DNA from: Paracoccaceae bacterium | GTDB lineage: Bacteria; Pseudomonadota; Alphaproteobacteria; Rhodobacterales; Rhodobacteraceae | DNA: 57,892 nt | Direction of reading: 5' to 3' | Assembly: GCA_017510335.1 (NCBI GenBank) | Contig: JAFWNM010000035.1 | Coordinates: forward strand, 1-57,892 | Shown: positions 1-57,892 of the stretch, piece by piece | Position numbering within the stretch: position 1 is the first letter of the stretch | How the letters are laid out: each line of letters starts with the position of its first letter | The notes under the pieces: model-generated | Database searches by the model: none | Told to the model about the DNA's origin: nothing | What the model saw: the letters and a program-made list of their open reading frames with translations, nothing else | Made by a program: the position numbers and the translations under genes

Positions 1-141
1 AACACGGATTTCGATGCAATGTCGCTGTCGCGCACCAATACCCATGTTGAAACAGGCATCGACATTGCCGCCCTGAACAGCAGCACCGCCGGCATGGACA
101 TGGTCGGCATATTGCTGGGCAATATGGACAGCGTGGCCTGA
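1..141 (+). CDS. C-terminal end of a probable type I secreted protein (partial)
   Basis: Frame 1 is open from the first base and stops at 139-141 (TGA), giving the last 46 residues of a protein that begins outside the window. Its end carries MVGILLGNM, which matches TGILLGAM at the end of the 709-residue protein encoded at 466-2595. The two also share the spacing from an upstream N-T-D/N-D-T segment. I infer that this is a paralogue of that protein and a further substrate of the type I secretion system encoded just downstream, with the shared end acting as part of the uncleaved C-terminal export signal. The N-terminal domains cannot be seen. Confidence 0.6.
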   Translation, partial: NTDFDAMSLSRTNTHVETGIDIAALNSSTAGMDMVGILLGNMDSVA

Positions 142-465
142 TACACCGCGCACAGGGCCCGGCAGCTTTTGCCGGTGATGTCCTGAAATTTCGGCGTGCC
201 GCAAACTGCCATTTGTTGCGGCACGCCAGAGCATATGGTGTTCATTCGCATTCAGGCAACATGCCGTGACTTATTGATGTCGCATGTTCGAGAAGCTCGA
301 CACCGGTTCCCGGTTTTGAGCAACATGCTTTATTACACCCTAAAAACAGTCGCATCTTTGACGAAAATGCGCGGCAAAGGTCGCGGTGTTGCCGCATTCA
401 CGCCCCTGCCCTTGTCAGGTCTTCGCGCCAGTCTTGCCCTTGGGTGAAGAAAAAATGGTGGGAAG
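142..465. other. Intergenic region between two secretion substrates
   Basis: This 324-base stretch has no convincing gene. It holds one strong hairpin (193-227). The part at 290-360 is more AT-rich than its surroundings and is the likeliest place for a promoter of the gene at 466, but I could not define -35 and -10 boxes. No TTAA-N7-TTAA box was seen here, unlike upstream of the exporter operon and the adhesin. Confidence 0.5.
193..227 (+). terminator. Perfect 12-bp hairpin after the partial gene
   Basis: GGCGTGCCGCAA at 193-204 is the exact reverse complement of TTGCGGCACGCC at 216-227, with an 11-base loop. It starts 52 bases after the stop of the partial gene. No T-run follows, so it is either a factor-dependent 3' end, an mRNA-stabilising hairpin or an inverted repeat of another kind. 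Confidence 0.45.
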
Positions 466-2595
466 ATGCGGCTGCATGTCTTGGGCCGTGTCCAGACTGA
501 TGTTGACATGTTCGACAGCAGTTTGGGGGCAGCGACTGTCTGGCATACGGCCCCGGGCGGGCCGGTGCTGCTAATCAATTCAGGACGCAACGGGGGCATG
601 ACCGCGTGGCGGGCTGGCCCGTCGGGCCAGTTGCAGCTGGTTGACACGCTGGCCTATGGAACAACGGGCACCAACGCTGCGCGCGACCATCTGGTTCTGG
701 CCCAGTTTCGCGGTGAAACAGTGGCCTTTTTCGGCAGGGGGGATACGACCTTCTGGGGCTATGCCCTGAACGCTGACGGCACATTTGGCGCGCGCAGGCT
801 TGTCAATTTTGACCGCGCAACTGAGGAAATTGCCGCAGGCAATGACGGCTTTGTGCAGCTATGGGCCATGATGCGCACCGATGCGCCCGCCGGATTTGCC
901 CAGACGCCCGCATGGCAGGGCACAACGGGGCTGGTTTTTGCAGAAAACGGGGATGTCCTGCTGACAAGCGGTATTTCAGACGCGCTGCATGTGCTGCCCC
1001 CGAATGGCCCCCCCCAACAGGCAGGCGACAGCATAGGGGTATTCGCCCCCACAGGCCTTGTGGCGTTTGGCGATGCCGGACATGGCGCGCGGGTCGTGGT
1101 GGCGGGTGGCGGCAGTTCATCGCTTTCGGTGCTGCGCGCGGGTGTCGATGGCTACATGCCCACCGATCATATGCTGGATACCGGCAGCACGGCATTTTTC
1201 CGCGTGCAGGCCATCAGCGGGGCAAGTGTGGCAACGCCAAACGGGCCGCTGGATCTGGTTCTTGCGGGCGGTGCTGATCACGGTGTGACCTTGTTTGCAG
1301 TGACGCCAGAAGGGTGGTTGGTCTGGCTGGACACTGTTTTTGATACGCCCGCCACCGGCCTTTACAATATCACCACGCTGGAAAGCTTCGTTCAGGACGG
1401 GCAGTTGATCATCACCGCCACATCCGGGCGCGATGCGGGTGTCACTGTGCTGCGCCTGCCGCTGGCCAATCTGGGCGGCATTGCCCCCGCAGGCCAAGGG
1501 GGCGCAGGCGATGACATTGTCATCGCTCATGTCGGGCTAACGCAGGTGTCAGGGGGGGGCGGGTCGAATGTATTTGTCATTCGCCCACAGGCCGGCACCG
1601 TCACAATTACCGATTTCACGCCGGGGCTGGACAGGCTGGACCTGTCTGCATGGCCTATGCTGCGCGATATCAGCCAGTTGCAGATACAAACCACGCCAAC
1701 GGGCGCGGTCATCAGCTATCGCGGGTATGGCGTGGACATCCTGTCTGACGCTGGCACCAGCCTGACGGTGCAGGATATTTTCCCGCAGGGCCTGCTGGGT
1801 GCGGACCGCTTGATGGTGCTTAGCCTGTCGGAATTGCACGGGGCACCCCCGCCTGCGGACCCGCCTGCAGACGACCCGGTAGACCCGCCGCCCGTGGATG
1901 ACCCCACCGCGGACCCCCCCGACCCCGGCACGCCCGACCCCGGCACGCCCGACCCCGGCACGCCCGACCCCGGCACGCCCGACACAGGCCCGACGGACCC
2001 GCCGGACGTGACCCCGCCCCCCGATCCCGCGCCAGAAGACCCGGCGCCGCCGGTATTGCCAACGGGCAACGGGGTGTTGCAATTGCAAACGCCAGCGGGG
2101 GTGCCATTGGCCAACACACTGGTGCATTTCACCTTGCAAGATGGCATGCAAGCCAGCGTTATGGCAAACGGCACCGGCGCGTTGTCCCTGCCAGATGCGC
2201 CATTGGCCACCATTCAGGCCACCCGCCCGTGGGATATTGCTGCGGGTGACCCGGTCGTTACTGCGCGCGACGCGCTGGATGTGCTGCGCATGGCAGTGGG
2301 GGTTACCCCGTCTTTCGGGCCAGCATCAGCGCAAAGCTTTATCGCAGCCGATATCAACCGTGACGGGCAGGTTACGGCGTTGGACGCGCTGGAAGTGCTG
2401 CGCGCGGCAGTGGGGCTGCAATCCGCGACGCCCCCACGCTGGGTATTCTTTGACGCGCAAACAGACTGGAACGCGCTGGCACTGGGACGCAATGACACCA
2501 ACCTGCCTGCAGGGCTGGCGCTGGGGAATGACTGGCAAAGCGGGGATCTGGCCATGACAGGCATTTTGCTGGGTGCCATGTCCGAATTCATTTGA
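466..2595 (+). CDS. Type I secreted propeller/RTX-like protein with dockerin-like C-terminal domain
   Basis: This 709-residue protein has no N-terminal signal peptide. Residues about 1-340 are rich in short beta-strand units of the kind V-L-A-G-G-A-D-H-G-V-T-L-F and look like a beta-propeller. Residues about 350-455 resemble an RTX/calcium-binding tail (GAGDDIVIA, then F-V-I-R-P and I-T-D-F-T-P-G-L-D-R-L-D-L). A proline/aspartate linker follows, with four exact PDPGT repeats near residue 486. After it comes a module with two related halves, RDALDVLRMAVG and ADINRDGQVTALDALEVLR. The second half has the Asp/Asn spacing of a type I dockerin calcium loop. The C-terminus (MTGILLGAM) matches that of the partial gene upstream. 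Lack of a signal peptide plus the adjacent type I exporter operon, which converges on it with only 27 bases between stops, implies export by that system. Start: ATG preceded by GGTGGGAAG. Confidence 0.75.
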   Translation: MRLHVLGRVQTDVDMFDSSLGAATVWHTAPGGPVLLINSGRNGGMTAWRAGPSGQLQLVDTLAYGTTGTNAARDHLVLAQFRGETVAFFGRGDTTFWGYALNADGTFGARRLVNFDRATEEIAAGNDGFVQLWAMMRTDAPAGFAQTPAWQGTTGLVFAENGDVLLTSGISDALHVLPPNGPPQQAGDSIGVFAPTGLVAFGDAGHGARVVVAGGGSSSLSVLRAGVDGYMPTDHMLDTGSTAFFRVQAISGASVATPNGPLDLVLAGGADHGVTLFAVTPEGWLVWLDTVFDTPATGLYNITTLESFVQDGQLIITATSGRDAGVTVLRLPLANLGGIAPAGQGGAGDDIVIAHVGLTQVSGGGGSNVFVIRPQAGTVTITDFTPGLDRLDLSAWPMLRDISQLQIQTTPTGAVISYRGYGVDILSDAGTSLTVQDIFPQGLLGADRLMVLSLSELHGAPPPADPPADDPVDPPPVDDPTADPPDPGTPDPGTPDPGTPDPGTPDTGPTDPPDVTPPPDPAPEDPAPPVLPTGNGVLQLQTPAGVPLANTLVHFTLQDGMQASVMANGTGALSLPDAPLATIQATRPWDIAAGDPVVTARDALDVLRMAVGVTPSFGPASAQSFIAADINRDGQVTALDALEVLRAAVGLQSATPPRWVFFDAQTDWNALALGRNDTNLPAGLALGNDWQSGDLAMTGILLGAMSEFI
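1921..1980 (+). repeat. Four tandem 15-bp repeats encoding PDPGT units
   Basis: Four identical in-frame copies of the 15-bp unit GACCCCGGCACGCCC run through 1921-1980, just ahead of a diverged unit (GACACAGGC). They encode the flexible linker between the RTX-like part and the dockerin-like domain of the 709-residue protein. Exact identity at the DNA level points to recent slippage expansion, so copy number probably varies between strains. Confidence 0.9.
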
Positions 2596-2622
2596 CGGCA
2601 TGCCAGTCCCGGCCATTGGCCG

Positions 2623-3936
2623 CTATTCCCGAAAAGCGCGGTCCCTGACGCGGACAACAGGCGTGGTCAGGTATTCCAGCACGGTTTTGCGCCCCGAAAG
2701 CATGTCGATTTCCGTGACCATACCGGGCATCACCTCGACCACGATACCATCGGCATCCAGAAAATTCTCTTCGGTGCGGACATGGACAATGAAATATTCT
2801 TCCGGGTCGCGTTCGGACCGGGTGACGGCATCTGCGCCAATGCGGGTAATTTCGCCGTTCAGGCTGCCATAGCGCGAAAAGTCATAGGCCGTCACCTTCA
2901 CCTTAACGGGCTGTCCTGGATAGACAAAGGCAATATCGGCAGGGCGCACATAGGCTTCGACCAGAAGCGTGTCGTCCAAGGGCACAATTTCGATCAAATC
3001 CTCGCCCGGGCGCGCAAGACTGCCCAGGGTGGACCGGTGTATCCGGTTGACCACCCCGCGCATGGGCGCACGGATGGCCGCGCGTTCGGCGCGGTCACGC
3101 AGGGCGGGCAGGCTGGGTTCCAAAGCGGCCAGTTCCGCCGTGGCCAGCGCCAGATCAGACAAGGCGGCCGCCCGCGCACGCGCGCGCAAGGCACCAATCT
3201 GGTCGTCGATTTCATCCAGTGCGGACCGCATGCGCGCAAGGCTGGCGCGGGCGCGTGTCTCTCGGCCGCGCCATTCGGATTCGCGCCTGCGCAATTCCAG
3301 CAAGGTGGTTTCAGGTTCCACCCGCCGTTGGACAAGCGGTTCCATCATCGCGCGTTCCTCAGCCACGATACCCAGTGTTTCGCGCGCGGTGTCCAGATCC
3401 ACTTGCCCTTCGACAAACTGTTCCTGCCGCTGGTGGCGCTGGCGTTCCAGAATGTCGATATCCGCCACCAGTTCGGCGCGTCTGGCATGATATAGCGCTG
3501 TTTCCGACCGCACCACAGCGGGGGCTTGCGCAACAAGGATGTCGGAAAAATGCAAATCAACGCCGTCAATCTCGGCTTGCAGTCGGGTTATGCGCGCCAT
3601 CAGGCCATAGGCGCGTTGCTGTTCCTGATCCAGTTGGCTGGCAATTTGCGTGCCATCCAGTTCCATCAGGATATGCCCCTCCTCGACGACATCGCCTTCG
3701 GCAACAAACAACGCCTGCAGCACGCCCGGTTCGGTCGCTTGAATAAGCTGCAAATCCCGCGATGGCACAATGCGCCCTTCTGCGCGGGTGACGTCATCAA
3801 TTTCGGTGCGGGCCGCCCAGACACCTGCGGACAGGAAAAACAGCAAGATCACGCCCAGAAGCACACTGCCCCGCCAGCTTTGGCGGCCCTGCATTTCATG
3901 GGCAAGGGTTTCAAGATCCCGGCTACGCGCCATCAT
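2623..3936 (-). CDS. HlyD-family type I secretion periplasmic adaptor
   Basis: A 437-residue membrane fusion protein that bridges the inner-membrane ABC exporter and the TolC-like channel. It has a short cytoplasmic N-terminus, one membrane helix at about residues 25-45 (LGVILLFFLSAGVWAA), a barrel-lipoyl half near residues 60-110 (GVLQALFVAEGDVVEEG), a long Glu/Arg/Ala-rich coiled-coil hairpin at about 115-290, and a second lipoyl/barrel half with the typical I-R-A-P-M-R-G-V-V motif. The C-terminal beta domain carries the E-A-Y-V-R-P-A-D-I-A-F-V-Y-P-G-Q-P-V pattern of this family. It overlaps the upstream exporter gene by 14 nt, so translation is probably coupled. Two adjacent ATG codons (3936, 3933) follow a GGGGGGA ribosome site. 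Length and layout are normal for the family. Confidence 0.9.
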   Translation of the reverse strand: MMARSRDLETLAHEMQGRQSWRGSVLLGVILLFFLSAGVWAARTEIDDVTRAEGRIVPSRDLQLIQATEPGVLQALFVAEGDVVEEGHILMELDGTQIASQLDQEQQRAYGLMARITRLQAEIDGVDLHFSDILVAQAPAVVRSETALYHARRAELVADIDILERQRHQRQEQFVEGQVDLDTARETLGIVAEERAMMEPLVQRRVEPETTLLELRRRESEWRGRETRARASLARMRSALDEIDDQIGALRARARAAALSDLALATAELAALEPSLPALRDRAERAAIRAPMRGVVNRIHRSTLGSLARPGEDLIEIVPLDDTLLVEAYVRPADIAFVYPGQPVKVKVTAYDFSRYGSLNGEITRIGADAVTRSERDPEEYFIVHVRTEENFLDADGIVVEVMPGMVTEIDMLSGRKTVLEYLTTPVVRVRDRAFRE

Positions 3937-6070
3937 TCCCCCCCGATCTGGTTTGTGTCAGGATGGATTTGGGGCCATCGGCGGCCACCTTGCCCTGATC
4001 AATGACGATAACGCGGTCCACCAGGTCCAGCAGGCTGGTGCGATGGGTGACAATAACCAATGTGCGATCTGCCATTTCCGCCTTCAGCCGCGCAATGACA
4101 CCCGCTTCGTTTTGCACATCCATGCTGGATGTCGGTTCATCCATCAACATGATGGGCGGGCGGCCCAACAATGCGCGCGCCAGGGTGATGGCCTGTTTTT
4201 GCCCGCCTGACAGCCCTTCGCCACGTTCGGCCAGCATCATGTCATAGCCCGAAGGATGGCGTTTCACAAAATCCTCAACACCGGCGATGCGCGCGGCTTC
4301 AATAATGTCGTGATCGCGCGCGCGCATGGCCCCGATGGCGATGTTTTCACGCACTGTGCCGGAAAACAGCCATATATCTTGCAGCACAGACCCCATATTG
4401 CGCCGCAGATCACCTGGATCAATCTGGCGAATGTCAATACCATCCACCAGAACTGCCCCTTCACGCGGCTGATACAGCCCCAGCATAAGCCGCGCCACAG
4501 TGCTTTTGCCGGACCCAATACGCCCCAGAATGGCAACCTTCTCGCCGGGTTTGATGGTGAATGAAATGTTGCGCAGCGCATCAACAGTCTGGTCGGGATA
4601 GGCAAAGGACACATTGTCAAAGCGGATTTCCCCTTCCAGTCTGGGGCGGGAAATCCAGCCTTTGCCTTCGGGGCGTTCGCTTTCGGCCTTCATCAGCGCA
4701 TCCAGACTGCGGTAGGATGTGCGCGCCTGATTGAACCGCGTCAATGTCTGGGCCAGTTGCGCAAGCGGGGCAAGCGCACGGCCTGTCAGGATAACCCCCG
4801 CAATCAAGGCGCCCATGCTGACTTCGCCTGCCGTGATCAGGAACACGCCATAAAACACAATCATCACCTGCGCACCCTGTTGGGCAAACGCGGTGGCGTT
4901 AATGGCAAATTGCGTCACAGCGCGGCTTTTCAGGCCATGTTCGGACTGGCGTTCGATTGCATCTTCCCAGCGTGCGCGCATGCGCCGCTGTGCCCCTGTC
5001 GCCTTGATGGTTTCCAGCCCCGCCAGCGTTTCAACCAGAACGCCCTGTTTGGACTGCCCGTCCGCAAAGCTTTTTTCGGCCAGCCGCGACAGGATGGGTT
5101 GAACCGCAATCCCGACAATCAGCACAAACGGCACTGCAAGCGCAGGCACAATCGCCAGCGGCCCGCCAATCAGGTAGATGACGCCGACAAACAGCAAGAT
5201 AAACGGCAGGTCCACCACCGCCACCAACGTGGCCGAGGTGAAGAAATCGCGCAGGGTTTCAAATTCGCGCAAGGTGCTGGCCAGCGCGCCGGTGGACCCT
5301 TTGCGCGCGCGCATCTGCAAATCCAGAATCTGGTCAAATATGCGCCGCCCCATGACCATGTCGGCGCGCTGGCCGGCGCGGTCAATGAACCCTGCGCGCA
5401 AGGATTTGATCAGGAAGTCAAAAAGCAGCGCAATGCCCACACCAACGGTCAGGGCAATCAACGATTCAATCGCTTCATTGGGCAGCACACGGTCATATAC
5501 AACCATGATGAACAGCGACGTCGAAAGGCTTAGGAAATTGGCCAGCACCGCAGCCAGCAATACCTGACTATAGGACCACCGGTTTTCTGCCAAAGTGGAC
5601 CAGAACCAGTGCCCCTGCCGCCCGGTGGCGTTCAGCGCAATATCTTCGCGGTGTTCTGCGCGCAACAAAAGCGCGTATCCGGTATAAACCGCATCCAGCT
5701 TGTCCAGCGCGATCCGGCCCAAACCCTGCCCCAGCGCGGGGTCATAAATGGCCAGATCCCCGTTTGGCAGCACATCTTCCAGAACAACTGCGCGATCATC
5801 GTTCAGCATCAGGATTGTCGGGGTCAGCGTGGCGTCAAACGCCTTCAGCGGGCGTTTGCCGAAACCCGCCTGCACGCCCGCGCGCTCGGCTGCGGTGATT
5901 GCATCGCGCAGCGTCACGCCGCCTTGCGCGCCCGATTGCGCAGCGCGCAGCGCGGCCAGCGTCATGGGGCGGTCAAGGCTGGCGGTTGCGTGCAAAAGGC
6001 ACGCTTCCAAAGCGCTAAGATCCGCGTCCTGTGCGCCAGCGCCCAACGTGACGGCGCGCGCGTCGTTCAT
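3923..6070 (-). CDS. Type I secretion ABC exporter with C39-like N-terminal domain (LapB/HlyB type)
   Basis: This 715-residue protein is the inner-membrane ATPase/permease of the type I system. Residues about 10-135 form a C39-peptidase-like domain, here probably only for substrate docking as in HlyB/LapB. I see a Cys in LEACLLHA but no clear full catalytic set. Residues about 165-440 are the six-helix exporter domain. The nucleotide-binding domain has Walker A GRIGSGKST near residue 515, a Q-loop in SVLQDIWLF, signature LSGGQKQ, Walker B IMLMDEP and a switch His in IVTHRT. It overlaps the tolC-like gene by 4 nt and the hlyD-like gene by 14 nt, so all three subunits come from one operon. The general architecture matches exporters of very large RTX adhesins, in line with the giant adhesin gene next door. 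Confidence 0.92.
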   Translation of the reverse strand: MNDARAVTLGAGAQDADLSALEACLLHATASLDRPMTLAALRAAQSGAQGGVTLRDAITAAERAGVQAGFGKRPLKAFDATLTPTILMLNDDRAVVLEDVLPNGDLAIYDPALGQGLGRIALDKLDAVYTGYALLLRAEHREDIALNATGRQGHWFWSTLAENRWSYSQVLLAAVLANFLSLSTSLFIMVVYDRVLPNEAIESLIALTVGVGIALLFDFLIKSLRAGFIDRAGQRADMVMGRRIFDQILDLQMRARKGSTGALASTLREFETLRDFFTSATLVAVVDLPFILLFVGVIYLIGGPLAIVPALAVPFVLIVGIAVQPILSRLAEKSFADGQSKQGVLVETLAGLETIKATGAQRRMRARWEDAIERQSEHGLKSRAVTQFAINATAFAQQGAQVMIVFYGVFLITAGEVSMGALIAGVILTGRALAPLAQLAQTLTRFNQARTSYRSLDALMKAESERPEGKGWISRPRLEGEIRFDNVSFAYPDQTVDALRNISFTIKPGEKVAILGRIGSGKSTVARLMLGLYQPREGAVLVDGIDIRQIDPGDLRRNMGSVLQDIWLFSGTVRENIAIGAMRARDHDIIEAARIAGVEDFVKRHPSGYDMMLAERGEGLSGGQKQAITLARALLGRPPIMLMDEPTSSMDVQNEAGVIARLKAEMADRTLVIVTHRTSLLDLVDRVIVIDQGKVAADGPKSILTQTRSGGNDGA

Positions 6071-7455
6071 GCGTCCTGCTCCGGGGCGTCGGCGTCGTCT
6101 TCGCTGGCTTTGGGGCCGGGCAGGGTAATTGCGAATGCATCCAGAATGTCGCCTGTCAGCGCAAGGGCCGCATAACCCGACAGCGCCACTTCGCGTTCGG
6201 CGGCAATCAGGGCCTCGCTGGCTTCGAAAAGGTCGCGTTCTGCGTCCAGCAACCCCAGAAGCGAACGACGCCCGATCGAGAACTCCTCCCTCGAGGCTTC
6301 GACCGTGGCGCGGTTGGCGTTCACGGCCTCTCTTGCGGCGGCGACACGCGCAGCCCCTGCCCGCTGGTCAGACCGCAGGTCCGACAGCGCGCGCGCAATG
6401 TCGCGCGCCAGCCCCTCGCGCTCGGCGCGCACGGCGTCAACTTGTGCTTCGGCGGCGCGTATTCTGGCCTGCTGGCTGCCGGGCGCGCCGGGGTCATATT
6501 CCACATCCAGCGTTGCACGGCTGCCGCCGCGCTGAGCGCTTCCATCGATGCGCAATTGCGGGAAGCGTTGCGATTTCGCTACCGCAACATCGGCTTCGGC
6601 AGCGGCAATCCGCGCCTCGACCCCCAGAATGCGGGGGCTGCTTGCAATAAGATCGCTGTCAGGGGCATTGGGCAAACCGGGCGCACCGGGCGGATCGGCC
6701 AATATGCTGCCTGCGCGTTGTCCGAAACTGGCGGCAAACCCCGCCGCCGCGCGTTCGGTGCGGGCATCCGCTTCTGCGGCGCGGGCGCGCGCAGTGGCCA
6801 GACGCGCACGCGCAGTCAGAACATCGGCGTTGCCGCCAGCGCCTGCATCCGCGCGTTGCTGCACCTGATCCAGGACACGCTGATGCGCGCGCACACTGTC
6901 GGCGGCAATTTCTGCGCGGTCCTGTGCCGCGCGCAGGTCATACCACGCCGCAACCGCCCCAAGCGCCAGCGCCGCCGCAACTTCCTGACGGGCACCGCGG
7001 CTTTCGAACACGCGCGCCTGTGCAGCAACCTGCCGGCTGGCCGCGCCCCCGCCATCATAGACCAGCTGAAGAACACGCAAAACCGGACTGATGCTGTTGG
7101 TGGTCACCCCGTTCACCACTGCGCCCAGCGTTGCCCCCACTGAAATGCGCGGGTAAAACGCCCCGCCTTCGGCATCCGCGCGGGCCTGGGCTGCACGCAC
7201 ACCCGCCGTTGATGCGACCATCTGCGGGTGTGTTTCCACGGCACGCGTGACCTGTTGACCGAAAGTGCTGCGCGCCACATCTGCCGACACGCGCACGGGG
7301 CGCATATCAGGCGGCGCGTCGAAGCTGGCGCGAATTCCACTTAGATCCGGGCCAGAGGTGCAGGCCCCAAGAAACACCGCGCCCACCAGCGGCAGCGCCC
7401 AAGCGGAGACGCGAAATTTCATGCGGAATGCGGGAAAGAGACAAGACGCAATCAT
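6067..7455 (-). CDS. TolC-family outer membrane efflux lipoprotein of the type I system
   Basis: This 462-residue protein opens the exporter operon. The N-terminus ends in a lipobox, VFLGAC, so the mature protein should be lipid-modified. The remainder is two copies of the Ala/Arg/Glu-rich coiled-coil unit of TolC-type channels, with the family pattern A-R-A-D-A-E-G-G-A-F-Y-P-R-I in the first half, R-F-P-Q-L-R-I-D in the second, and the late motif SREEFSIGRRSLLGLLDAE. It provides the outer-membrane duct for the ABC exporter and adaptor. ATG at 7455 follows AGGA at good spacing. A second ATG at 7422 would start right at MKFRVSAW and keep the lipobox, so the start is not certain. The acidic C-terminus is unusual but not diagnostic. 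A CtrA-like box lies about 114 nt upstream. Confidence 0.88.
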   Translation of the reverse strand: MIASCLFPAFRMKFRVSAWALPLVGAVFLGACTSGPDLSGIRASFDAPPDMRPVRVSADVARSTFGQQVTRAVETHPQMVASTAGVRAAQARADAEGGAFYPRISVGATLGAVVNGVTTNSISPVLRVLQLVYDGGGAASRQVAAQARVFESRGARQEVAAALALGAVAAWYDLRAAQDRAEIAADSVRAHQRVLDQVQQRADAGAGGNADVLTARARLATARARAAEADARTERAAAGFAASFGQRAGSILADPPGAPGLPNAPDSDLIASSPRILGVEARIAAAEADVAVAKSQRFPQLRIDGSAQRGGSRATLDVEYDPGAPGSQQARIRAAEAQVDAVRAEREGLARDIARALSDLRSDQRAGAARVAAAREAVNANRATVEASREEFSIGRRSLLGLLDAERDLFEASEALIAAEREVALSGYAALALTGDILDAFAITLPGPKASEDDADAPEQDA

Positions 7456-7568
7456 CCAAATCCTAGTCTTTGATCAAAATACACTGGCTCAAAACGATTC
7501 ACAGGCTGTAACCCCTGCATGGAGATGCACTACTTGCTGAAATTCCGCATGAAGAAGACCATTCCCAA

Positions 7569-7583
7569 TTAATCTTGTCTTAA
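7569..7583. promoter_or_regulatory. CtrA-like box upstream of the type I secretion operon
   Basis: TTAATCTTGTCTTAA is a perfect match to the CtrA consensus TTAA-N7-TTAA. It lies 114 nt upstream of the first gene of the minus-strand tolC-ABC-hlyD operon, almost the same distance as the box ahead of the giant adhesin (13228-13242). CtrA is the cell-cycle and motility response regulator of alphaproteobacteria. Binding here is inferred from the motif only. Confidence 0.6.
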
Positions 7584-7680
7584 GGCATTTTGCGAGTCAA
7601 TGCCATTCCATCCTGTTGGAATGCACAGAAAAAAATACGCGATGCGCCGTGCCGGGCCGCGACCGATCAGGCGGGGGCGA

Positions 7681-8529
7681 TCAGCTGTTTTTTCGATCAG
7701 GGGGCGTGGGCTGGCCGCCCATCCAGTTCATCAAATCAGGCTCTTGCCCGCGGGCTGTCGCCAGGGCATCGAAGAAACCCGTCAAGGCGGGGTCCGGCGC
7801 AGCGACGGGCGGGCGGGCAGGTTGCGGGGGGGGGCTGTCGTGGGCCTCTGCCTGCGCAAGGAAGGCCAGATGGTGGCGTGCAACAAGCGCCGCATAAGCC
7901 AGCTCCAGCCCCCCGCAGCGGTGCAGAAACGACAATTCGTTGCGCGCCAGTCCGGCCAGTTTTTGCCCGTCCACAGTCATCAGGTCCGGCAATGACGCCG
8001 CTATTCCGTCCGGCGGCTGAAACGGGGCCAGCAGGTGCAGGCGCGCTAGCGCGGCCATCGCGGCGCGGGTTTGCGCTTCGGCTTGCACACGGTTGCGAAA
8101 GAACGCCACCACCTGCGCCAGCGCGGGCGCAAGCTGTCCATCGGGCGTGAAAAACGGTTCGTCACTGGGGTCTTGGGTCACCAGCCCGCTGTCTTCGGCG
8201 ACCAGCAGGGCGAATTGCCCGTCTTCTGTTTGCCTGGCCTGAAAGGGATGCACGCGCAGGATGGACGGCACATAAGACCCGCGCCACGCGCCATTGCTGC
8301 CCACCAGCGCCGTGCGCGCCCCAAGGCGCGTCAGCGCAACGGGCCACCATGTCCCGGCAGATGCGGGCGTAAACATAATGGGCAGGCAGGCGGCGACCTG
8401 TTCATGTTCGCCAAGAACAAGCGGCACCAATTGATGCCCCTGCACAAAGTCAAAGGATGAGAACCGCCGCCAGCGCCGCGCGCTGTGGCGCTCGACGCTA
8501 ACGGGGCTTAGCTCTGCCCCGGCACTCAT
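7681..8529 (-). CDS. SapC family protein
   Basis: The protein is about 282 residues from the ATG at 8529, giving MSAGAELSPVSVERH. It shows the SapC-family pattern: an R-H-x-x-R-R-W-R-R-F start, P-I-M-F-T-P near the front, G-x-W-R-G-S-Y-V-P-S-I-L-R, then A-E-D-S-G-L-V and D-E-P-F-F. The family is named after a gene in the Campylobacter fetus S-layer secretion locus and its biochemical role is not established. It lies directly after the giant adhesin gene in the same direction (34 nt gap), which supports a role linked to surface proteins. A Pro/Ala-rich C-terminal extension, ending in NWMGGQPTPPDRK, looks disordered. An earlier in-frame start at 8583 would overlap the adhesin gene. Confidence 0.75.
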   Translation of the reverse strand: MSAGAELSPVSVERHSARRWRRFSSFDFVQGHQLVPLVLGEHEQVAACLPIMFTPASAGTWWPVALTRLGARTALVGSNGAWRGSYVPSILRVHPFQARQTEDGQFALLVAEDSGLVTQDPSDEPFFTPDGQLAPALAQVVAFFRNRVQAEAQTRAAMAALARLHLLAPFQPPDGIAASLPDLMTVDGQKLAGLARNELSFLHRCGGLELAYAALVARHHLAFLAQAEAHDSPPPQPARPPVAAPDPALTGFFDALATARGQEPDLMNWMGGQPTPPDRKNS

Positions 8530-8563
8530 GATGCCGGGGCCATTGTCAGGGTTGTGCCTTGCA

Positions 8564-11500
8564 TCAGACCAGATGCTGTTCAAAGCCCAGAATATTCGCG
8601 GCCGAGACGCCCGACAAATCGCCTATGGCGTTGAATTGCGCATAAGCGGCGCCGGAATTGGTGTAGACGTTTATATTCGTCCCATCGAAGCTGACGGCCG
8701 TAAGCACCGCATCGGTTCCGTCACCGATCAGAAGATACAGGTCATCCCCCGCATTCAGGCCGGTCAGGCCCGAAAGTGCGGCTTCGATCGTGGCATCGGC
8801 AAAATCAGCAACAGCCGTGGTAAAGACCAAAAGCCCCACATCTGCGCCCACTGCCCCGCTTGTGATAATCTGGAAGTCAGACCCTTCACCGCGCAGGGCA
8901 TCTTGACCGAAGGTATCAAACGCGAGTGAGAAGCGGTCCGCAAGCGGGCCACCCAATGTGAAGCCGGTTATGGTGTCAAACCCGTTGGCGCTGGAACTTG
9001 CTTCGAACAAAACAGTGTTCACACCAGGCGCCGACATGTCGATCATGTCATTGCCGCCACGACCACGAATGATAGTGTCGATGTTATGGGCGTCAATGAT
9101 GTCGTCGTTCTCTGTCCCGATGATGCTGACCGATGGACCAAGGTTCGTGGTCGTATAAACAGGTTCCGGCTGCCCCTGGAAGGTCAGTTGTTCCGCGGTT
9201 TCAACGAAATGCGCGCTGTCATCGCCTGAGATCCTGATCGTGATGATCCCGCCGTTCAGGACGTCCATCAGCCCGAACCTGATAAGTTCTTCATCCTCCA
9301 GGTTGTCAAAGCCGCGCAACGACCCGCCCGCGAATGAAAACACGCCGTCATCCGAATTCGACAAACCAAGCTGAGAGATATTGAAGCGGTTTGTCTGGAA
9401 GGTATCGGTTGTCAACGCCGATGGGATGACGAAAGCATCCAGATCCAGGTCGCCAGTTACCGGGTTGAAACTGACAGTGAATTCCGCCGTGTTCAGCACC
9501 GAACCACTGACCGCGTCCATGTCTACCAGCACGTCGAACGCAATGGTGCCTGCCCCGCGCGCCCCGTCCAGAACGAATATCGCTGCCGCCTGATAACCGA
9601 CAGCGGAAGCGGTTTCCTGAACCGTTCGGTCAGAGGCGTTTGCGACAACAAAATCCAACGACAAAACCTGCTCTGCGGTCAATGTCGGTGTGGGAATTGT
9701 CGTGGTCCATGTGCCATCAGCAGCGACTGTTGCAGTTCCCAGTTCCGCGTTGCCATCGCCCAGAATGCGGACCTCTTGCCCCGCTTGCACGCCGCGCGTG
9801 GTGCCCGAAAATTCAAGCGTTGCACCAAGATCCGCGATGATCAGCGCGCCATCTTCGCCAAATGGGTTCACCGTAATCTGGGGCGGTATATTCGTCGAGA
9901 TCCCAAGATCGGCGGTGGCTGTGGCCGGGTAGCTGCCGCCGGGCACAGATGCGGTCAGGGTGAAGCTGGCCTGATCTGCGGCACCTTGCACAGCGGCGGC
10001 GGGCACAGATGTTGTCCAGCTGCCATCGACCTGCACTTGCGCGGTAACGCTGAAGGTTGCGGGGTCGTCACCACTGGTGATTGTGACGGTTGCGCCTTCG
10101 GCCACGTCTGTGGTGGTGCCGGAAATGGTGAACCCGTTTTCGAATTCATCAAGTCCAAGAACAAAACTTGCAGCGGGTGCGGCAATCGTAACGGTGGGTG
10201 CCGTCGCGCTGGCGGAGTCGGTGGTTTCATTTCCCGCGCGGTCCCGGGCGCTGGCACCGACAGAAACCGTGGCGCCCGGCGCTGCCACAGGCAGATCGCC
10301 AGTTGCGATGGCGGTGCTCCATGACCCGGCAGATACGGGCACAGTGATGGTTTCACTGCCGAGTGTGACAACCACTTCATCAACGTCTGTGGATGTGGTG
10401 CCGGACACAACAAAACCGTCCTCTGTGACGGCTGTTGTGACGGTCAGCGCAGGGGCGTCAGTGTCGCGTGTCACATCGACGTCGCGGGTGACCAATGTGC
10501 CGCCAATATCGCTGGACGCGGTGATGGTATACTCCCCATCAGTCGCGGGCAGGTCAGCGGCAAGGAATGTGGTGCTCCATACACCTGTATCATTGTCGGC
10601 CGTCACGATGACCGGCGCGATACCCGGAAACGTGACAGTGACAGGATTGCCCGGCACAGCGACGCCCGACACTGTCAGGTCGTTCATGTCGGCCACGTCC
10701 TGCGCGTTGATGAAGCTGCCATCCGCTGGCGCGGTAATGGCAAGCGCGGGTTGCGAAAAGTCCGTTTCGCTGGTGATCGGGGCGGTCGCGTCGCTGTTAC
10801 CGGCGTTGTCCGACACAGCGGCGGATATCGTCACTTCGGTTTGGTCGGCCAGCGCGTCAATGACACCACTTGGGACCAGTGCAGACCATGTTCCGTCTGC
10901 CGCCACTGTGCCGGTATATGTGTCGCCGTCGAATGTGACGGTCACTTGGCGGTTTTCTTCCACCCCTGTGGTCGTGCCCGTGATGGTAACGCCGGTGAAG
11001 GTGTTTACAGTTTCAATCGTCACCGGGTTGATGGTGATTTCTGCTGTAAAATCCGTGGCAAGGGTTGTGGTGGCCTGTATGGCAGCGTTGCCGGCGGCAT
11101 CGGACACATCTGCGGTGACCGGCAGGCTTGCGCCATCTGCCAGACCGACCAGGTCTGCGGCAGGCACGGTCACTGACCAGGCGCCGCCCGCGACATTGTC
11201 GGTATAGGTGGTGCCGTTGAAGGTAATGCTGACCTGTTGGCCATTTTCTGCGCCGGGGGCCGTGCCGGAAATGACCAGATCTTCGCCCTGTTCCTGCGCG
11301 TTAAGAACATTGTCGGCAGAAATTGCGTTTATGGAAATCGTGGGCGCAATAGTGTCGATGGCCAAACCCACAGTCGCATCGGGTGCGACCTGTATCGTGT
11401 TCAGTTCCGCACTGGCAGTGATGGTATATGTCCCGTCCGCAGGCAGATCGCCCGAAGCCACAGTCACAGTCCATGCGCCGCCGGAAGTGGCAGTTACAGA

Positions 11501-13117
11501 CGGGAATGCGGTGCCGTTGATGCTGACCGTCACGGTCGCCCCCGGCACAGTCGTTCCCGAAACTTCCAGGTCTGTGGCTGCGGTGGTCGCGTTCAGCGTC
11601 AGGTCATTGGCGGGTGTATCAATTGCCAAGGCAGGTGGCGTGAACACGGCGGGAACGCTGGCAGTTGCAGTTCCGGCGTTTCCGGCCACGTCACTGACAG
11701 TTGCGGACACAGCAACGCTGCTCACGCCCGCATCGCGCAGACCGGCAAGAACAGATTGCGGAATGGTCACCGACCAGTTGCCCACACTGTCAAGCGGACC
11801 TGCATTATAATCAACACCCGCGAAGGTAACCGTGACGTTCTGCCCAGCCTCTACCCCGGCGCTGCCGCCTGTTATGGTCAAATCAAAGAAGCTGTCGGCG
11901 GTGGACAGGTCGCTTATGGCATTGATGGTTATGTCTGCCGTAAAATCGGTGGCGAAGCTGTCAGTTGCGGGTGCCACCACGGCGTTCCCCGCCGCATCGG
12001 ACACAGTGGCGCGCACCTGATAGGCGGTGTTGTCGGCCAGACTACCCGCCGCGATCTGCACACTCCATTGTCCGCCAGTGACAATGCCTGTGCCGGTGGC
12101 AACAACATCATTGTTGATGTCCAGCACGTCAACAGTCACAACCTGCCCGTTTTCAGCGTCTGTCGTGCCCGTCACCACAAGGCCGGATGCCTGTTCCGCG
12201 GCATTGAGCACATTGTCGGCGCCGGCTACGGCAGTAACGGCGATAACCGGCGGGATTGTGTCGACATTGACCGTCACACTGCCCGAAGCGGTGGTTTCCG
12301 TCACATTCTCGCTGGTGGGGTTGCCCTGGTCGTCTTCGTCCGTGACAGTGGTTGTCCGTTCCACCCGGAAGCTGATGGATTGAACGCCTTGCGCATTGCT
12401 CAGGTCAAGATCGTTGGGGAAGGTGATCTCGCCATCCTGATTGACTGTAACTTCGCGTTCGGGTTCATCGCCAAACTGGATGAACACGCGGTCACCGGAC
12501 TGCAAATCAGGGGTTATGCCGAAGATTTGCTGAAGACTTTGGGGGCTGGACCCGGACACGGAACCGATATTGACAACCGGCAGCGGTGGTGGTGCGGGGA
12601 CCGCGTCACTACCGCCACCCGCAGCAGCAGCAGCAGCCGCCGCAGCGGCAACGCCCACACCTGCCGCGGCAGCGCCTGCACCGCCAACCCCGCCCAAAAG
12701 CCCGCCAACACCAGCGGCAGCCGTTGCCACTGCCGAGGCGGCAACTTCAGCCACAACCTGCGCGGCAGCCTGTGTCACCATGATAGTGCCATTGGCCGAA
12801 ACCTGCACAACAGAGGCATTCACCTGAACGACCTGTCCGTTGGTCAATGTCAGCTGCGCGCTGCCGTCAGCGGCAATCTGCGCGGAACTGACACCTGAAA
12901 TGTCCAGCGCGTTTACCATGGCTTCTGCAGTTTGCGCCTGCGCCAGCAGCGGCAACATAAACACAGAGCTTCCTAGACCAGCCGCCACCCGGCGTTGATT
13001 CTTCAAAATCCAATTCTGGATGTAATTGCGCCGTTCGGCCGCATCGTTTGCTAGTATGCCAGCAGGGTTTGCATCGGATTCAGGTGCATTTTCCAGATAC
13101 GGGACGTGTTTGGTCAT
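8564..13117 (-). CDS. Giant type I secreted adhesin with about nine Ig-like repeats and RTX-like C-terminus
   Basis: This is a 1517-residue surface protein. The N-terminal 60 residues include a short hydrophobic stretch (GLGSSVFMLPLLAQAQ). Next comes a beta-rich segment, then an extreme Ala/Gly tract at about residues 115-175 with a TAAAG motif. From about 280 to 1190 there are roughly nine Ig-like repeats of about 95 residues, each with V-x-G-T-T, a G-x-W-S/T core and A-x-V-S-D-A-A-G-N ends. After these, a 120-residue domain (A-E-F-T-V-S-F-N-P onward) has some cohesin-like features. The C-terminal region holds RTX-type units (TENDDIIDAH, GRGGNDMIDM) and a type I signal-like end. Start: ATG at 13117 preceded by GACGAGG; a TTG 15 nt earlier is less likely. 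Architecture and context fit a LapA/BapA-like biofilm adhesin. A CtrA-like box lies 111 nt upstream. Confidence 0.85.
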   Translation of the reverse strand: MTKHVPYLENAPESDANPAGILANDAAERRNYIQNWILKNQRRVAAGLGSSVFMLPLLAQAQTAEAMVNALDISGVSSAQIAADGSAQLTLTNGQVVQVNASVVQVSANGTIMVTQAAAQVVAEVAASAVATAAAGVGGLLGGVGGAGAAAAGVGVAAAAAAAAAAGGGSDAVPAPPPLPVVNIGSVSGSSPQSLQQIFGITPDLQSGDRVFIQFGDEPEREVTVNQDGEITFPNDLDLSNAQGVQSISFRVERTTTVTDEDDQGNPTSENVTETTASGSVTVNVDTIPPVIAVTAVAGADNVLNAAEQASGLVVTGTTDAENGQVVTVDVLDINNDVVATGTGIVTGGQWSVQIAAGSLADNTAYQVRATVSDAAGNAVVAPATDSFATDFTADITINAISDLSTADSFFDLTITGGSAGVEAGQNVTVTFAGVDYNAGPLDSVGNWSVTIPQSVLAGLRDAGVSSVAVSATVSDVAGNAGTATASVPAVFTPPALAIDTPANDLTLNATTAATDLEVSGTTVPGATVTVSINGTAFPSVTATSGGAWTVTVASGDLPADGTYTITASAELNTIQVAPDATVGLAIDTIAPTISINAISADNVLNAQEQGEDLVISGTAPGAENGQQVSITFNGTTYTDNVAGGAWSVTVPAADLVGLADGASLPVTADVSDAAGNAAIQATTTLATDFTAEITINPVTIETVNTFTGVTITGTTTGVEENRQVTVTFDGDTYTGTVAADGTWSALVPSGVIDALADQTEVTISAAVSDNAGNSDATAPITSETDFSQPALAITAPADGSFINAQDVADMNDLTVSGVAVPGNPVTVTFPGIAPVIVTADNDTGVWSTTFLAADLPATDGEYTITASSDIGGTLVTRDVDVTRDTDAPALTVTTAVTEDGFVVSGTTSTDVDEVVVTLGSETITVPVSAGSWSTAIATGDLPVAAPGATVSVGASARDRAGNETTDSASATAPTVTIAAPAASFVLGLDEFENGFTISGTTTDVAEGATVTITSGDDPATFSVTAQVQVDGSWTTSVPAAAVQGAADQASFTLTASVPGGSYPATATADLGISTNIPPQITVNPFGEDGALIIADLGATLEFSGTTRGVQAGQEVRILGDGNAELGTATVAADGTWTTTIPTPTLTAEQVLSLDFVVANASDRTVQETASAVGYQAAAIFVLDGARGAGTIAFDVLVDMDAVSGSVLNTAEFTVSFNPVTGDLDLDAFVIPSALTTDTFQTNRFNISQLGLSNSDDGVFSFAGGSLRGFDNLEDEELIRFGLMDVLNGGIITIRISGDDSAHFVETAEQLTFQGQPEPVYTTTNLGPSVSIIGTENDDIIDAHNIDTIIRGRGGNDMIDMSAPGVNTVLFEASSSANGFDTITGFTLGGPLADRFSLAFDTFGQDALRGEGSDFQIITSGAVGADVGLLVFTTAVADFADATIEAALSGLTGLNAGDDLYLLIGDGTDAVLTAVSFDGTNINVYTNSGAAYAQFNAIGDLSGVSAANILGFEQHLV

Positions 13118-13502
13118 CGTAAACCTCGTCAATCAAATGGCTAATTTTCAATTTCTTAAGTGACATTTACACAACTTTCGGGACGTGGGAAGAGGGCATT
13201 GCCACAAATTTATTAACTGTGTTGTAGTTAACAACCTTTTAACATTCGCGCGGGCAGCGCAGCGCCATGTCCCCCATGCCCCGGCGATGGAACGCAGTGT
13301 TTTCATTGCGCGCATTCAAAGACCGCCCCCCCAAGGCACCGAGCGCGGCCCGGGGTTTGGCGATCACCTTTTCCCACCCGTCACTGTCGCGGTCTGCAGC
13401 CCCCGCGACGAAAAACCAACAAATTGATCTTGCTTGTATTTTCAATGCGCCCCGCGATACTCTGCCTTCGGTAGGGACTGGAAATAAAGCGGGGCCGGCG
13501 GG
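13118..13502. other. Divergent intergenic region between adhesin and glycosyltransferase
   Basis: This 385-base region has no gene I can support. Its first 130 bases, next to the adhesin start, are clearly AT-rich compared with the rest of the window and should hold the adhesin promoter and the CtrA-like box. The remainder is GC-rich upstream sequence of the glycosyltransferase gene. Confidence 0.5.
13228..13242. promoter_or_regulatory. CtrA-like box upstream of the giant adhesin
   Basis: TTAACAACCTTTTAA is a perfect TTAA-N7-TTAA CtrA consensus and is followed by C as in the extended consensus. It sits in an AT-rich stretch 111 nt upstream of the adhesin ATG on the minus strand and about 260 nt upstream of the plus-strand glycosyltransferase. 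A further TTAA at 13213-13216 could extend it. It matches the position of the box ahead of the exporter operon. Confidence 0.65.
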
Positions 13503-14696
13503 ATGCAGATTGCCTATCTTATGAACACTTATCCCGTAACCTCGGGCACGTTTATCCGGCGCGAAATTGCGGCACTGGAAGCGCAAGGGGTATCCATCCG
13601 GCGGTTTGCCATCCGCGCCTGGGACCAGCCGCTGGTTGACCACGCGGACCGGCAGGAACAGACACGAACCACCTATTTGCTGGCCCCCGGCGGCCTGCGG
13701 CTTGGGGTCATGGCCCTGCAAGAGGCGCTTGGCAACCCGCGCGGTGTTTTGCGGGCGGCGAAAACAGCATGGCGCCTGCATCGCAATGCAGGCAGCGGCA
13801 CATTTGTCCGCCATGCGGCATATTTGCTGGAAGCGGTGCATCTGAAGCGGCTGGCGGGGGGGTGTTCGCATGTGCATGCGCATTTTTCAACCAATACTGC
13901 CGCAGTCGCATTGCTGTGCGCGCGTCTGGGCGGGCCGGGCTATTCCTTTACGGCGCATGGACCGGATGAATTCGTGAACCCTGCTGCAGCATCCTTGGGC
14001 ATGAAGCTTCATCATGCGCGCTTTGCGGTGGCCATCACCGAATTCGCGCGCGTTCAACTGGCGCTGGCGCAGGGGATGGACATATGGCCGAAGCTGCATG
14101 TCGTGCGCTGCGGGGTGGATGTCACGGACCTGCGCCCCGCGCCGCCACCGGACGCTGATGCGCCCTTTGTCTGTGTCGGGCGTCTGTGCGTGCAAAAGGC
14201 GCAGGAATTGATTGTGGCCGCGCTGGCACAGCTGCACCAGACCCACCCCCATGCCCGCGTTGTCCTGATTGGGGACGGGGACACCCGCCCCGCAATTGCC
14301 GCCGCGATTGCCCGCCACGGGCTGGACGCGCATGTGGACTTGCGCGGCTGGGCCGATAACGCGGCGGTCAAGGACGCGCTGGCAAGCGCGCGCGCGTTGC
14401 TGCTGCCCAGTTTTGCCGAAGGGCTGCCCATTGTCATCATGGAAGCGAATGCGCTGGGGCGGCCGGTGATTTCGACCTATATTGCGGGCATCCCGGAACT
14501 GGTGGATGATCAGACCGGCTGGCTGGTGCCCGCTGGCGATGTCGCATCGCTTGCCGGGGCGATGCGCGCCTGCATGGACACTGCGCCTGATGATCTGGCG
14601 AAAATGGGCGCTGAAGGGCGCGCGCGGGTGGAAACGGCGCATGACATCAGCCGCAGCGCGGCGGCATTGAAGGCGCTGTTTGGCAAGTTCGCGTGA
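13503..14696 (+). CDS. Glycosyltransferase family 4 (GT-B fold)
   Basis: The 397-residue protein starts with AYLMNTYPVTSGTFIRREI, the typical N-terminus of GT4 enzymes that build surface or exopolysaccharides. It has the conserved H-A-H-F and F-T-A-H-G-P-D motifs in the first Rossmann half. The second half has V-G-R-L-C-V-Q-K, I-G-D-G-D and the nucleotide-sugar binding motif SFAEGLPIVIMEA (E-x7-E). It is cytoplasmic or peripheral to the membrane, with no signal peptide. Acceptor and sugar cannot be told from sequence. It stands alone, facing away from the adhesin, with the converging small gene 5 nt after its stop. The closeness to adhesin genes suggests a matrix polysaccharide role, which is inference. 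Confidence 0.85.
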   Translation: MQIAYLMNTYPVTSGTFIRREIAALEAQGVSIRRFAIRAWDQPLVDHADRQEQTRTTYLLAPGGLRLGVMALQEALGNPRGVLRAAKTAWRLHRNAGSGTFVRHAAYLLEAVHLKRLAGGCSHVHAHFSTNTAAVALLCARLGGPGYSFTAHGPDEFVNPAAASLGMKLHHARFAVAITEFARVQLALAQGMDIWPKLHVVRCGVDVTDLRPAPPPDADAPFVCVGRLCVQKAQELIVAALAQLHQTHPHARVVLIGDGDTRPAIAAAIARHGLDAHVDLRGWADNAAVKDALASARALLLPSFAEGLPIVIMEANALGRPVISTYIAGIPELVDDQTGWLVPAGDVASLAGAMRACMDTAPDDLAKMGAEGRARVETAHDISRSAAALKALFGKFA

Positions 14697-14701
14697 CGGG
14701 T

Positions 14702-14977
14702 TCAGCCGTTGCCGCGCAGTGCTTCGGGATGGTCCGCAAGAAACTGCTTCAGCGCCGCATATAGCCCGCGCGCCTTGGACAGATCATCGGCATGAAGCGC
14801 CTGTGCAATGTCATCGCAGATCATGCGTTGCACGCGCTGCGGGCCGTGGTGAATATGCATCATGTATTCCCCCATTTCGGCAGCGCTGACCGGGGAAATA
14901 TGCTCATGCTCGGCAATTGCGGCAATCTGCGCGCGCGTCAGGCATGTCATATCCAGAATATCGTTTTCGTTTATCAT
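14702..14977 (-). CDS. Small conserved protein of unknown function, 91 residues
   Basis: I do not recognise the family with certainty. The protein is helical and acidic (INENDILDMTCLTRAQ, then HEHISPVSAAEMGEYMMHIH) with several His and Met residues in the middle, and no signal peptide or membrane segment. The start at 14977 is well supported by AGGAGG 9 nt upstream. It lies between the converging glycosyltransferase gene and the 3-hydroxybutyryl-CoA dehydrogenase gene, in the same direction as the latter with a 90-nt gap, so it may be co-transcribed with it. The His/Met-rich centre could bind a metal, but this is a guess. Confidence 0.65.
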   Translation of the reverse strand: MINENDILDMTCLTRAQIAAIAEHEHISPVSAAEMGEYMMHIHHGPQRVQRMICDDIAQALHADDLSKARGLYAALKQFLADHPEALRGNG

Positions 14978-15067
14978 GGCCAAACCCTCCTCGTGATTTG
15001 GCACAATACCAAATTCCGACGGGTTTTCCTTGTTCCATGTCAAGCAAGCCGGGCGTTGCGCCCCCGC

Positions 15068-15943
15068 TTAGCGCGTGGGCACAGGCGTTTCACCCCGATA
15101 GTCATAGAAGCCACGCTGCGTCTTGCGGCCCAGCCATCCGGCCTCGACATATTTGGTCAGAAGCGGACAGGGGCGGTATTTGGTATCGGCCAGCCCGTCA
15201 TGCAGGACATTCATGATGGCCAGGCAGGTGTCCAGACCAATGAAATCCGCCAGTTCCAGCGGCCCCATAGGGTGATTTGCCCCCAGTTTCAGCGACTCGT
15301 CAATGGATTTGACCGACCCCACACCTTCATACAGCGTGTAGACCGCTTCGTTGATCATGGGCATCAGGATGCGGTTCACGATAAAGGCTGGAAAATCCTC
15401 GGCGCTGGCGGCTGTCTTGCCCAGCTTTTCCACCACGGCCAGCAGCGCCCTGTAGGTTGGTTCATCCGTGGCGATACCGCGAATCAATTCCACCAGTTGC
15501 ATGACCGGCACGGGGTTCATGAAATGGAATCCCATGAATTTTTCGGGCCGGTCTGTGCGACTGGCCAGCCGGGTGATGGAAATGGACGAGGTGTTCGATG
15601 TCAGAATCGTATGCGGCTGGATATGCGGCAACAGGTCTTCGAAAATAGCCTGTTTGATCGTCTCTCGTTCTGTCGCGGCCTCGATGATCAGGTCAGAGGG
15701 GCCAAGTTCGTGCAGTTTGGTGGTGGTGCGAATGCGCCCCATCGCGGCGGCCTTGGCCTCGGCACTGATTTTGTCGCGCGACACCTGCCGTTCAAGGTTG
15801 CCATCAATCAGCGCAACCGCCTTGTTCAGCGCATCTTCGGAGATGTCGTTCATCAGCACATCGAAACCGGCCAATGCAAAAACATGGGCAATGCCATTGC
15901 CCATCTGGCCTGCACCGACAATCCCGACTGTCCTGATGTCCAT
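15068..15943 (-). CDS. hbd: 3-hydroxybutyryl-CoA dehydrogenase
   Basis: This 291-residue enzyme oxidises or reduces the 3-hydroxyacyl-CoA/3-oxoacyl-CoA pair with NAD(P) in short-chain fatty acid or polyhydroxybutyrate metabolism. The Rossmann motif GIVGAGQMGNGIA starts at residue 7. The catalytic His and the following Asn are in GFHFMNPVPVM, and the C-terminal domain has the usual NRILMPMINEA and GPLELADFIGLD segments, ending in G-F-Y-D-Y. Length is typical of stand-alone Hbd rather than of multifunctional FadB. The start at MDIRTVGIV is chosen because the family begins there; the frame stays open upstream without homology. The gene is cytosolic and shares its upstream region with the divergent antiporter gene. 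Confidence 0.93.
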   Translation of the reverse strand: MDIRTVGIVGAGQMGNGIAHVFALAGFDVLMNDISEDALNKAVALIDGNLERQVSRDKISAEAKAAAMGRIRTTTKLHELGPSDLIIEAATERETIKQAIFEDLLPHIQPHTILTSNTSSISITRLASRTDRPEKFMGFHFMNPVPVMQLVELIRGIATDEPTYRALLAVVEKLGKTAASAEDFPAFIVNRILMPMINEAVYTLYEGVGSVKSIDESLKLGANHPMGPLELADFIGLDTCLAIMNVLHDGLADTKYRPCPLLTKYVEAGWLGRKTQRGFYDYRGETPVPTR

Positions 15944-16192
15944 TTTGCGCCCCCGGTTTGCTGCGTCGCGCCGACCATATGACCCCCATGCCCGCCAGCG
16001 CAAGAGCGAATGCCCTGCCCCGCAGCAGTTGCGGCCAATATCCGTCGCTAGGGCGCAAATCGCCAGACGCAGCCGCGCGCTGCGCGATGCCAATTGCCCT
16101 GATCCGATGCAAACAGATCGCGCTGTTCGGGAAATGTCGTCAAAGTGATGCTAACATGTTCGATTAAAGCAATTTTCCCGCTATAAAAGAGT

Positions 16193-18712
16193 ATGGACAT
16201 TATCACGCTTGTTGCCGCGCTGGCGGTGCTTTTCATCGTTATTGGCATATCCGAACCCTTGTCAGAACGGGCGCGGCTGCCGTTTACTGTGATATTGGCT
16301 GTGGTCGGCGGTGTTCTGGGCGGGGTCGCGCTGTATTTCCTGAATTCCGACCTGAGCGAGGCCCTGAACCCGACAGTCAGGCGATTGCTGGACCAACCCA
16401 TACGCGCAAATGTGTTCCTGTATGTCCTGTTGCCGACATTGCTGTTTCAGGTTGCGCTGATGGTCAACGCGCGGCGCATGCTGGATGACTGGGTGCCCAT
16501 TCTGGTTATGGCCGTGATGGCCGTTGTTGTTGCAACAGTGGTCATTGGCTATGCGCTGAAACCATTTACCACGCTGCCGCTGGTGGCGTGTCTGCTGATC
16601 GGGGCAATTGTGTCCACCACCGACCCGTCGGCGGTTGTCAGTATTTTCCGCAATATTGCCGCGCCCCAGCGCCTGACCCGCATTGTCGAAGGGGAAAGCC
16701 TGCTGAATGATGCCGCCGCCATTGCGTTATTCGGGTTTTTCATCACCTTGGTCATGCTGGGCGTGCCCGACCCCACCTTGCAAGAAGCGCTGGTCACCTT
16801 TCCCTGGTTGATCGCGGGCGGGGTGGGGATTGGCTGGGTCTTTGCCCGCGTGACAGTGTCGCTGATGGCGGTCATTCCGACCTTTCCGCGCGCGCAAGTG
16901 TCCATCAGTGTGGCGCTGCCATATCTGACCTATATCGTTGCGGAACAGCTTGCGTCCGCGTCAGGGGTAATCGCGGTTGTTGTGTCGGGGCTGACATTGA
17001 ACTTGCTGGGGCCGGGGCGGTTAACACCCGCCAGCTACAACTACCTGCGCGAAGTGTGGGACGTGCTGGCCTATTGGGCGGGGGCGTTGATCTTCATTCT
17101 GGCGGCATTGCTGATTCCGCGCCTTATGGGGGATGTGCGGCCCAATGATATTTTCCTGATCGGGGTCATTGTTGTTGCAGCGTTCCTTGCGCGTGCCGTC
17201 ATCCTGTTTGGCATGCTGCCGGTGCTGTCGGCGCTGAAACTGTCGCCGCGTGTGGACAGGCCCTATCGCGTGGCCATCCTGTGGGGGGGATTGCGCGGCG
17301 CGGTCACACTGGCGCTGGCGCTGGCCGTCACCGAAAGTGCGTTGGTGCCACCCGCCATCAAACGCGAGGTGGGGATTCTGGCCACCGGGTTTACGCTGTT
17401 CACGCTGCTGGTGCAGGGGACAACGCTGCGCTGGGTGATTGCGCGGTTGGGGCTGGACAGGTTGCCCGCACTGGACACGGCGCTGTCCAATCAGGTAATT
17501 GCTGTGGCCCTTCAGAACGTGCGCGAGGCCGTGGCAGACACAACCCGCGACTACCGCCTGCCCAAGGAAGTGATTCGGTCCGAGGCAAAGCGTTTCGCCG
17601 AACGGCTGGATATTGCCGTGGATCTGGCCGAGAACGCGCAGGCCATCCCGGACCGGGACCGCATTACGCTGGGGCTGATCGCGCTGGCAGGGCGCGAACG
17701 CGACCTGATTATCGACAATTTCCGCCAGCAATTGTTTTCCGCCCGTCTGGTGGAACAGATGCTGACAGATGTGGACCGCCTGATTGAACGCACACGGCAG
17801 GGGGGGCGTTATGAATACCGCGCAGCGGGCCGGATGGCACTGGGCTATGGCGCGTGGTATCGTGTGGCCGTGTGGCTGCACAGCCGCCTGAAATGGTCAT
17901 GGCTGCTGGAAACCATGACAGCGGACCGCTTCGAGATATTGCTGAACCAGCGGCTTGTTCTGGGGCAGTTGCACGGGTTTCTGGACAACAAGATCCGGCG
18001 CATTCATGGCCGCCGCGTGGCGGACCTGCTGCACGAACTGTTGCGCCGCCGCGAGGAAGAAACAGAAAACGCCATCGAAGGGTTGCGCCTGCAATACCCC
18101 GGCTATGCCGAGGAGATGGAACGCCGCTTCATTCGCCGCACCAGTTTGCGACTGGAAGAACGCGAATATGAAGTGCTGTTCAGTGACGGGCTGATCAGCC
18201 GCGAACTTTACACCACCCTACGCAACCGCGCCAACACCGCCCGCACCAAGGTAGAGGCCCGCCCGCACCTTGATTTCGCCCTGCAGAAAAGCGCGTTTGT
18301 GCGCAGTTTCCCGTTGTTTCAGGACATGACCGACGAACAACGCCAGATCCTGGCGCGCACCCTGACCACACGCTATGTCGAACCGGGCGCAGTGCTGATC
18401 CGCAAGGGAGAGGTGGCGAATTGTGTGTTCTTCATTGCCTCTGGCGCAGTAGAGGTGGAACGCAAAGGCCAGAAAGCGCGCTTGGGGCGGGGGGAATTTT
18501 TCGGGCATATCGGAATGCTGGCCCGCGAACCGCGCAAGGCGATGGTCAGCGCCATCAGCCATTCCACACTTCTGGAACTGGACGAAACACGCTTTCGGCG
18601 GATGATGGCACGCAACAAGACCTTGTTGCAGGCCGTTGCCGAAAGTGCCGCCAAGCGCGGCGTGGTTCTGGACCTAAGCGCGTTTGAAACGACAATGGGG
18701 CGCCAAAGGTAG
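16193..18712 (+). CDS. CPA1-type cation/proton antiporter with cyclic-nucleotide-binding domain
   Basis: The 839-residue protein has about twelve membrane helices in residues 1-410, with the CPA1 signature TDPSAVVSIFRNIAA and the helix motif GESLLNDAAAIALF that holds the conserved acidic transport residue. Residues about 410-690 are a long cytoplasmic helical region with many charged residues. Residues about 700-815 form a cyclic-nucleotide-binding fold: F-P-L-F-Q-D-M, V-L-I-R-K-G-E, then GRGEFFGHIGML and a late R-K-A in the phosphate-binding position. It should exchange Na+ or K+ for protons with gating by cAMP or a related ligand. A short AGAG ribosome site precedes the ATG. Ion and ligand specificity are not visible. 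Confidence 0.88.
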   Translation: MDIITLVAALAVLFIVIGISEPLSERARLPFTVILAVVGGVLGGVALYFLNSDLSEALNPTVRRLLDQPIRANVFLYVLLPTLLFQVALMVNARRMLDDWVPILVMAVMAVVVATVVIGYALKPFTTLPLVACLLIGAIVSTTDPSAVVSIFRNIAAPQRLTRIVEGESLLNDAAAIALFGFFITLVMLGVPDPTLQEALVTFPWLIAGGVGIGWVFARVTVSLMAVIPTFPRAQVSISVALPYLTYIVAEQLASASGVIAVVVSGLTLNLLGPGRLTPASYNYLREVWDVLAYWAGALIFILAALLIPRLMGDVRPNDIFLIGVIVVAAFLARAVILFGMLPVLSALKLSPRVDRPYRVAILWGGLRGAVTLALALAVTESALVPPAIKREVGILATGFTLFTLLVQGTTLRWVIARLGLDRLPALDTALSNQVIAVALQNVREAVADTTRDYRLPKEVIRSEAKRFAERLDIAVDLAENAQAIPDRDRITLGLIALAGRERDLIIDNFRQQLFSARLVEQMLTDVDRLIERTRQGGRYEYRAAGRMALGYGAWYRVAVWLHSRLKWSWLLETMTADRFEILLNQRLVLGQLHGFLDNKIRRIHGRRVADLLHELLRRREEETENAIEGLRLQYPGYAEEMERRFIRRTSLRLEEREYEVLFSDGLISRELYTTLRNRANTARTKVEARPHLDFALQKSAFVRSFPLFQDMTDEQRQILARTLTTRYVEPGAVLIRKGEVANCVFFIASGAVEVERKGQKARLGRGEFFGHIGMLAREPRKAMVSAISHSTLLELDETRFRRMMARNKTLLQAVAESAAKRGVVLDLSAFETTMGRQR

Positions 18713-18716
18713 ACGG

Positions 18717-19592
18717 CTATTCCGCGGCCAGCGCGATGGTCTGGTTGCTGTCGCGCCCGATATCGGCAAGTTCCTTGACGATCCGCGCCATTACCCTGGC
18801 AAAGCTGTTGAAATCCCGGTTTGGCGTGACGGTGCGTTCATCCAGATACAGGCCGCGGTCAATTTCCACCTGAACGACATGTTGCCCGGTGGACGGGCTG
18901 CCATAGCGCTGCGTAATATACGCCCCGGCGAACGGGGCATTGCGCGCCACACGCAACCCGGCCGCCGAAAAGACGGCTTCGGCCGCATCGCTGATGGGGC
19001 CGGAACATGCAGCGCCGAATCGGTCGCCCAGCACAATGTCCGGGCGTCTGCCTGCGAATCGGCGGTCGTGGCTGGTTGCATCGCGGGGCATGGAATGCAT
19101 GTCGAACAATATCGCGCGCCCGAACTGCCGGCGCTGCTGGTCCATCACGGATGCAAGCCGTTCATGATAGGGGTGCCAGAAACGGGTCAGGCGGGTGTCG
19201 GCTTCGGTTCTGGTGATCTTGCCTGCATAGATGGCCCGCGACCCCGCGACAACGCGGGGAATGACACCCAAACCCGACATGACGCGCGGGTTCAGCGTGG
19301 CCTTGGGCACATCTGCAATAAGCGCGGGGTCCAGTTCCGTTGCCGCGCGGTTATAATCGACATAGGCGCGCGGCACACCACCCAGCAAAACCGGCGCGCC
19401 ATGGTCCGGCGCATCTTGCAAGAACAGATCGACATAGGCATCCTCGGAAGATCGAAGTGCCGTTTCATCAAGCACAGACGCCTTCAGAAACTCGGGCGCA
19501 TAGATTCGTCCGCTATGGGGTGATGCGAAAACCACCGCGCTTGTCGCTACTCGTGCTGGGAAAAAATCAAAAGCGTTCATATGTCCGGCCAT
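18717..19592 (-). CDS. N-formylglutamate amidohydrolase family protein
   Basis: The 291-residue protein matches the N-formylglutamate deformylase family, which hydrolyses N-formyl-L-glutamate in one branch of histidine degradation. Visible motifs are ASPHSGRIY (metal-binding His), a later VDYNRAATELDP, and FDMHSMPRD near the middle, with R-P-D-I-V-L-G-D-R-F-G after it. There is no signal peptide. No other histidine-utilisation gene is nearby, so the actual substrate could be another N-formylated or N-acylated amino acid. Its stop lies 4 nt from the stop of the converging antiporter gene. A second ATG four codons downstream (19580) is an alternative start; neither has a strong ribosome site. 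Confidence 0.82.
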   Translation of the reverse strand: MAGHMNAFDFFPARVATSAVVFASPHSGRIYAPEFLKASVLDETALRSSEDAYVDLFLQDAPDHGAPVLLGGVPRAYVDYNRAATELDPALIADVPKATLNPRVMSGLGVIPRVVAGSRAIYAGKITRTEADTRLTRFWHPYHERLASVMDQQRRQFGRAILFDMHSMPRDATSHDRRFAGRRPDIVLGDRFGAACSGPISDAAEAVFSAAGLRVARNAPFAGAYITQRYGSPSTGQHVVQVEIDRGLYLDERTVTPNRDFNSFARVMARIVKELADIGRDSNQTIALAAE

Positions 19593-19734
19593 GTTTCAGA
19601 AAATAACTATAGCGCGAATGATCTTGCTTTCGAAAGCCCTTGATCATGCCAGCGATTCTTTCTATACGGGCGGCAATTGACGCGGTTCTACCCCGCGTCC
19701 CTTTTGTTTGGGGCGTATGTTGGTTGGCCAGTCA

Positions 19735-19809
<75 letters not shown>

Positions 19810-19871
19810 TTAACCCCTGCAGTCTGCAGGACAACCCAATGGCGCAAGCGCGCCGCGATAAGGAGAAGGCC

Positions 19872-19997
19872 ATGAAGGTCAGAAACTCGCTCCGGTCGCT
19901 CAAGCAGCGCCACCGCGATTGTCAAATCGTGCGCCGCAAGGGCCGTGTGTATGTTATCAACAAGACACAGAAAAAATTCAAGGCACGTCAGGGCTGA
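19872..19997 (+). CDS. rpmJ: 50S ribosomal protein L36, zinc-free form
   Basis: A 41-residue protein, [19 protein letters not shown]..., ends in KKFKARQG. The basic composition and the K-V-R-x-S-L-R/K-S-L-K start identify L36. It keeps only one of the four zinc-ligand cysteines (Cys17), so it is the zinc-independent type that replaces the C+ form. An AAGGAG ribosome site lies 6 nt upstream of the ATG; a frame open further upstream runs through the tRNA and is not used. It is followed by a strong terminator and stands alone behind tRNA-Val, an arrangement common in Rhodobacterales. Confidence 0.95.
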
Positions 19998-20020
19998 TCT
20001 TACAGCGCTGGTGTACTGAA

Positions 20021-20058
20021 AAACCGCCCCCCGTTCCTGCGGGGGGCGGTTTTCGTTT
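20021..20058 (+). terminator. Intrinsic terminator of rpmJ
   Basis: A 12-bp perfect stem (AAACCGCCCCCC at 20021-20032 with GGGGGGCGGTTT at 20041-20052) and an 8-base loop, followed by TCGTTTT. It lies 23 nt after the rpmJ stop. Confidence 0.9.
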
Positions 20059-20244
20059 TGGCGTATCCAAATTGCGGGCCAGCAAGGTTGGCCAGCTTTG
20101 CCCGAAGCCCGCCAGATAGCGCGCGCCCTGCCCCGCCCGAAAGCCGGTGAAGCGCGACCTGTGTTGGCCGATGATTCGCACAACGCCAGCGGCCGTGAGT
20201 TGAACCCGCGAACAGCGGTTTACCGGCTGCGCACAACCGCAGCG

Positions 20245-20844
20245 TCACGGCTGCTGCTGAAAGCGCCCATACTTGCCTTGGCTGAACACCAGCGGCTGGC
20301 CCGCGTTGCTGTGGCACCGCAGCACACGCCCCACAATGATCAGATGATCACCGCCATCATGCGTATCATGCAACGCGCAATCGAGCCGCGCCAGTGCCCC
20401 GTTCAGAACCGGGGTTCCTTCGGGTGTGAACACATGCGGCACCCCGTCAAACCCCGCGCCAAGCCGGCCAAAGCGCGCAATCCAGTCTTTCGCGTCATCG
20501 CGCAGAATATGGACGGAAAAATGCGCCGCATTCGCAAAATGCCCGAAACGGCTGGACGACCGCGCGGGCGACCACAGAACCAGGGGCGGATCAAGCGACA
20601 AGCCTGAAAAGCTGTTGGCAACAAATCCCATGGGGCCGCTTTCGCTGGCAATCGTCACCAGTGTTATGCCCGTGGCAAACTGACCCAACGCGTCACGAAA
20701 GGCCCGCGAATTGCTTGCATCTGGTATGAAGCCCTGTTCCAGCACCGCGCCCTCGCTGTTTGGTTGATGATCGCCTGCGGCCTGTCGGGGGTATCGGCTT
20801 TGGGACCGGACATCAACAGGTGCGGGGGCAAAGGGGACGGTCAC
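20245..20844 (-). CDS. Flavin reductase family protein
   Basis: The 199-residue protein contains the flavin reductase-like split-barrel domain from about residue 47: FRDALGQFATGITLVTI, then G-F-V-A-N-S-F-S-G-L-S-L-D-P-P-L-V-L-W-S, and a late D-H-L-I-I-V-G-R-V. Such enzymes reduce FMN or FAD with NAD(P)H and often feed a two-component monooxygenase. No monooxygenase gene is close by. The first 35 residues are charged and not part of the fold. The start is GTG preceded by GGAG at six bases. It is a single-gene unit with its own upstream region; the infB terminator hairpin lies in that region. Confidence 0.85.
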   Translation of the reverse strand: MTVPFAPAPVDVRSQSRYPRQAAGDHQPNSEGAVLEQGFIPDASNSRAFRDALGQFATGITLVTIASESGPMGFVANSFSGLSLDPPLVLWSPARSSSRFGHFANAAHFSVHILRDDAKDWIARFGRLGAGFDGVPHVFTPEGTPVLNGALARLDCALHDTHDGGDHLIIVGRVLRCHSNAGQPLVFSQGKYGRFQQQP

Positions 20845-20973
20845 GGCATTCTCCGGTAGCTGTCAGCATGATCAAAAGAGAGGGAAAGAAAAGCCGCGTC
20901 ACATGCAGCCACGTTTGTGGAGATAGGCCGTTTTGCATGTTGGACAAGGCGAATAGCTGCGCTTCAGATACGA

Positions 20974-21010
20974 AAATACCGCAAGCCACTTACAAGGACT
21001 TGCGGTATTT
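20974..21010 (-). terminator. Terminator downstream of infB
   Basis: A perfect 12-bp stem, AAATACCGCAAG at 20974-20985 with CTTGCGGTATTT at 20999-21010. It lies 32 nt beyond the infB stop on the minus strand and is followed there by TTCG. The U-run is short. Confidence 0.75.
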
Positions 21011-21041
21011 GAAACCAGGCGCGGAAAAGCGCAGGCGCGAC

Positions 21042-23552
21042 TTAGCTCAAGGAACGCTCGACTTCCTCGCGCTCGAAAATCTCGATCACGTCCTTCACGC
21101 GGATATCATCATAGTTTTCAAAGGCCATGCCGCATTCCTGACCGGACTGGACTTCCTTGACTTCATCCTTGAACCGCTTGAGCGTCTTAAGCGTGCCTTC
21201 GTGGATAACCACGTTGTCGCGCAGCAGGCGCACACCGGCAGAACGCCGCGCTACACCTTCGGTCACCAGACAGCCCGCAACCTTGCCGACACTGGACACC
21301 TTGAACACATCGCGGATTTCGGCGTAACCGATGAAATTCTCGCGCACTTCGGCAGACAGCAGGCCAGATGCGGCCGCCTTGATGTCGTCCACAAGATCAT
21401 AGATGATCGAGTAATAGCGCAACTCGACACCTTTCTGGTTGGCCGATTGCCGCGCAGACGCATTTGCCCGCACATTGAACCCGATAATCGGCGCACCCGA
21501 TGCTTCGGCAAGCCCGACATCAGTATCGGTGATCGCGCCCACACCATAATGCAGAACACGCACGCGCACTTCGTCATTGCCAATTTTTTCAAGGGCCTGA
21601 ACAATCGCTTCGGCGGACCCCTGAACATCTGCTTTCAGCAATACAGGCAGTTCCGAAATGTCCTTGTCGGCCTTGGCCTTGGCCATAAGCTGTTCCAGCG
21701 TGGTGGCAGCCCCTGCCGCGGCGCGTTTGTCCTTGGCGGCTTGCTGGCGGTAATCCGCAATCTCGCGGGCCTGCGCTTCGGTTTCGACGACGTTCAGCAC
21801 ATCGCCTGCTTCCGGTGTGCCGTTCAGGCCCAACACTTCGACAGGGACCGAAGGGCCTGCTTCCTTGACACGTTCGCCCTTGTCGTTGACCAGCGCGCGC
21901 ACTTTGCCCCATTGTTCGCCCACGACGAAAATATCGCCCTGACGCAATGTGCCGTTCTGCACCAGAACAGTCGCAACAGGACCACGGCCCACATCAAGCT
22001 GTGCCTCGATCACTGCGCCCATGGCCGCGCGATCGGGGTTCGCCTTCAGTTCCAGTATTTCAGCCTGCAGGGCGATGGCTTCCAGCAAGGAATCCAGCCC
22101 CATACCCGTCAGCGCCGACACTTCGACATCCTGCACATCGCCCGACATCGCTTCGACGACAACTTCGTGCTGCAACAATCCGGTGCGCACCTTGTTGGGG
22201 TCCGCAGCGGGCCTGTCACATTTGTTGATTGCGACAATCATCGGCACCTTGGCCGCTTTGGCGTGGTTGATGGCTTCGATCGTTTGGGGCATGACCGAAT
22301 CATCGGCGGCAACAACCAGAACCACAATATCGGTTACATTCGCACCGCGCGCCCGCATGCTGGTAAACGCCGCGTGGCCTGGGGTGTCCAGAAAGCTGAG
22401 CACCGCGCCTGATTCGGTTGTAACCTGATAAGCCCCGATATGCTGGGTAATGCCGCCCGCTTCGCCAGAAACCACATTGGTTTTGCGCAGCGCGTCCAGA
22501 AGGCTGGTCTTGCCGTGGTCCACATGGCCCATGATCGTGATGATCGGCGGGCGTGGTTGCAGCAATTCGGGGGCGTCCTGCACCTGATCGATCACTTGCT
22601 CGACATCCGAGTCGGACACGCGCACCACTTTGTGGCCGAATTCCTCGATCAGCAATTCTGCTGTATCTGCATCAATCGACTGGTTCATGGTCGCCATGAC
22701 GCCCATTTTCATCAGCGACTTGACCACATCTGCCACACGTTCGGCCATGCGGTTTGCCAGTTCCTGAACCACAATGGTTTCGGGCAACTGCACTTCGCGC
22801 ACGACTTTCTCGCGGCTTTGGGACTGGCCCATGGCCTTCTGGCGGGCGCGTTCCTGCTTGCGTTTCATCGCAGCCATGGACCGCTGGCGCCCGCCTTCGC
22901 CGGAAAGCGCGTCTTTCAATGTCAGCTTGCCGGACCGGCGGCCTGCATCGTCGCGCGGCTTCGCAGCGCGGGCCTGACGGTCATCATCAGGGCGCTTGGG
23001 GGCCTTGCGGGCATCTGTGGACACAGGGCGCGCGCGTTCAGACAACGGCGCTTCGGGCGCTGTTGGCGCAGCGGCGGGCTTTGCGGCTTCTGCAGCGGCG
23101 GCGGCCTTGCGTTCCTCGTGGATTTCGGCTTCCGCGCGGGCGCGGGCTTCTTCGTCGGCTTTTGCGCGCAGGGCGTCTTCGCGTTCGCGTTCTTCACGTT
23201 CACGCGCTTCGGCTTCGTCGCGGCGGCGCTGGCGGTCTTCTTCGCGCGCCAGTTCCTCGGCGGCGCGAATGGCCGCATCTTCGACCTCGCGGGATTTGGT
23301 TGCGGCCAGCGCCTTCAGGCGACGTTCCATTTCCGCATCAGAAATACCGGCCGGGCGTCTGGCGGGATCAGGACGCGGCGCGGCGCCGCCAGAGGCTTGC
23401 GCGCTTCCCGGCGTTCCGGGTTTCGGCACCACAACACGCTTGCGCTTCTTTTCGACCACCACAGATTTGGTGCGCCCATGGCTGAAGCTCTGCTTCACCT
23501 GGCCGCCTTTGCTGCCAAGTCCGAGTGGTTTTTTTCCGTCAGTATCGCTCAT
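21042..23552 (-). CDS. infB: Translation initiation factor IF-2
   Basis: The 836-residue GTPase places initiator tRNA on the 30S subunit. It starts [17 protein letters not shown], the usual alphaproteobacterial N-terminus. A long low-complexity Arg/Glu/Ala-rich region follows at about 60-250. The GTPase domain near residue 340 shows G1 GHVDHGKT, G2 [10 protein letters not shown]3 DTPGHAAF, G4 NKCD and G5 SAL. Domains II-IV follow, with the C-terminal [10 protein letters not shown] and the late G-x-E-C-G-M. The frame is open upstream through ylxR but the family begins at 23552. The start overlaps the ylxR stop by 4 nt. It is the last gene of the rimP-nusA-ylxR-infB unit and is followed by a hairpin. 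Confidence 0.97.
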
Positions 23553-24181
23553 GCGTTCGTCTTGTCCTCTCCGGCGGTCGTTCCGCCGATTACCTTGCGC
23601 AGTCCGGCCAGTCTTGCCGCTTCCTGTACAACAGCTTTGCTCAGTCCACCAGAGCGAAGCGCGGCATGTATCACATGTTCCCGCCCAAATGCAAAACCCA
23701 ATTCTTGTGCATTCAGGCACCCAATATAGCTGTTCTCCCCGTCGGGGGGGCGTAATTTTGTCTTTCCGCGCGTCGATCCGTCACTTGCCTGGATCAACAC
23801 ATACATCTGGTCTTTCAGTGCCAGATCGCGGCATTTTTCATATCCCGCCACCGCCAGCCCGCCCTTGCGCGCCAGTGACAGCAATTCCAGCACCCGCTTC
23901 GCGACAAGCTGTTCAACCAGATCGACCAAACCTTCCGGCACGGTGACCTGTTGCCGCGCCGCGCGCGAAAACAGTTTCTTGGCCTCTGCCCGCGCCAGTG
24001 CATCACGCTCCGCGCTGACCCATATTCCGCGCCCCGGCAGTTTTGCCGCCAGATCAGGCACAATCTGGCTGTCCGGGCCGACAACAAAGCGCACAAGCCC
24101 GCTGGCCGGTTGTGACTGGCCGGTGGCGATACAGCGCCGTTCCGGCCCGTCCTGTTCCGTTTTCTTGCCGCCGCGGGCCAT
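23549..24181 (-). CDS. ylxR: YlxR-family RNA-binding protein fused to an L7Ae-like domain (DUF448)
   Basis: The 210-residue protein has the YlxR fold at residues about 10-90: [12 protein letters not shown], then [13 protein letters not shown] and [10 protein letters not shown] second domain of the ribosomal L7Ae type follows, with [15 protein letters not shown]. This two-domain form is common in alphaproteobacteria. It probably binds RNA, with a proposed role in ribosome or RNase P function; the exact role is not settled. The start at [10 protein letters not shown] (24181) avoids overlap with nusA, leaving a 16-nt gap. The stop overlaps infB by 4 nt. Confidence 0.9.
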
Positions 24182-24197
24182 GCCTGCTTGTCCCTGC

Positions 24198-25805
24198 TCA
24201 GTCTTCCTGATCCGCCGGTTCCGCGTCTTCTGCATCGGCGTCCAGTTCGGACGGGTCAACCCAGCCCAGCATGACCCGAGCGGTCATGATGAGATGCTGC
24301 GCTTCTTCCAAACTCATGTCAAAGCTTTCCAGCAGACCTTCATCCTTGACGCGGGTCCCGTCCACAGTTGTCCAGCCGCCAGCCAGTTCCCAGTCGGCGC
24401 AAGTCGCAAAATCTTCCAGCGTCTTGATGCCGTCTTTGGCAAGGGCCTCGACCATTTGCGGGGTCAGACCTTCAAATCCGATCAGGCTGTCATCAACGCC
24501 CAGCGCGCGGGCGTTTTCCAGCGCGGCTGTGGCAATCGCTTCCAACTTTTCGCGGGCACGGGTTTGCAGTTCCTGCGCGGTATCTTCGTCGAACCCGTCA
24601 ATCGCCAGCAATTCGTCCAGATCCACATAGGCCACTTCTTCAAGCGAGCTGAACTCTTCCGCGACCAGAAGCTGGGCCATCATTTCGTCGATGTCCAGTT
24701 CTTCCATGAACAGGCGCGTGCGTTCCGCGAATTCTGCCTGGCGGCGTGCCGAATCATCGGATTCCGTGACGATATCAATATCAAGCCCAGTCAACTGGCT
24801 GGCAAGGCGCACATTCTGCCCGCGCCGGCCAATGGCCAGTGACAATTGTTCGTCAGGGACAACAACTTCAATCTTGCCGGCGTCATCATCGATGACGACC
24901 TTGCTGACTTCTGCGGGTTGCAGCGCGTTGACAAGGAATGTCGCCTGATCTTCGGTCCAGGGGATAATGTCGATCTTCTCGCCCTGAAGTTCATTCACCA
25001 CGGCCTGAACACGGCTGCCGCGCATACCTACACAGGCACCCACCGGGTCAATGCCCGAATCATGGCTGATAACGCCAATCTTGGCACGCGACCCGGGGTC
25101 ACGGGCCACGGCCTTGATCTCGATGATGCCATCGTAAATTTCGGGCACTTCCATCTTGAACAGTTCGGCCATGAATTCCGGCGCTGTGCGCGACAGGAAG
25201 ATTTGCGGCCCGCGCGCTTCGCGGCGCACATCCTTGACATAGCAACGGATGCGGTCGCCGTTGCGGTAGCTTTCGCGGCCAATCTTTTCATTGCGGCGCA
25301 GCACCGCTTCGCCCCGGCCAATGTCGATAACAAGGTTGCCGTATTCTTCGCGCTTCACAACACCGTTCAGAATGGTGCCTGCGCGGTCCTTGAATTCCTC
25401 GTACTGGCGGTCACGTTCGGCTTCGCGCACCTTTTGCAAGATCACCTGCTTGGCGGATTGCGCGGCAATGCGGCCCAGTTCCACTGGCGGCACCTGGTCG
25501 CTGATTTCATCGCCAATCTTGGGGTCATCCAGATAAGGCGCGGCTTGGGCAACGGTCAGTTGCGCATGGTGGTTTTCCAAGTCTTCATCCGCAACGACGG
25601 TGCGCACGCGGCTGAAGGTGGCAACCCCTGTCTTGCGATCAATATGGACGCGAATATCCATATCTGCGCCGTAGCGCGACTTGGCCGCCCGTGCGAGGCT
25701 GTCTTCCATCGCCTGAACGACCAGTTCGGGGTCGATCATTTTTTCGCGGGCCACGGCTTCGGCGGTTTGCAGAAGTTCAAGCTGGTTGGCAGAGGTGATT
25801 GCCAT
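24198..25805 (-). CDS. nusA: Transcription termination/antitermination factor NusA
   Basis: This 535-residue RNA polymerase-binding protein modulates pausing, termination and antitermination. The N-terminal polymerase-binding domain covers residues 1-125. The S1 domain follows with VKREEYGNLVIDIGRGEAV. Two KH domains come next, with DPVGACVGMRGSRVQAVVNE and AIGRRGQNVRLA. Two C-terminal helix-hairpin-helix repeats end in an acidic tail (SELDADAEDAEPADQED). The gene lies 3 nt after the rimP stop and 16 nt before ylxR. A terminator hairpin stands in the operon leader, so NusA may control its own transcription, as known for the enterobacterial operon. Confidence 0.97.
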   Translation of the reverse strand: MAITSANQLELLQTAEAVAREKMIDPELVVQAMEDSLARAAKSRYGADMDIRVHIDRKTGVATFSRVRTVVADEDLENHHAQLTVAQAAPYLDDPKIGDEISDQVPPVELGRIAAQSAKQVILQKVREAERDRQYEEFKDRAGTILNGVVKREEYGNLVIDIGRGEAVLRRNEKIGRESYRNGDRIRCYVKDVRREARGPQIFLSRTAPEFMAELFKMEVPEIYDGIIEIKAVARDPGSRAKIGVISHDSGIDPVGACVGMRGSRVQAVVNELQGEKIDIIPWTEDQATFLVNALQPAEVSKVVIDDDAGKIEVVVPDEQLSLAIGRRGQNVRLASQLTGLDIDIVTESDDSARRQAEFAERTRLFMEELDIDEMMAQLLVAEEFSSLEEVAYVDLDELLAIDGFDEDTAQELQTRAREKLEAIATAALENARALGVDDSLIGFEGLTPQMVEALAKDGIKTLEDFATCADWELAGGWTTVDGTRVKDEGLLESFDMSLEEAQHLIMTARVMLGWVDPSELDADAEDAEPADQED

Positions 25806-25808
25806 GTC

Positions 25809-26408
25809 TCAGTGCTCCTCTTGGTCCGCACCAATGTCGGGCGCGTCCGTTTCAATCTGGTCAAACTTGCTTTCGTCAATGGCACCACTGTCTTTGCGTG
25901 TGCGCAGCATTTCAGCGATCAATTCATCTGTCAGCACAAGCTTGGCATCCGACAGCCAGTCAAATTGCAGGCCAATGGTCAGGGCTTCGCCGTTTTCTTC
26001 GATTTCGATCAGGACTTCTTCGCCGTCAATACCGGCCAGAATGCCCCTGAAGCGGCGGCGCCCGTCAATCAGTTCCGTGGTTTCCACCCGCGCTTCATAG
26101 CCGTTCCAGACGTCAAAATCCTTCAGGCGGGTCAGGGGGCGGTCAATGCCGGGGCTGGACACTTCCAGCGTGTAGGCATCTTCCAAGGGGTCTTCGACAT
26201 CAAGAACCGCGGAAACCGCCGTTGAAATTCTGGCGCAATCTTCAACTTCTATCCCGCCTTCGGGACGGTCAGCCATGATTTGCAGCGTGCGGGTTTTGCC
26301 CGACATCACGCGCAGACGCACCAGTTCAAACCCCAGCCCTTCGATGACGGGGGCGACGATGGCAGCAACACGCTGGTCCAATGTGGTTTTGGCGATCAGG
26401 TCGCTCAT
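25809..26408 (-). CDS. rimP: Ribosome maturation factor RimP
   Basis: The 199-residue protein helps 30S assembly. The N-terminal alpha/beta domain has [13 protein letters not shown] and the motif [19 protein letters not shown], followed by [12 protein letters not shown], the best-conserved RimP segment. The C-terminal SH3-like domain runs to about residue 170, with an acidic tail beyond it that is longer than in E. coli. The ATG is preceded by GGAGGG. It is the first gene of the nusA-infB unit, 24 nt downstream of a strong leader hairpin. Confidence 0.95.
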
Positions 26409-26431
26409 GCAGCCCTCCTGGGGGGCGAAAT

Positions 26432-26456
26432 AAAAAAACGGGCCGCGCGGCCCGTT
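26432..26456 (-). terminator. Leader terminator/attenuator of rimP-nusA-infB, or terminator of pip
   Basis: On the minus strand AACGGGCCGCGCGGCCCGTT is a perfect 20-nt palindrome followed immediately by a run of T. It is a textbook intrinsic terminator, 24 nt before the rimP ATG and 74 nt after the pip stop. Because a good promoter lies between pip and this hairpin, it may act as an attenuator in the operon leader. Confidence 0.88.
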
Positions 26457-26497
26457 GGTTTTTCCGGTGGGCCTTCACAGGCGCCGCTGTTGGCAGT

Positions 26498-26526
26498 CAT
26501 ATAGGGGGGTGCCGCCGAAAACGCAA
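26498..26526 (-). promoter_or_regulatory. Candidate promoter for rimP-nusA-ylxR-infB
   Basis: On the minus strand -35 TTGCGT (26521-26526) and -10 TATATG (26498-26503) are separated by exactly 17 bases. Transcription would start near 26490, upstream of the terminator hairpin at 26432-26456, so every transcript would carry the hairpin ahead of rimP. The -35 box overlaps the last codons of pip. Confidence 0.5.
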
Positions 26527-26529
26527 GCG

Positions 26530-27522
26530 CTAAAGGTTCAGCCTGTGCGCGTCGCTGCGCAGGTGGTTCATCACGCGCAACAGTTCGGCGCTAATTCCCG
26601 GCTCAGACAATGCATGTCCGGCCACTGGCACCATTTCCAGCCGCGACATGCCCCACGCCGCATGCAGGTCCCATGCCGTGCTTGGCGGGCAGATCATGTC
26701 ATAGCGCCCCTGCACGATGGTGCCGGGAATATGGCGCATGCGCTCAAGCCCGTTCATCAGGGCGCGGTCCCCGCCCAGAAAGCACCCGTTGCGGAAATAA
26801 TGGTTTTCCAGCCGCGCAAAGGCGCGCGCATATGTGCTTGGGGCGTCCGCACTGCCAAGCCCGCGCGTTTCAATAGAGGCGAGCGCGTTTTCCCAACGCG
26901 TCCAGCTGCGCGCGAAACGGTCTTCAAGCTGGCGGTCGCCACTGAACAGCCGCTTGCCATAGGCTTCGATCAGGTCATGCTGTTCATCTTCCGGCACAAG
27001 GCGCGTGAATTGCGCCCAAAGTTCAGGGAAAAACCGCCCTGCCCCGCCACCGTAAAACCAGTCGAGTTCGGCCTTGGTGCCCGTGAACACCCCGCGCAAC
27101 ACCAGATATGCGGCCCTGTCGGGATGGGCCTGCGCATAAGCCAGCGCAAGTGTCGCCCCCCAACTGCCACCGAAGACCACCCAACGCTGAATCCCAAGTG
27201 TCTGGCGAATAAGCTCGATATCGGCAATCAGGTGTTGGGTGGTATTATGGTCAATGCAGGCAGCAGGTTTCGACCGCCCGCACCCGCGCTGGTCGAACAG
27301 GATCGTGCGATAGGCCTTCGGGTCGAAAAAGCGCCGCATCGCGGGGCTGCACCCGCCGCCCGGGCCACCATGCAACACAACAACCGGAATACCATCAGGG
27401 CTGCCGCATTGTTCGACATAGACCTGATGCCCATGCCCGACATCAAGCATGCGCTGGTCGAAAGGTTCTGGTATCGGGTAAAGAGCCGATACTGCGGTGT
27501 CATGTCCGGCAGACTTATCCAT
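26530..27522 (-). CDS. pip: Proline iminopeptidase (alpha/beta hydrolase)
   Basis: The 330-residue enzyme removes N-terminal proline from peptides. The oxyanion motif is LHGGPGGG near residue 51, the nucleophile elbow [13 protein letters not shown] places Ser at about 119, and the family segment RGCGRSKP is present. The catalytic Asp is in GRYDMICP and the His in [10 protein letters not shown]. Length equals typical bacterial Pip of the S33 family. There is no signal peptide, so it is cytosolic. It is divergent from ubiG with a 66-nt gap, and its 3' end runs into the rimP promoter region. Confidence 0.93.
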
Positions 27523-27588
27523 AAGACGGACTATATACCTGTAAACAGCTTACTGCCATATGCCATAGACGAAAAAACCGGAGTGCGC

Positions 27589-28350
27589 ATGACCATATCA
27601 ACAATCGACCCCGCCGAGGTCGCCAAATTCGAAGCAATGGCCGCCGAGTGGTGGGACCCGCATGGCAAGTTCAAGCCCCTTCACATGCTCAACCCCTGCA
27701 GACTGGATTATATCACCCGCCAGATCGCGGCGGAATTCGGGCGCGACATGTCTGCGCCCCTGCCATTTGCAGGTTTGCGTTTGCTGGATATCGGCTGCGG
27801 GGGCGGGTTGCTGTCGGAACCCATGGCGCGGCTTGGCGCCGAGGTTGTGGGCGCTGACGCGGCCGCGCGCAATATTCCCGTGGCGCAAATACACGCCGAA
27901 CAGCAGGGGTTGACTATCGACTACCGCCACACCACCGCCGAAGCCATGGTAGACGCCGGCGAACAGTTCGACATCGTGCTGAATATGGAAGTGGTCGAAC
28001 ATGTCGCTGACCCGCTGGCGTATCTGACCGCGTGCCAGCACTTGCTGAAACCGGGCGGGTTGATGGTGTGTTCCACGCTGAACCGGAACCCCAAAAGTTA
28101 TGTCATGGCGATTATCGGTGCGGAATATGTCATGCGCTGGCTGCCCAAGGGCACGCATGAATGGTCCAAATTCATCACCCCCGATGAACTGTATGACCTG
28201 TTGCGCAATGCAGGCTTTGACCCGGTGGACCGCAAGGGTTTTGTTTTTGACAAGCTGCGCTGGGACTGGTCCATTTCCGAACGCGACCTGTCGGTGAATT
28301 ATGTCACCGCATCGATCAAGCCACGCGATGGTGCGGGCGATCAGCTGTAA
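27589..28350 (+). CDS. ubiG: Ubiquinone biosynthesis O-methyltransferase
   Basis: The 253-residue enzyme performs both O-methylations of ubiquinone synthesis with S-adenosylmethionine. It starts [23 protein letters not shown], the UbiG hallmark, followed by the SAM motif [16 protein letters not shown], acidic motif VVGAD, and the late [11 protein letters not shown]. The long open frame upstream of this ATG, opposite pip, is not used. It converges on uppP and overlaps its 3' end by 10 nt. Confidence 0.96.
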
Positions 28351-29144
28351 GCGATGACCAGCAAGATGGCGCCAAGGACCAGTCGGTAAACCACATATGG
28401 CGTGAAACTGACGGTGCGCAAAAGCTTCATCATGAAGACCAGCGCGACCCATGCCGCAAAGAACGAAATTACCGCTGCGATGGCCCCGTCCTTCGCGGCG
28501 GTCCAGTCCGCCAAACGCACCACATCCAGCCCCATAAGCGTGCCGGACGCAATGATGGTGGGAATCGACATCAGCATGGACAGTTTCGCGGCATCATGGC
28601 GCGAATAGCCCAGCGCGCGCGCCCCCGAAATGACGATCCCTGAACGCGATGTGCCCGGAATAAGCGCGACCGCCTGCCACAGCCCCAGAACAAGGGCGTG
28701 TTTCATGGTCCATTCCTGTGCAACGCGGGTTTGCTTGCCCATCTTGTCCGTCACATAAAGGACAATACCAAAAAGAATCATCGCCCAGCCAATCACCGCG
28801 ACACTGCGCAGCATGTCCACGATGCCCAGTATCTTGAAAATCAGCCCCGCAATGATGACGGGAACCGTGGCAATCACCAGACAGAAGGCCAGAAACCCGC
28901 CACGGTCATGCAGGTCCCCGCGCAGCAGGTTCGGCACACCGCGCAGCGCCAGCCCCACATCCGCGCGGAAATACCAGCACACAGCAAACAAGGTGCCGAC
29001 ATGGACCGCAACATCAAGAACCAGTCCCTGATCGTCCAGTGACGTCAGCGCAGGCAGCAAAATCAGATGGCCTGACGATGATACGGGCAGGAATTCGGTT
29101 ATGCCCTGTATCATCGCAAGCAGGAAAATATGAAAAAACGTCAT
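28341..29144 (-). CDS. uppP: Undecaprenyl-diphosphatase
   Basis: The 267-residue inner-membrane enzyme dephosphorylates undecaprenyl pyrophosphate to recycle the lipid carrier of cell-wall synthesis; it also confers bacitracin tolerance. Both active-site motifs are present: [15 protein letters not shown] near residue 13 and PGTSRSG near residue 170. About eight membrane helices fill the rest. The start at [14 protein letters not shown] fits the family; the frame continues upstream without homology. The 3' end overlaps ubiG. Confidence 0.96.
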
Positions 29145-29218
29145 GATGTCCCCGGTATTTTTCGGCAAGCTATCCGAATGGAGGCTGCGCGCAAATAGAT
29201 ATATATGGCAATACTTAT

Positions 29219-29283
29219 GACCTAAAATTCGCAATAAAATGACTATTTCTTGCCAAGCGGCCCAAAAATAATCTATTTAGGTC
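29219..29283. repeat. Inverted repeat in the AT-rich uppP-gltD spacer
   Basis: GACCTAAA (29219-29226) and TTTAGGTC (29276-29283) are perfect inverted copies 49 bases apart. They flank an AT-rich stretch that should hold the gltD promoter, and lie between the divergent uppP and gltD starts. They could be half-sites of an operator for the glutamate synthase operon, or chance. Confidence 0.35.
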
Positions 29284-29352
29284 AGCACTAGTGACTTTTC
29301 TTTGGTTTCGACCTTGGCTAAGACACAAATTCTGAATTCTGGAGGATCAGCC

Positions 29353-30795
29353 ATGGCCAAGCAGCAAATGCTCCGTTTCGTGACCGTCGAGCGCGAGACA
29401 CCCCCCAAGCGCCCGGCGGATTTGCGGACCGAAGATTTCGGTGAAATCTACCGCGAGTTTGCCGCCGAAAAGGCAGCAGAGCAAGCAGGACGCTGCAGCC
29501 AGTGTGGCGTGCCCTATTGCCAAAGCCACTGCCCGTTGCACAACAACATTCCCGACTGGCTGATGCTGACGGCCCAAGGGCGGCTGCAGGAAGCCTATGA
29601 AGTGTCACAGGCCACAAATACCTTCCCCGAAATCTGCGGGCGCATTTGCCCGCAGGACCGCTTGTGCGAAGGCAATTGCGTGATCGAACAATCCGGCCAT
29701 GGCACAGTGACCATTGGCGCGGTTGAAAAATACCTGACCGATCTGGCCTGGCAGGAAGGTTGGGTGAAGCCGGTTGTTGCCAGCACCGAGCGCGCTGAAT
29801 CCGTTGGCATTATCGGCGCCGGTCCCGGCGGTCTGGCTGCAGCGGATGTGCTGCGCCGCGCGGGTGTGCAAGTGACAGTTTATGATCGCTATGACCGCGC
29901 CGGCGGGCTGATGACCTATGGCATTCCGGGCTTCAAGCTGGAAAAGCCTGTCGTGATGCAGCGCATTGAACAGCTGGAACAGGGCGGCGTTGAATTTGTG
30001 CTGAACTGCAATGTCGGCGAAGATATCAGCTTTGATGCCATTCGCGGCAAACATGATGCCGTGCTGATTGCAACAGGCGTTTACAAGGCACGCGACCTGA
30101 ACACACCCAATGCCACTGCCACCGGCGTTCTGAAGGCGCTGGATTTTCTGACGGCCTCTAACCGCAAAAGCTTTGGCGATGATGTTGCGGAATTTGATTC
30201 CGGCGCACTGGACGCGCGCGGCAAGCGTGTTGTCGTCATTGGCGGGGGGGACACGGCCATGGATTGTGTGCGCACCGCCATCCGCCAAGGCGCGACATCG
30301 GTGAAATGCCTGTATCGTCGTGACCGTGAAAACATGCCCGGTTCGCGCCGCGAAACCCAGAATGCCGAAGAAGAAGGTGTCGAATTTGTCTGGCTGGCCG
30401 CGCCTGCCGGGTTTGTCACTGGCGAAGATGGCAGCGTGACAGGTGTGCGCGTCCAGAAAATGCGTCTGGGCCAGCCCGATGCAACCGGCCGCCGTTCCCC
30501 AGAGGTGATCGAGGGCGCCGATTACACCGAAACGGCCGATATGGTGATCATGGCGCTGGGTTTTGAACCTGAAGACCTGCCAACGCTGTGGGGGGTGCCC
30601 GACCTGCCGGTGACCCGCTGGGGCACAGTGCGCGCGAAATTCAACACGCATGAAACCGACATGCCCGGTGTATGGGCCGTGGGCGACATTGTGCGCGGGG
30701 CCAGTCTGGTGGTCTGGGCCATTCGTGACGGGCGTGAAGCTGCGCAATCCATTCTGAATTATCTTTCGGCACCCGCACAGGTCGCTGCCGAATAA
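29353..30795 (+). CDS. gltD: Glutamate synthase (NADPH) small subunit
   Basis: The 480-residue subunit passes electrons from NADPH to the large subunit through FAD and iron-sulfur clusters. The N-terminal cluster domain has Cys at 48, 51, 56 and 60 (CSQCGVPYCQSHCP) and at 95, 99, 105 and 109. FAD binding is at GIIGAGPGGLAAADV near residue 154, and NADPH binding at VVIGGGDTAMDC near 296. The ATG at 29353 is preceded by GGAGG. gltB follows after 26 nt in the same direction, so the two are one operon in the order gltD-gltB. Confidence 0.96.
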   Translation: MAKQQMLRFVTVERETPPKRPADLRTEDFGEIYREFAAEKAAEQAGRCSQCGVPYCQSHCPLHNNIPDWLMLTAQGRLQEAYEVSQATNTFPEICGRICPQDRLCEGNCVIEQSGHGTVTIGAVEKYLTDLAWQEGWVKPVVASTERAESVGIIGAGPGGLAAADVLRRAGVQVTVYDRYDRAGGLMTYGIPGFKLEKPVVMQRIEQLEQGGVEFVLNCNVGEDISFDAIRGKHDAVLIATGVYKARDLNTPNATATGVLKALDFLTASNRKSFGDDVAEFDSGALDARGKRVVVIGGGDTAMDCVRTAIRQGATSVKCLYRRDRENMPGSRRETQNAEEEGVEFVWLAAPAGFVTGEDGSVTGVRVQKMRLGQPDATGRRSPEVIEGADYTETADMVIMALGFEPEDLPTLWGVPDLPVTRWGTVRAKFNTHETDMPGVWAVGDIVRGASLVVWAIRDGREAAQSILNYLSAPAQVAAE

Positions 30796-30821
30796 CCGCA
30801 TTCCGATCAAAGGAACCTGAC

Positions 30822-33800
30822 ATGACGCAATATGATGACGCATGGGCCGCCCGTGAAGAAGCCCGCCGTGCCTTTGTCGCAGAATATGGCCTGTATAAAC
30901 CCGAAGATGAACATTCGTCCTGCGGTGTGGGTCTGGTGGTGTCGCTGGACGGCAAACCGTCGCGCAAGGTGGTTGAAAACGGGATCGACGCGCTGAAGGC
31001 CATCTGGCACCGTGGCGCTGTAGATGCCGATGGAAAAACCGGCGACGGCGCAGGCATTCACGTCCAGATCCCTGTCAATTTCTTCTATGACAAGATCCGG
31101 CGCACCGGCCATGAACCCATGGTCGACCAGTTGGTGGCAGTGGGGCAGGTGTTCTTGCCGCGCACGGATTTTGCGGCGCAGGAACGTTCCCGCACGATTG
31201 TCGAAACCGAAGTTCTGCGCATGGGCTATGCGATTTACGGCTGGCGCCATGTGCCGGTAACCGTCAGCGTTCTGGGCGACAAGGCCAACGCAACCCGCCC
31301 CGAGATTGAGCAGATCCTGATCCGCAATTCCAAGGGCACGGATGAAGAAACATTCGAGCGCGAATTGTATGTCATCCGCCGCCGCATCGAAAAAGCGGTC
31401 ACCGCCGCAGGGATTGCGGGTTTCTATATCTGTTCGCTGTCGTGCCGGTCGATCATCTACAAGGGTATGATGCTGGCGGAGCAAGTCGCGGAATTCTATC
31501 CCGACCTGAAGGACGAGCGTTTTGAATCTGCCTTCGCCATCTATCATCAGCGCTATTCCACCAATACCTTCCCGCAATGGTGGCTGGCGCAGCCCTTCCG
31601 CATGCTGGCCCATAACGGCGAAATCAACACGCTGAAAGGGAACCTGAACTGGCTGAAAAGCCACGAAATCCGCATGGCATCATCGGCGTTTGGTGACATG
31701 GCCGAAGATATCAAGCCGATCGTTGCCGCCGGCGCGTCCGATTCCGCCGCGCTGGATTCCGTGTTCGAAGTGCTGGTGCGCGCGGGGCGCAATGCGCCCA
31801 TGGCAAAAACAATGCTGGTGCCTGAAGCATGGTCCAAACAGGCCGTGGAAATGCCCAAGGCATGGCGCGACATGTATTCCTACTGCAATTCCGTGATGGA
31901 ACCCTGGGACGGCCCTGCAGCCCTGGCCATGACGGACGGGCGCTGGGTTTGCGCCGGTCTGGACCGCAACGGCCTGCGCCCCATGCGCTATGTGGTGACA
32001 GGCGACGGGTTGCTGATTGCCGGGTCCGAGGCGGGCATGGTTGTCGTGGATGAATTGAATGTCCGTGAAAAAGGCGCGCTTGGCCCAGGCCAGATGATTG
32101 CCGTCGATATGGTCGAAGGCAGGCTGTATCATGACACTGAAATCAAGAACAAACTGGCGGGCGCGCAGCCCTTTGGCGACTGGAACGACAAGATTGTCGA
32201 CCTGAATGACAAGCTGCGCGACGTGCCCGAAACCCGCAAGCTGGATGCCGCAGAACTGCGCAAGCGTCAGGTGGCCGCAGGCTACAGCATCGAGGAGGTG
32301 GAGCAGGTTCTGGCCCCCATGGCCGAAGATGGCAAGGAAATGATTGCATCCATGGGCGATGACACGCCGTCTGCGGTGCTGTCACAGGTTTATCGCCCGC
32401 TGTCGCATTACTTCCGCCAGAACTTTTCTCAGGTGACGAACCCGGCCATCGACAGTTTGCGCGAATTCCGCGTCATGTCGCTGAAAACCCGCTTTGGCAA
32501 CCTGCGCAACGTGCTGGACGAAGACAGCAGCCAGACCGAAATTCTGGTTCTGGAAAGCCCCTTTGTAGCCAATGGCGAATTCGACGAGATGGTGCGCGAA
32601 TTCGGCGATCAGGTCGCGTTTATCGACTGCACCTTCCCCGTGGACGCGAATGAAGATGCGCTGCGCGACGGGCTGGCGCGTATCCGCGCCGAGGCAGAAG
32701 ATGCCGTGCGTTCGGGCGCAGGCCATCTGGTGCTGACAGATGAACATCAGGGGCCGGACAAGGTGGCCATGCCCATGATTCTGGCAACAAGTGCCGTGCA
32801 TGGCTGGCTGACGCGCAAAGGGCTGCGCACCTTCTGTTCGCTGAATGTGCGTGCCGCCGAATGCATTGACCCGCATTATTTCGCGGTGCTGATCGGCTGC
32901 GGGGCAACCACCGTCAACGCCTATCTGGCGCAGGAAACCATTGCCGACCGCATTGACCGCGGGTTGATTGACGGCACGCTTGTTGATGCGATGCGCCGCT
33001 ACCGTGCCGCGATTGATGCGGGCTTGCTGAAAATCATGTCCAAAATGGGCATTTCGGTGATTTCGTCATATCGCGGGGGCCTGAATTTCGAAGCTGTGGG
33101 CCTGTCGCGTGCGTTGTGCGCGGAATATTTCCCCGGCATGCACAGCCGCATTTCCGGCATCGGCCTGCATGGTATCCAGATGAAACTGGAAGAAGTGCAT
33201 GCCAAGGGCTGGCGCGGCGGGCAGGATGTTCTGCCCATCGGCGGGTTCTACAAGGCGCGGCGTTCGGGCGAAAAGCATGCGTGGGAAGCGCAGACAATGC
33301 ACCTGTTGCAGCAGGCCTGCAACCAGTCCAGCTATGCGCTGTGGAAACAATACAGCACTGCCATGCAGGCCAACCCGCCCATCCACCTGCGGGATTTGCT
33401 GGACATCAAACCACTGGGCAAGGCCATCCCGATCGAAGAAGTGGAAAGCATAACAGCGATCCGCAAACGCTTTGTCACACCGGGCATGTCGCTGGGCGCA
33501 CTTAGCCCCGAAGCGCATATGACGCTGAATATTGCGATGAACCGCATTGGCGCGAAATCCGACAGCGGCGAAGGTGGCGAAGACCCGGCACACGCCCACC
33601 CGTTGCCCAATGGCGACAACCCCTGCGCCAAGATCAAACAGGTGGCGTCTGGCCGGTTCGGCGTGACCGCCGAATACCTGAACGCCTGTGAAGAACTGGA
33701 AATCAAGGTCGCGCAGGGCGCCAAACCGGGCGAAGGCGGCCAGCTTCCGGGCATGAAAGTGACCAAGCTGATTGCCCGTCTGCGCCACTCCACCCCCGGT

Positions 33801-35360
33801 GTGACGCTGATTTCCCCGCCCCCCCATCACGACATCTATTCGATCGAGGATCTGGCGCAGCTGATCTATGACCTGAAACAGATCAACCCGCGTGTGAAGG
33901 TCACTGTCAAACTGGTGGCATCATCGGGTGTGGGGACAATCGCGGCCGGTGTCGCCAAGGCCAAGGCCGATATCATCCTGATTTCAGGCCATAACGGTGG
34001 CACGGGCGCCAGCCCCGCGACATCCATCAAATATGCGGGCCTGCCATGGGAAATGGGCCTGACCGAAGCGCATCAGGTGCTTGCCATGAACAAGCTGCGC
34101 GAACGCGTGACATTGCGCACGGATGGCGGGCTACGCACAGGGCGTGATATTGTCATGGCCGCCATGATGGGGGCCGAAGAATACGGCATTGGCACAGCGG
34201 CACTGATTGCCATGGGCTGCATCATGGTGCGCCAGTGCCAGTCCAACACCTGCCCTGTGGGGGTTTGCACGCAAGATGAACGCCTGCGCGCGAAATTCAC
34301 CGGCAATGCCGACAAGGTGGTGAACCTGATCACCTTCTATGCGCAGGAAGTGCGTGAAATTCTGGCCAGCATCGGCGCGCGGTCCATGGATGAAGTGATT
34401 GGCCGTGCCGATCTGCTGGCGCAGGTCAGCCGTGGCGCGGCGCATCTGGATGATCTGGACCTGAACCCGCTATTGCTGACCGTCGACGGGTCCGAACACA
34501 TCCGCTATGACCGCGACAAGCCGCGCAACGCAGTGCCCGACACGCTGGATGCCGAAATCATCCGCGATGCCGCGCGCTTCTTTGAAGATGGTGAAAAGAT
34601 GCAACTTTCCTATGCGGTGGAAAACACCCACCGCACTGTTGGGACGCGCGCGTCCAGCCATATTGTCAAACGGTTTGGAATGCGCAACAACTTGCAGCCC
34701 GACCACCTGACTGTCAAACTGGCGGGCAGTGCGGGTCAGTCGCTTGGGGCGTTTGCTGCGCCCGGCTTGAAGATCGAAGTGTTTGGCGATGCCAATGACT
34801 ATGTCGGCAAGGGCCTGTCGGGCGGGTTGGTGGTGGTGCGTCCGCGCATGTCATCGCCGTTGATCGCGCATGACAACACGATTATCGGCAACACCGTCCT
34901 GTATGGCGCAACCGATGGCCATTTGTTTGCAGCAGGCCGCGCGGGCGAACGTTTCGCCGTGCGCAACTCCGGTGCAAAAGTCGTGATCGAGGGCTGCGGG
35001 TCGAACGGGTGCGAGTATATGACCGGCGGTGTGGCGGTTATCCTTGGCAGCATCGGCGCCAATTTCGGTGCGGGCATGACGGGGGGCATGGCCTATCTCT
35101 ATGACCCCGACGGCATGGCGCCAGAGCTGATCAACATGGAATCGCTGGTGACCTGTCCAGTGACGGTGGATCATTGGGAAGATCAACTGAAAGGGCTGAT
35201 TGAAATGCATGCCAAGGAAACGGAATCGCAGCGCGCGTTGGAAATCCTGCGCAACTGGGACCGTGAAAAGGCGCATTTCGTGCAGGTCTGCCCGAAGGAA
35301 ATGCTGGTGCATCTGGCCCAGCCCCTCAGCTACGAAGCGGATGCCGTTCCGGCGGAATAG
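30822..35360 (+). CDS. gltB: Glutamate synthase (NADPH) large subunit
   Basis: The 1512-residue subunit makes two glutamates from glutamine and 2-oxoglutarate. A short propeptide ends before Cys34 (HSS-CGVGLV), the nucleophile of the class II glutaminase domain, which spans about 34-430. The central domain follows, then the FMN-binding barrel with GHNGGTGASPATSIK, and the 3Fe-4S motif CIMVRQCQSNTCPVGVC near residue 1133. The C-terminal beta-helix has the G-x-x-x-G repeats (GKGLSGG, GNTVLYGAT, GRAGERFAVRNSGA). Length is normal. It is co-transcribed with gltD and followed by a strong terminator. Confidence 0.97.
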   Translation: MTQYDDAWAAREEARRAFVAEYGLYKPEDEHSSCGVGLVVSLDGKPSRKVVENGIDALKAIWHRGAVDADGKTGDGAGIHVQIPVNFFYDKIRRTGHEPMVDQLVAVGQVFLPRTDFAAQERSRTIVETEVLRMGYAIYGWRHVPVTVSVLGDKANATRPEIEQILIRNSKGTDEETFERELYVIRRRIEKAVTAAGIAGFYICSLSCRSIIYKGMMLAEQVAEFYPDLKDERFESAFAIYHQRYSTNTFPQWWLAQPFRMLAHNGEINTLKGNLNWLKSHEIRMASSAFGDMAEDIKPIVAAGASDSAALDSVFEVLVRAGRNAPMAKTMLVPEAWSKQAVEMPKAWRDMYSYCNSVMEPWDGPAALAMTDGRWVCAGLDRNGLRPMRYVVTGDGLLIAGSEAGMVVVDELNVREKGALGPGQMIAVDMVEGRLYHDTEIKNKLAGAQPFGDWNDKIVDLNDKLRDVPETRKLDAAELRKRQVAAGYSIEEVEQVLAPMAEDGKEMIASMGDDTPSAVLSQVYRPLSHYFRQNFSQVTNPAIDSLREFRVMSLKTRFGNLRNVLDEDSSQTEILVLESPFVANGEFDEMVREFGDQVAFIDCTFPVDANEDALRDGLARIRAEAEDAVRSGAGHLVLTDEHQGPDKVAMPMILATSAVHGWLTRKGLRTFCSLNVRAAECIDPHYFAVLIGCGATTVNAYLAQETIADRIDRGLIDGTLVDAMRRYRAAIDAGLLKIMSKMGISVISSYRGGLNFEAVGLSRALCAEYFPGMHSRISGIGLHGIQMKLEEVHAKGWRGGQDVLPIGGFYKARRSGEKHAWEAQTMHLLQQACNQSSYALWKQYSTAMQANPPIHLRDLLDIKPLGKAIPIEEVESITAIRKRFVTPGMSLGALSPEAHMTLNIAMNRIGAKSDSGEGGEDPAHAHPLPNGDNPCAKIKQVASGRFGVTAEYLNACEELEIKVAQGAKPGEGGQLPGMKVTKLIARLRHSTPGVTLISPPPHHDIYSIEDLAQLIYDLKQINPRVKVTVKLVASSGVGTIAAGVAKAKADIILISGHNGGTGASPATSIKYAGLPWEMGLTEAHQVLAMNKLRERVTLRTDGGLRTGRDIVMAAMMGAEEYGIGTAALIAMGCIMVRQCQSNTCPVGVCTQDERLRAKFTGNADKVVNLITFYAQEVREILASIGARSMDEVIGRADLLAQVSRGAAHLDDLDLNPLLLTVDGSEHIRYDRDKPRNAVPDTLDAEIIRDAARFFEDGEKMQLSYAVENTHRTVGTRASSHIVKRFGMRNNLQPDHLTVKLAGSAGQSLGAFAAPGLKIEVFGDANDYVGKGLSGGLVVVRPRMSSPLIAHDNTIIGNTVLYGATDGHLFAAGRAGERFAVRNSGAKVVIEGCGSNGCEYMTGGVAVILGSIGANFGAGMTGGMAYLYDPDGMAPELINMESLVTCPVTVDHWEDQLKGLIEMHAKETESQRALEILRNWDREKAHFVQVCPKEMLVHLAQPLSYEADAVPAE

Positions 35361-35380
35361 CGGGCCGTCATGTCCCTGAC

Positions 35381-35415
35381 AAAAACGGCGCAAGACAGGG
35401 TCTTGCGCCGTTTTT
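35381..35415 (+). terminator. Intrinsic terminator of gltDB
   Basis: A perfect 15-bp stem (35381-35395 with 35401-35415, core ACGGCGCAAGA/TCTTGCGCCGT) and a CAGGG loop. The stem itself ends in TTTTT, followed by CTTT. It starts 20 nt after the gltB stop. Confidence 0.95.
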
Positions 35416-35593
35416 CTTTGGTATCAGGCCATCTTTGGAAGAACCAAACGCAGGCTCGCGGGCAGATAAGGCGCTTGGACGCAGCCGCCGGCTGTCACCG
35501 TGCAATTTTCCTTGCAAGAATCCCTATTTCAGGCGGCATATTGATGAAATAGCCCTCGCATCCGCTTTTTTCTTTTGGTAGGGAATGCGCGAC

Positions 35594-35678
35594 GCGGGTG
35601 TGGCGAAATTGGCAGACGCACCAGATTTAGGTTCTGGCGCCGCAAGGCGTGGGGGTTCAAGTCCCTCCACCCGCACCA
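35594..35678 (+). tRNA. tRNA-Leu (anticodon TAG)
   Basis: An 85-nt type II tRNA: acceptor GCGGGTG pairs with CACCCGC, anticodon stem CCAGA/TCTGG with loop TTTAGGT (anticodon TAG), a long variable arm (CGCCGCAAGGCG), T-loop TTCAAGT and an encoded CCA. Integrase and phage/plasmid-type gene fragments lie downstream, so its 3' end may have served as an integration site. Confidence 0.96.
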
Positions 35679-35744
35679 TCATTGATCACTGGTTCTGGAA
35701 CTGCCGCGATATGCGCCGCGCAGCCACACACCATGAACCAAGCC

Positions 35745-35879
35745 TTACATGCCGGATTGCGCCTGTCGGGCCTCCTGGCTGATGGCTTGGCCTGCACTTT
35801 GCATATCACGACCCGCACCATCAACCGTTGCGCATGCGGCAAGCGTAGACAGGCAGATCAGCAAGATAAGGGGTTTCAT
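35745..35879 (-). CDS. Entericidin EcnA/B-like small lipoprotein
   Basis: A 44-residue protein starts MKPLILLICLSTLAACATVD and continues with GAGRDMQSAGQAISQEARQA. Residues 1-15 are a lipoprotein signal peptide with lipobox LAAC (Cys16). The short mature part has the family pattern N/A-T-V-x-G-x-G-x-D-x-x-x-x-G-x-A-I. Entericidins are small outer-membrane-associated lipoproteins whose E. coli versions act in stationary-phase lysis or stress; the role in alphaproteobacteria is not settled. GGAG lies about 8 nt upstream of the ATG. The gene is alone, opposite to and 66 nt beyond tRNA-Leu. Confidence 0.85.
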   Translation of the reverse strand: MKPLILLICLSTLAACATVDGAGRDMQSAGQAISQEARQAQSGM

Positions 35880-36295
35880 TCTTCATTCTCCTGACAAACA
35901 CATTCACATACGAACGCGCCAAAGCGGATTTCGTTCCATATGCCTGTGTTCTATAATCTTTCGGTCAATCGACACCGCTGAAATTAATGCCGCAACGCCC
36001 CGGTTCGTCCCGAAAATGGCACGGCCACGCACGCCGTAGAAGCGGCAACACAGCGATCATAAGCTTCCCGCCCGCAACGGAGCCGGGAACTGGGCATCCC
36101 CCCTATAACCGTCGCAAACTGGCGCAAGCCTGCGATGGCCGCGGATTTGAAAAGCGGGCCTATGAAGCACGCCGGGTTTTCCGAAGGGCAGAACTCTCGG
36201 AGGATTGCCCGCTACGGAACGAAAACGAAAGAAGCCCTCAAAGCCGTCTTCACCTGACAAAGGAGGGGCAGCAAACACTCCGGGGGATCATTTTC
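35880..36295. other. Spacer of the decayed island near tRNA-Leu
   Basis: About 410 bases without a recognisable gene. Several short frames are open on both strands but none has family features or a good ribosome site. The first 100 bases should contain the entericidin promoter. Confidence 0.4.
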
Positions 36296-36365
36296 CCGCC
36301 GAAGGCAGATCGATGCTGACCAGCAGCGAGGCGAAGGTGTGGCGCAGATCGTGGTTGCGGACAGG
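36296..36365 (-). pseudogene. Tyrosine integrase fragment
   Basis: The minus strand reads VRNHDLRHTFASLLVSIDLP and then stops. H-D-L-R-H-T-F-A-S-L-L-V-S is the box II segment around the catalytic Arg of tyrosine recombinases. Only about 22 residues remain; the preceding core and the following G-H-T...Y part are missing. It joins directly onto the DUF3987 remnant, so the two fragments were fused by deletion. The tRNA-Leu 0.6 kb away suggests an integrated element that has decayed. Confidence 0.55.
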
Positions 36366-37009
36366 CCCGGAAGCTCACCCAGAAAGGACAGCATCAGCCC
36401 GTGTGCCCCAGTTTCCCAGTCGCGCACCACTGCCTGGAAGTCCTCCATCAAGGCGCGCGCGCCTTCCCTTGAAGGGGATGAACCTCGGGCGGACTTCCCA
36501 TGCGTCATCCGACATGAGGTCGAGCGTCAACAGCCGCGCCATTGCCGCTTCCATCAGCGTTTCATCGTTCCACCGTGAAGCCCCTGCCCCCGAAAACTTC
36601 CAGCAAAAACGGGCAGCCAGTGCCGCCGCCCGAACAACACTGCATTCCTTCGAGCCATCCGGCCAATTCATCCCGCATTTGCAGCGTGCCGCGCGGGTGC
36701 TGGGCTAGTATTGCCCCGCGCCGTTCAATAGTGCCATCATTCACCACCAGCCGGGGCACATGGGGCGCGGGTTCAATGTCGCAACCCTTCGGCCTATCTT
36801 GGGGGCGTATCGCCCGCTTTGATTGCTGCCTTTGCAGTTTCCGTCCATGTTTGGTCTGCCAGCTTGGCGAGTTCGGCTTTTTTGGCCCGTGCCTTGCGAT
36901 GGGCTTTTGCCAGCGCTGGGAAAGCCTATGTAAATAGTCCAGATAACGGGCGGTTCATTCCATCCACGCCAAGGTGTAACCCAGCGGGACGAAGCTGCCA
37001 TTGGCTTGA
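36366..37009 (-). pseudogene. Frameshifted remnant of a DUF3987 (primase/helicase-like) gene
   Basis: The minus strand carries consecutive pieces of one DUF3987 protein in different frames. The order is WVTPWRGWNEPPVIW with the Walker-A-like GFPSAGKSP (near 36950), then PRLVVNDGTIERRGAILA with MRDELAGWLEGMQ and GGRGFTVER (36562-36760), then LMSDDAWE.. P-R-F-I-P-F (near 36500), then ALMEDFQAVVRDWETGAHG and LSFLGELPGLS (36370-36470). At least three frameshifts or stops separate the pieces and the 5' end is missing. DUF3987 proteins occur on phages, plasmids and integrated elements and resemble replication helicase/primase partners. This is mobile-element debris. Confidence 0.75.
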
Positions 37010-37402
37010 TCAGCTATAGCTTTTGATAACTGAAATGCAGTTTGCCTTGGTATTTGTAAACTCAAAGACATAGCAGAAGCGTCGAGTATGCCCGTTCGCC
37101 AAGGTCACTTCTCCGTTCGCGGCACCGACCTTACCGTGCGAAATGGCGTGCAGAACTGTAATTGAGGCGGGTTTCGACCGAGACCCAAGATACTCAAGAA
37201 GAGCATTCTTTCCCGACGGAGGCTGTGTTGCAGGTTGCTCCCAAGTTACATCCTCGCTGAATGCCTCCGGCATAGCTTCTCCACATTCCATGGCGACAGA
37301 GACATCCTGAACAAACTGGTTCTTCGGGGAATTGCCACAATCCTTACTGCCTTGAATTTGGGTCAACCTTACCTCCACTTTTTGCTCGATGTAAGCATAC
37401 AA
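37010..37402 (-). CDS. NTF2-like/SnoaL-like domain protein
   Basis: A protein of up to 130 residues has the compact alpha+beta look of the NTF2-like fold: FVQDVSVAMECGEAMPEAFSED, then V-T-W-E-Q-P-A, a central SITVLHAISHGKVGAANGEV, and the last strand RFCYVFEFTNTKANCISVIKSY. This superfamily includes small isomerases, hydrolases and ligand-binding proteins, so no reaction can be given. The codon at 37402 is TTG, and GTG (near 37378) or a second TTG (37366) after GGAGGT are alternative starts. It lies inside the decayed island beside tRNA-Leu, and its base use is more AT-rich than the flanking core genes, which suggests transfer. Confidence 0.55.
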   Translation of the reverse strand: MYAYIEQKVEVRLTQIQGSKDCGNSPKNQFVQDVSVAMECGEAMPEAFSEDVTWEQPATQPPSGKNALLEYLGSRSKPASITVLHAISHGKVGAANGEVTLANGHTRRFCYVFEFTNTKANCISVIKSYS

Positions 37403-37723
37403 CCGACTTTCTGGCGGTCAATAAGGGCTCATTGTGAACTGATCATTTCGTTTCTGGTTGCCGAACTGACTGCGGTGGTCTTCGATATCATTCGACCGAT
37501 CCAAGGATCCTGCCTTTTCGGAATTCCGCGAGATTACCGGCTAGACTATGCTCCGCGTAGAATTCTACCGAAACGGCAAGAGACTTGCAGCACGGCTTCA
37601 GGGCGCGCGTGACGCCCGCTTGCCGAACGCTATACATGGACCTGTCGCGGTTTGGGTAAGCAGTTGTACGCAAGCGGCGCGGCCCGAGGAGTCGGAAAGC
37701 GAAGGTGCCGGTTCCTGGCTTGG
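37403..37723. other. Island border region without identifiable gene
   Basis: About 320 bases between the NTF2-like gene and tctA. Composition is lower in GC than the core genes. Short open frames exist on both strands but none shows known motifs. I see no tRNA, direct repeat of the tRNA-Leu end or terminator-like hairpin here. Confidence 0.4.
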
Positions 37724-39220
37724 CTAGGGTCGTGCGCTACGTTTGCGCATTGCGACATAGACGCCCCAGATCAGCAGACAGAGTGTGATGAACAAAACAG
37801 TCGCGCTGATCGGACGCTGAAGGAATGTCATGGGATCGCCCCGACCAAGCAGCATCGCACGGCGGAAATGCTCCTCCATCAAGGGGCCTAGAACGAAGCC
37901 GAGTATCATCGGCGCAGCTGGAAAAGACAGATACCGCAAGGCATAACCCAAAACGCCGAAGAAGGCGACCAGAAGCACATCGAAGCTGCTGTTATTGACG
38001 CTGTAGGTGCCGATGCAGACGAACATCAGGACAGCAGGGAATAGCCATTGATAGGGGACCGTCAGCAGGCGGACCCAAAGTCCGATCAGCGGGATATTCA
38101 GAACCAGAAGAAGCAGGTTTCCAATCCAGAAACTCATGACCAGCCCCCAGAACAACGCCGGTTGTTCTGTCATCAGCTGCGGACCGGGTGCTATTCCGTG
38201 GATCATCAGGGCCCCCAGCATCAGGGCCATTGTGGCCGATCCGGGGATACCAAGGGCAAGCGTGGGTATGAATGCGGTCTGGTCAGCTGCATTGTTGGCT
38301 GATTCCGGCCCCATGATCCCTTCAATCGCCCCTTTCCCGAAGCGTTCGGGTTCCTTGGCGACCCTCCGTTCCAAGGCATATGACATAAACGCGGCAATCG
38401 AAGGCCCCGTGCCGGGCAAGGTTCCAAAAAACGATCCAACAGCAGAGCCGCGCAGCATTGGAAACCATGAACGGCGCATGTCATCCCGCGTGGGCTTCAT
38501 CGCCTTGAAGCGCACTGCGTCCGGGTCCACCCCTTTTGCGCTGATCTTGCCGACACTTGCGATCACCTCGGATATGCCGAACAGCCCAAGCGCAAGGGCA
38601 ACCAGTGCAATACCATCTGCAAGTTCGACAAGCCCGAAGGTAAAGCGCCGCGCACCGGAATATATATCAGCCCCCACCAGACCGAACAGAACCCCCAGAC
38701 ACACCATGATCAGCCCTTTGATCATCGCCCCGTTGGACATGCCTGATGCCGCAATGAGGCCCAGCAGCATAAGCGCGAAATACTCGGTTGATGAAAACTG
38801 CAACGCCATCTGGCTGATTGTGCCAGAAAACCCCATCAGCAGGATAATCCCGACAGAACCGCCAAAGAAGGACGCAAAGGTGGTCATCAACAGCGCAACA
38901 CCTGCACGGCCTTGCTGTGCCATCGGGTATCCGTCCAGCGCGGTAATGGCGCTTGACGGGGTGCCCGGCACGTTCAGAAGGATTGACGCGGTGCTGCCGC
39001 CATAGGTGGTGCCATACCAAATGCCCGCCAGCATGATAAGCGCCGCTGTCGGTTCAAGCTGGAAGGTAAGCGGAAACAGCATCGAGATTGCTGCCAGAAC
39101 GCCAATTCCGGGGATAACACCCAGAAGCGTGCCCATGAACACACCGACGAAACACCACATCAGGTTGTTCAACGACAGCGCAGTTTCCAGGCCCAGCAAG
39201 ATGTTGTCAAAAAAGGTCAT
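37724..39220 (-). CDS. tctA: Tripartite tricarboxylate transporter permease, large subunit TctA
   Basis: The 498-residue inner-membrane protein has about 11-12 helices. It shows the TctA signatures GVIPGIGVLAAISMLFPLTF near the start, GIWYGTTYGGSTASILLNVPG, and GTLPGTGPSIAAFMSYALE in the second half. It translocates a carboxylate delivered by the binding protein TctC together with the small subunit TctB, driven by an ion gradient. The start at 39220 overlaps tctB by 4 nt. It is the last gene of the minus-strand catabolic operon that begins at 42449. Confidence 0.93.
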   Translation of the reverse strand: MTFFDNILLGLETALSLNNLMWCFVGVFMGTLLGVIPGIGVLAAISMLFPLTFQLEPTAALIMLAGIWYGTTYGGSTASILLNVPGTPSSAITALDGYPMAQQGRAGVALLMTTFASFFGGSVGIILLMGFSGTISQMALQFSSTEYFALMLLGLIAASGMSNGAMIKGLIMVCLGVLFGLVGADIYSGARRFTFGLVELADGIALVALALGLFGISEVIASVGKISAKGVDPDAVRFKAMKPTRDDMRRSWFPMLRGSAVGSFFGTLPGTGPSIAAFMSYALERRVAKEPERFGKGAIEGIMGPESANNAADQTAFIPTLALGIPGSATMALMLGALMIHGIAPGPQLMTEQPALFWGLVMSFWIGNLLLLVLNIPLIGLWVRLLTVPYQWLFPAVLMFVCIGTYSVNNSSFDVLLVAFFGVLGYALRYLSFPAAPMILGFVLGPLMEEHFRRAMLLGRGDPMTFLQRPISATVLFITLCLLIWGVYVAMRKRSARP

Positions 39221-39690
39221 GACCAGTTCCACGCAATCAGGGCAAAGGACAGGCCAAGGCCAAACTTGAATATGACCGTGGCAAGCACGACCAGAACAAG
39301 CGCCAACACCGCGATACCAAGCGGCTTGTTTCGTGCATCGGACAGTGCGGAAATGCACACCACAGCTACCACGGCAGGGATCAAACCCATCGGGCGCAAC
39401 AATAAGGCAAAAGCCACCACGCCAGCCACGGTCAGGCCGGCTGTGCGCAATTCAAACTGGACGGGCGGCCAGTCATGGCTGGCATTGGCGCGCAAGCTGC
39501 GCCAGCTATTGAGCGCAAGCACCATCCCAAGCAGGGACAGGACCGCACCCAATCCGGCAGGGAACATGCCCGGACCCATACGGCGCAAGGTTCCCATTGG
39601 ATAATTTCCATGGGCATAGATGGCGATGACAATGCCAACTGCGCAAATCAGCAGTCCTGCAACCATGTCGGCGCGCGCGTTCTGGATCAT
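39217..39690 (-). CDS. tctB: Tripartite tricarboxylate transporter small subunit TctB
   Basis: The 157-residue membrane protein has four predicted helices, the usual TctB length. The first helix (AGLLICAVGIVIAIYAHG) is followed by the conserved YPMGTLRRMGPGMFPAGLG loop that marks the family. It lies between tctC and tctA and overlaps tctA by 4 nt, so subunit production is coupled. Confidence 0.9.
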   Translation of the reverse strand: MIQNARADMVAGLLICAVGIVIAIYAHGNYPMGTLRRMGPGMFPAGLGAVLSLLGMVLALNSWRSLRANASHDWPPVQFELRTAGLTVAGVVAFALLLRPMGLIPAVVAVVCISALSDARNKPLGIAVLALVLVVLATVIFKFGLGLSFALIAWNWS

Positions 39691-39765
39691 CTCTCCCCCT
39701 CCCTATTGGAAACGACATGCGGGCCGTGGCATGACAGCCACAGCCCGCATTCTGGCAACCGCGCT

Positions 39766-40728
39766 TTAGCGCAAGCCTGCAGCTTCGACAACGCTGGCCC
39801 AAGTGGCTACTTCGTCAGCCAGAAAGGCGCGGAACTCCTCTGCGGTGCCGCCAAGGACAACACTACCCTGTGCCTCAAGCGCTGCACGCAATTCGGGTTC
39901 TGCAAGCGCGTCATTGATTGCCTGATTCAATGCCGCGACTGCATCTTCGGGCATACCGGCCGGACCCACGACGGCCTTCCAGTCTTCGGCCAGATACCCG
40001 TCAAACCCGAGCGAGGCGACAGTCGGCACATCCGGCATCAGCGGGTGCGGCTGCGCTGATGTCACCGCCAGCAGACGCACATTCCCTGCATCCACATGCT
40101 GCATGACGCTGGGCAGCGACCCGACATAGATATCAACCACGCCGCCCATCACATCAGAAATTGCCTGCGCAATGCCGGTATAGGGCACATGTTCAAACAC
40201 CAGATCGTCCTGCGCCATCAGGCGTTCAATCGACATGTGGGACACGGTTCCGGTGCCGGGCGTGCCATAAAGGACGGATCCGGGTTCTGCGCGCACAGCC
40301 TCCAGCACGGCCGCGAAATCCGCAAACGGGCTGTCGTTATGGGTGATTATCCCCATGGGCTGGGTGTTGATCAGGGCGATGGGGGTGAAGTCCGCCAACG
40401 GATCGTATTGCACCTCGGGGTTCAGTGCCGGATTGACGGCCAGGTTCGATGTCTGCCCCATGCCAATGGTCTGCCCGTCACCATCCGCGCGCGACAACTG
40501 GTCCATCCCGATTGTCCCGCCAGCGCCGGGCTGGTTCAGAATGACAAAATTCCAGCCGGTGGTGCGCGCAATCTGGTCATTCAGCTGCCGCGCAAGCACA
40601 TCTGTGCCACCGCCTGGCGGATAGGGCACAATATAGTCAATGTTTCCGGCAGGATAGGATTGTGCAAACGCACTGCCCCCCAAGGCGATGACTGCAGCGC
40701 CTGCCAGCGCGAAAAGTTTGGTTTTCAT
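39766..40728 (-). CDS. tctC: Bug-family periplasmic binding protein TctC
   Basis: The 320-residue receptor captures the substrate in the periplasm. A Sec signal peptide, MKTKLFALAGAAVIALGGSAFA, is cleaved after A-F-A. The mature protein has the Bug motifs YIVPYPPGGGTDVLARQL, V-I-L-N-Q-P-G-A-G-G-T-I-G and late GYLAEDWKAVVGPAGMPED. Bug receptors bind carboxylates. The linked aldolase and 2-hydroxyacid dehydrogenase suggest a hydroxy- or oxo-dicarboxylate, but the ligand cannot be read from sequence. Confidence 0.92.
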   Translation of the reverse strand: MKTKLFALAGAAVIALGGSAFAQSYPAGNIDYIVPYPPGGGTDVLARQLNDQIARTTGWNFVILNQPGAGGTIGMDQLSRADGDGQTIGMGQTSNLAVNPALNPEVQYDPLADFTPIALINTQPMGIITHNDSPFADFAAVLEAVRAEPGSVLYGTPGTGTVSHMSIERLMAQDDLVFEHVPYTGIAQAISDVMGGVVDIYVGSLPSVMQHVDAGNVRLLAVTSAQPHPLMPDVPTVASLGFDGYLAEDWKAVVGPAGMPEDAVAALNQAINDALAEPELRAALEAQGSVVLGGTAEEFRAFLADEVATWASVVEAAGLR

Positions 40729-40765
40729 GGTTTCTCTCCTCCTTAAGTGATCGATAGGGTCTTGC

Positions 40766-41446
40766 TCAGGCAGCGGGAAGCGCGCAGCCAAGGCGGCGCA
40801 ATGTTTCATCTATCCAGCTGCGGTCGTTTGTTTGCGCGGTGATTTGCGCCATAAGTTTGGCCTCGGCCATCTGCTTGGCTTCGGTTTTCTTCAGAACCTC
40901 GGCAGCAACCGCATAGGGCACGGCCAGAACACCGTCACCGTCGCCGATGACCAGATCACCGGGTTCAATGACCATGCCATCCAGTGCAATGGACACGTTG
41001 ATTTCGCCGGGGCCGTCCTTGTAGGGGCCGCGATGTGTAATGCCCGCAGCCCAAAGCGGCAGGTTTGCTTCGGCAATCGCATCTGCATCACGGATCGCGC
41101 CGTATATAACAAAACCTGCGACGCCGCGGTTGATGGCATGGGCCAGCATCAACTCGCCCATCAGGGAATTGGTCAGATCGCCGCCCCCGTCGACGACGAT
41201 CACATCGCCGGGCAGCGCCATATCAATGGCCTTGTGCAGCATCAGGTTGTCACCCGGTCGCGCCTTTACCGTGATGGCAGGGCCTGCCATTCCACCACTG
41301 CGATGCATGCGCGTCAGGCGCGGCCCTGCCCCTGTCATGCGGTGCATCGCATCGCTGACATTTGCCACGGGCAGTGCAGCGAAGCGGGCGACCAGATCAG
41401 CGGAAACCGCGCGTTCACGGTTGAGGATACGAAAACCGATAGACAT
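40766..41446 (-). CDS. RraA-family aldolase (4-hydroxy-4-methyl-2-oxoglutarate aldolase type)
   Basis: The 226-residue protein has the RraA fold with the aldolase residues of the HMG/CHA aldolase family: VDGGGDLTNSLMGELM, then FVIYGAIRDADAI, where the Arg-Asp pair binds substrate and metal. Such enzymes split 4-hydroxy-4-methyl-2-oxoglutarate or 4-carboxy-4-hydroxy-2-oxoadipate to pyruvate plus a second oxoacid, and also decarboxylate oxaloacetate. The presence of this catalytic pair and the catabolic neighbours argue against a role as RNase E inhibitor. It lies 1 nt after the dehydrogenase gene and 37 nt before tctC. Confidence 0.85.
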   Translation of the reverse strand: MSIGFRILNRERAVSADLVARFAALPVANVSDAMHRMTGAGPRLTRMHRSGGMAGPAITVKARPGDNLMLHKAIDMALPGDVIVVDGGGDLTNSLMGELMLAHAINRGVAGFVIYGAIRDADAIAEANLPLWAAGITHRGPYKDGPGEINVSIALDGMVIEPGDLVIGDGDGVLAVPYAVAAEVLKKTEAKQMAEAKLMAQITAQTNDRSWIDETLRRLGCALPAA

Positions 41447-41447
41447 G

Positions 41448-42449
41448 TTATTCTCCTGTCGCCGGGGCCAGTTCGGCCAGCAAGTGCCGGTTCATGATGC
41501 GATGCGCGGGTATTTCGCGCCCTTCAAGCATGTCGATGATCCCGCGCAAGGCGTCTGTGCCGACGCGGGCATTGGCCTCATCGGTGACACCGCCAATATG
41601 GGGCGTGACCAGAATGCGCGGATCGGACAGGAAAGGATGGTTCGCGGGCGGGGGTTCCACTGCAAATGTATCCAATCCGGCCCCTGCAAGATGACCTGAC
41701 TGGATTGCGTCCAACAGGGCATCTTCGTCGATCAACCCGCCGCGTGCGGTATTGATAACATAGGATCGCGCGGGCATTTGCGCGATATTCGCGGCATTTA
41801 CGACCGCGCGCGTGGCGTCGTTCAGCGGGCAATGCAGACTCAGGATATCCGAGTTGCGCAACAGTTCGAGCAAGGTCTTGCAGCGGTCAATATCCATGCG
41901 TGCAAATGCGTCATCGGGTGCAAAAGGGTCAAAGGCGTGCAGCTTCAGGCCCAACCCGCCTGCCATCCGCGCTGTGGCCTGTGCGATTGCCCCCATCCCC
42001 AGCAGGCCCAGCCGCAACCCGGCCAGTTCCCGCCCTGAATACCCCGGTTTTTCCCAACGACCGGCCCGCATTCCCGCGTCAAGAGGACCAAGCCGCTTTA
42101 CAACCCCAAGCATAAGCGCAATCGCGTGTTCGGCCACCGAAATGGCATTCGCACCAGTCGCGGCCAGAACCGGAATACCGCGAGTGGCAGCGGCGTCCAG
42201 ATCGATATTGTCCACCCCGGCACCATGTTTGGAAATAACCCGCAGTCCGGGTGCGGCATCCATCACGGTTGCATCAATCCGGCCCATCCGCGCGACGATC
42301 GCGGCAGCGCCGCTATCGGCCAGCGCGGCCACCAGTTGGTCGGGGCTGGCATAGGGCGGGGCGTAGTGAAGCGCATATCCCGATGCGGTTGCCAACCTGA
42401 CAGCGTCGGGGTGCAGGTTCGGTCCAGTAACGAGGATGGATTTCGACAT
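41448..42449 (-). CDS. D-isomer-specific 2-hydroxyacid dehydrogenase
   Basis: The 333-residue NAD(P)-dependent enzyme has SKHGAGVDNIDLDAAATRG in the substrate domain, the dinucleotide motif LGLLGMGAIAQATARMA, the catalytic Arg in INTARGGLIDEDAL, the Glu in DTFAVEPP and the His in VTPHIGGVTDEA. It resembles phosphoglycerate and hydroxypyruvate dehydrogenases, but the operon context (Tct uptake, RraA-type aldolase, LysR regulator) points to a catabolic hydroxyacid. It is the first gene of the minus-strand operon. The start at MSKSILVTGP matches the family; the upstream frame is in the promoter region. Confidence 0.9.
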   Translation of the reverse strand: MSKSILVTGPNLHPDAVRLATASGYALHYAPPYASPDQLVAALADSGAAAIVARMGRIDATVMDAAPGLRVISKHGAGVDNIDLDAAATRGIPVLAATGANAISVAEHAIALMLGVVKRLGPLDAGMRAGRWEKPGYSGRELAGLRLGLLGMGAIAQATARMAGGLGLKLHAFDPFAPDDAFARMDIDRCKTLLELLRNSDILSLHCPLNDATRAVVNAANIAQMPARSYVINTARGGLIDEDALLDAIQSGHLAGAGLDTFAVEPPPANHPFLSDPRILVTPHIGGVTDEANARVGTDALRGIIDMLEGREIPAHRIMNRHLLAELAPATGE

Positions 42450-42622
42450 AGTGTTCCTTGACGCAGATAGCGTGATGCCCTGCCGTTTCTGAGTCTGATA
42501 ATTGATTGGGCCGACCCTCTCTCCCAAGGGGGCGGCATTCTCCTGTGGCTGAATATATCGAAAACTTATGCTTTACAAAAACGCCAATTTTGACATATTA
42601 AGTTAAGCAAAACTGGATTAAT

Positions 42623-43531
42623 ATGGACACGAGACAGCTTCGCACCCTATTGGCCATCGTCCAGCACGGCGGTTTCGCCAAAGCGGCTGAAGCTGTGCAT
42701 ATCACCCCATCGGCGGTCAGTCAGCAAATTCAGGCCCTGGAGCAGGAACTGGACGCAACGCTGTTCGAACGCAGCAGCCGCCCCCCGTCGCTGACGCCAC
42801 AGGGCCTGCAAGTGGTCGAAATGGCCACGAATATTCTGCGTATGGTCACGGAAACGCGCACAGATCTGTCAGGCAATCAGGTGAATGGCACGCTTTTGCT
42901 TGGGTCGGTGCGCACCAGTGCATTGGGGGTCTTGCCGCGCGCAATCATGAAAATGCGCACGACATATCCGCAACTCAAGATTAATCTTCGTGTGGGCAAT
43001 TCCTCCAGCTTGATCGCTGAAGTTGCGGCCGGGCGACTGGATGCAGCTGTCGTTGCGGAAAATATGAGTATCCCGCAACTAATACGCTGGAGTCCCTTCC
43101 TGCGCGAACCCCTGTGGGTGGTGGCACCCAAGGATCTGGCGTCTGATGATCCTGTCGCAATGCTCAGGACACTGCCCTTTGTACGCTTTCAAAGTCCCGT
43201 GCCGTTGGCAGGGCTTATCGACACCGAACTGGCCCGATTGCAGATCGCAACGCAGGATATCGCGGAAATGGATTCCATCGCATCCATCATCAATTGCGTC
43301 GCCGAAGGGATGGGCATTTCAATTGTTCCGGACATAGCGCTGCGCGAACCAGACGCCGAAAATCTTATCTACCGTCCCTTTGGCCAGCCGCAGGTTTATC
43401 GTCAGATCGGCCTGATCGAGCGGATTAATTCCAGCCGATCTGGGGTTATCAACCATTTCCATGGTATCCTGGCCGATATATGCGGCGAACATGGGGTTGT
43501 GCGTGACGCGACAAGCGAAGGTTATCTTTAA
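42623..43531 (+). CDS. LysR-family transcriptional regulator
   Basis: The 302-residue regulator has an N-terminal winged helix at residues 1-60 (RQLRTLLAIVQHGGFAKAAE, then ITPSAVSQQIQALEQELDAT) and a ligand-binding domain from about 90 (GTLLLGSVRTSALGVLPRAI). It is divergent from the dehydrogenase-aldolase-tctCBA operon with a 173-nt shared control region, the classic LysR arrangement, so it probably activates that operon in response to the transported acid. The shared region just ahead of its ATG is very AT-rich (ATTTTGACATATTAAGTTAA), as expected for a promoter. Nothing abnormal in length or motifs. Confidence 0.9.
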   Translation: MDTRQLRTLLAIVQHGGFAKAAEAVHITPSAVSQQIQALEQELDATLFERSSRPPSLTPQGLQVVEMATNILRMVTETRTDLSGNQVNGTLLLGSVRTSALGVLPRAIMKMRTTYPQLKINLRVGNSSSLIAEVAAGRLDAAVVAENMSIPQLIRWSPFLREPLWVVAPKDLASDDPVAMLRTLPFVRFQSPVPLAGLIDTELARLQIATQDIAEMDSIASIINCVAEGMGISIVPDIALREPDAENLIYRPFGQPQVYRQIGLIERINSSRSGVINHFHGILADICGEHGVVRDATSEGYL

Positions 43532-43876
43532 AAGGTAACCCCTCAAGCTATCACCAATTCCGTTTGCCTTGATTTGCCGATCGTCACACATATGTGGCAT
43601 CCAGCTTAGCGTTTCGAAAACCGGCTGGTGGCGTTCCTTTGCTGCGATGTGCCTGAGCGACCGCTTCAGCGAACCCAGATCAACCGCAGATCAACCGCGC
43701 GCCGGTCCGCAATGGGCCGTTGATGTCGATCTGAGGGGCGCGCACTCACGGTGCAGGCTGCGCCGTCGCAGGTCGGATTGGCGCCGATTTTGACCATGAT
43801 CCAACACGCGGTTACAAGGGATCAATGAAAATGCGTTCGACTGGCAGCGGGGGCTTGCCTGTAGAGAGGAGTGGGA
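43532..43876. other. Spacer with a diverged copy of a dispersed repeat
   Basis: About 345 bases without a gene. Near 43656-43720 it contains GCAGATC and CCGCAATGGGCCG, which resemble the 56-base repeat at 49898-49953 and 56813-56868. The GFA gene ribosome site (GAGAGGAG) is at its end. Confidence 0.4.
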
Positions 43877-44287
43877 ATGGACGAGAATCTGGCCACCGGC
43901 CAATGCCTTTGTGGCGCTGTCAAATTCCGCATATCGGGACAGTTTGAAAGCTTTTTCCTGTGCCACTGCTCCCGCTGCCGCAAAGACAGCGGTTCGGCCC
44001 ATTCTGCGAACCTGTTTTCGTCCATGGCCAAAATTATTTGGGTGTCAGGCGACGAAAACATCAAGACGTTCCGCCTCTCGGGGTCACGCCATGTGAAGAG
44101 CTTTTGCTCCGACTGCGGGGCCGCGCTACCTGTTTCCCAGCCGGAGGTTGGTTTGCTCGTGGTGCCGGCAGGGTCAATTGACAGCCGGATTGACATCCGA
44201 CCCAACGCGCATATCTGCTGTTCCAGTCGCGCAAACTGGGACAATGATCTGGCCTCTCTCGAATGGATCGACGGGCTTCCCGGTTGA
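43877..44287 (+). CDS. GFA (glutathione-dependent formaldehyde-activating-like) family protein
   Basis: The 136-residue protein has the GFA/CENP-V zinc fold: Q-C-L-C-G near the start, then LCHCSRCRKDSGS and FCSDCGAALP, giving the Cys sets of the two zinc sites. The founding member was described as adding glutathione to formaldehyde, but most members have no proven function and other substrates are likely. The ATG follows GAGAGGAGTGG. It is a single gene between the LysR gene and the CcdA gene. A GTG two codons earlier is an alternative start. Confidence 0.85.
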   Translation: MDENLATGQCLCGAVKFRISGQFESFFLCHCSRCRKDSGSAHSANLFSSMAKIIWVSGDENIKTFRLSGSRHVKSFCSDCGAALPVSQPEVGLLVVPAGSIDSRIDIRPNAHICCSSRANWDNDLASLEWIDGLPG

Positions 44288-44680
44288 AATGTCGAGCCAA
44301 TGATGCATGTCGGACAACAGCCAGACGACAAGGACGGGACCGTTGGTTTCGTCCTTCTAAAATGCTGTGCGCAGCGTGAATGGCCGCTTCGACGGGCCGC
44401 ACCGCAGCATCTTGGCCGTCCTGACCGGCCGCCTTCGGCCGGGCATGTCAACGCTGCCACCGCCGCCACGTCGGGCAAGGAGCCAACTGAGAAGTCGCGG
44501 CATTGCATCTGCAGAAATCGGCGATAGCAGTCATTCGACACCCCCACTCACGCAACAGCGAATGGCAGATATGCAGGAGTTCAAACCTGCGCGACGTCCG
44601 ATCGACGGATGCGTAACAAAACAGGTGACGTCCTCGTATCAGTAAGGGTCGGAAGCTTAGATCGCCACGGGAAATGCGTG
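44288..44680. other. Spacer upstream of ccdA
   Basis: About 390 bases without a supported gene. It has a G+C-rich stretch with a short inverted repeat (GGCCGCCTTCGGCC, near 44425) and, at its end, the candidate ECF-type promoter of ccdA. Confidence 0.4.
44613..44640 (+). promoter_or_regulatory. Candidate sigma-F-type (ECF) promoter of ccdA-thioredoxin
   Basis: GTAACA (44613-44618) and CGTATC (44635-44640) are separated by exactly 16 bases. This is the AAC/CGT layout of ECF-type promoters and the same spacing and nearly the same boxes as ahead of bufA (GTAACG-N16-CGTAAC). Transcription would start near 44647, about 34 nt before the ccdA ATG. Confidence 0.55.
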
Positions 44681-45394
44681 ATGGATTTTGTGTTTGGATA
44701 TGTCGCGGGGTTGCTGACGCTGATCAACCCATGCGTTTTGCCTGTGCTGCCTATTGTGCTGGCCTCGGCGTTGCAAGGCGACCGGCGCGGGCCGCTTTAC
44801 CTATGTGCAGGCATGTCGCTAAGCTTCGTGGCAATTGGTGTCGGGCTGGCGCAGATTGGCCCTGCCTTGGGGGTGTCCCCCGAAACCGTGGAGCGTGTGG
44901 CCGCATTCGCCATGATGGGCTTTGGACTTGTGCTGTTGTTGCCCGCATTGAACACGCGTTTTGCAACAGTGACCGCAGGGCTGGCCAGTAGCGCGGACGC
45001 CCGCATTGACAGGCTGGATCAATCCACCCCCGCTGGCATGTTTGGCGGCGGCGCGTTGCTGGGGGCGGTCTGGTCGCCCTGCATCGGCCCGACCTTGGGC
45101 GGCGCAATCGCGTTGGCCGCACGCGGTGAGCACCTGGCGCAAGCCACGGGCGTGATGATCGCCTTTGCCTTGGGCGTATCCAGCGTGTTGCTGGCGCTGG
45201 CTTACAGTGCGCAAGGCCGCATTGCCAAACACCGCGCGGCGATGATGGCGTTGGCGGCACGTTCCAAGCCGATCATGGGCGGGGCATTCTTGCTGATTGG
45301 CATATCAATCTGGTTTCGGTGGCATATCGCGCTGGAAGAATGGGCGCTTGATCACCTGCCGCACTGGTTTTCCGACCTTTCCATCATGTTTTAA
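44681..45394 (+). CDS. ccdA: CcdA/DsbD-type transmembrane thiol transporter
   Basis: The 237-residue membrane protein has six predicted helices. Each half has the conserved Cys-Pro motif of the family: LLTLINPCVLPVLPIVLASA in the first and GAVWSPCIGPTLGGAIALAA in the second. It carries reducing equivalents from cytoplasmic thioredoxin to the periplasm. The next gene encodes an exported thioredoxin-like protein 16 nt downstream, an obvious acceptor. The start at MDFVFGYVAG fits the family; an in-frame upstream ATG would include the promoter. The operon faces the bufferin operon tail and appears to share its sigma factor. Confidence 0.9.
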   Translation: MDFVFGYVAGLLTLINPCVLPVLPIVLASALQGDRRGPLYLCAGMSLSFVAIGVGLAQIGPALGVSPETVERVAAFAMMGFGLVLLLPALNTRFATVTAGLASSADARIDRLDQSTPAGMFGGGALLGAVWSPCIGPTLGGAIALAARGEHLAQATGVMIAFALGVSSVLLALAYSAQGRIAKHRAAMMALAARSKPIMGGAFLLIGISIWFRWHIALEEWALDHLPHWFSDLSIMF

Positions 45395-45409
45395 CACACA
45401 GGAGCATAC

Positions 45410-45814
45410 ATGCTGACACGACGTCATCTATTGGCCACGGGGCTTGCCCTGGCAGTATTCCCCACCACCGTCGCGGCCGAAATCCAGGCCTATACCCCTG
45501 GACTGGCCGAGCAGGCCATGCGCGACGGCAAGCTGATCGTGCTGATCTTTGGTGCGGACTGGTGTTCAACCTGCCGCCGTCAGGAACGCATTATCAATGA
45601 TCTTCGCGCCGCTTCACCGCGCTATGATGCCGAACTGACGATCATTCGCGTCGATTGGGATGCCTATGGCACGGGCGAGTTGTCGCGCGCACTGGCCGTT
45701 CCGCGCCGCTCGACCCTGATTGCGCTGAACGGCGACAAGGAATTGGCGCGGATCATTGCAGGCACGCGCGAAGCCGAGATCAGGCAACTGATGGATCGCG
45801 CACTTGCCGGATAG
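45410..45814 (+). CDS. Exported thioredoxin-like protein (CXXC)
   Basis: The 134-residue protein begins with a twin-arginine-like signal, MLTRRHLLATGLALAVF, cleaved near VAA-E. The mature domain has a thioredoxin fold with active site ADWCSTCRR and the late cis-Pro segment A-V-P-R-R-S-T. Together with CcdA it should form a periplasmic thiol-reduction pathway, as in the C-terminal domain of DsbD. Because the bufferin precursor made next door has four cysteines that must be reduced or correctly handled, a link between the two operons is likely; that is inference. Confidence 0.85.
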   Translation: MLTRRHLLATGLALAVFPTTVAAEIQAYTPGLAEQAMRDGKLIVLIFGADWCSTCRRQERIINDLRAASPRYDAELTIIRVDWDAYGTGELSRALAVPRRSTLIALNGDKELARIIAGTREAEIRQLMDRALAG

Positions 45815-45903
45815 GCTTTGGCAAAGCACTTGGCCCTGCATCCGCGTCAGTTTGCGGGTGTAGGGCCTTATTGCATCTGAGGACTTGAACGCGCGCGACC
45901 AGA

Positions 45904-46395
45904 TCAGCGTTTTGCCTTTCCAGCGTCCAGACCAAACAGGTGATCCAGCGATAGCCGGCCTGGTCCCTGTGCAACTATCACCAGCAAAGCTGCGGCCCAA
46001 AGCCCGTGCGTGACCCAAGCGTCAGGAAAGACAAAGACCTGGATGACCGCAGTCATGATCAGCAACCCCAGCGCCGAAAACCGTGCAAACACCCCCAATA
46101 TCAGCAATACCGGCAAGACATGTTCGGCGACCGTGGCCAGAACAGCGGCTGGCGCATGCGGGATCAGGGGCAGCGCATAGACATGTTCGAACAGGAAATA
46201 GGTCGAGTCCTTGATCGAAAAGCCATCGACCTTGGTGCGTGCGGATTGCCAGAATACCACAGCAGGAAAGACCCGCGCAGCGAGGGCGAGCAGATCCTGC
46301 GGAATGTGCCCCCCCAGTGCATTTATGTGGCGGATCATATCACGGCTGTGGACGGGTGGGCTGTGCGGGGGTGTTGTCTCGGTGGAATGGGTCAT
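45904..46395 (-). CDS. DoxX-family membrane protein of the bufferin operon
   Basis: The 163-residue protein has four predicted membrane helices and the DoxX pattern [20 protein letters not shown] and [20 protein letters not shown]. DoxX-type proteins often accompany bufferin/DUF2282 operons, where they are thought to help redox or quinone-linked steps; the reaction is not proven. It overlaps bufC by 4 nt and closes the minus-strand operon. Confidence 0.88.
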
Positions 46396-47135
46396 CTGGG
46401 CGCTCCTGTGTCTATGATCAGCCCATGACGCAGCAACAGGGTCAGGGCGGGGGTTGGGTCAGATTTTTCGGATGCCACGCCGAGCGTTTCGCCGTCATAA
46501 AGTGCCGAGAGCACTGCAAATGTGTCCGGTTCAATACGCTCCACGATCACGGTGAAATCCGGCTGCCGCGCGATCAGCGCATGATCGGGGCCTGGCTCAA
46601 GCGGCGCGCCAGGGGCACCCGTCTGATGGGCTTGCCAGATTTGCACGACCGACAAAGACGAGGTGAACAATATGACAGATGGGTGCAGGGCCAGCCGCAA
46701 CGATTCAATATCTGCGACGGCAAGCGCATCCGGGGCGACCGGATCTGCATCAGCGGCGTGACAAGCGCGGCCACGGGCGTATTCCAGCCGCGCGACATCA
46801 CCCAGAAAGGGCAGATGCGCGACTGGCGGGAAGCCATCCAGAAAACCGGCAAAGCTATTTCCCCAGCGTAGCATGACAGGGTCTGACGGCGGCGCGGCAG
46901 TAATAAAAACCCGCGCCATGGCGGTAAAGAATTCGGCGCCGACAAGTTGTTCGATCACCGGAAACCGTGCGGCAAGGGCACGGGTCAGGCTATGCTGGAC
47001 ATTGTTGCGATAGACCTTGAAGCGCTGCGCGACCTCGCTTTGCTCTGGCGCGGTGATCCCGGCAGGCGGCATTGGCCCCCAAAGGGCCGCGTTAAAGGCG
47101 GCTTCTGTCTCGGCATGGGACACATCATGCCGCAT
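46392..47135 (-). CDS. bufC: Bufferin maturation partner BufC (DUF2063, HvfC-like)
   Basis: The 247-residue protein has the DUF2063 N-terminal domain: A-F-N-A-A-L-W-G, then [32 protein letters not shown] and [21 protein letters not shown]. In RiPP systems this domain works with the DUF692 oxidase to present the precursor peptide. The C-terminal half is a larger beta-rich domain. It overlaps bufB by 11 nt and doxX by 4 nt. It was once annotated as DNA-binding, a label without support. Confidence 0.9.
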
Positions 47136-47976
47136 GGGACTGTCCTTTCTGAAGCGCTGCAAGAACGGCTTTCGCGCGGGCTGCCTCGGATAGCAGCACC
47201 GGGAAATCCGGCACGTCGGTATCCCATTCAATCAGTGTCGGCAGTGGGCCGGTCTGTTCCAGAACATGCGCATAGAGCGCCCAGACCGGGTCAGCGACCG
47301 GCGCGCCATGAGTGTCGATCAGAAGCGGGCCTGAGGGCAGTTCTTCCGTATCATGCCCGGCCAGATGAATTTCGCCCACGGCCGCCAGCGGGAAAGCCGC
47401 CAGATAGGTGCGTGCGTCAAAGCGGTGATTGGTGGCCGACACAAAGACATTGTTGATGTCCAGCAGCAGCCCGCAGCCGGTGCGGCGGGTAATTTCGGTC
47501 AGAAACTCCGCCTCGGCCCATGTGGACTGCTCGAATGTGACATAGGTGGCCGGATTTTCCAGCAGCATCCGGCAGCCAAGCCTGTCCTGCACCTGATCGA
47601 TATGGGTGCAGATCGTGACCAGTGTTTCCTGAGTGTAGGGCAAGGGCAGCAGGTCATTCAGCCACGCGGCCCCGTGGCTGGACCATGCCAGATGCTCGGA
47701 AAAACTCGCTGGCTGATAACGGTCTATAAGCTGCCGCAACCGATCAAGATGGTCGCGGCTCAGCCCGTCCGCACCACCGATGGACAGCCCGACGCCGTGA
47801 ATGGATAACGCGTGATCTGTGCGCAGGGCGGTCAGCATCGCGTGCGGCGCACCCCCATCGCCCATGTAATTCTCGGCATGCACTTCAAAAAAGCCCACTG
47901 CGCCCGGCTGGGCCAGGATGGCGTGAAAATGTTCCGGCTTGAAGCCAAGCCCGGTTGTCTGCGGAAGCTGGGTCAT
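47125..47976 (-). CDS. bufB: Multinuclear iron oxidase BufB (DUF692/MNIO)
   Basis: The 283-residue enzyme belongs to the TIM-barrel multinuclear non-heme iron oxidases that convert Cys residues of bufferin precursors into thiooxazole-type copper ligands. Metal-ligand segments of the family are visible: [71 protein letters not shown] and the final [11 protein letters not shown]. The gene lies 58 nt after the precursor gene and overlaps bufC by 11 nt. Substrate specificity is inferred from the adjacent DUF2282 peptide. Confidence 0.94.
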
Positions 47977-48034
47977 GCGGCGCTCCTTGAAAGTGACAGG
48001 GATGCGAGATCAGGTCCCGCACCCCGAATACCGG

Positions 48035-48346
48035 TCACGCGGGCGGCAGGTCACGGTCCAGTTCTTCCAGCGACCCCATGCGCGCGGTTCCATCGGCCAT
48101 TGCTGGCAACTCGATGTCGGCGCAGGTGCCTGCTGCAACCAATGTCCAGGCGTTGCCCTGATAATCCACGGTCGATGTGCCCGAACAGGTGGTGCCGGGG
48201 CCAGCGGCGCAGTCATTCGCACCAGCAAGCGAAATGCCAAAGCATTTTTCCATGGTGGCGGATTGTGCATGCGCATGACCGCCTGCGAGCGTCAGAGCGG
48301 TGGCCAATGATGCTGCAAGCGAAAGCGTGTTGGTTTTGGATGTCAT
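48035..48346 (-). CDS. bufA: Bufferin precursor peptide (DUF2282)
   Basis: The 103-residue protein has a Sec signal peptide of about 28 residues ending AHAHAQ, then a core with four Cys at 35, 46, 54 and 75 ([30 protein letters not shown]). The E-K-C-[FY]-G-I, N-D-C-A-A-G and W-x-L-V-x-A-G-T-C pattern is DUF2282. Bufferins are exported copper-binding RiPPs that are modified by BufB with BufC before export and buffer excess metal in the periplasm. The C-terminal 25 residues are acidic. This is the first gene of the operon bufA-bufB-bufC-doxX; an ECF-type promoter lies upstream. The call is strong; the metal bound is inferred from the family. Confidence 0.92.
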
Positions 48347-48393
48347 GAAATCAAACTCCTGTTGAAGGGTGCATCAGCGCAGTCCCACAAGCC

Positions 48394-48421
48394 GTTACGC
48401 GGCAGGATGTCGCAGCGTTAC
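48394..48421 (-). promoter_or_regulatory. Candidate sigma-F-type (ECF) promoter of the bufferin operon
   Basis: On the minus strand GTAACG (48416-48421) and CGTAAC (48394-48399) are separated by 16 bases. Transcription would start near 48388, about 42 nt upstream of the bufA ATG. The boxes match those ahead of ccdA at the same spacing. The cognate sigma gene lies divergently just beyond. Confidence 0.6.
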
Positions 48422-48457
48422 GTCCTTCACGCGTACGTGATATCACCGACATGAAAT

Positions 48458-48478
48458 ATCGGTTTCTGGAAAACCGAT
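48458..48478. repeat. Short inverted repeat between bufA and the sigma factor gene
   Basis: ATCGGTTT (48458-48465) and AAACCGAT (48471-48478) are perfect inverted copies with a five-base loop. It covers the first possible ATG of the sigma gene (48477), so it could be an operator or mRNA hairpin controlling sigma production. No T-run follows. Confidence 0.4.
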
Positions 48479-48530
48479 GGTGGCCTTATGTAACGATAAT
48501 CCTGCGCAAACCGAAAAGGGGTTGAATGGC

Positions 48531-49073
48531 GTGGCAGATACCGATGCCCTGGAGGACCTCATGCGCGCGGCAAATCGCGGCGATTCAGCCGCATATCACC
48601 GTCTGTTTACAGCGATCACGCCGGTTTTACGCAAGGTCGTGCGCGCCCGCGGGGCGGCGCTGGGGCACGCGGGGTGCGAGGACGTGTTGCAAGATGTGCT
48701 GCTGGCGATCCACAGCAAGCGCCACACATGGCGCGAGGATGCACCCCTGCGACCATGGCTTTATGCGATTGCGCGACACAAGGTAATCGATGCGTTCCGG
48801 GCGCGCGGCAGGCATGTTGAATTGTCGCTTGATGACTTTTCCGAAGGGCTTCCAGCGGCTGCGGGGCCTGATCCGACGGAAGGGCGTGACATGGACAAAG
48901 TGCTTGGACAGTTGGAACCGCGCGCTGCTGAGATTGTGCGCGCTTTCGGCTTGAATGGAGAGACGACCGCAGAGATGGCGGCGCGGCTGGACATGTCCGA
49001 GGGCGCTGTCCGCGTGGCCTTGCACCGGGCGCTGAAATCCATTGCCCGCCTGCGCGAAAGGATGATCGAATGA
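48531..49073 (+). CDS. sigF: ECF RNA polymerase sigma factor, SigF type
   Basis: A protein of about 180 residues with sigma region 2 (DALEDLMRAANRGDSAAYHRLF, then HAGCEDVLQDVLLAIHSKRHTW and PWLYAIARHKVIDAFRARGRH) and region 4 (ETTAEMAARLDMSEGAVRVALHRALKSIARL). I chose GTG at 48531, which follows AAGGGG and gives the usual family N-terminus; an ATG at 48477 would add 18 residues without family features and lies in an inverted repeat. The next gene overlaps by 4 nt and encodes an NrsF-type anti-sigma, as in the Caulobacter sigF-nrsF pair that answers heavy metals and controls DUF2282 operons. The divergent bufferin operon is the obvious target. Confidence 0.88.
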   Translation: MADTDALEDLMRAANRGDSAAYHRLFTAITPVLRKVVRARGAALGHAGCEDVLQDVLLAIHSKRHTWREDAPLRPWLYAIARHKVIDAFRARGRHVELSLDDFSEGLPAAAGPDPTEGRDMDKVLGQLEPRAAEIVRAFGLNGETTAEMAARLDMSEGAVRVALHRALKSIARLRERMIE

Positions 49074-49702
49074 AAACCGAAGACCTTATTCTGGCGCTAT
49101 CAGCGGACACTTTGCCACAGAAATCCGTGGTACAGCAACTTGGGCGTGCAATGCCGGTCGCCATCCTGATATCCATCGCTGCGTTTTTTGCTTTCTGGGG
49201 GCCAAGGCCCGATATCTGGGCCGCGCTTGGGTCAGCGGCAGTGCTGAAAACTATCCTGCCGCTGGGCCTTGTTGTCTTGGCCGCAGCCCTGGCGCTGTCG
49301 CTGACGCATCCGGGCGCACGGCATGACATCCGCAGCGCAGCGCTTGGCCTGCCTGTTGTCTTGGTGCTTGGTGTCTTTGGGGCGGCGTTGCTGAACGCAG
49401 GTGGGACAGGTCTGATCGCGGCACTGTCCACGCCCAGCCTGCTGACCTGCCTGCTTTCGATTCCGGTGCTTGGCTTGCCCGTTCTGGCCGCGACATTCTG
49501 GGCGCTCTCATCGGGGGCCGCGATGCGACCCCGGCTGACGGGTGCCGTAGCGGGTTTGATTGCTGGTGGTTTGGCGGCATCCGTCTATTCGCTCTATTGC
49601 GACAAGGACATGATCCTGTTTGTCGTGCCCGCCTATTTTGCTGCAATCGCATCCATCTCGGCAATTGGCGCTCTCCTTGGCCCGCGCCTGCTGAAATGGT
49701 AA
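49070..49702 (+). CDS. nrsF: NrsF-family (DUF1109) transmembrane anti-sigma factor
   Basis: The 210-residue protein has about six membrane helices after a short cytoplasmic start (MKTEDLILALSADTLPQ). Two cysteines, Cys127 in LLTCLLS and Cys177 in SLYCDKD, match the pair known in the Caulobacter NrsF as needed for sensing. The protein should hold the sigma factor inactive until metal stress changes these cysteines. It overlaps the sigma gene by 4 nt (ATGA). Confidence 0.88.
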   Translation: MKTEDLILALSADTLPQKSVVQQLGRAMPVAILISIAAFFAFWGPRPDIWAALGSAAVLKTILPLGLVVLAAALALSLTHPGARHDIRSAALGLPVVLVLGVFGAALLNAGGTGLIAALSTPSLLTCLLSIPVLGLPVLAATFWALSSGAAMRPRLTGAVAGLIAGGLAASVYSLYCDKDMILFVVPAYFAAIASISAIGALLGPRLLKW

Positions 49703-49897
49703 CGCCGACACCAAACTCCGCACGAAAGCCATGGAGAACATGGGCGACTGATGCCTTAATTTGGCAAGTCAGAATTTTCTGAACACTGTGGCACTCTTGA
49801 TGAAGGTTTGCTTCTACCGGTCTTCATTGCTGCATTCGCTTCATCAACAGTTCGAAAACCAGCACGACAATGACTGCGGAAATACGCTGCGCTGTAT

Positions 49898-49953
49898 ATG
49901 AATGGTCGCTTTGGTGAACACTGGGCGGCAGACCGATCGGTGGCAATGGGCCG
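49898..49953 (+). repeat. Dispersed 56-bp repeat, copy 1
   Basis: By hand alignment without gaps, 42 of 56 bases equal those of 56813-56868, including GGTCGCTTTG, CAGA, TCGG and GCAATGGGC. A looser relative lies near 43656-43720. Each copy stands between genes close to mobile debris. Confidence 0.6.
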
Positions 49954-49956
49954 ACC

Positions 49957-50301
49957 TTACTCGGCCAGATCATCCATACTGACGCCAAGCGCATTGGCCA
50001 AGGCGCGCAGGGTCGCGACAGAGCCCCGCTTTCGGCCTGTCTCAATTTCGGCCACAGTAACGCGGTTCACGCCCGCTTTTTCCGCAAGGGCAGCTTGCGT
50101 TATCCCGCGCAGGTCCCGGTAGACGCGCAGGGCGTTTTCGCCGTTCAGCAGGCGGTTCGCGTATTCCATAGGTATCAATTCGTCTTCGCCTGCCGCCAGA
50201 GCAGCCTTGGCGCGGTCGTAGCTTTGCAAATCAGCGAGATCTTCAGCCGCCGTCCGCAGGCGGTCATATTCTTCGCGTGGAATCGTCACCATCTCGTTCA
50301 T
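49957..50301 (-). CDS. HTH-type antitoxin (XRE family)
   Basis: The 114-residue protein has an N-terminal helical part (IPREEYDRLRTAAEDLADL) and a C-terminal XRE helix-turn-helix: LRGITQAALAEKAGVNRVTV, then E-I-E-T-G-R-K-R-G-S-V-A-T-L-R-A-L-A-N-A-L. It lies 11 nt downstream of a RelE/ParE-type gene, so the order is toxin first, as in HigBA systems. It should neutralise the toxin and repress the shared promoter. Confidence 0.85.
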   Translation of the reverse strand: MNEMVTIPREEYDRLRTAAEDLADLQSYDRAKAALAAGEDELIPMEYANRLLNGENALRVYRDLRGITQAALAEKAGVNRVTVAEIETGRKRGSVATLRALANALGVSMDDLAE

Positions 50302-50312
50302 GTCATGCCCCT

Positions 50313-50564
50313 TCAGTCATAGATGCCGCCCCGAGGGCCGATTTCCAGCACGGCCAAGACGTTGCCTTGATCGTCAATGATCACCCGCCAATCCCCGACA
50401 GGCAGTCTTATCCCCTCTCGGCCTTTCAGGGATTTCACGGTGTTTGCCTGCGAGGCCGGGTCTGTCGCATATGCCTCGATCTTGGTACGGATCAGCTTGG
50501 CCGTGTTCGCCGGCATCCGTCGCAAGACCCTGATCGCGGCTTTCGTGTAGCTGATCTGCCTCAT
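50313..50564 (-). CDS. RelE/ParE-family toxin
   Basis: The 83-residue protein shows the family pattern: Y-T-K-A-A-I-R-V-L-R-R-M-P near the start, SLKGREGIRLPVGDWRVI in the middle (the basic R-x-G-D-W-R-V strand) and V-L-E-I-G-P-R-G-G-I-Y at the end. Such toxins cleave mRNA at the ribosome. The gene is upstream of the HTH antitoxin and has the same orientation. Target and toxicity are inferred. It lies among integrase and repeat debris, typical for an acquired toxin-antitoxin module. Confidence 0.85.
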   Translation of the reverse strand: MRQISYTKAAIRVLRRMPANTAKLIRTKIEAYATDPASQANTVKSLKGREGIRLPVGDWRVIIDDQGNVLAVLEIGPRGGIYD

Positions 50565-50654
50565 GGTGTAGCTCTAGGCGACACGCGGCGCGAAGTCAAG
50601 CAAATTGTCGCCCTTGGCGACATGCCTGGCCAGCCTGAACCGGCCAAAAACAGC

Positions 50655-50834
50655 TTACAGGTCAATCCCTTCCGACAAAGACAGCGCATCACCCGGGTCA
50701 ACGCCCAGATAACGCACAGTGCTGTCCATTTTCGTATGCCCAAGCAAAAGCTGCACTGCGCGCAGGTTGCCGGTCTTCTTGTAAATCTGGGCAACCTTGG
50801 TGCGCCGCATCGAATGCGCGCCATAGGCGCTCGG
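50655..50834 (-). pseudogene. C-terminal fragment of a tyrosine integrase
   Basis: The minus strand reads SAYGAHSMRRTKVAQIYKKT, then AVQLLLGHTKMDSTVRYLGV and ends after SLSEGIDL. Box H-x-x-R (HSMRR), the second catalytic His (G-H-T) and the Tyr (R-Y-L) of a tyrosine recombinase are present, but the N-terminal two thirds are missing. It is fused in frame behind a short signal-peptide-like stretch of another gene, which marks a deletion junction. Confidence 0.75.
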
Positions 50835-51112
50835 TTCGCACCACAGCGCCACAGGCTCCGCCCGCGCTGCATGACCCGCCGAAGCAAAGGACAGCGCCGC
50901 CAGCATCCATCCCAGCAGCACGGGCATCCGTAACCCATAGTTCCTGACCATGCCCGCCATCATCGGCAAAAAACACCCCCTGCCATTGGGCAATTGGGCA
51001 GAACCCCTTGGTGAACTGCCGCCAGAGCCCGGGTTGATATCCTTCAGCAAATTCGTCCCGGACTCGGTGCCATCGGATATCAAAAGAGCGGCACCAAACC
51101 GCGACAGGTCCA
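50835..51112 (-). pseudogene. Fused remnants: ELWxxDGT-repeat protein and a signal-peptide fragment
   Basis: Upstream of the integrase tail the minus strand holds ISDGTESGTNLLKDINPGSG (near 51020-51083) and, in another frame, FFADDGGHGQELWVTDA (near 50925-50976). These are units of the ELWVTDGT repeat family seen in large bacterial surface proteins. Next comes MPVLLGWMLAALSFASAGHA (50872-50930), which looks like the signal peptide of a third gene. At least one frameshift separates the units, so nothing here can be functional. Confidence 0.6.
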
Positions 51113-51257
51113 GCAGGTTTGGCGCAACCCACGCGCGCGAACTCTGTCCAAATTTACCCGGAGGACATGGGGCAAGCGCAGATCATCGAAACGCCTATTC
51201 CAAAAGTTTGCGAGGAGGAAGATGCACAGGTTCGCGTCATGCATTTGTTACGTCACA

Positions 51258-51271
51258 GCCTGTATACAAGT
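51258..51271. promoter_or_regulatory. Candidate GntR operator upstream of the phosphatase-importer operon
   Basis: GCCTGTATACAAGT matches 12 of 14 positions of the perfect palindrome GCCTGTATACAGGC found upstream of the phnD-like gene (55336-55349). It lies about 50 nt upstream of the first gene of the plus-strand operon. The GntR gene in the same cluster is the natural candidate binder. Confidence 0.6.
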
Positions 51272-51322
51272 GGTCGATCATCCACATGCCAAATACCCAG
51301 CAAGAGCAAAAAGACAGAGTTT

Positions 51323-51868
51323 ATGGACCTTCCTTTTGACAGCACCGCGCCTTGGAATCATGCCGGTTCGTTAACCGCCCTCAGGAAGCTTGATCTGCCA
51401 ATTCCGATCGCTGGGGCGCTCTGGCTCTCCGGGCTGCCGGTCAGTGGAGGCCATCTAAGCCATTTTCGGGACGAGATCGCGGCGAAAGACATCACCCAGC
51501 TTGTGGTTCTGACTGAAGACCATGAAATCCGCGCCTTGGCTCCCAATTACGCGCGGCTCCTGTCATCTGGTGTTATAGGCCCCTCTGTAATACGCCTGCC
51601 AATCCGTGATTTCGGTGTTCCTGAAAGCCCGTCAGAGTTTCGCCATGCAGCTCAGGACATTGCCGCATCTTTGCAGCAAGGCGCGCGCATTGTGATGCAT
51701 TGCCGCGGCGGTATCGGGCGGACTGGTTTGATGGCGTGTGCGGTCCTGACGGAACTTGGCTTGCCGATCGACGAGGCCATCGTGCTGGTCGCTGCTGCCG
51801 GATCGAAATGCGAAACAACTGAGCAGACCGCATTCTTGCGAAAGGCCTATGACAATGCTGAAGATTGA
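51323..51868 (+). CDS. Cysteine phosphatase (CX5R, dual-specificity/PTP-like)
   Basis: The 181-residue protein has the complete catalytic set of protein-tyrosine-phosphatase-fold enzymes: P-loop [10 protein letters not shown] with Cys127 and Arg133, and a general-acid Asp in RDFGVPESP about 29 residues earlier. The fold starts at [10 protein letters not shown]. No signal peptide, so it is cytoplasmic. It opens the phosphonate-type importer operon and overlaps the ATPase gene by 20 nt, so its production is tied to import. A natural reading is that it removes phosphate from an imported phosphorylated compound, or regulates the operon; the substrate is unknown. The start at 51323 was chosen by family and operator position. 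Confidence 0.85.
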
Positions 51869-52598
51869 GGGACTGACCTGCCGCTTTGGGGCAGTGACCG
51901 CATTGGAAGACGTCACGCTGAGCATTTCCGAGGGAGAGTTTATTGGCATCATTGGCCGATCTGGCGCAGGGAAGTCCACGCTTCTGCGCCTGATCAACCG
52001 GCTGATCGAACCCAGTTCAGGCAAGATTGTTTTCGGGGATGAAGATGTGTTGGCCAAGCGCGGGCGCGCCCTGCAGGACTGGCGCAGACGTGCGGCGATG
52101 ATCTTTCAGCAATTTGCACTTATCGACCGACTGAGCGTGTTGGACAATGTACTGGTTGGCCGTGTCGCCACAGTTCCACGCTGGCGCAGTTGGACACTGT
52201 CCTGGCCCCTTGCCGACCGCGCGCAGGCGATCGAGGCGCTGGACAGGCTGGACATGACAGCGCATGCCCTCAAACGCGCCGACCAATTATCCGGCGGGCA
52301 GCAGCAGCGCGTCGCCATTGCCCGAGCACTGGTGCAGGCGCCGCGGCTGATCCTGGCCGATGAACCTGTCGCCTCACTGGACCCGCGCAGCACGCAGGCG
52401 GTGATGGACAAGCTGGCGCAGATCAATCGCGAAGATGGGCTGACAGTGCTGTGTAATCTGCACCATATCGACCTCGCGCGCCAATACTGTCGGCGGATTA
52501 TCGGCATCCATGCGGGTCGGGTGGTCTTTGACGGGCCGATCGAGGCGCTGGATGCAGCAGCAATCGCGCGCATCTATGGTCAGGGCGGCGAAGAATGA
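51849..52598 (+). CDS. phnC: Phosphonate-type ABC transporter ATPase
   Basis: The 249-residue ATPase has Walker [10 protein letters not shown] near residue 36, Q-loop [19 protein letters not shown], signature [15 protein letters not shown], Walker [13 protein letters not shown] and a switch His in [27 protein letters not shown] is typical of the PhnC branch. The permease genes follow with 4-nt overlaps. An internal ATG (51855) is an alternative start. Symbol by family; the true ligand may be phosphite, phosphate ester or another oxyanion. Confidence 0.9.
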
Positions 52599-53476
52599 CC
52601 GCCAAGACTGGTCCTGTTCAAGATATCGTCGCCGTCGTCGAGGCCCAGCGACACGCCATGAAGCGCAGCAAGCGCCTGCAGACATTTTTGTTTATTGGTG
52701 TCATGATTGTCCTGATCGGCGTATCAGGGCATCTGGGCGAAGTGTCGTGGCAGAAATTCGTCAACGGCATTCCGCGGTTCGGCAATTACATCTGGCGGAC
52801 GCTGCCCGCAATGTCATCAGAGACATTCTGGGCCGACCTGTCGCGCTGGATGTGGGGGTTTCGCCGGTGGGTCGGGCTGTTGTTCGACACAGTGCTGATT
52901 GCGTTCGTGGCCACGACGCTTGGCGTGGTCTTCGGCTTCCTTCTGTCTTTCCCCGCAGCGCGCAATCTGGCAGGCAGCGTCGTCAGCTATCAGCTTGCGC
53001 GCAGGTTTCTGGAATTGATGCGCACGGTGCCGGAACTGGTTTTTGCCATGCTCTTTGTCTTTGCCTTTGGCCTTGGGCCAATGGCCGGGGTGCTTGCCAT
53101 CGTGCTGCATACGATGGGGGTTCTGGGCAAGCTTTTCTCCGAGATCAACGAGACGATCACCGACAAATCGCTGGAAGGCGTGGTCGCGGCTGGTGCCTCG
53201 CGTGATCAGGTGATCCGGCTTGGCGTGGTGCCGCAGGTGATGCCTGCCTTCATCAGCTACACGCTGTTGCGCTTCGAGATCAATGTCCGCTCGGCTTCGG
53301 TGATCGGTTTTGTGGGTGCCGGCGGAATTGGGCAGGAATTGATGTTTGTTATCAACCAGTTCATCTATCGCGACATCAGCGCGATCCTTGTGCTGCTCAT
53401 CATCACCGTGGCGCTGGTCGATATCGTGTCGGAAAAAATCCGGCATCGGGTTCTTGATGGGGAGCAGAAAAGATGA
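52595..53476 (+). CDS. phnE: Phosphonate-type ABC transporter permease 1
   Basis: The 293-residue permease has about six helices. The PhnE hallmark is [20 protein letters not shown], and the family stretch [12 protein letters not shown] is present. The coupling helix motif is in [20 protein letters not shown], followed by [13 protein letters not shown]. It pairs with the next permease, with overlaps of 4 nt on both sides. Confidence 0.92.
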
Positions 53477-54330
53477 CTGCGAAGGCTGATCGATCGTCGC
53501 AGATCGCCCACCTGCATCCTGGGCTTCTTTATCCTGACCCGCGCAGGCTTTGGGGACGCCGTGCTGCCTGGGCCGCATTTCTTGCAGCGTTCCTATGGGC
53601 GTCGCACCAATTGGGCCTCTCGCCAATTACTTTCTGGACAGGCTTTTCCGATCTGTGGATCATCGGCAGCCAGATGTTCCCGCCGACCCACAAAGGGTTC
53701 TGGCAGGAGTATCTGGCCGCATTGCTCGAAACACTGGCAATCGCCTTTCTGGGGACCATCCTCGCCAGTCTGATTTCAATTCCTCTGGGGTTTCTGGGCG
53801 CGCGCAATGTGGTGCCGAATTTCGCCATTCACTTCGGGCTGCGCCGGGTGTTGGACGTGGTGCGCGGGGTCGATACGCTGATCTGGGCGCTGATTTTCGT
53901 GTCTGTCGTGGGGCTTGGGCCTTTTGCGGGCATTCTGGCCATCGCGCTGAACGACACCGGCGTTCTGGCCAAGATCTATGCCGAGGCCGTGGAGAACGCA
54001 GACAAGAAAGCCGGTGAGGGAGTGCGTTCAGCAGGCGGCAGCGGCGCGGATGTGGCGCGGCTGGCGATCTGGCCGCAGGTCTTTCCGGTCTTCTTGTCCA
54101 ACAGCCTCTATTTCTTCGAGGCCAACACCCGGTCTGCCACGATCCTGGGTGTGGTGGGCGCCGGCGGGATCGGGTTCTTTCTGGCCGACCGCATCCGGGT
54201 GAACGCCTGGAGCGATGTGGCCTTCATCATCTTGCTGATCCTGCCCACCGTGGCCGCCATCGACTACCTGTCGCGCTGGCTTCGGAAAAAGGCCATCGGT
54301 CGCCAGGACGCGCCCGGCGCCCGGCTGTGA
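53473..54330 (+). CDS. phnE: Phosphonate-type ABC transporter permease 2
   Basis: The 285-residue second permease is homologous to the first: ALLETLAIAFLGTILASLIS, VVRGVDTLIWALIFVSVVG, E-G-V-R-S-A-G-G-S-G-A-D-V-A-R-L-A-I-W-P and LGVVGAGGIGFFL. Two tandem permeases form a heterodimer, common in this transporter branch. It is followed by a bidirectional terminator. Confidence 0.92.
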   Translation: MTAKADRSSQIAHLHPGLLYPDPRRLWGRRAAWAAFLAAFLWASHQLGLSPITFWTGFSDLWIIGSQMFPPTHKGFWQEYLAALLETLAIAFLGTILASLISIPLGFLGARNVVPNFAIHFGLRRVLDVVRGVDTLIWALIFVSVVGLGPFAGILAIALNDTGVLAKIYAEAVENADKKAGEGVRSAGGSGADVARLAIWPQVFPVFLSNSLYFFEANTRSATILGVVGAGGIGFFLADRIRVNAWSDVAFIILLILPTVAAIDYLSRWLRKKAIGRQDAPGARL

Positions 54331-54351
54331 TACCGGGGGCAGCCTCCGACG

Positions 54352-54383
54352 AAAAAAGGCCCCGCTGCAGCAGCGGGGCCTTT
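54352..54383. terminator. Bidirectional terminator between permease 2 and phnD
   Basis: A 13-bp perfect stem, AAAGGCCCCGCTG (54355-54367) with CAGCGGGGCCTTT (54371-54383), and a CAG loop. Runs of A (54352-54357) and T (54381-54383) flank it, so it can stop transcription of both converging units. Confidence 0.9.
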
Positions 54384-54401
54384 CCCTGTCGCAGGCCGTG
54401 A

Positions 54402-55304
54402 TCAGTTGCGCTGGGCCAGCATGGCCTCGCGCATGGCGATGCTGTCGAGAAACGCCTCGTGACCGACGGGCACGATCTGCGTCCAGGACCCGCCAGAGCT
54501 GACGATGTCGAAACGCTCGGGATCGGCCTCGTGGAAGCTTGTCAGTGCCGCAAGCAGATCAGCCTTCAGATCCTCGGGCATGGAGGCGCGCACCGACCAG
54601 GCGTCAGAGGGGATCAGCGGGCTTTCCCAGATCACCCGCACGGCGTCGGCAGGGATCTCGCCACGCTCGGTCATGCGCTGAACGGCGCCATTGTCCTCGG
54701 TGTAGTGCCATGTCGCGGCGGCGTCGTAGGTGCCGCGCACCACGGCCAGAATGCCGTTGTCATGGCTGCCCGAGAAACCGGTTTCCGAAAAATGCCCTTC
54801 ACCAAGGCCCATCTGGCCCAGGTAGAAGTTGGGGACCAGATAGCCCGAGGCCGAGTTCGGATCGGCAAAGGCCAGCGTCTGACCGGCCAGATCCTCAAGC
54901 GACTGTGCCGTGCTGTCGGCCGAGACGATCACCACCGCGAAATAGCCGCGGTCGCCAGTGGCCGACACCGCATGCCCCAAGGGCTCGAGATCGCCGCCCA
55001 GAACGTCATAGGCCGAGGCATAGGCGGCGGCGCCAAACATCGCCATGTCGGCCTCGTTGGCATCCATTGCCTGAATGATACCGCTATATGCACTGGCCAT
55101 ACGCAGCGTGACAGGCACGCCAAGGGTTTCGCTAAGGTATTCGGCGAAAGGGCCGTAACGACGCTGGCCTTCTTCGGCATTCTCGATCGGAGGAATGCCA
55201 ATGGTCAGGCTGTCATGGCTCTGGCGCCAATCCGCAAAAGCAGGAAGAGAAAGGGCAAGGCTTAGCGCGGCGGCGCTGGTGGAAAGCAGAAAACGGCGGT
55301 TCAT
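54402..55304 (-). CDS. phnD: Phosphonate-type periplasmic substrate-binding protein
   Basis: The 300-residue receptor starts MNRRFLLSTSAAALSLALSL with cleavage near AFA-D. The PhnD-family domain follows: LTIGIPPIENAEEG, Y-G-P-F-A-E-Y-L-S-E-T-L-G, ANEADMAMFGAAAYASAYDV, L-A-F-A-D-P-N-S-A-S-G-Y and ETGFSGSHDNGILAVVRGTY, the last forming the ligand pocket with the conserved S-x-S-G/G-S-H. It is encoded apart from the other importer genes, convergent to them, behind the GntR gene, with its own perfect operator palindrome 32 nt upstream. GGAG precedes the ATG. Confidence 0.93.
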   Translation of the reverse strand: MNRRFLLSTSAAALSLALSLPAFADWRQSHDSLTIGIPPIENAEEGQRRYGPFAEYLSETLGVPVTLRMASAYSGIIQAMDANEADMAMFGAAAYASAYDVLGGDLEPLGHAVSATGDRGYFAVVIVSADSTAQSLEDLAGQTLAFADPNSASGYLVPNFYLGQMGLGEGHFSETGFSGSHDNGILAVVRGTYDAAATWHYTEDNGAVQRMTERGEIPADAVRVIWESPLIPSDAWSVRASMPEDLKADLLAALTSFHEADPERFDIVSSGGSWTQIVPVGHEAFLDSIAMREAMLAQRN

Positions 55305-55335
55305 GAGAGTTCTCCATCGCAGGTTCAGGCGGTCT

Positions 55336-55349
55336 GCCTGTATACAGGC
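55336..55349. promoter_or_regulatory. Perfect operator palindrome upstream of phnD
   Basis: GCCTGTATACAGGC is a perfect 14-bp palindrome between the GntR gene and the phnD ATG. A 12-of-14 match lies upstream of the other operon (51258-51271). It is likely the binding site of the GntR regulator. Confidence 0.65.
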
Positions 55350-55391
55350 TGCTAGCATCCAGAGATGACAAGCCAGTGACAGCCCTTGAAC

Positions 55392-56060
55392 TCACATCTG
55401 AGTGGAAAACGACTTGCCGAATTCTCGCATCGCCAAAGCGATCATTTGCAACGCAGCACGGGCATCTGTTTGCACCAGCAAATTGCGGCACAATCGCCCA
55501 AGGATCTGCGCCTGTTTTTCTCTGGAACCTGGCCCATCCTGCTGCAGCAGGCGGCGAAGTGCGCGCCAATGCAAACTCGCGGTCGCATCTGCCATGATCG
55601 GTTCAGGGTTCAGATTCTTGGCCAAAACGATAAGCTTGGAACTTACCGCGAAGATGGTCGATCTACTCAGTGGCTGGACCGACGAAAACTGCGCGATATG
55701 CGTGTCGATGTCCCCTAGCAAGTCGCGCGTGGTCTGATCCAGCAACGGTTCCGCGGTTTGCGCTGCCAGTTCCAATGCGCCCGAGAGGGTCATGAAATCA
55801 TGCGCTGCCCCTGCTGGATCAAGCTGTGGCACGACTGTGCCAATACCAGTGCGCGTTTCGACCTGATGCTCATAGGCGAGGCGTTGCAAGACCTGCCGGA
55901 TCGGCGTACGGCTGACACCGAATTCTTCAGCGAGAGCGTTTTCATACAGGATATGCGTCTGGGTCGCATCCATCAAACAGATACGCAGTCGCAATTCCTG
56001 GGTGATGTCATCCAGACGCGACATTGGTGTGCGAGAGACAGGACGCTCCGCCGTTTTCAT
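55392..56060 (-). CDS. GntR-family transcriptional regulator (FCD type)
   Basis: The 222-residue regulator has a winged helix at about 15-75 (ILYENALAEEFGVSRTPIRQ, then VLQRLAYEHQV) and an all-helical C-terminal ligand domain of the FadR/FCD kind. It lies between phnD and the second phosphatase gene, divergent from the latter. It should control the importer in response to the ligand via the CTGTATACAG palindromes. ATG at 56060 follows GAGGC; a TTG 21 nt earlier is less likely. Confidence 0.88.
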   Translation of the reverse strand: MKTAERPVSRTPMSRLDDITQELRLRICLMDATQTHILYENALAEEFGVSRTPIRQVLQRLAYEHQVETRTGIGTVVPQLDPAGAAHDFMTLSGALELAAQTAEPLLDQTTRDLLGDIDTHIAQFSSVQPLSRSTIFAVSSKLIVLAKNLNPEPIMADATASLHWRALRRLLQQDGPGSREKQAQILGRLCRNLLVQTDARAALQMIALAMREFGKSFSTQM

Positions 56061-56166
56061 CTTCAATGCCTCTGATCGCAAATGCCTAGAGGACTATACT
56101 CGGGCTGAATGCGCGCAACAATCTTCGAAAGCAGTTGTCACTGTGAAAAACAAGCTACCTCCAGAA

Positions 56167-56712
56167 ATGACCGATATCCGTTCTATGGTGCCAATTGGCG
56201 ATGGAAGGATTGTCCTTTCAGGCTGGCCAGGACTTCGGATCACGCCCACCGGCAAGGCTTGGATCGATCCAGAGGCAACTGCAGCCACGCTGGCGGAAAT
56301 GCAAACCCATAATGTCGCTGTTCTGATCGCTCTGTGCGAAACAGCCGAGCTGCGTGACCACGCCATCCCGCAACTGCGGCATTGCGCCCGACAGGCTGCA
56401 ATAAGGCTTGTTCATGCGCCAATATGCGATTTCCAACCGCCAGATGAACGATTTTTGCGGCTCTGGCACGCATTTGCCCCGATCCTCTACCAACGGATTG
56501 ATGCAGGTGCCGCGATCGCTTTGGTATGCTCTTATGGCGCAGGCCGCAGCGGTACAATTGCCGCCATGATGCTGGCCGAATATGGATTGCCCATGCCCGA
56601 AGCTGTAGCACAGATACGAGCGGGGTTTCCCGTAGCAATCGAAAGCTCAGCGCAGGAAAGATGGCTTTCAGAGCGGTGTTCACGCGATAACGCGATAGGA
56701 CACCAGCGCTAA
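56167..56712 (+). CDS. Second cysteine phosphatase (CX5R, PTP-like)
   Basis: The 181-residue protein has P-loop VCSYGAGRSGT with Cys121 and Arg127 and a general-acid Asp in CDFQPPDE about 32 residues earlier, so its catalytic set is complete. It is only distantly similar to the phosphatase at 51323-51868 (shared D-F-x-x-P, C-x5-R-[ST]-G). It is divergent from the GntR gene by about 100 nt, no signal peptide. It frames the importer cluster on the opposite side to the first phosphatase, so both may process the same imported compound. GTG at 56143 is an alternative start. Confidence 0.8.
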   Translation: MTDIRSMVPIGDGRIVLSGWPGLRITPTGKAWIDPEATAATLAEMQTHNVAVLIALCETAELRDHAIPQLRHCARQAAIRLVHAPICDFQPPDERFLRLWHAFAPILYQRIDAGAAIALVCSYGAGRSGTIAAMMLAEYGLPMPEAVAQIRAGFPVAIESSAQERWLSERCSRDNAIGHQR

Positions 56713-57167
56713 GGGCAGCAAGGCCGACTTCGATCAGAGAGCGCCAATCTCAGCGCCCGAAATCATGTCTCGTCTCGATATGTCAAGTGATCACGCAGAT
56801 ACTGCCCTTGGCATGAACGGTCGCTTTGATGAACCGGAAACAGCAGATCGTTCGGCCGCAATGGGCGGGATATGCAGATGCGTGTTGAGCGGCAACCATC
56901 ATGGCCAGTATCGACAAATAGCTTCGTCCCGCGACAATGACTTTGTCCTGCGCAACTCCAATCTGGTTCGAATGGCCTGCAAATGCTGTTGTGCTTCCTG
57001 CCATCGCGACACGGCAGGAGACTGTCCGACGCTCAACACACCTCCCCTTATTGCGCTGCCCTTCAAGACCACGTCGCTTCGCGGGAGTGGTGGGTTCGGG
57101 CGTCCCAGATCTGCTGGCATCGGCTGCACCCCCATGACCAGCGCGTCTTTTCCCTAGGACTTCGGTT
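56713..57167. other. Spacer with a dispersed repeat, no gene seen
   Basis: About 455 bases between the second phosphatase and mobile-element debris. The only recognisable item is the repeat copy at 56813-56868. Short open frames show no family features. Confidence 0.45.
56813..56868 (+). repeat. Dispersed 56-bp repeat, copy 2
   Basis: Matches 49898-49953 at 42 of 56 positions by eye. If translated in one frame both copies give MNGRF, E, ADRS and AMG at the same spacing, which might lead to spurious gene calls. No coding role is supported. Confidence 0.6.
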
Positions 57168-57585
57168 TTCGCTCACCATCGCAAACTGACCGACGACGAA
57201 CGCCGCCAGATCATTGAAGCCCGCGCCGGGGGCACCTCTGCCGCCGCTCTGGCCCGCCGCTTCAGCGTCTCGACCCGGACGATCTACAACACGCTGGGAC
57301 GGGCCAAACGCGCGTGCCTGGGCCTAACCACGACGATCAGCACCCGCCTCAGCGCGCACCAGCTGGCGGGGTTTCAGGCCGCGCTGCCACGCCGGGGCAT
57401 CATCGACCAACCGGCTGCCCTGCGCCGCCTGCTGGGGGCCGCCGACATCCTGCTCGCCCTGTCGATACGGTGGCGCTCGATCACTTGCAAGCCTGGGGCG
57501 CGCAGGTCGCCACCAAAGGTGCCGCAGTCAACCACATCGCCCGCAAGCTGAACGAAGCCAAGCTCCGCGGCCGCCCGTCTGGTGC
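57168..57585 (+). pseudogene. Frameshifted mobC-like plasmid mobilisation gene
   Basis: The plus strand reads KLTDDERRQIIEARAGGTSA and ALARRFSVSTRTIYNTLGRA, then TTTISTRLSAHQLAGFQAAL up to ADIL. The frame then changes near 57460, and VALDHLQAWGAQVATKG with AVNHIARKLNEAKLRG follows in another frame. The helix-turn-helix start and the V-N-x-I-A-R-x-L-N core are those of MobC-type relaxosome proteins of alphaproteobacterial plasmids. No start codon is seen in frame at the 5' end and one frameshift is clear, so it is inactive. Confidence 0.7.
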
Positions 57586-57870
57586 CGCTTCAAGACCGGG
57601 CTGGAGGAAGAGGGGCTGATCGCGCCCGGCCTGACGCTCAAGGGCCTGCGCCATACCATGGCGACGACGCTGCGCGAGGCGGGGCTGGATGAGCGGCGCA
57701 TCGCTGACCCGCTGGGGCAGAAAACACCGTCCGTGGCGCGGCACTATTCGCGGTCGGCAAACCTTGCCGACAAAAACCGTGAGACAATGGCGACGCTGGA
57801 AAAAGCGAACGCAAGGCGGGCGAAGATTGTCATACCTGTCGCCGAAAAGCGTCAAACCCGATATGAGTAA
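57586..57870 (+). pseudogene. C-terminal fragment of a tyrosine integrase
   Basis: The frame runs from FKTGLEEEGLIAPGLTLKGL through RHTMATTLREAGLDERRIAD and PLGQKTPSVARHYSRSANL to the stop at 57868-57870. Catalytic Arg (LRHT) and Tyr (RHYSR) are present, and H is replaced in the expected LGH position (PLGQKT), as in some families. The N-terminal and core parts are missing; it follows the mobC-like piece directly, so the junction is a deletion scar. Confidence 0.75.
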
Positions 57871-57879
57871 GGAGCGGAC

Positions 57880-57892
57880 ATGACCACAAAAC
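57880..57892 (+). CDS. Start of a gene running out of the window (partial)
   Basis: ATG at 57880 follows AAGGAG with good spacing and reads MTTK up to the window edge. Nothing else can be said. Confidence 0.4.

Follow-up and report, generated by a model that had tools for sequence, protein, structure and literature searches.

The window, by which we mean the whole stretch of 57,892 nucleotides that was analysed (G000:C31:1-57892), comes from a 3.6-Mb genome that was sorted into the family of Chachezhania sediminis. Between positions 51323 and 56712 it encodes a PhnC-PhnE-PhnE-PhnD importer, a GntR-family regulator, and two phosphatases with CX5R loops, hereafter PTP1 and PTP2 (Table 1). The original prediction had placed one ATPase, two permeases, a PhnD-type receptor, a GntR regulator and two phosphatases side by side at this locus, and both the genes and their order proved to be as described, with family models confirming the gene names. 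PhnC and both PhnE permeases exceeded the NCBIfam equivalog cut-offs of the PhnCDE family models; the receptor passed the subfamily model TIGR01098 (216.3 bits against a cut-off of 112.05) and fell below the PhnD equivalog TIGR03431 (239.9 bits against 261.1). The PTP1, PhnC, PhnE1 and PhnE2 genes share the plus strand and overlap at their ends, and so resemble a single operon.

Table 1. Features of the phosphatase-linked importer cluster (window positions) and of a candidate RNA in relatives
Feature	Position	Strand	Details
TGTATACA palindrome, candidate GntR operator, 54 bases before PTP1	51261..51268	strandless	same place in L082, L084
PTP1, PTP/DSP-fold phosphatase, first gene of importer operon	51323..51868	+	D96, C127, R133
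PhnC ATPase, overlaps PTP1	51855..52598	+	TIGR02315, 326.5 bits vs cut-off 266.1
PhnE permease 1	52595..53476	+	TIGR01097, 265.0 bits vs cut-off 216.7
PhnE permease 2	53473..54330	+	TIGR01097, 273.4 bits vs cut-off 216.7
PhnD-type receptor	54402..55304	-	PF12974, 213.3 bits; TIGR01098 above, TIGR03431 below cut-off; 3p7i, E 2.8e-25
TGTATACA palindrome, candidate GntR operator, 34 bases before phnD	55339..55346	strandless	same place in L082, L084
GntR-family regulator	55392..56060	-	GntR domain; C-terminal part without Pfam domain match
PTP2, PTP/DSP-fold phosphatase, divergent from GntR	56143..56712	+	start codon uncertain: GTG 56143 or downstream ATG
Structured RNA candidate, genus g8	L060:10203-10322		likewise L062, L064, L065, L066, L067, L069

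The original prediction also stated that C-P lyase genes are absent; the genome has a single match to the C-P lyase marker PhnJ, which lies outside the window on another contig (C43), about 9 to 11 kb from two other PhnD genes. An Rfam search returned no relevant match, and a promoter and terminator scan gave fewer sites than in shuffled sequence; an inverted repeat seen by eye between the convergent genes, near 54358-54380, is absent from the list of that scan. Upstream of the cluster we noted a ParE-like toxin with an HTH antitoxin (49957-50564), and the end of the window (57200-57892) appears by eye to hold integrase or resolvase fragments. Such surroundings may mean that the cluster belongs to a mobile region.

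Both phosphatases had been credited with complete catalytic residues, and this proved correct: the Cys, the Arg and an upstream Asp are present in PTP1, and the Cys/Arg pair of PTP2 is intact. Counted from the GTG at 56143 the PTP2 pair is C129/R135, which corresponds to C121/R127 from the downstream ATG, evidently the start used for the earlier numbering. The PTP fold and the CX5R loop with its upstream Asp were both found, and D96, C127 and R133 of PTP1 are invariant in a 19-row alignment. The PTP1 structure model lies close to KAP, which together with small archaeal PTPs provides the nearest structural matches. No signal peptide was evident by eye in either phosphatase. The description of the two enzymes as unrelated had to be abandoned: both match Pfam Tc-R-P, a PTP1 search of its own genome retrieved PTP2 (E 1.2e-7, 30% identity), and a joint alignment of 16 rows has 12 invariant columns, which include the catalytic Asp, Cys and Arg. 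In a 45-row tree, some branches of which are long (that of the L083 PTP1 above all), the seven PTP1 rows from both of the importer contexts described below grouped together (98/93) and separately from 18 general PTPs; the 15 PTP2 rows formed a group of their own (100/100). A general association of such PTPs with Phn genes was rejected, since only one (L010) of 29 further PTP1-match loci (L010-L038), with flanks of at most 1.5 kb, has Phn genes. A PTP2-like domain also occurs inside plasmid-encoded proteins annotated as members of the ADP-ribosylglycohydrolase family (L081:4974-6512; hits H45 and H48).

A survey of gene neighbourhoods had been proposed as a check on whether the phosphatases are linked to the importer in relatives. 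We scanned the genome collection for PhnD with a two-row alignment query; 103 stretches matched, and three of them encode a relative. A Loktanella bin (L082) and Rhabdonatronobacter sediminivivens (L084) carry all seven genes in the order and orientation of the window. Chachezhania sediminis (L083) carries PhnD, PTP1, PhnC, PhnE1 and PhnE2 in a row, and neither GntR nor PTP2 gave a match at this locus. PTP1 is thus linked to the Phn importer in all three relatives, and PTP2 and GntR in two of the three, with identities to the window proteins of 72 to 84% for PhnD and 34 to 47% for PTP1. Given that PhnD was found at E <= 1e-60 in only 2 of 244 genomes of the order, its own genome included, the Phn importer cluster is rare; it is missing even from the only other sampled member of the genus.

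The phosphatases also accompany a second kind of importer. On plasmids of Roseateles sp. XES5 (a record flagged as unverified), Shinella zoogloeoides and Ensifer sp. PDNC004 (L078-L080), genes for a receptor, PTP2, GntR, PTP1 and two permeases follow one another in a row, the importer being of the amino-acid type; these three clusters were retrieved through the phosphatases and so form a biased sample. Genomes of two further families (G282 and G574; clusters L128 and L129) have an amino-acid-type importer, with a receptor 61 to 62% identical, together with GntR and two PTPs that fall outside both the PTP1 and the PTP2 tree groups, as if two phosphatases had been recruited a second time. In another two genomes (G014 and G083) the amino-acid-type importer and GntR are joined by PTP2 only. 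The best match of the alternative importer's receptor is a lysine/arginine/ornithine model, below its cut-off; both this receptor and the permeases are of the amino-acid family, to which AapJ/BztA-like polar-amino-acid importers belong. In no phosphatase-linked amino-acid-type cluster did we see an ATPase gene directly beside the permeases. As a control we examined four other amino-acid receptors of this kind (44 to 46% identity), three of which, in contrast, have an adjacent ATPase gene, the fourth lying on an 8.4-kb contig; neither a PTP match nor TGTATACA was found beside any of the four in the fetched stretches. The phosphatases thus remain beside the regulator while the importer family changes, a pattern that fits dephosphorylation of an imported compound better than control of a single transporter.

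Within the window, the palindrome TGTATACA lies ahead of each importer unit; with its CC flank it matched three times there against 0.01 expected. It was present in 19 of 20 clusters that combine GntR with a phosphatase (the window, L082, L084, L078-L080, L059, L061, seven clusters of genus g8, two of genus g3, L063, L128 and L129), the exception being L063. No site was found in the cluster L058/L083, which has no GntR; one site is present in L071, where a GntR relative was found but no PTP match. TGTATACA is probably the GntR operator. The regulator itself falls outside the cut-off of the PhnF model, and among 12 members scanned we found no match to an effector domain beyond the GntR domain.

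GntR occurs in 17 of the 244 genomes of the order, its own included. We read all 16 other neighbourhoods and found a PTP2 match in 12 and none in 4; two further GntR relatives from a sample of the class (G618 and G400) likewise showed no PTP in the fetched stretches. Of the 12 relatives with GntR and PTP2, only G014 and G083 have the amino-acid-type importer; in the remaining 10, no orthologue of either importer's receptor was found anywhere in the genome at the cut-offs used. Therefore, PTP2 and GntR can serve a purpose without either importer. The original prediction had staked its case on phosphatases remaining linked to the importer in relatives; approached from the importer this linkage holds, but approached from GntR and PTP2 it mostly does not.

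Several further elements lie beside TGTATACA. In genus g8, the exact palindrome stands upstream of the gene for an ABC receptor, which we read from its sequence as peptide-type, in four of seven genomes (L115, L116, L117 and L118); one genome has a site with one mismatch and two have none, a pattern only suggestive of a third importer. In a single genome (G007, L119:6400-7527) the palindrome immediately precedes a gene whose product looks, by eye, like an amidinotransferase. Downstream of PTP2 in g8, after the operator, we observed a conserved candidate for a structured RNA with a terminator-like hairpin (Table 1). Of its 48 predicted pairs, 14 have changes on both sides, and it has no Rfam match; among 215 genomes searched, an exact copy of its core pattern occurred once in each of the seven g8 genomes and in no other, and an eighth match had two mismatches. 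In genus g3 (L068:10744-11148 and L070), the place of the RNA is occupied by a small conserved protein, encoded after a second operator downstream of PTP2; the L068 copy has no Pfam match.

To narrow down the ligand, we aligned the receptor with Escherichia coli PhnD (3p7i). PhnD residues Y47, Y93, S127, S129, H157 and D205 correspond to Y73, Y121, S151, S153, H181 and D234 of the receptor, and T128, S68 and N175 are replaced by A152, A94 and Y201. Glu177 and Asp205 of PhnD are described as holding the amine of 2-aminoethylphosphonate (PMC12718374, PMC5908839, PMC5700983). The alignment makes D234 a firm counterpart of Asp205. For E203, pairwise alignments with 3p7i and, through a T-E motif, with 3n5l give Glu177 as the counterpart, an assignment that depends on the alignment and shifts in a multiple alignment with the other PhnD proteins of the genome. 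Both E203 and D234 are invariant in four orthologues. The receptor probably binds a phosphorus-oxyanion head and probably also an amine. Given that the phosphonate-head residues and the amine-holding Asp are kept, we favour as ligand a phosphate monoester of an amine or amino acid, of the phosphoserine or phosphoethanolamine type. Inositol phosphates and phosphite, both named as candidates in the original prediction, look less likely because the amine-binding Asp of the 2-aminoethylphosphonate receptor is kept. We set aside a structure model of PhnD as too poor (pLDDT 41.7). Neighbouring genes give a hint of guanidino compounds: in Chachezhania an agmatinase-family gene lies just upstream of phnD and an amidase gene is convergent to the operon, and in Rhabdonatronobacter a dimethylargininase-family gene lies about 7 kb from PTP2. 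The sub-threshold lysine/arginine/ornithine match of the alternative receptor hints the same way. Genes of the agmatinase or dimethylargininase type were not seen in the annotated plasmid neighbourhoods (L078-L080).

From the gene set, the catalytic residues, the linkage, the operator-like sites and the change of importer, all read from the sequence, we infer a ligand, a catalysis and a repression that would combine as follows. In the periplasm, a small phosphorylated compound would be bound by the PhnD-type receptor and then brought in by PhnC and the two PhnE permeases; in the cytoplasm, PTP1 and PTP2 would remove the phosphate. GntR would keep both importer units off through the TGTATACA operators as long as neither the compound nor its product is present. 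Uptake plus dephosphorylation best joins a phosphorus-oxyanion receptor, two importer families and complete PTP active sites, and we give such a GntR-controlled scavenging module about an even chance of being correct. Import with intracellular dephosphorylation was already part of the original prediction, and it now gains indirect support from the conserved linkage and from the retention of phosphatases and regulator across importer families. Counting against it, 10 of the 12 relatives with GntR and PTP2 have neither importer by the search above, the Chachezhania cluster has the importer and PTP1 without GntR or PTP2, the pairing of E203 with Glu177 varies with the alignment, and the plasmid clusters are a biased sample.

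PTP/DSP-fold enzymes mostly act on phosphoproteins, and the phosphatases could instead be regulators that dephosphorylate a transporter subunit or another protein, setting uptake or reporting nutrient state. The structural matches to KAP and small archaeal PTPs speak for such a role, as do the GntR-PTP2 pairs without either importer, which in g8 lie beside the operator-linked RNA. The same PTP1 and PTP2 accompany two importer families, however, which would be unexpected for a dedicated target on one transporter, and we regard a regulatory role as unlikely. Uptake of 2-aminoethylphosphonate or its kin for a C-P lyase encoded elsewhere, with the phosphatases acting on another co-regulated substrate, is in our estimate rather improbable. 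D234, and probably E203, match the residues that hold the amine of this compound, and the genome does have PhnJ; yet the PhnJ on C43 has other PhnD genes nearby, the amino-acid-type importer shares the phosphatases, and no PTP-fold enzyme is known to cleave C-P bonds. We attach little confidence to a broader version of uptake with dephosphorylation, a portable phosphate-stripping module in which the regulator and two small-molecule PTPs would serve varied importers of phosphorylated amino acids, perhaps of N-phosphorylated guanidino compounds such as phosphoarginine. Least probable is uptake of glycerol phosphate as by GpxB of marine bacteria, a PhnT-family receptor that binds glycerol-1- and -3-phosphate and occurs in Rhodobacterales, since GpxB has Arg223 and Thr247 at the places of PhnD Glu177 and Asp205 (PMC12718374), where our receptor probably has Glu instead of the Arg and has Asp instead of the Thr.

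The ATPase, permeases and receptor of the window belong to the family of the PhnCDE phosphonate importer (PhnT family, TC 3.A.1.9), from which the cluster differs in having no PhnJ nearby, two linked PTP-fold phosphatases, and a GntR regulator that falls outside the cut-off of the PhnF model. GpxB is likewise a PhnT-family receptor proposed for a phosphate ester, with tail-binding residues different from those of our receptor. PTP1 and PTP2 resemble PTP/DSP-fold phosphatases (KAP, DUSP23 and archaeal PTPs) in their CX5R loop, upstream Asp and fold, and are set apart by being two paralogues inside an importer cluster. A literature search by titles and abstract starts, mostly outside the subscription literature, returned no description of PTP phosphatases linked to a PhnCDE or amino-acid importer. 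That a compound may be imported and then dephosphorylated is already a known idea; what look new are the PTP-fold pairs as the dephosphorylating enzymes, kept with a regulator across importer families. The gene set suggests a portable way of scavenging phosphorylated nutrients. If uptake with dephosphorylation is correct, bacteria would feed themselves with the help of PTP-fold enzymes, which are commonly taken for signalling phosphatases, and would pair them with exchangeable importers. A single route would then lead to the ligands of two orphans, a PhnD subfamily and an amino-acid-type importer, and not every bacterial PTP should be assumed to act in signalling.
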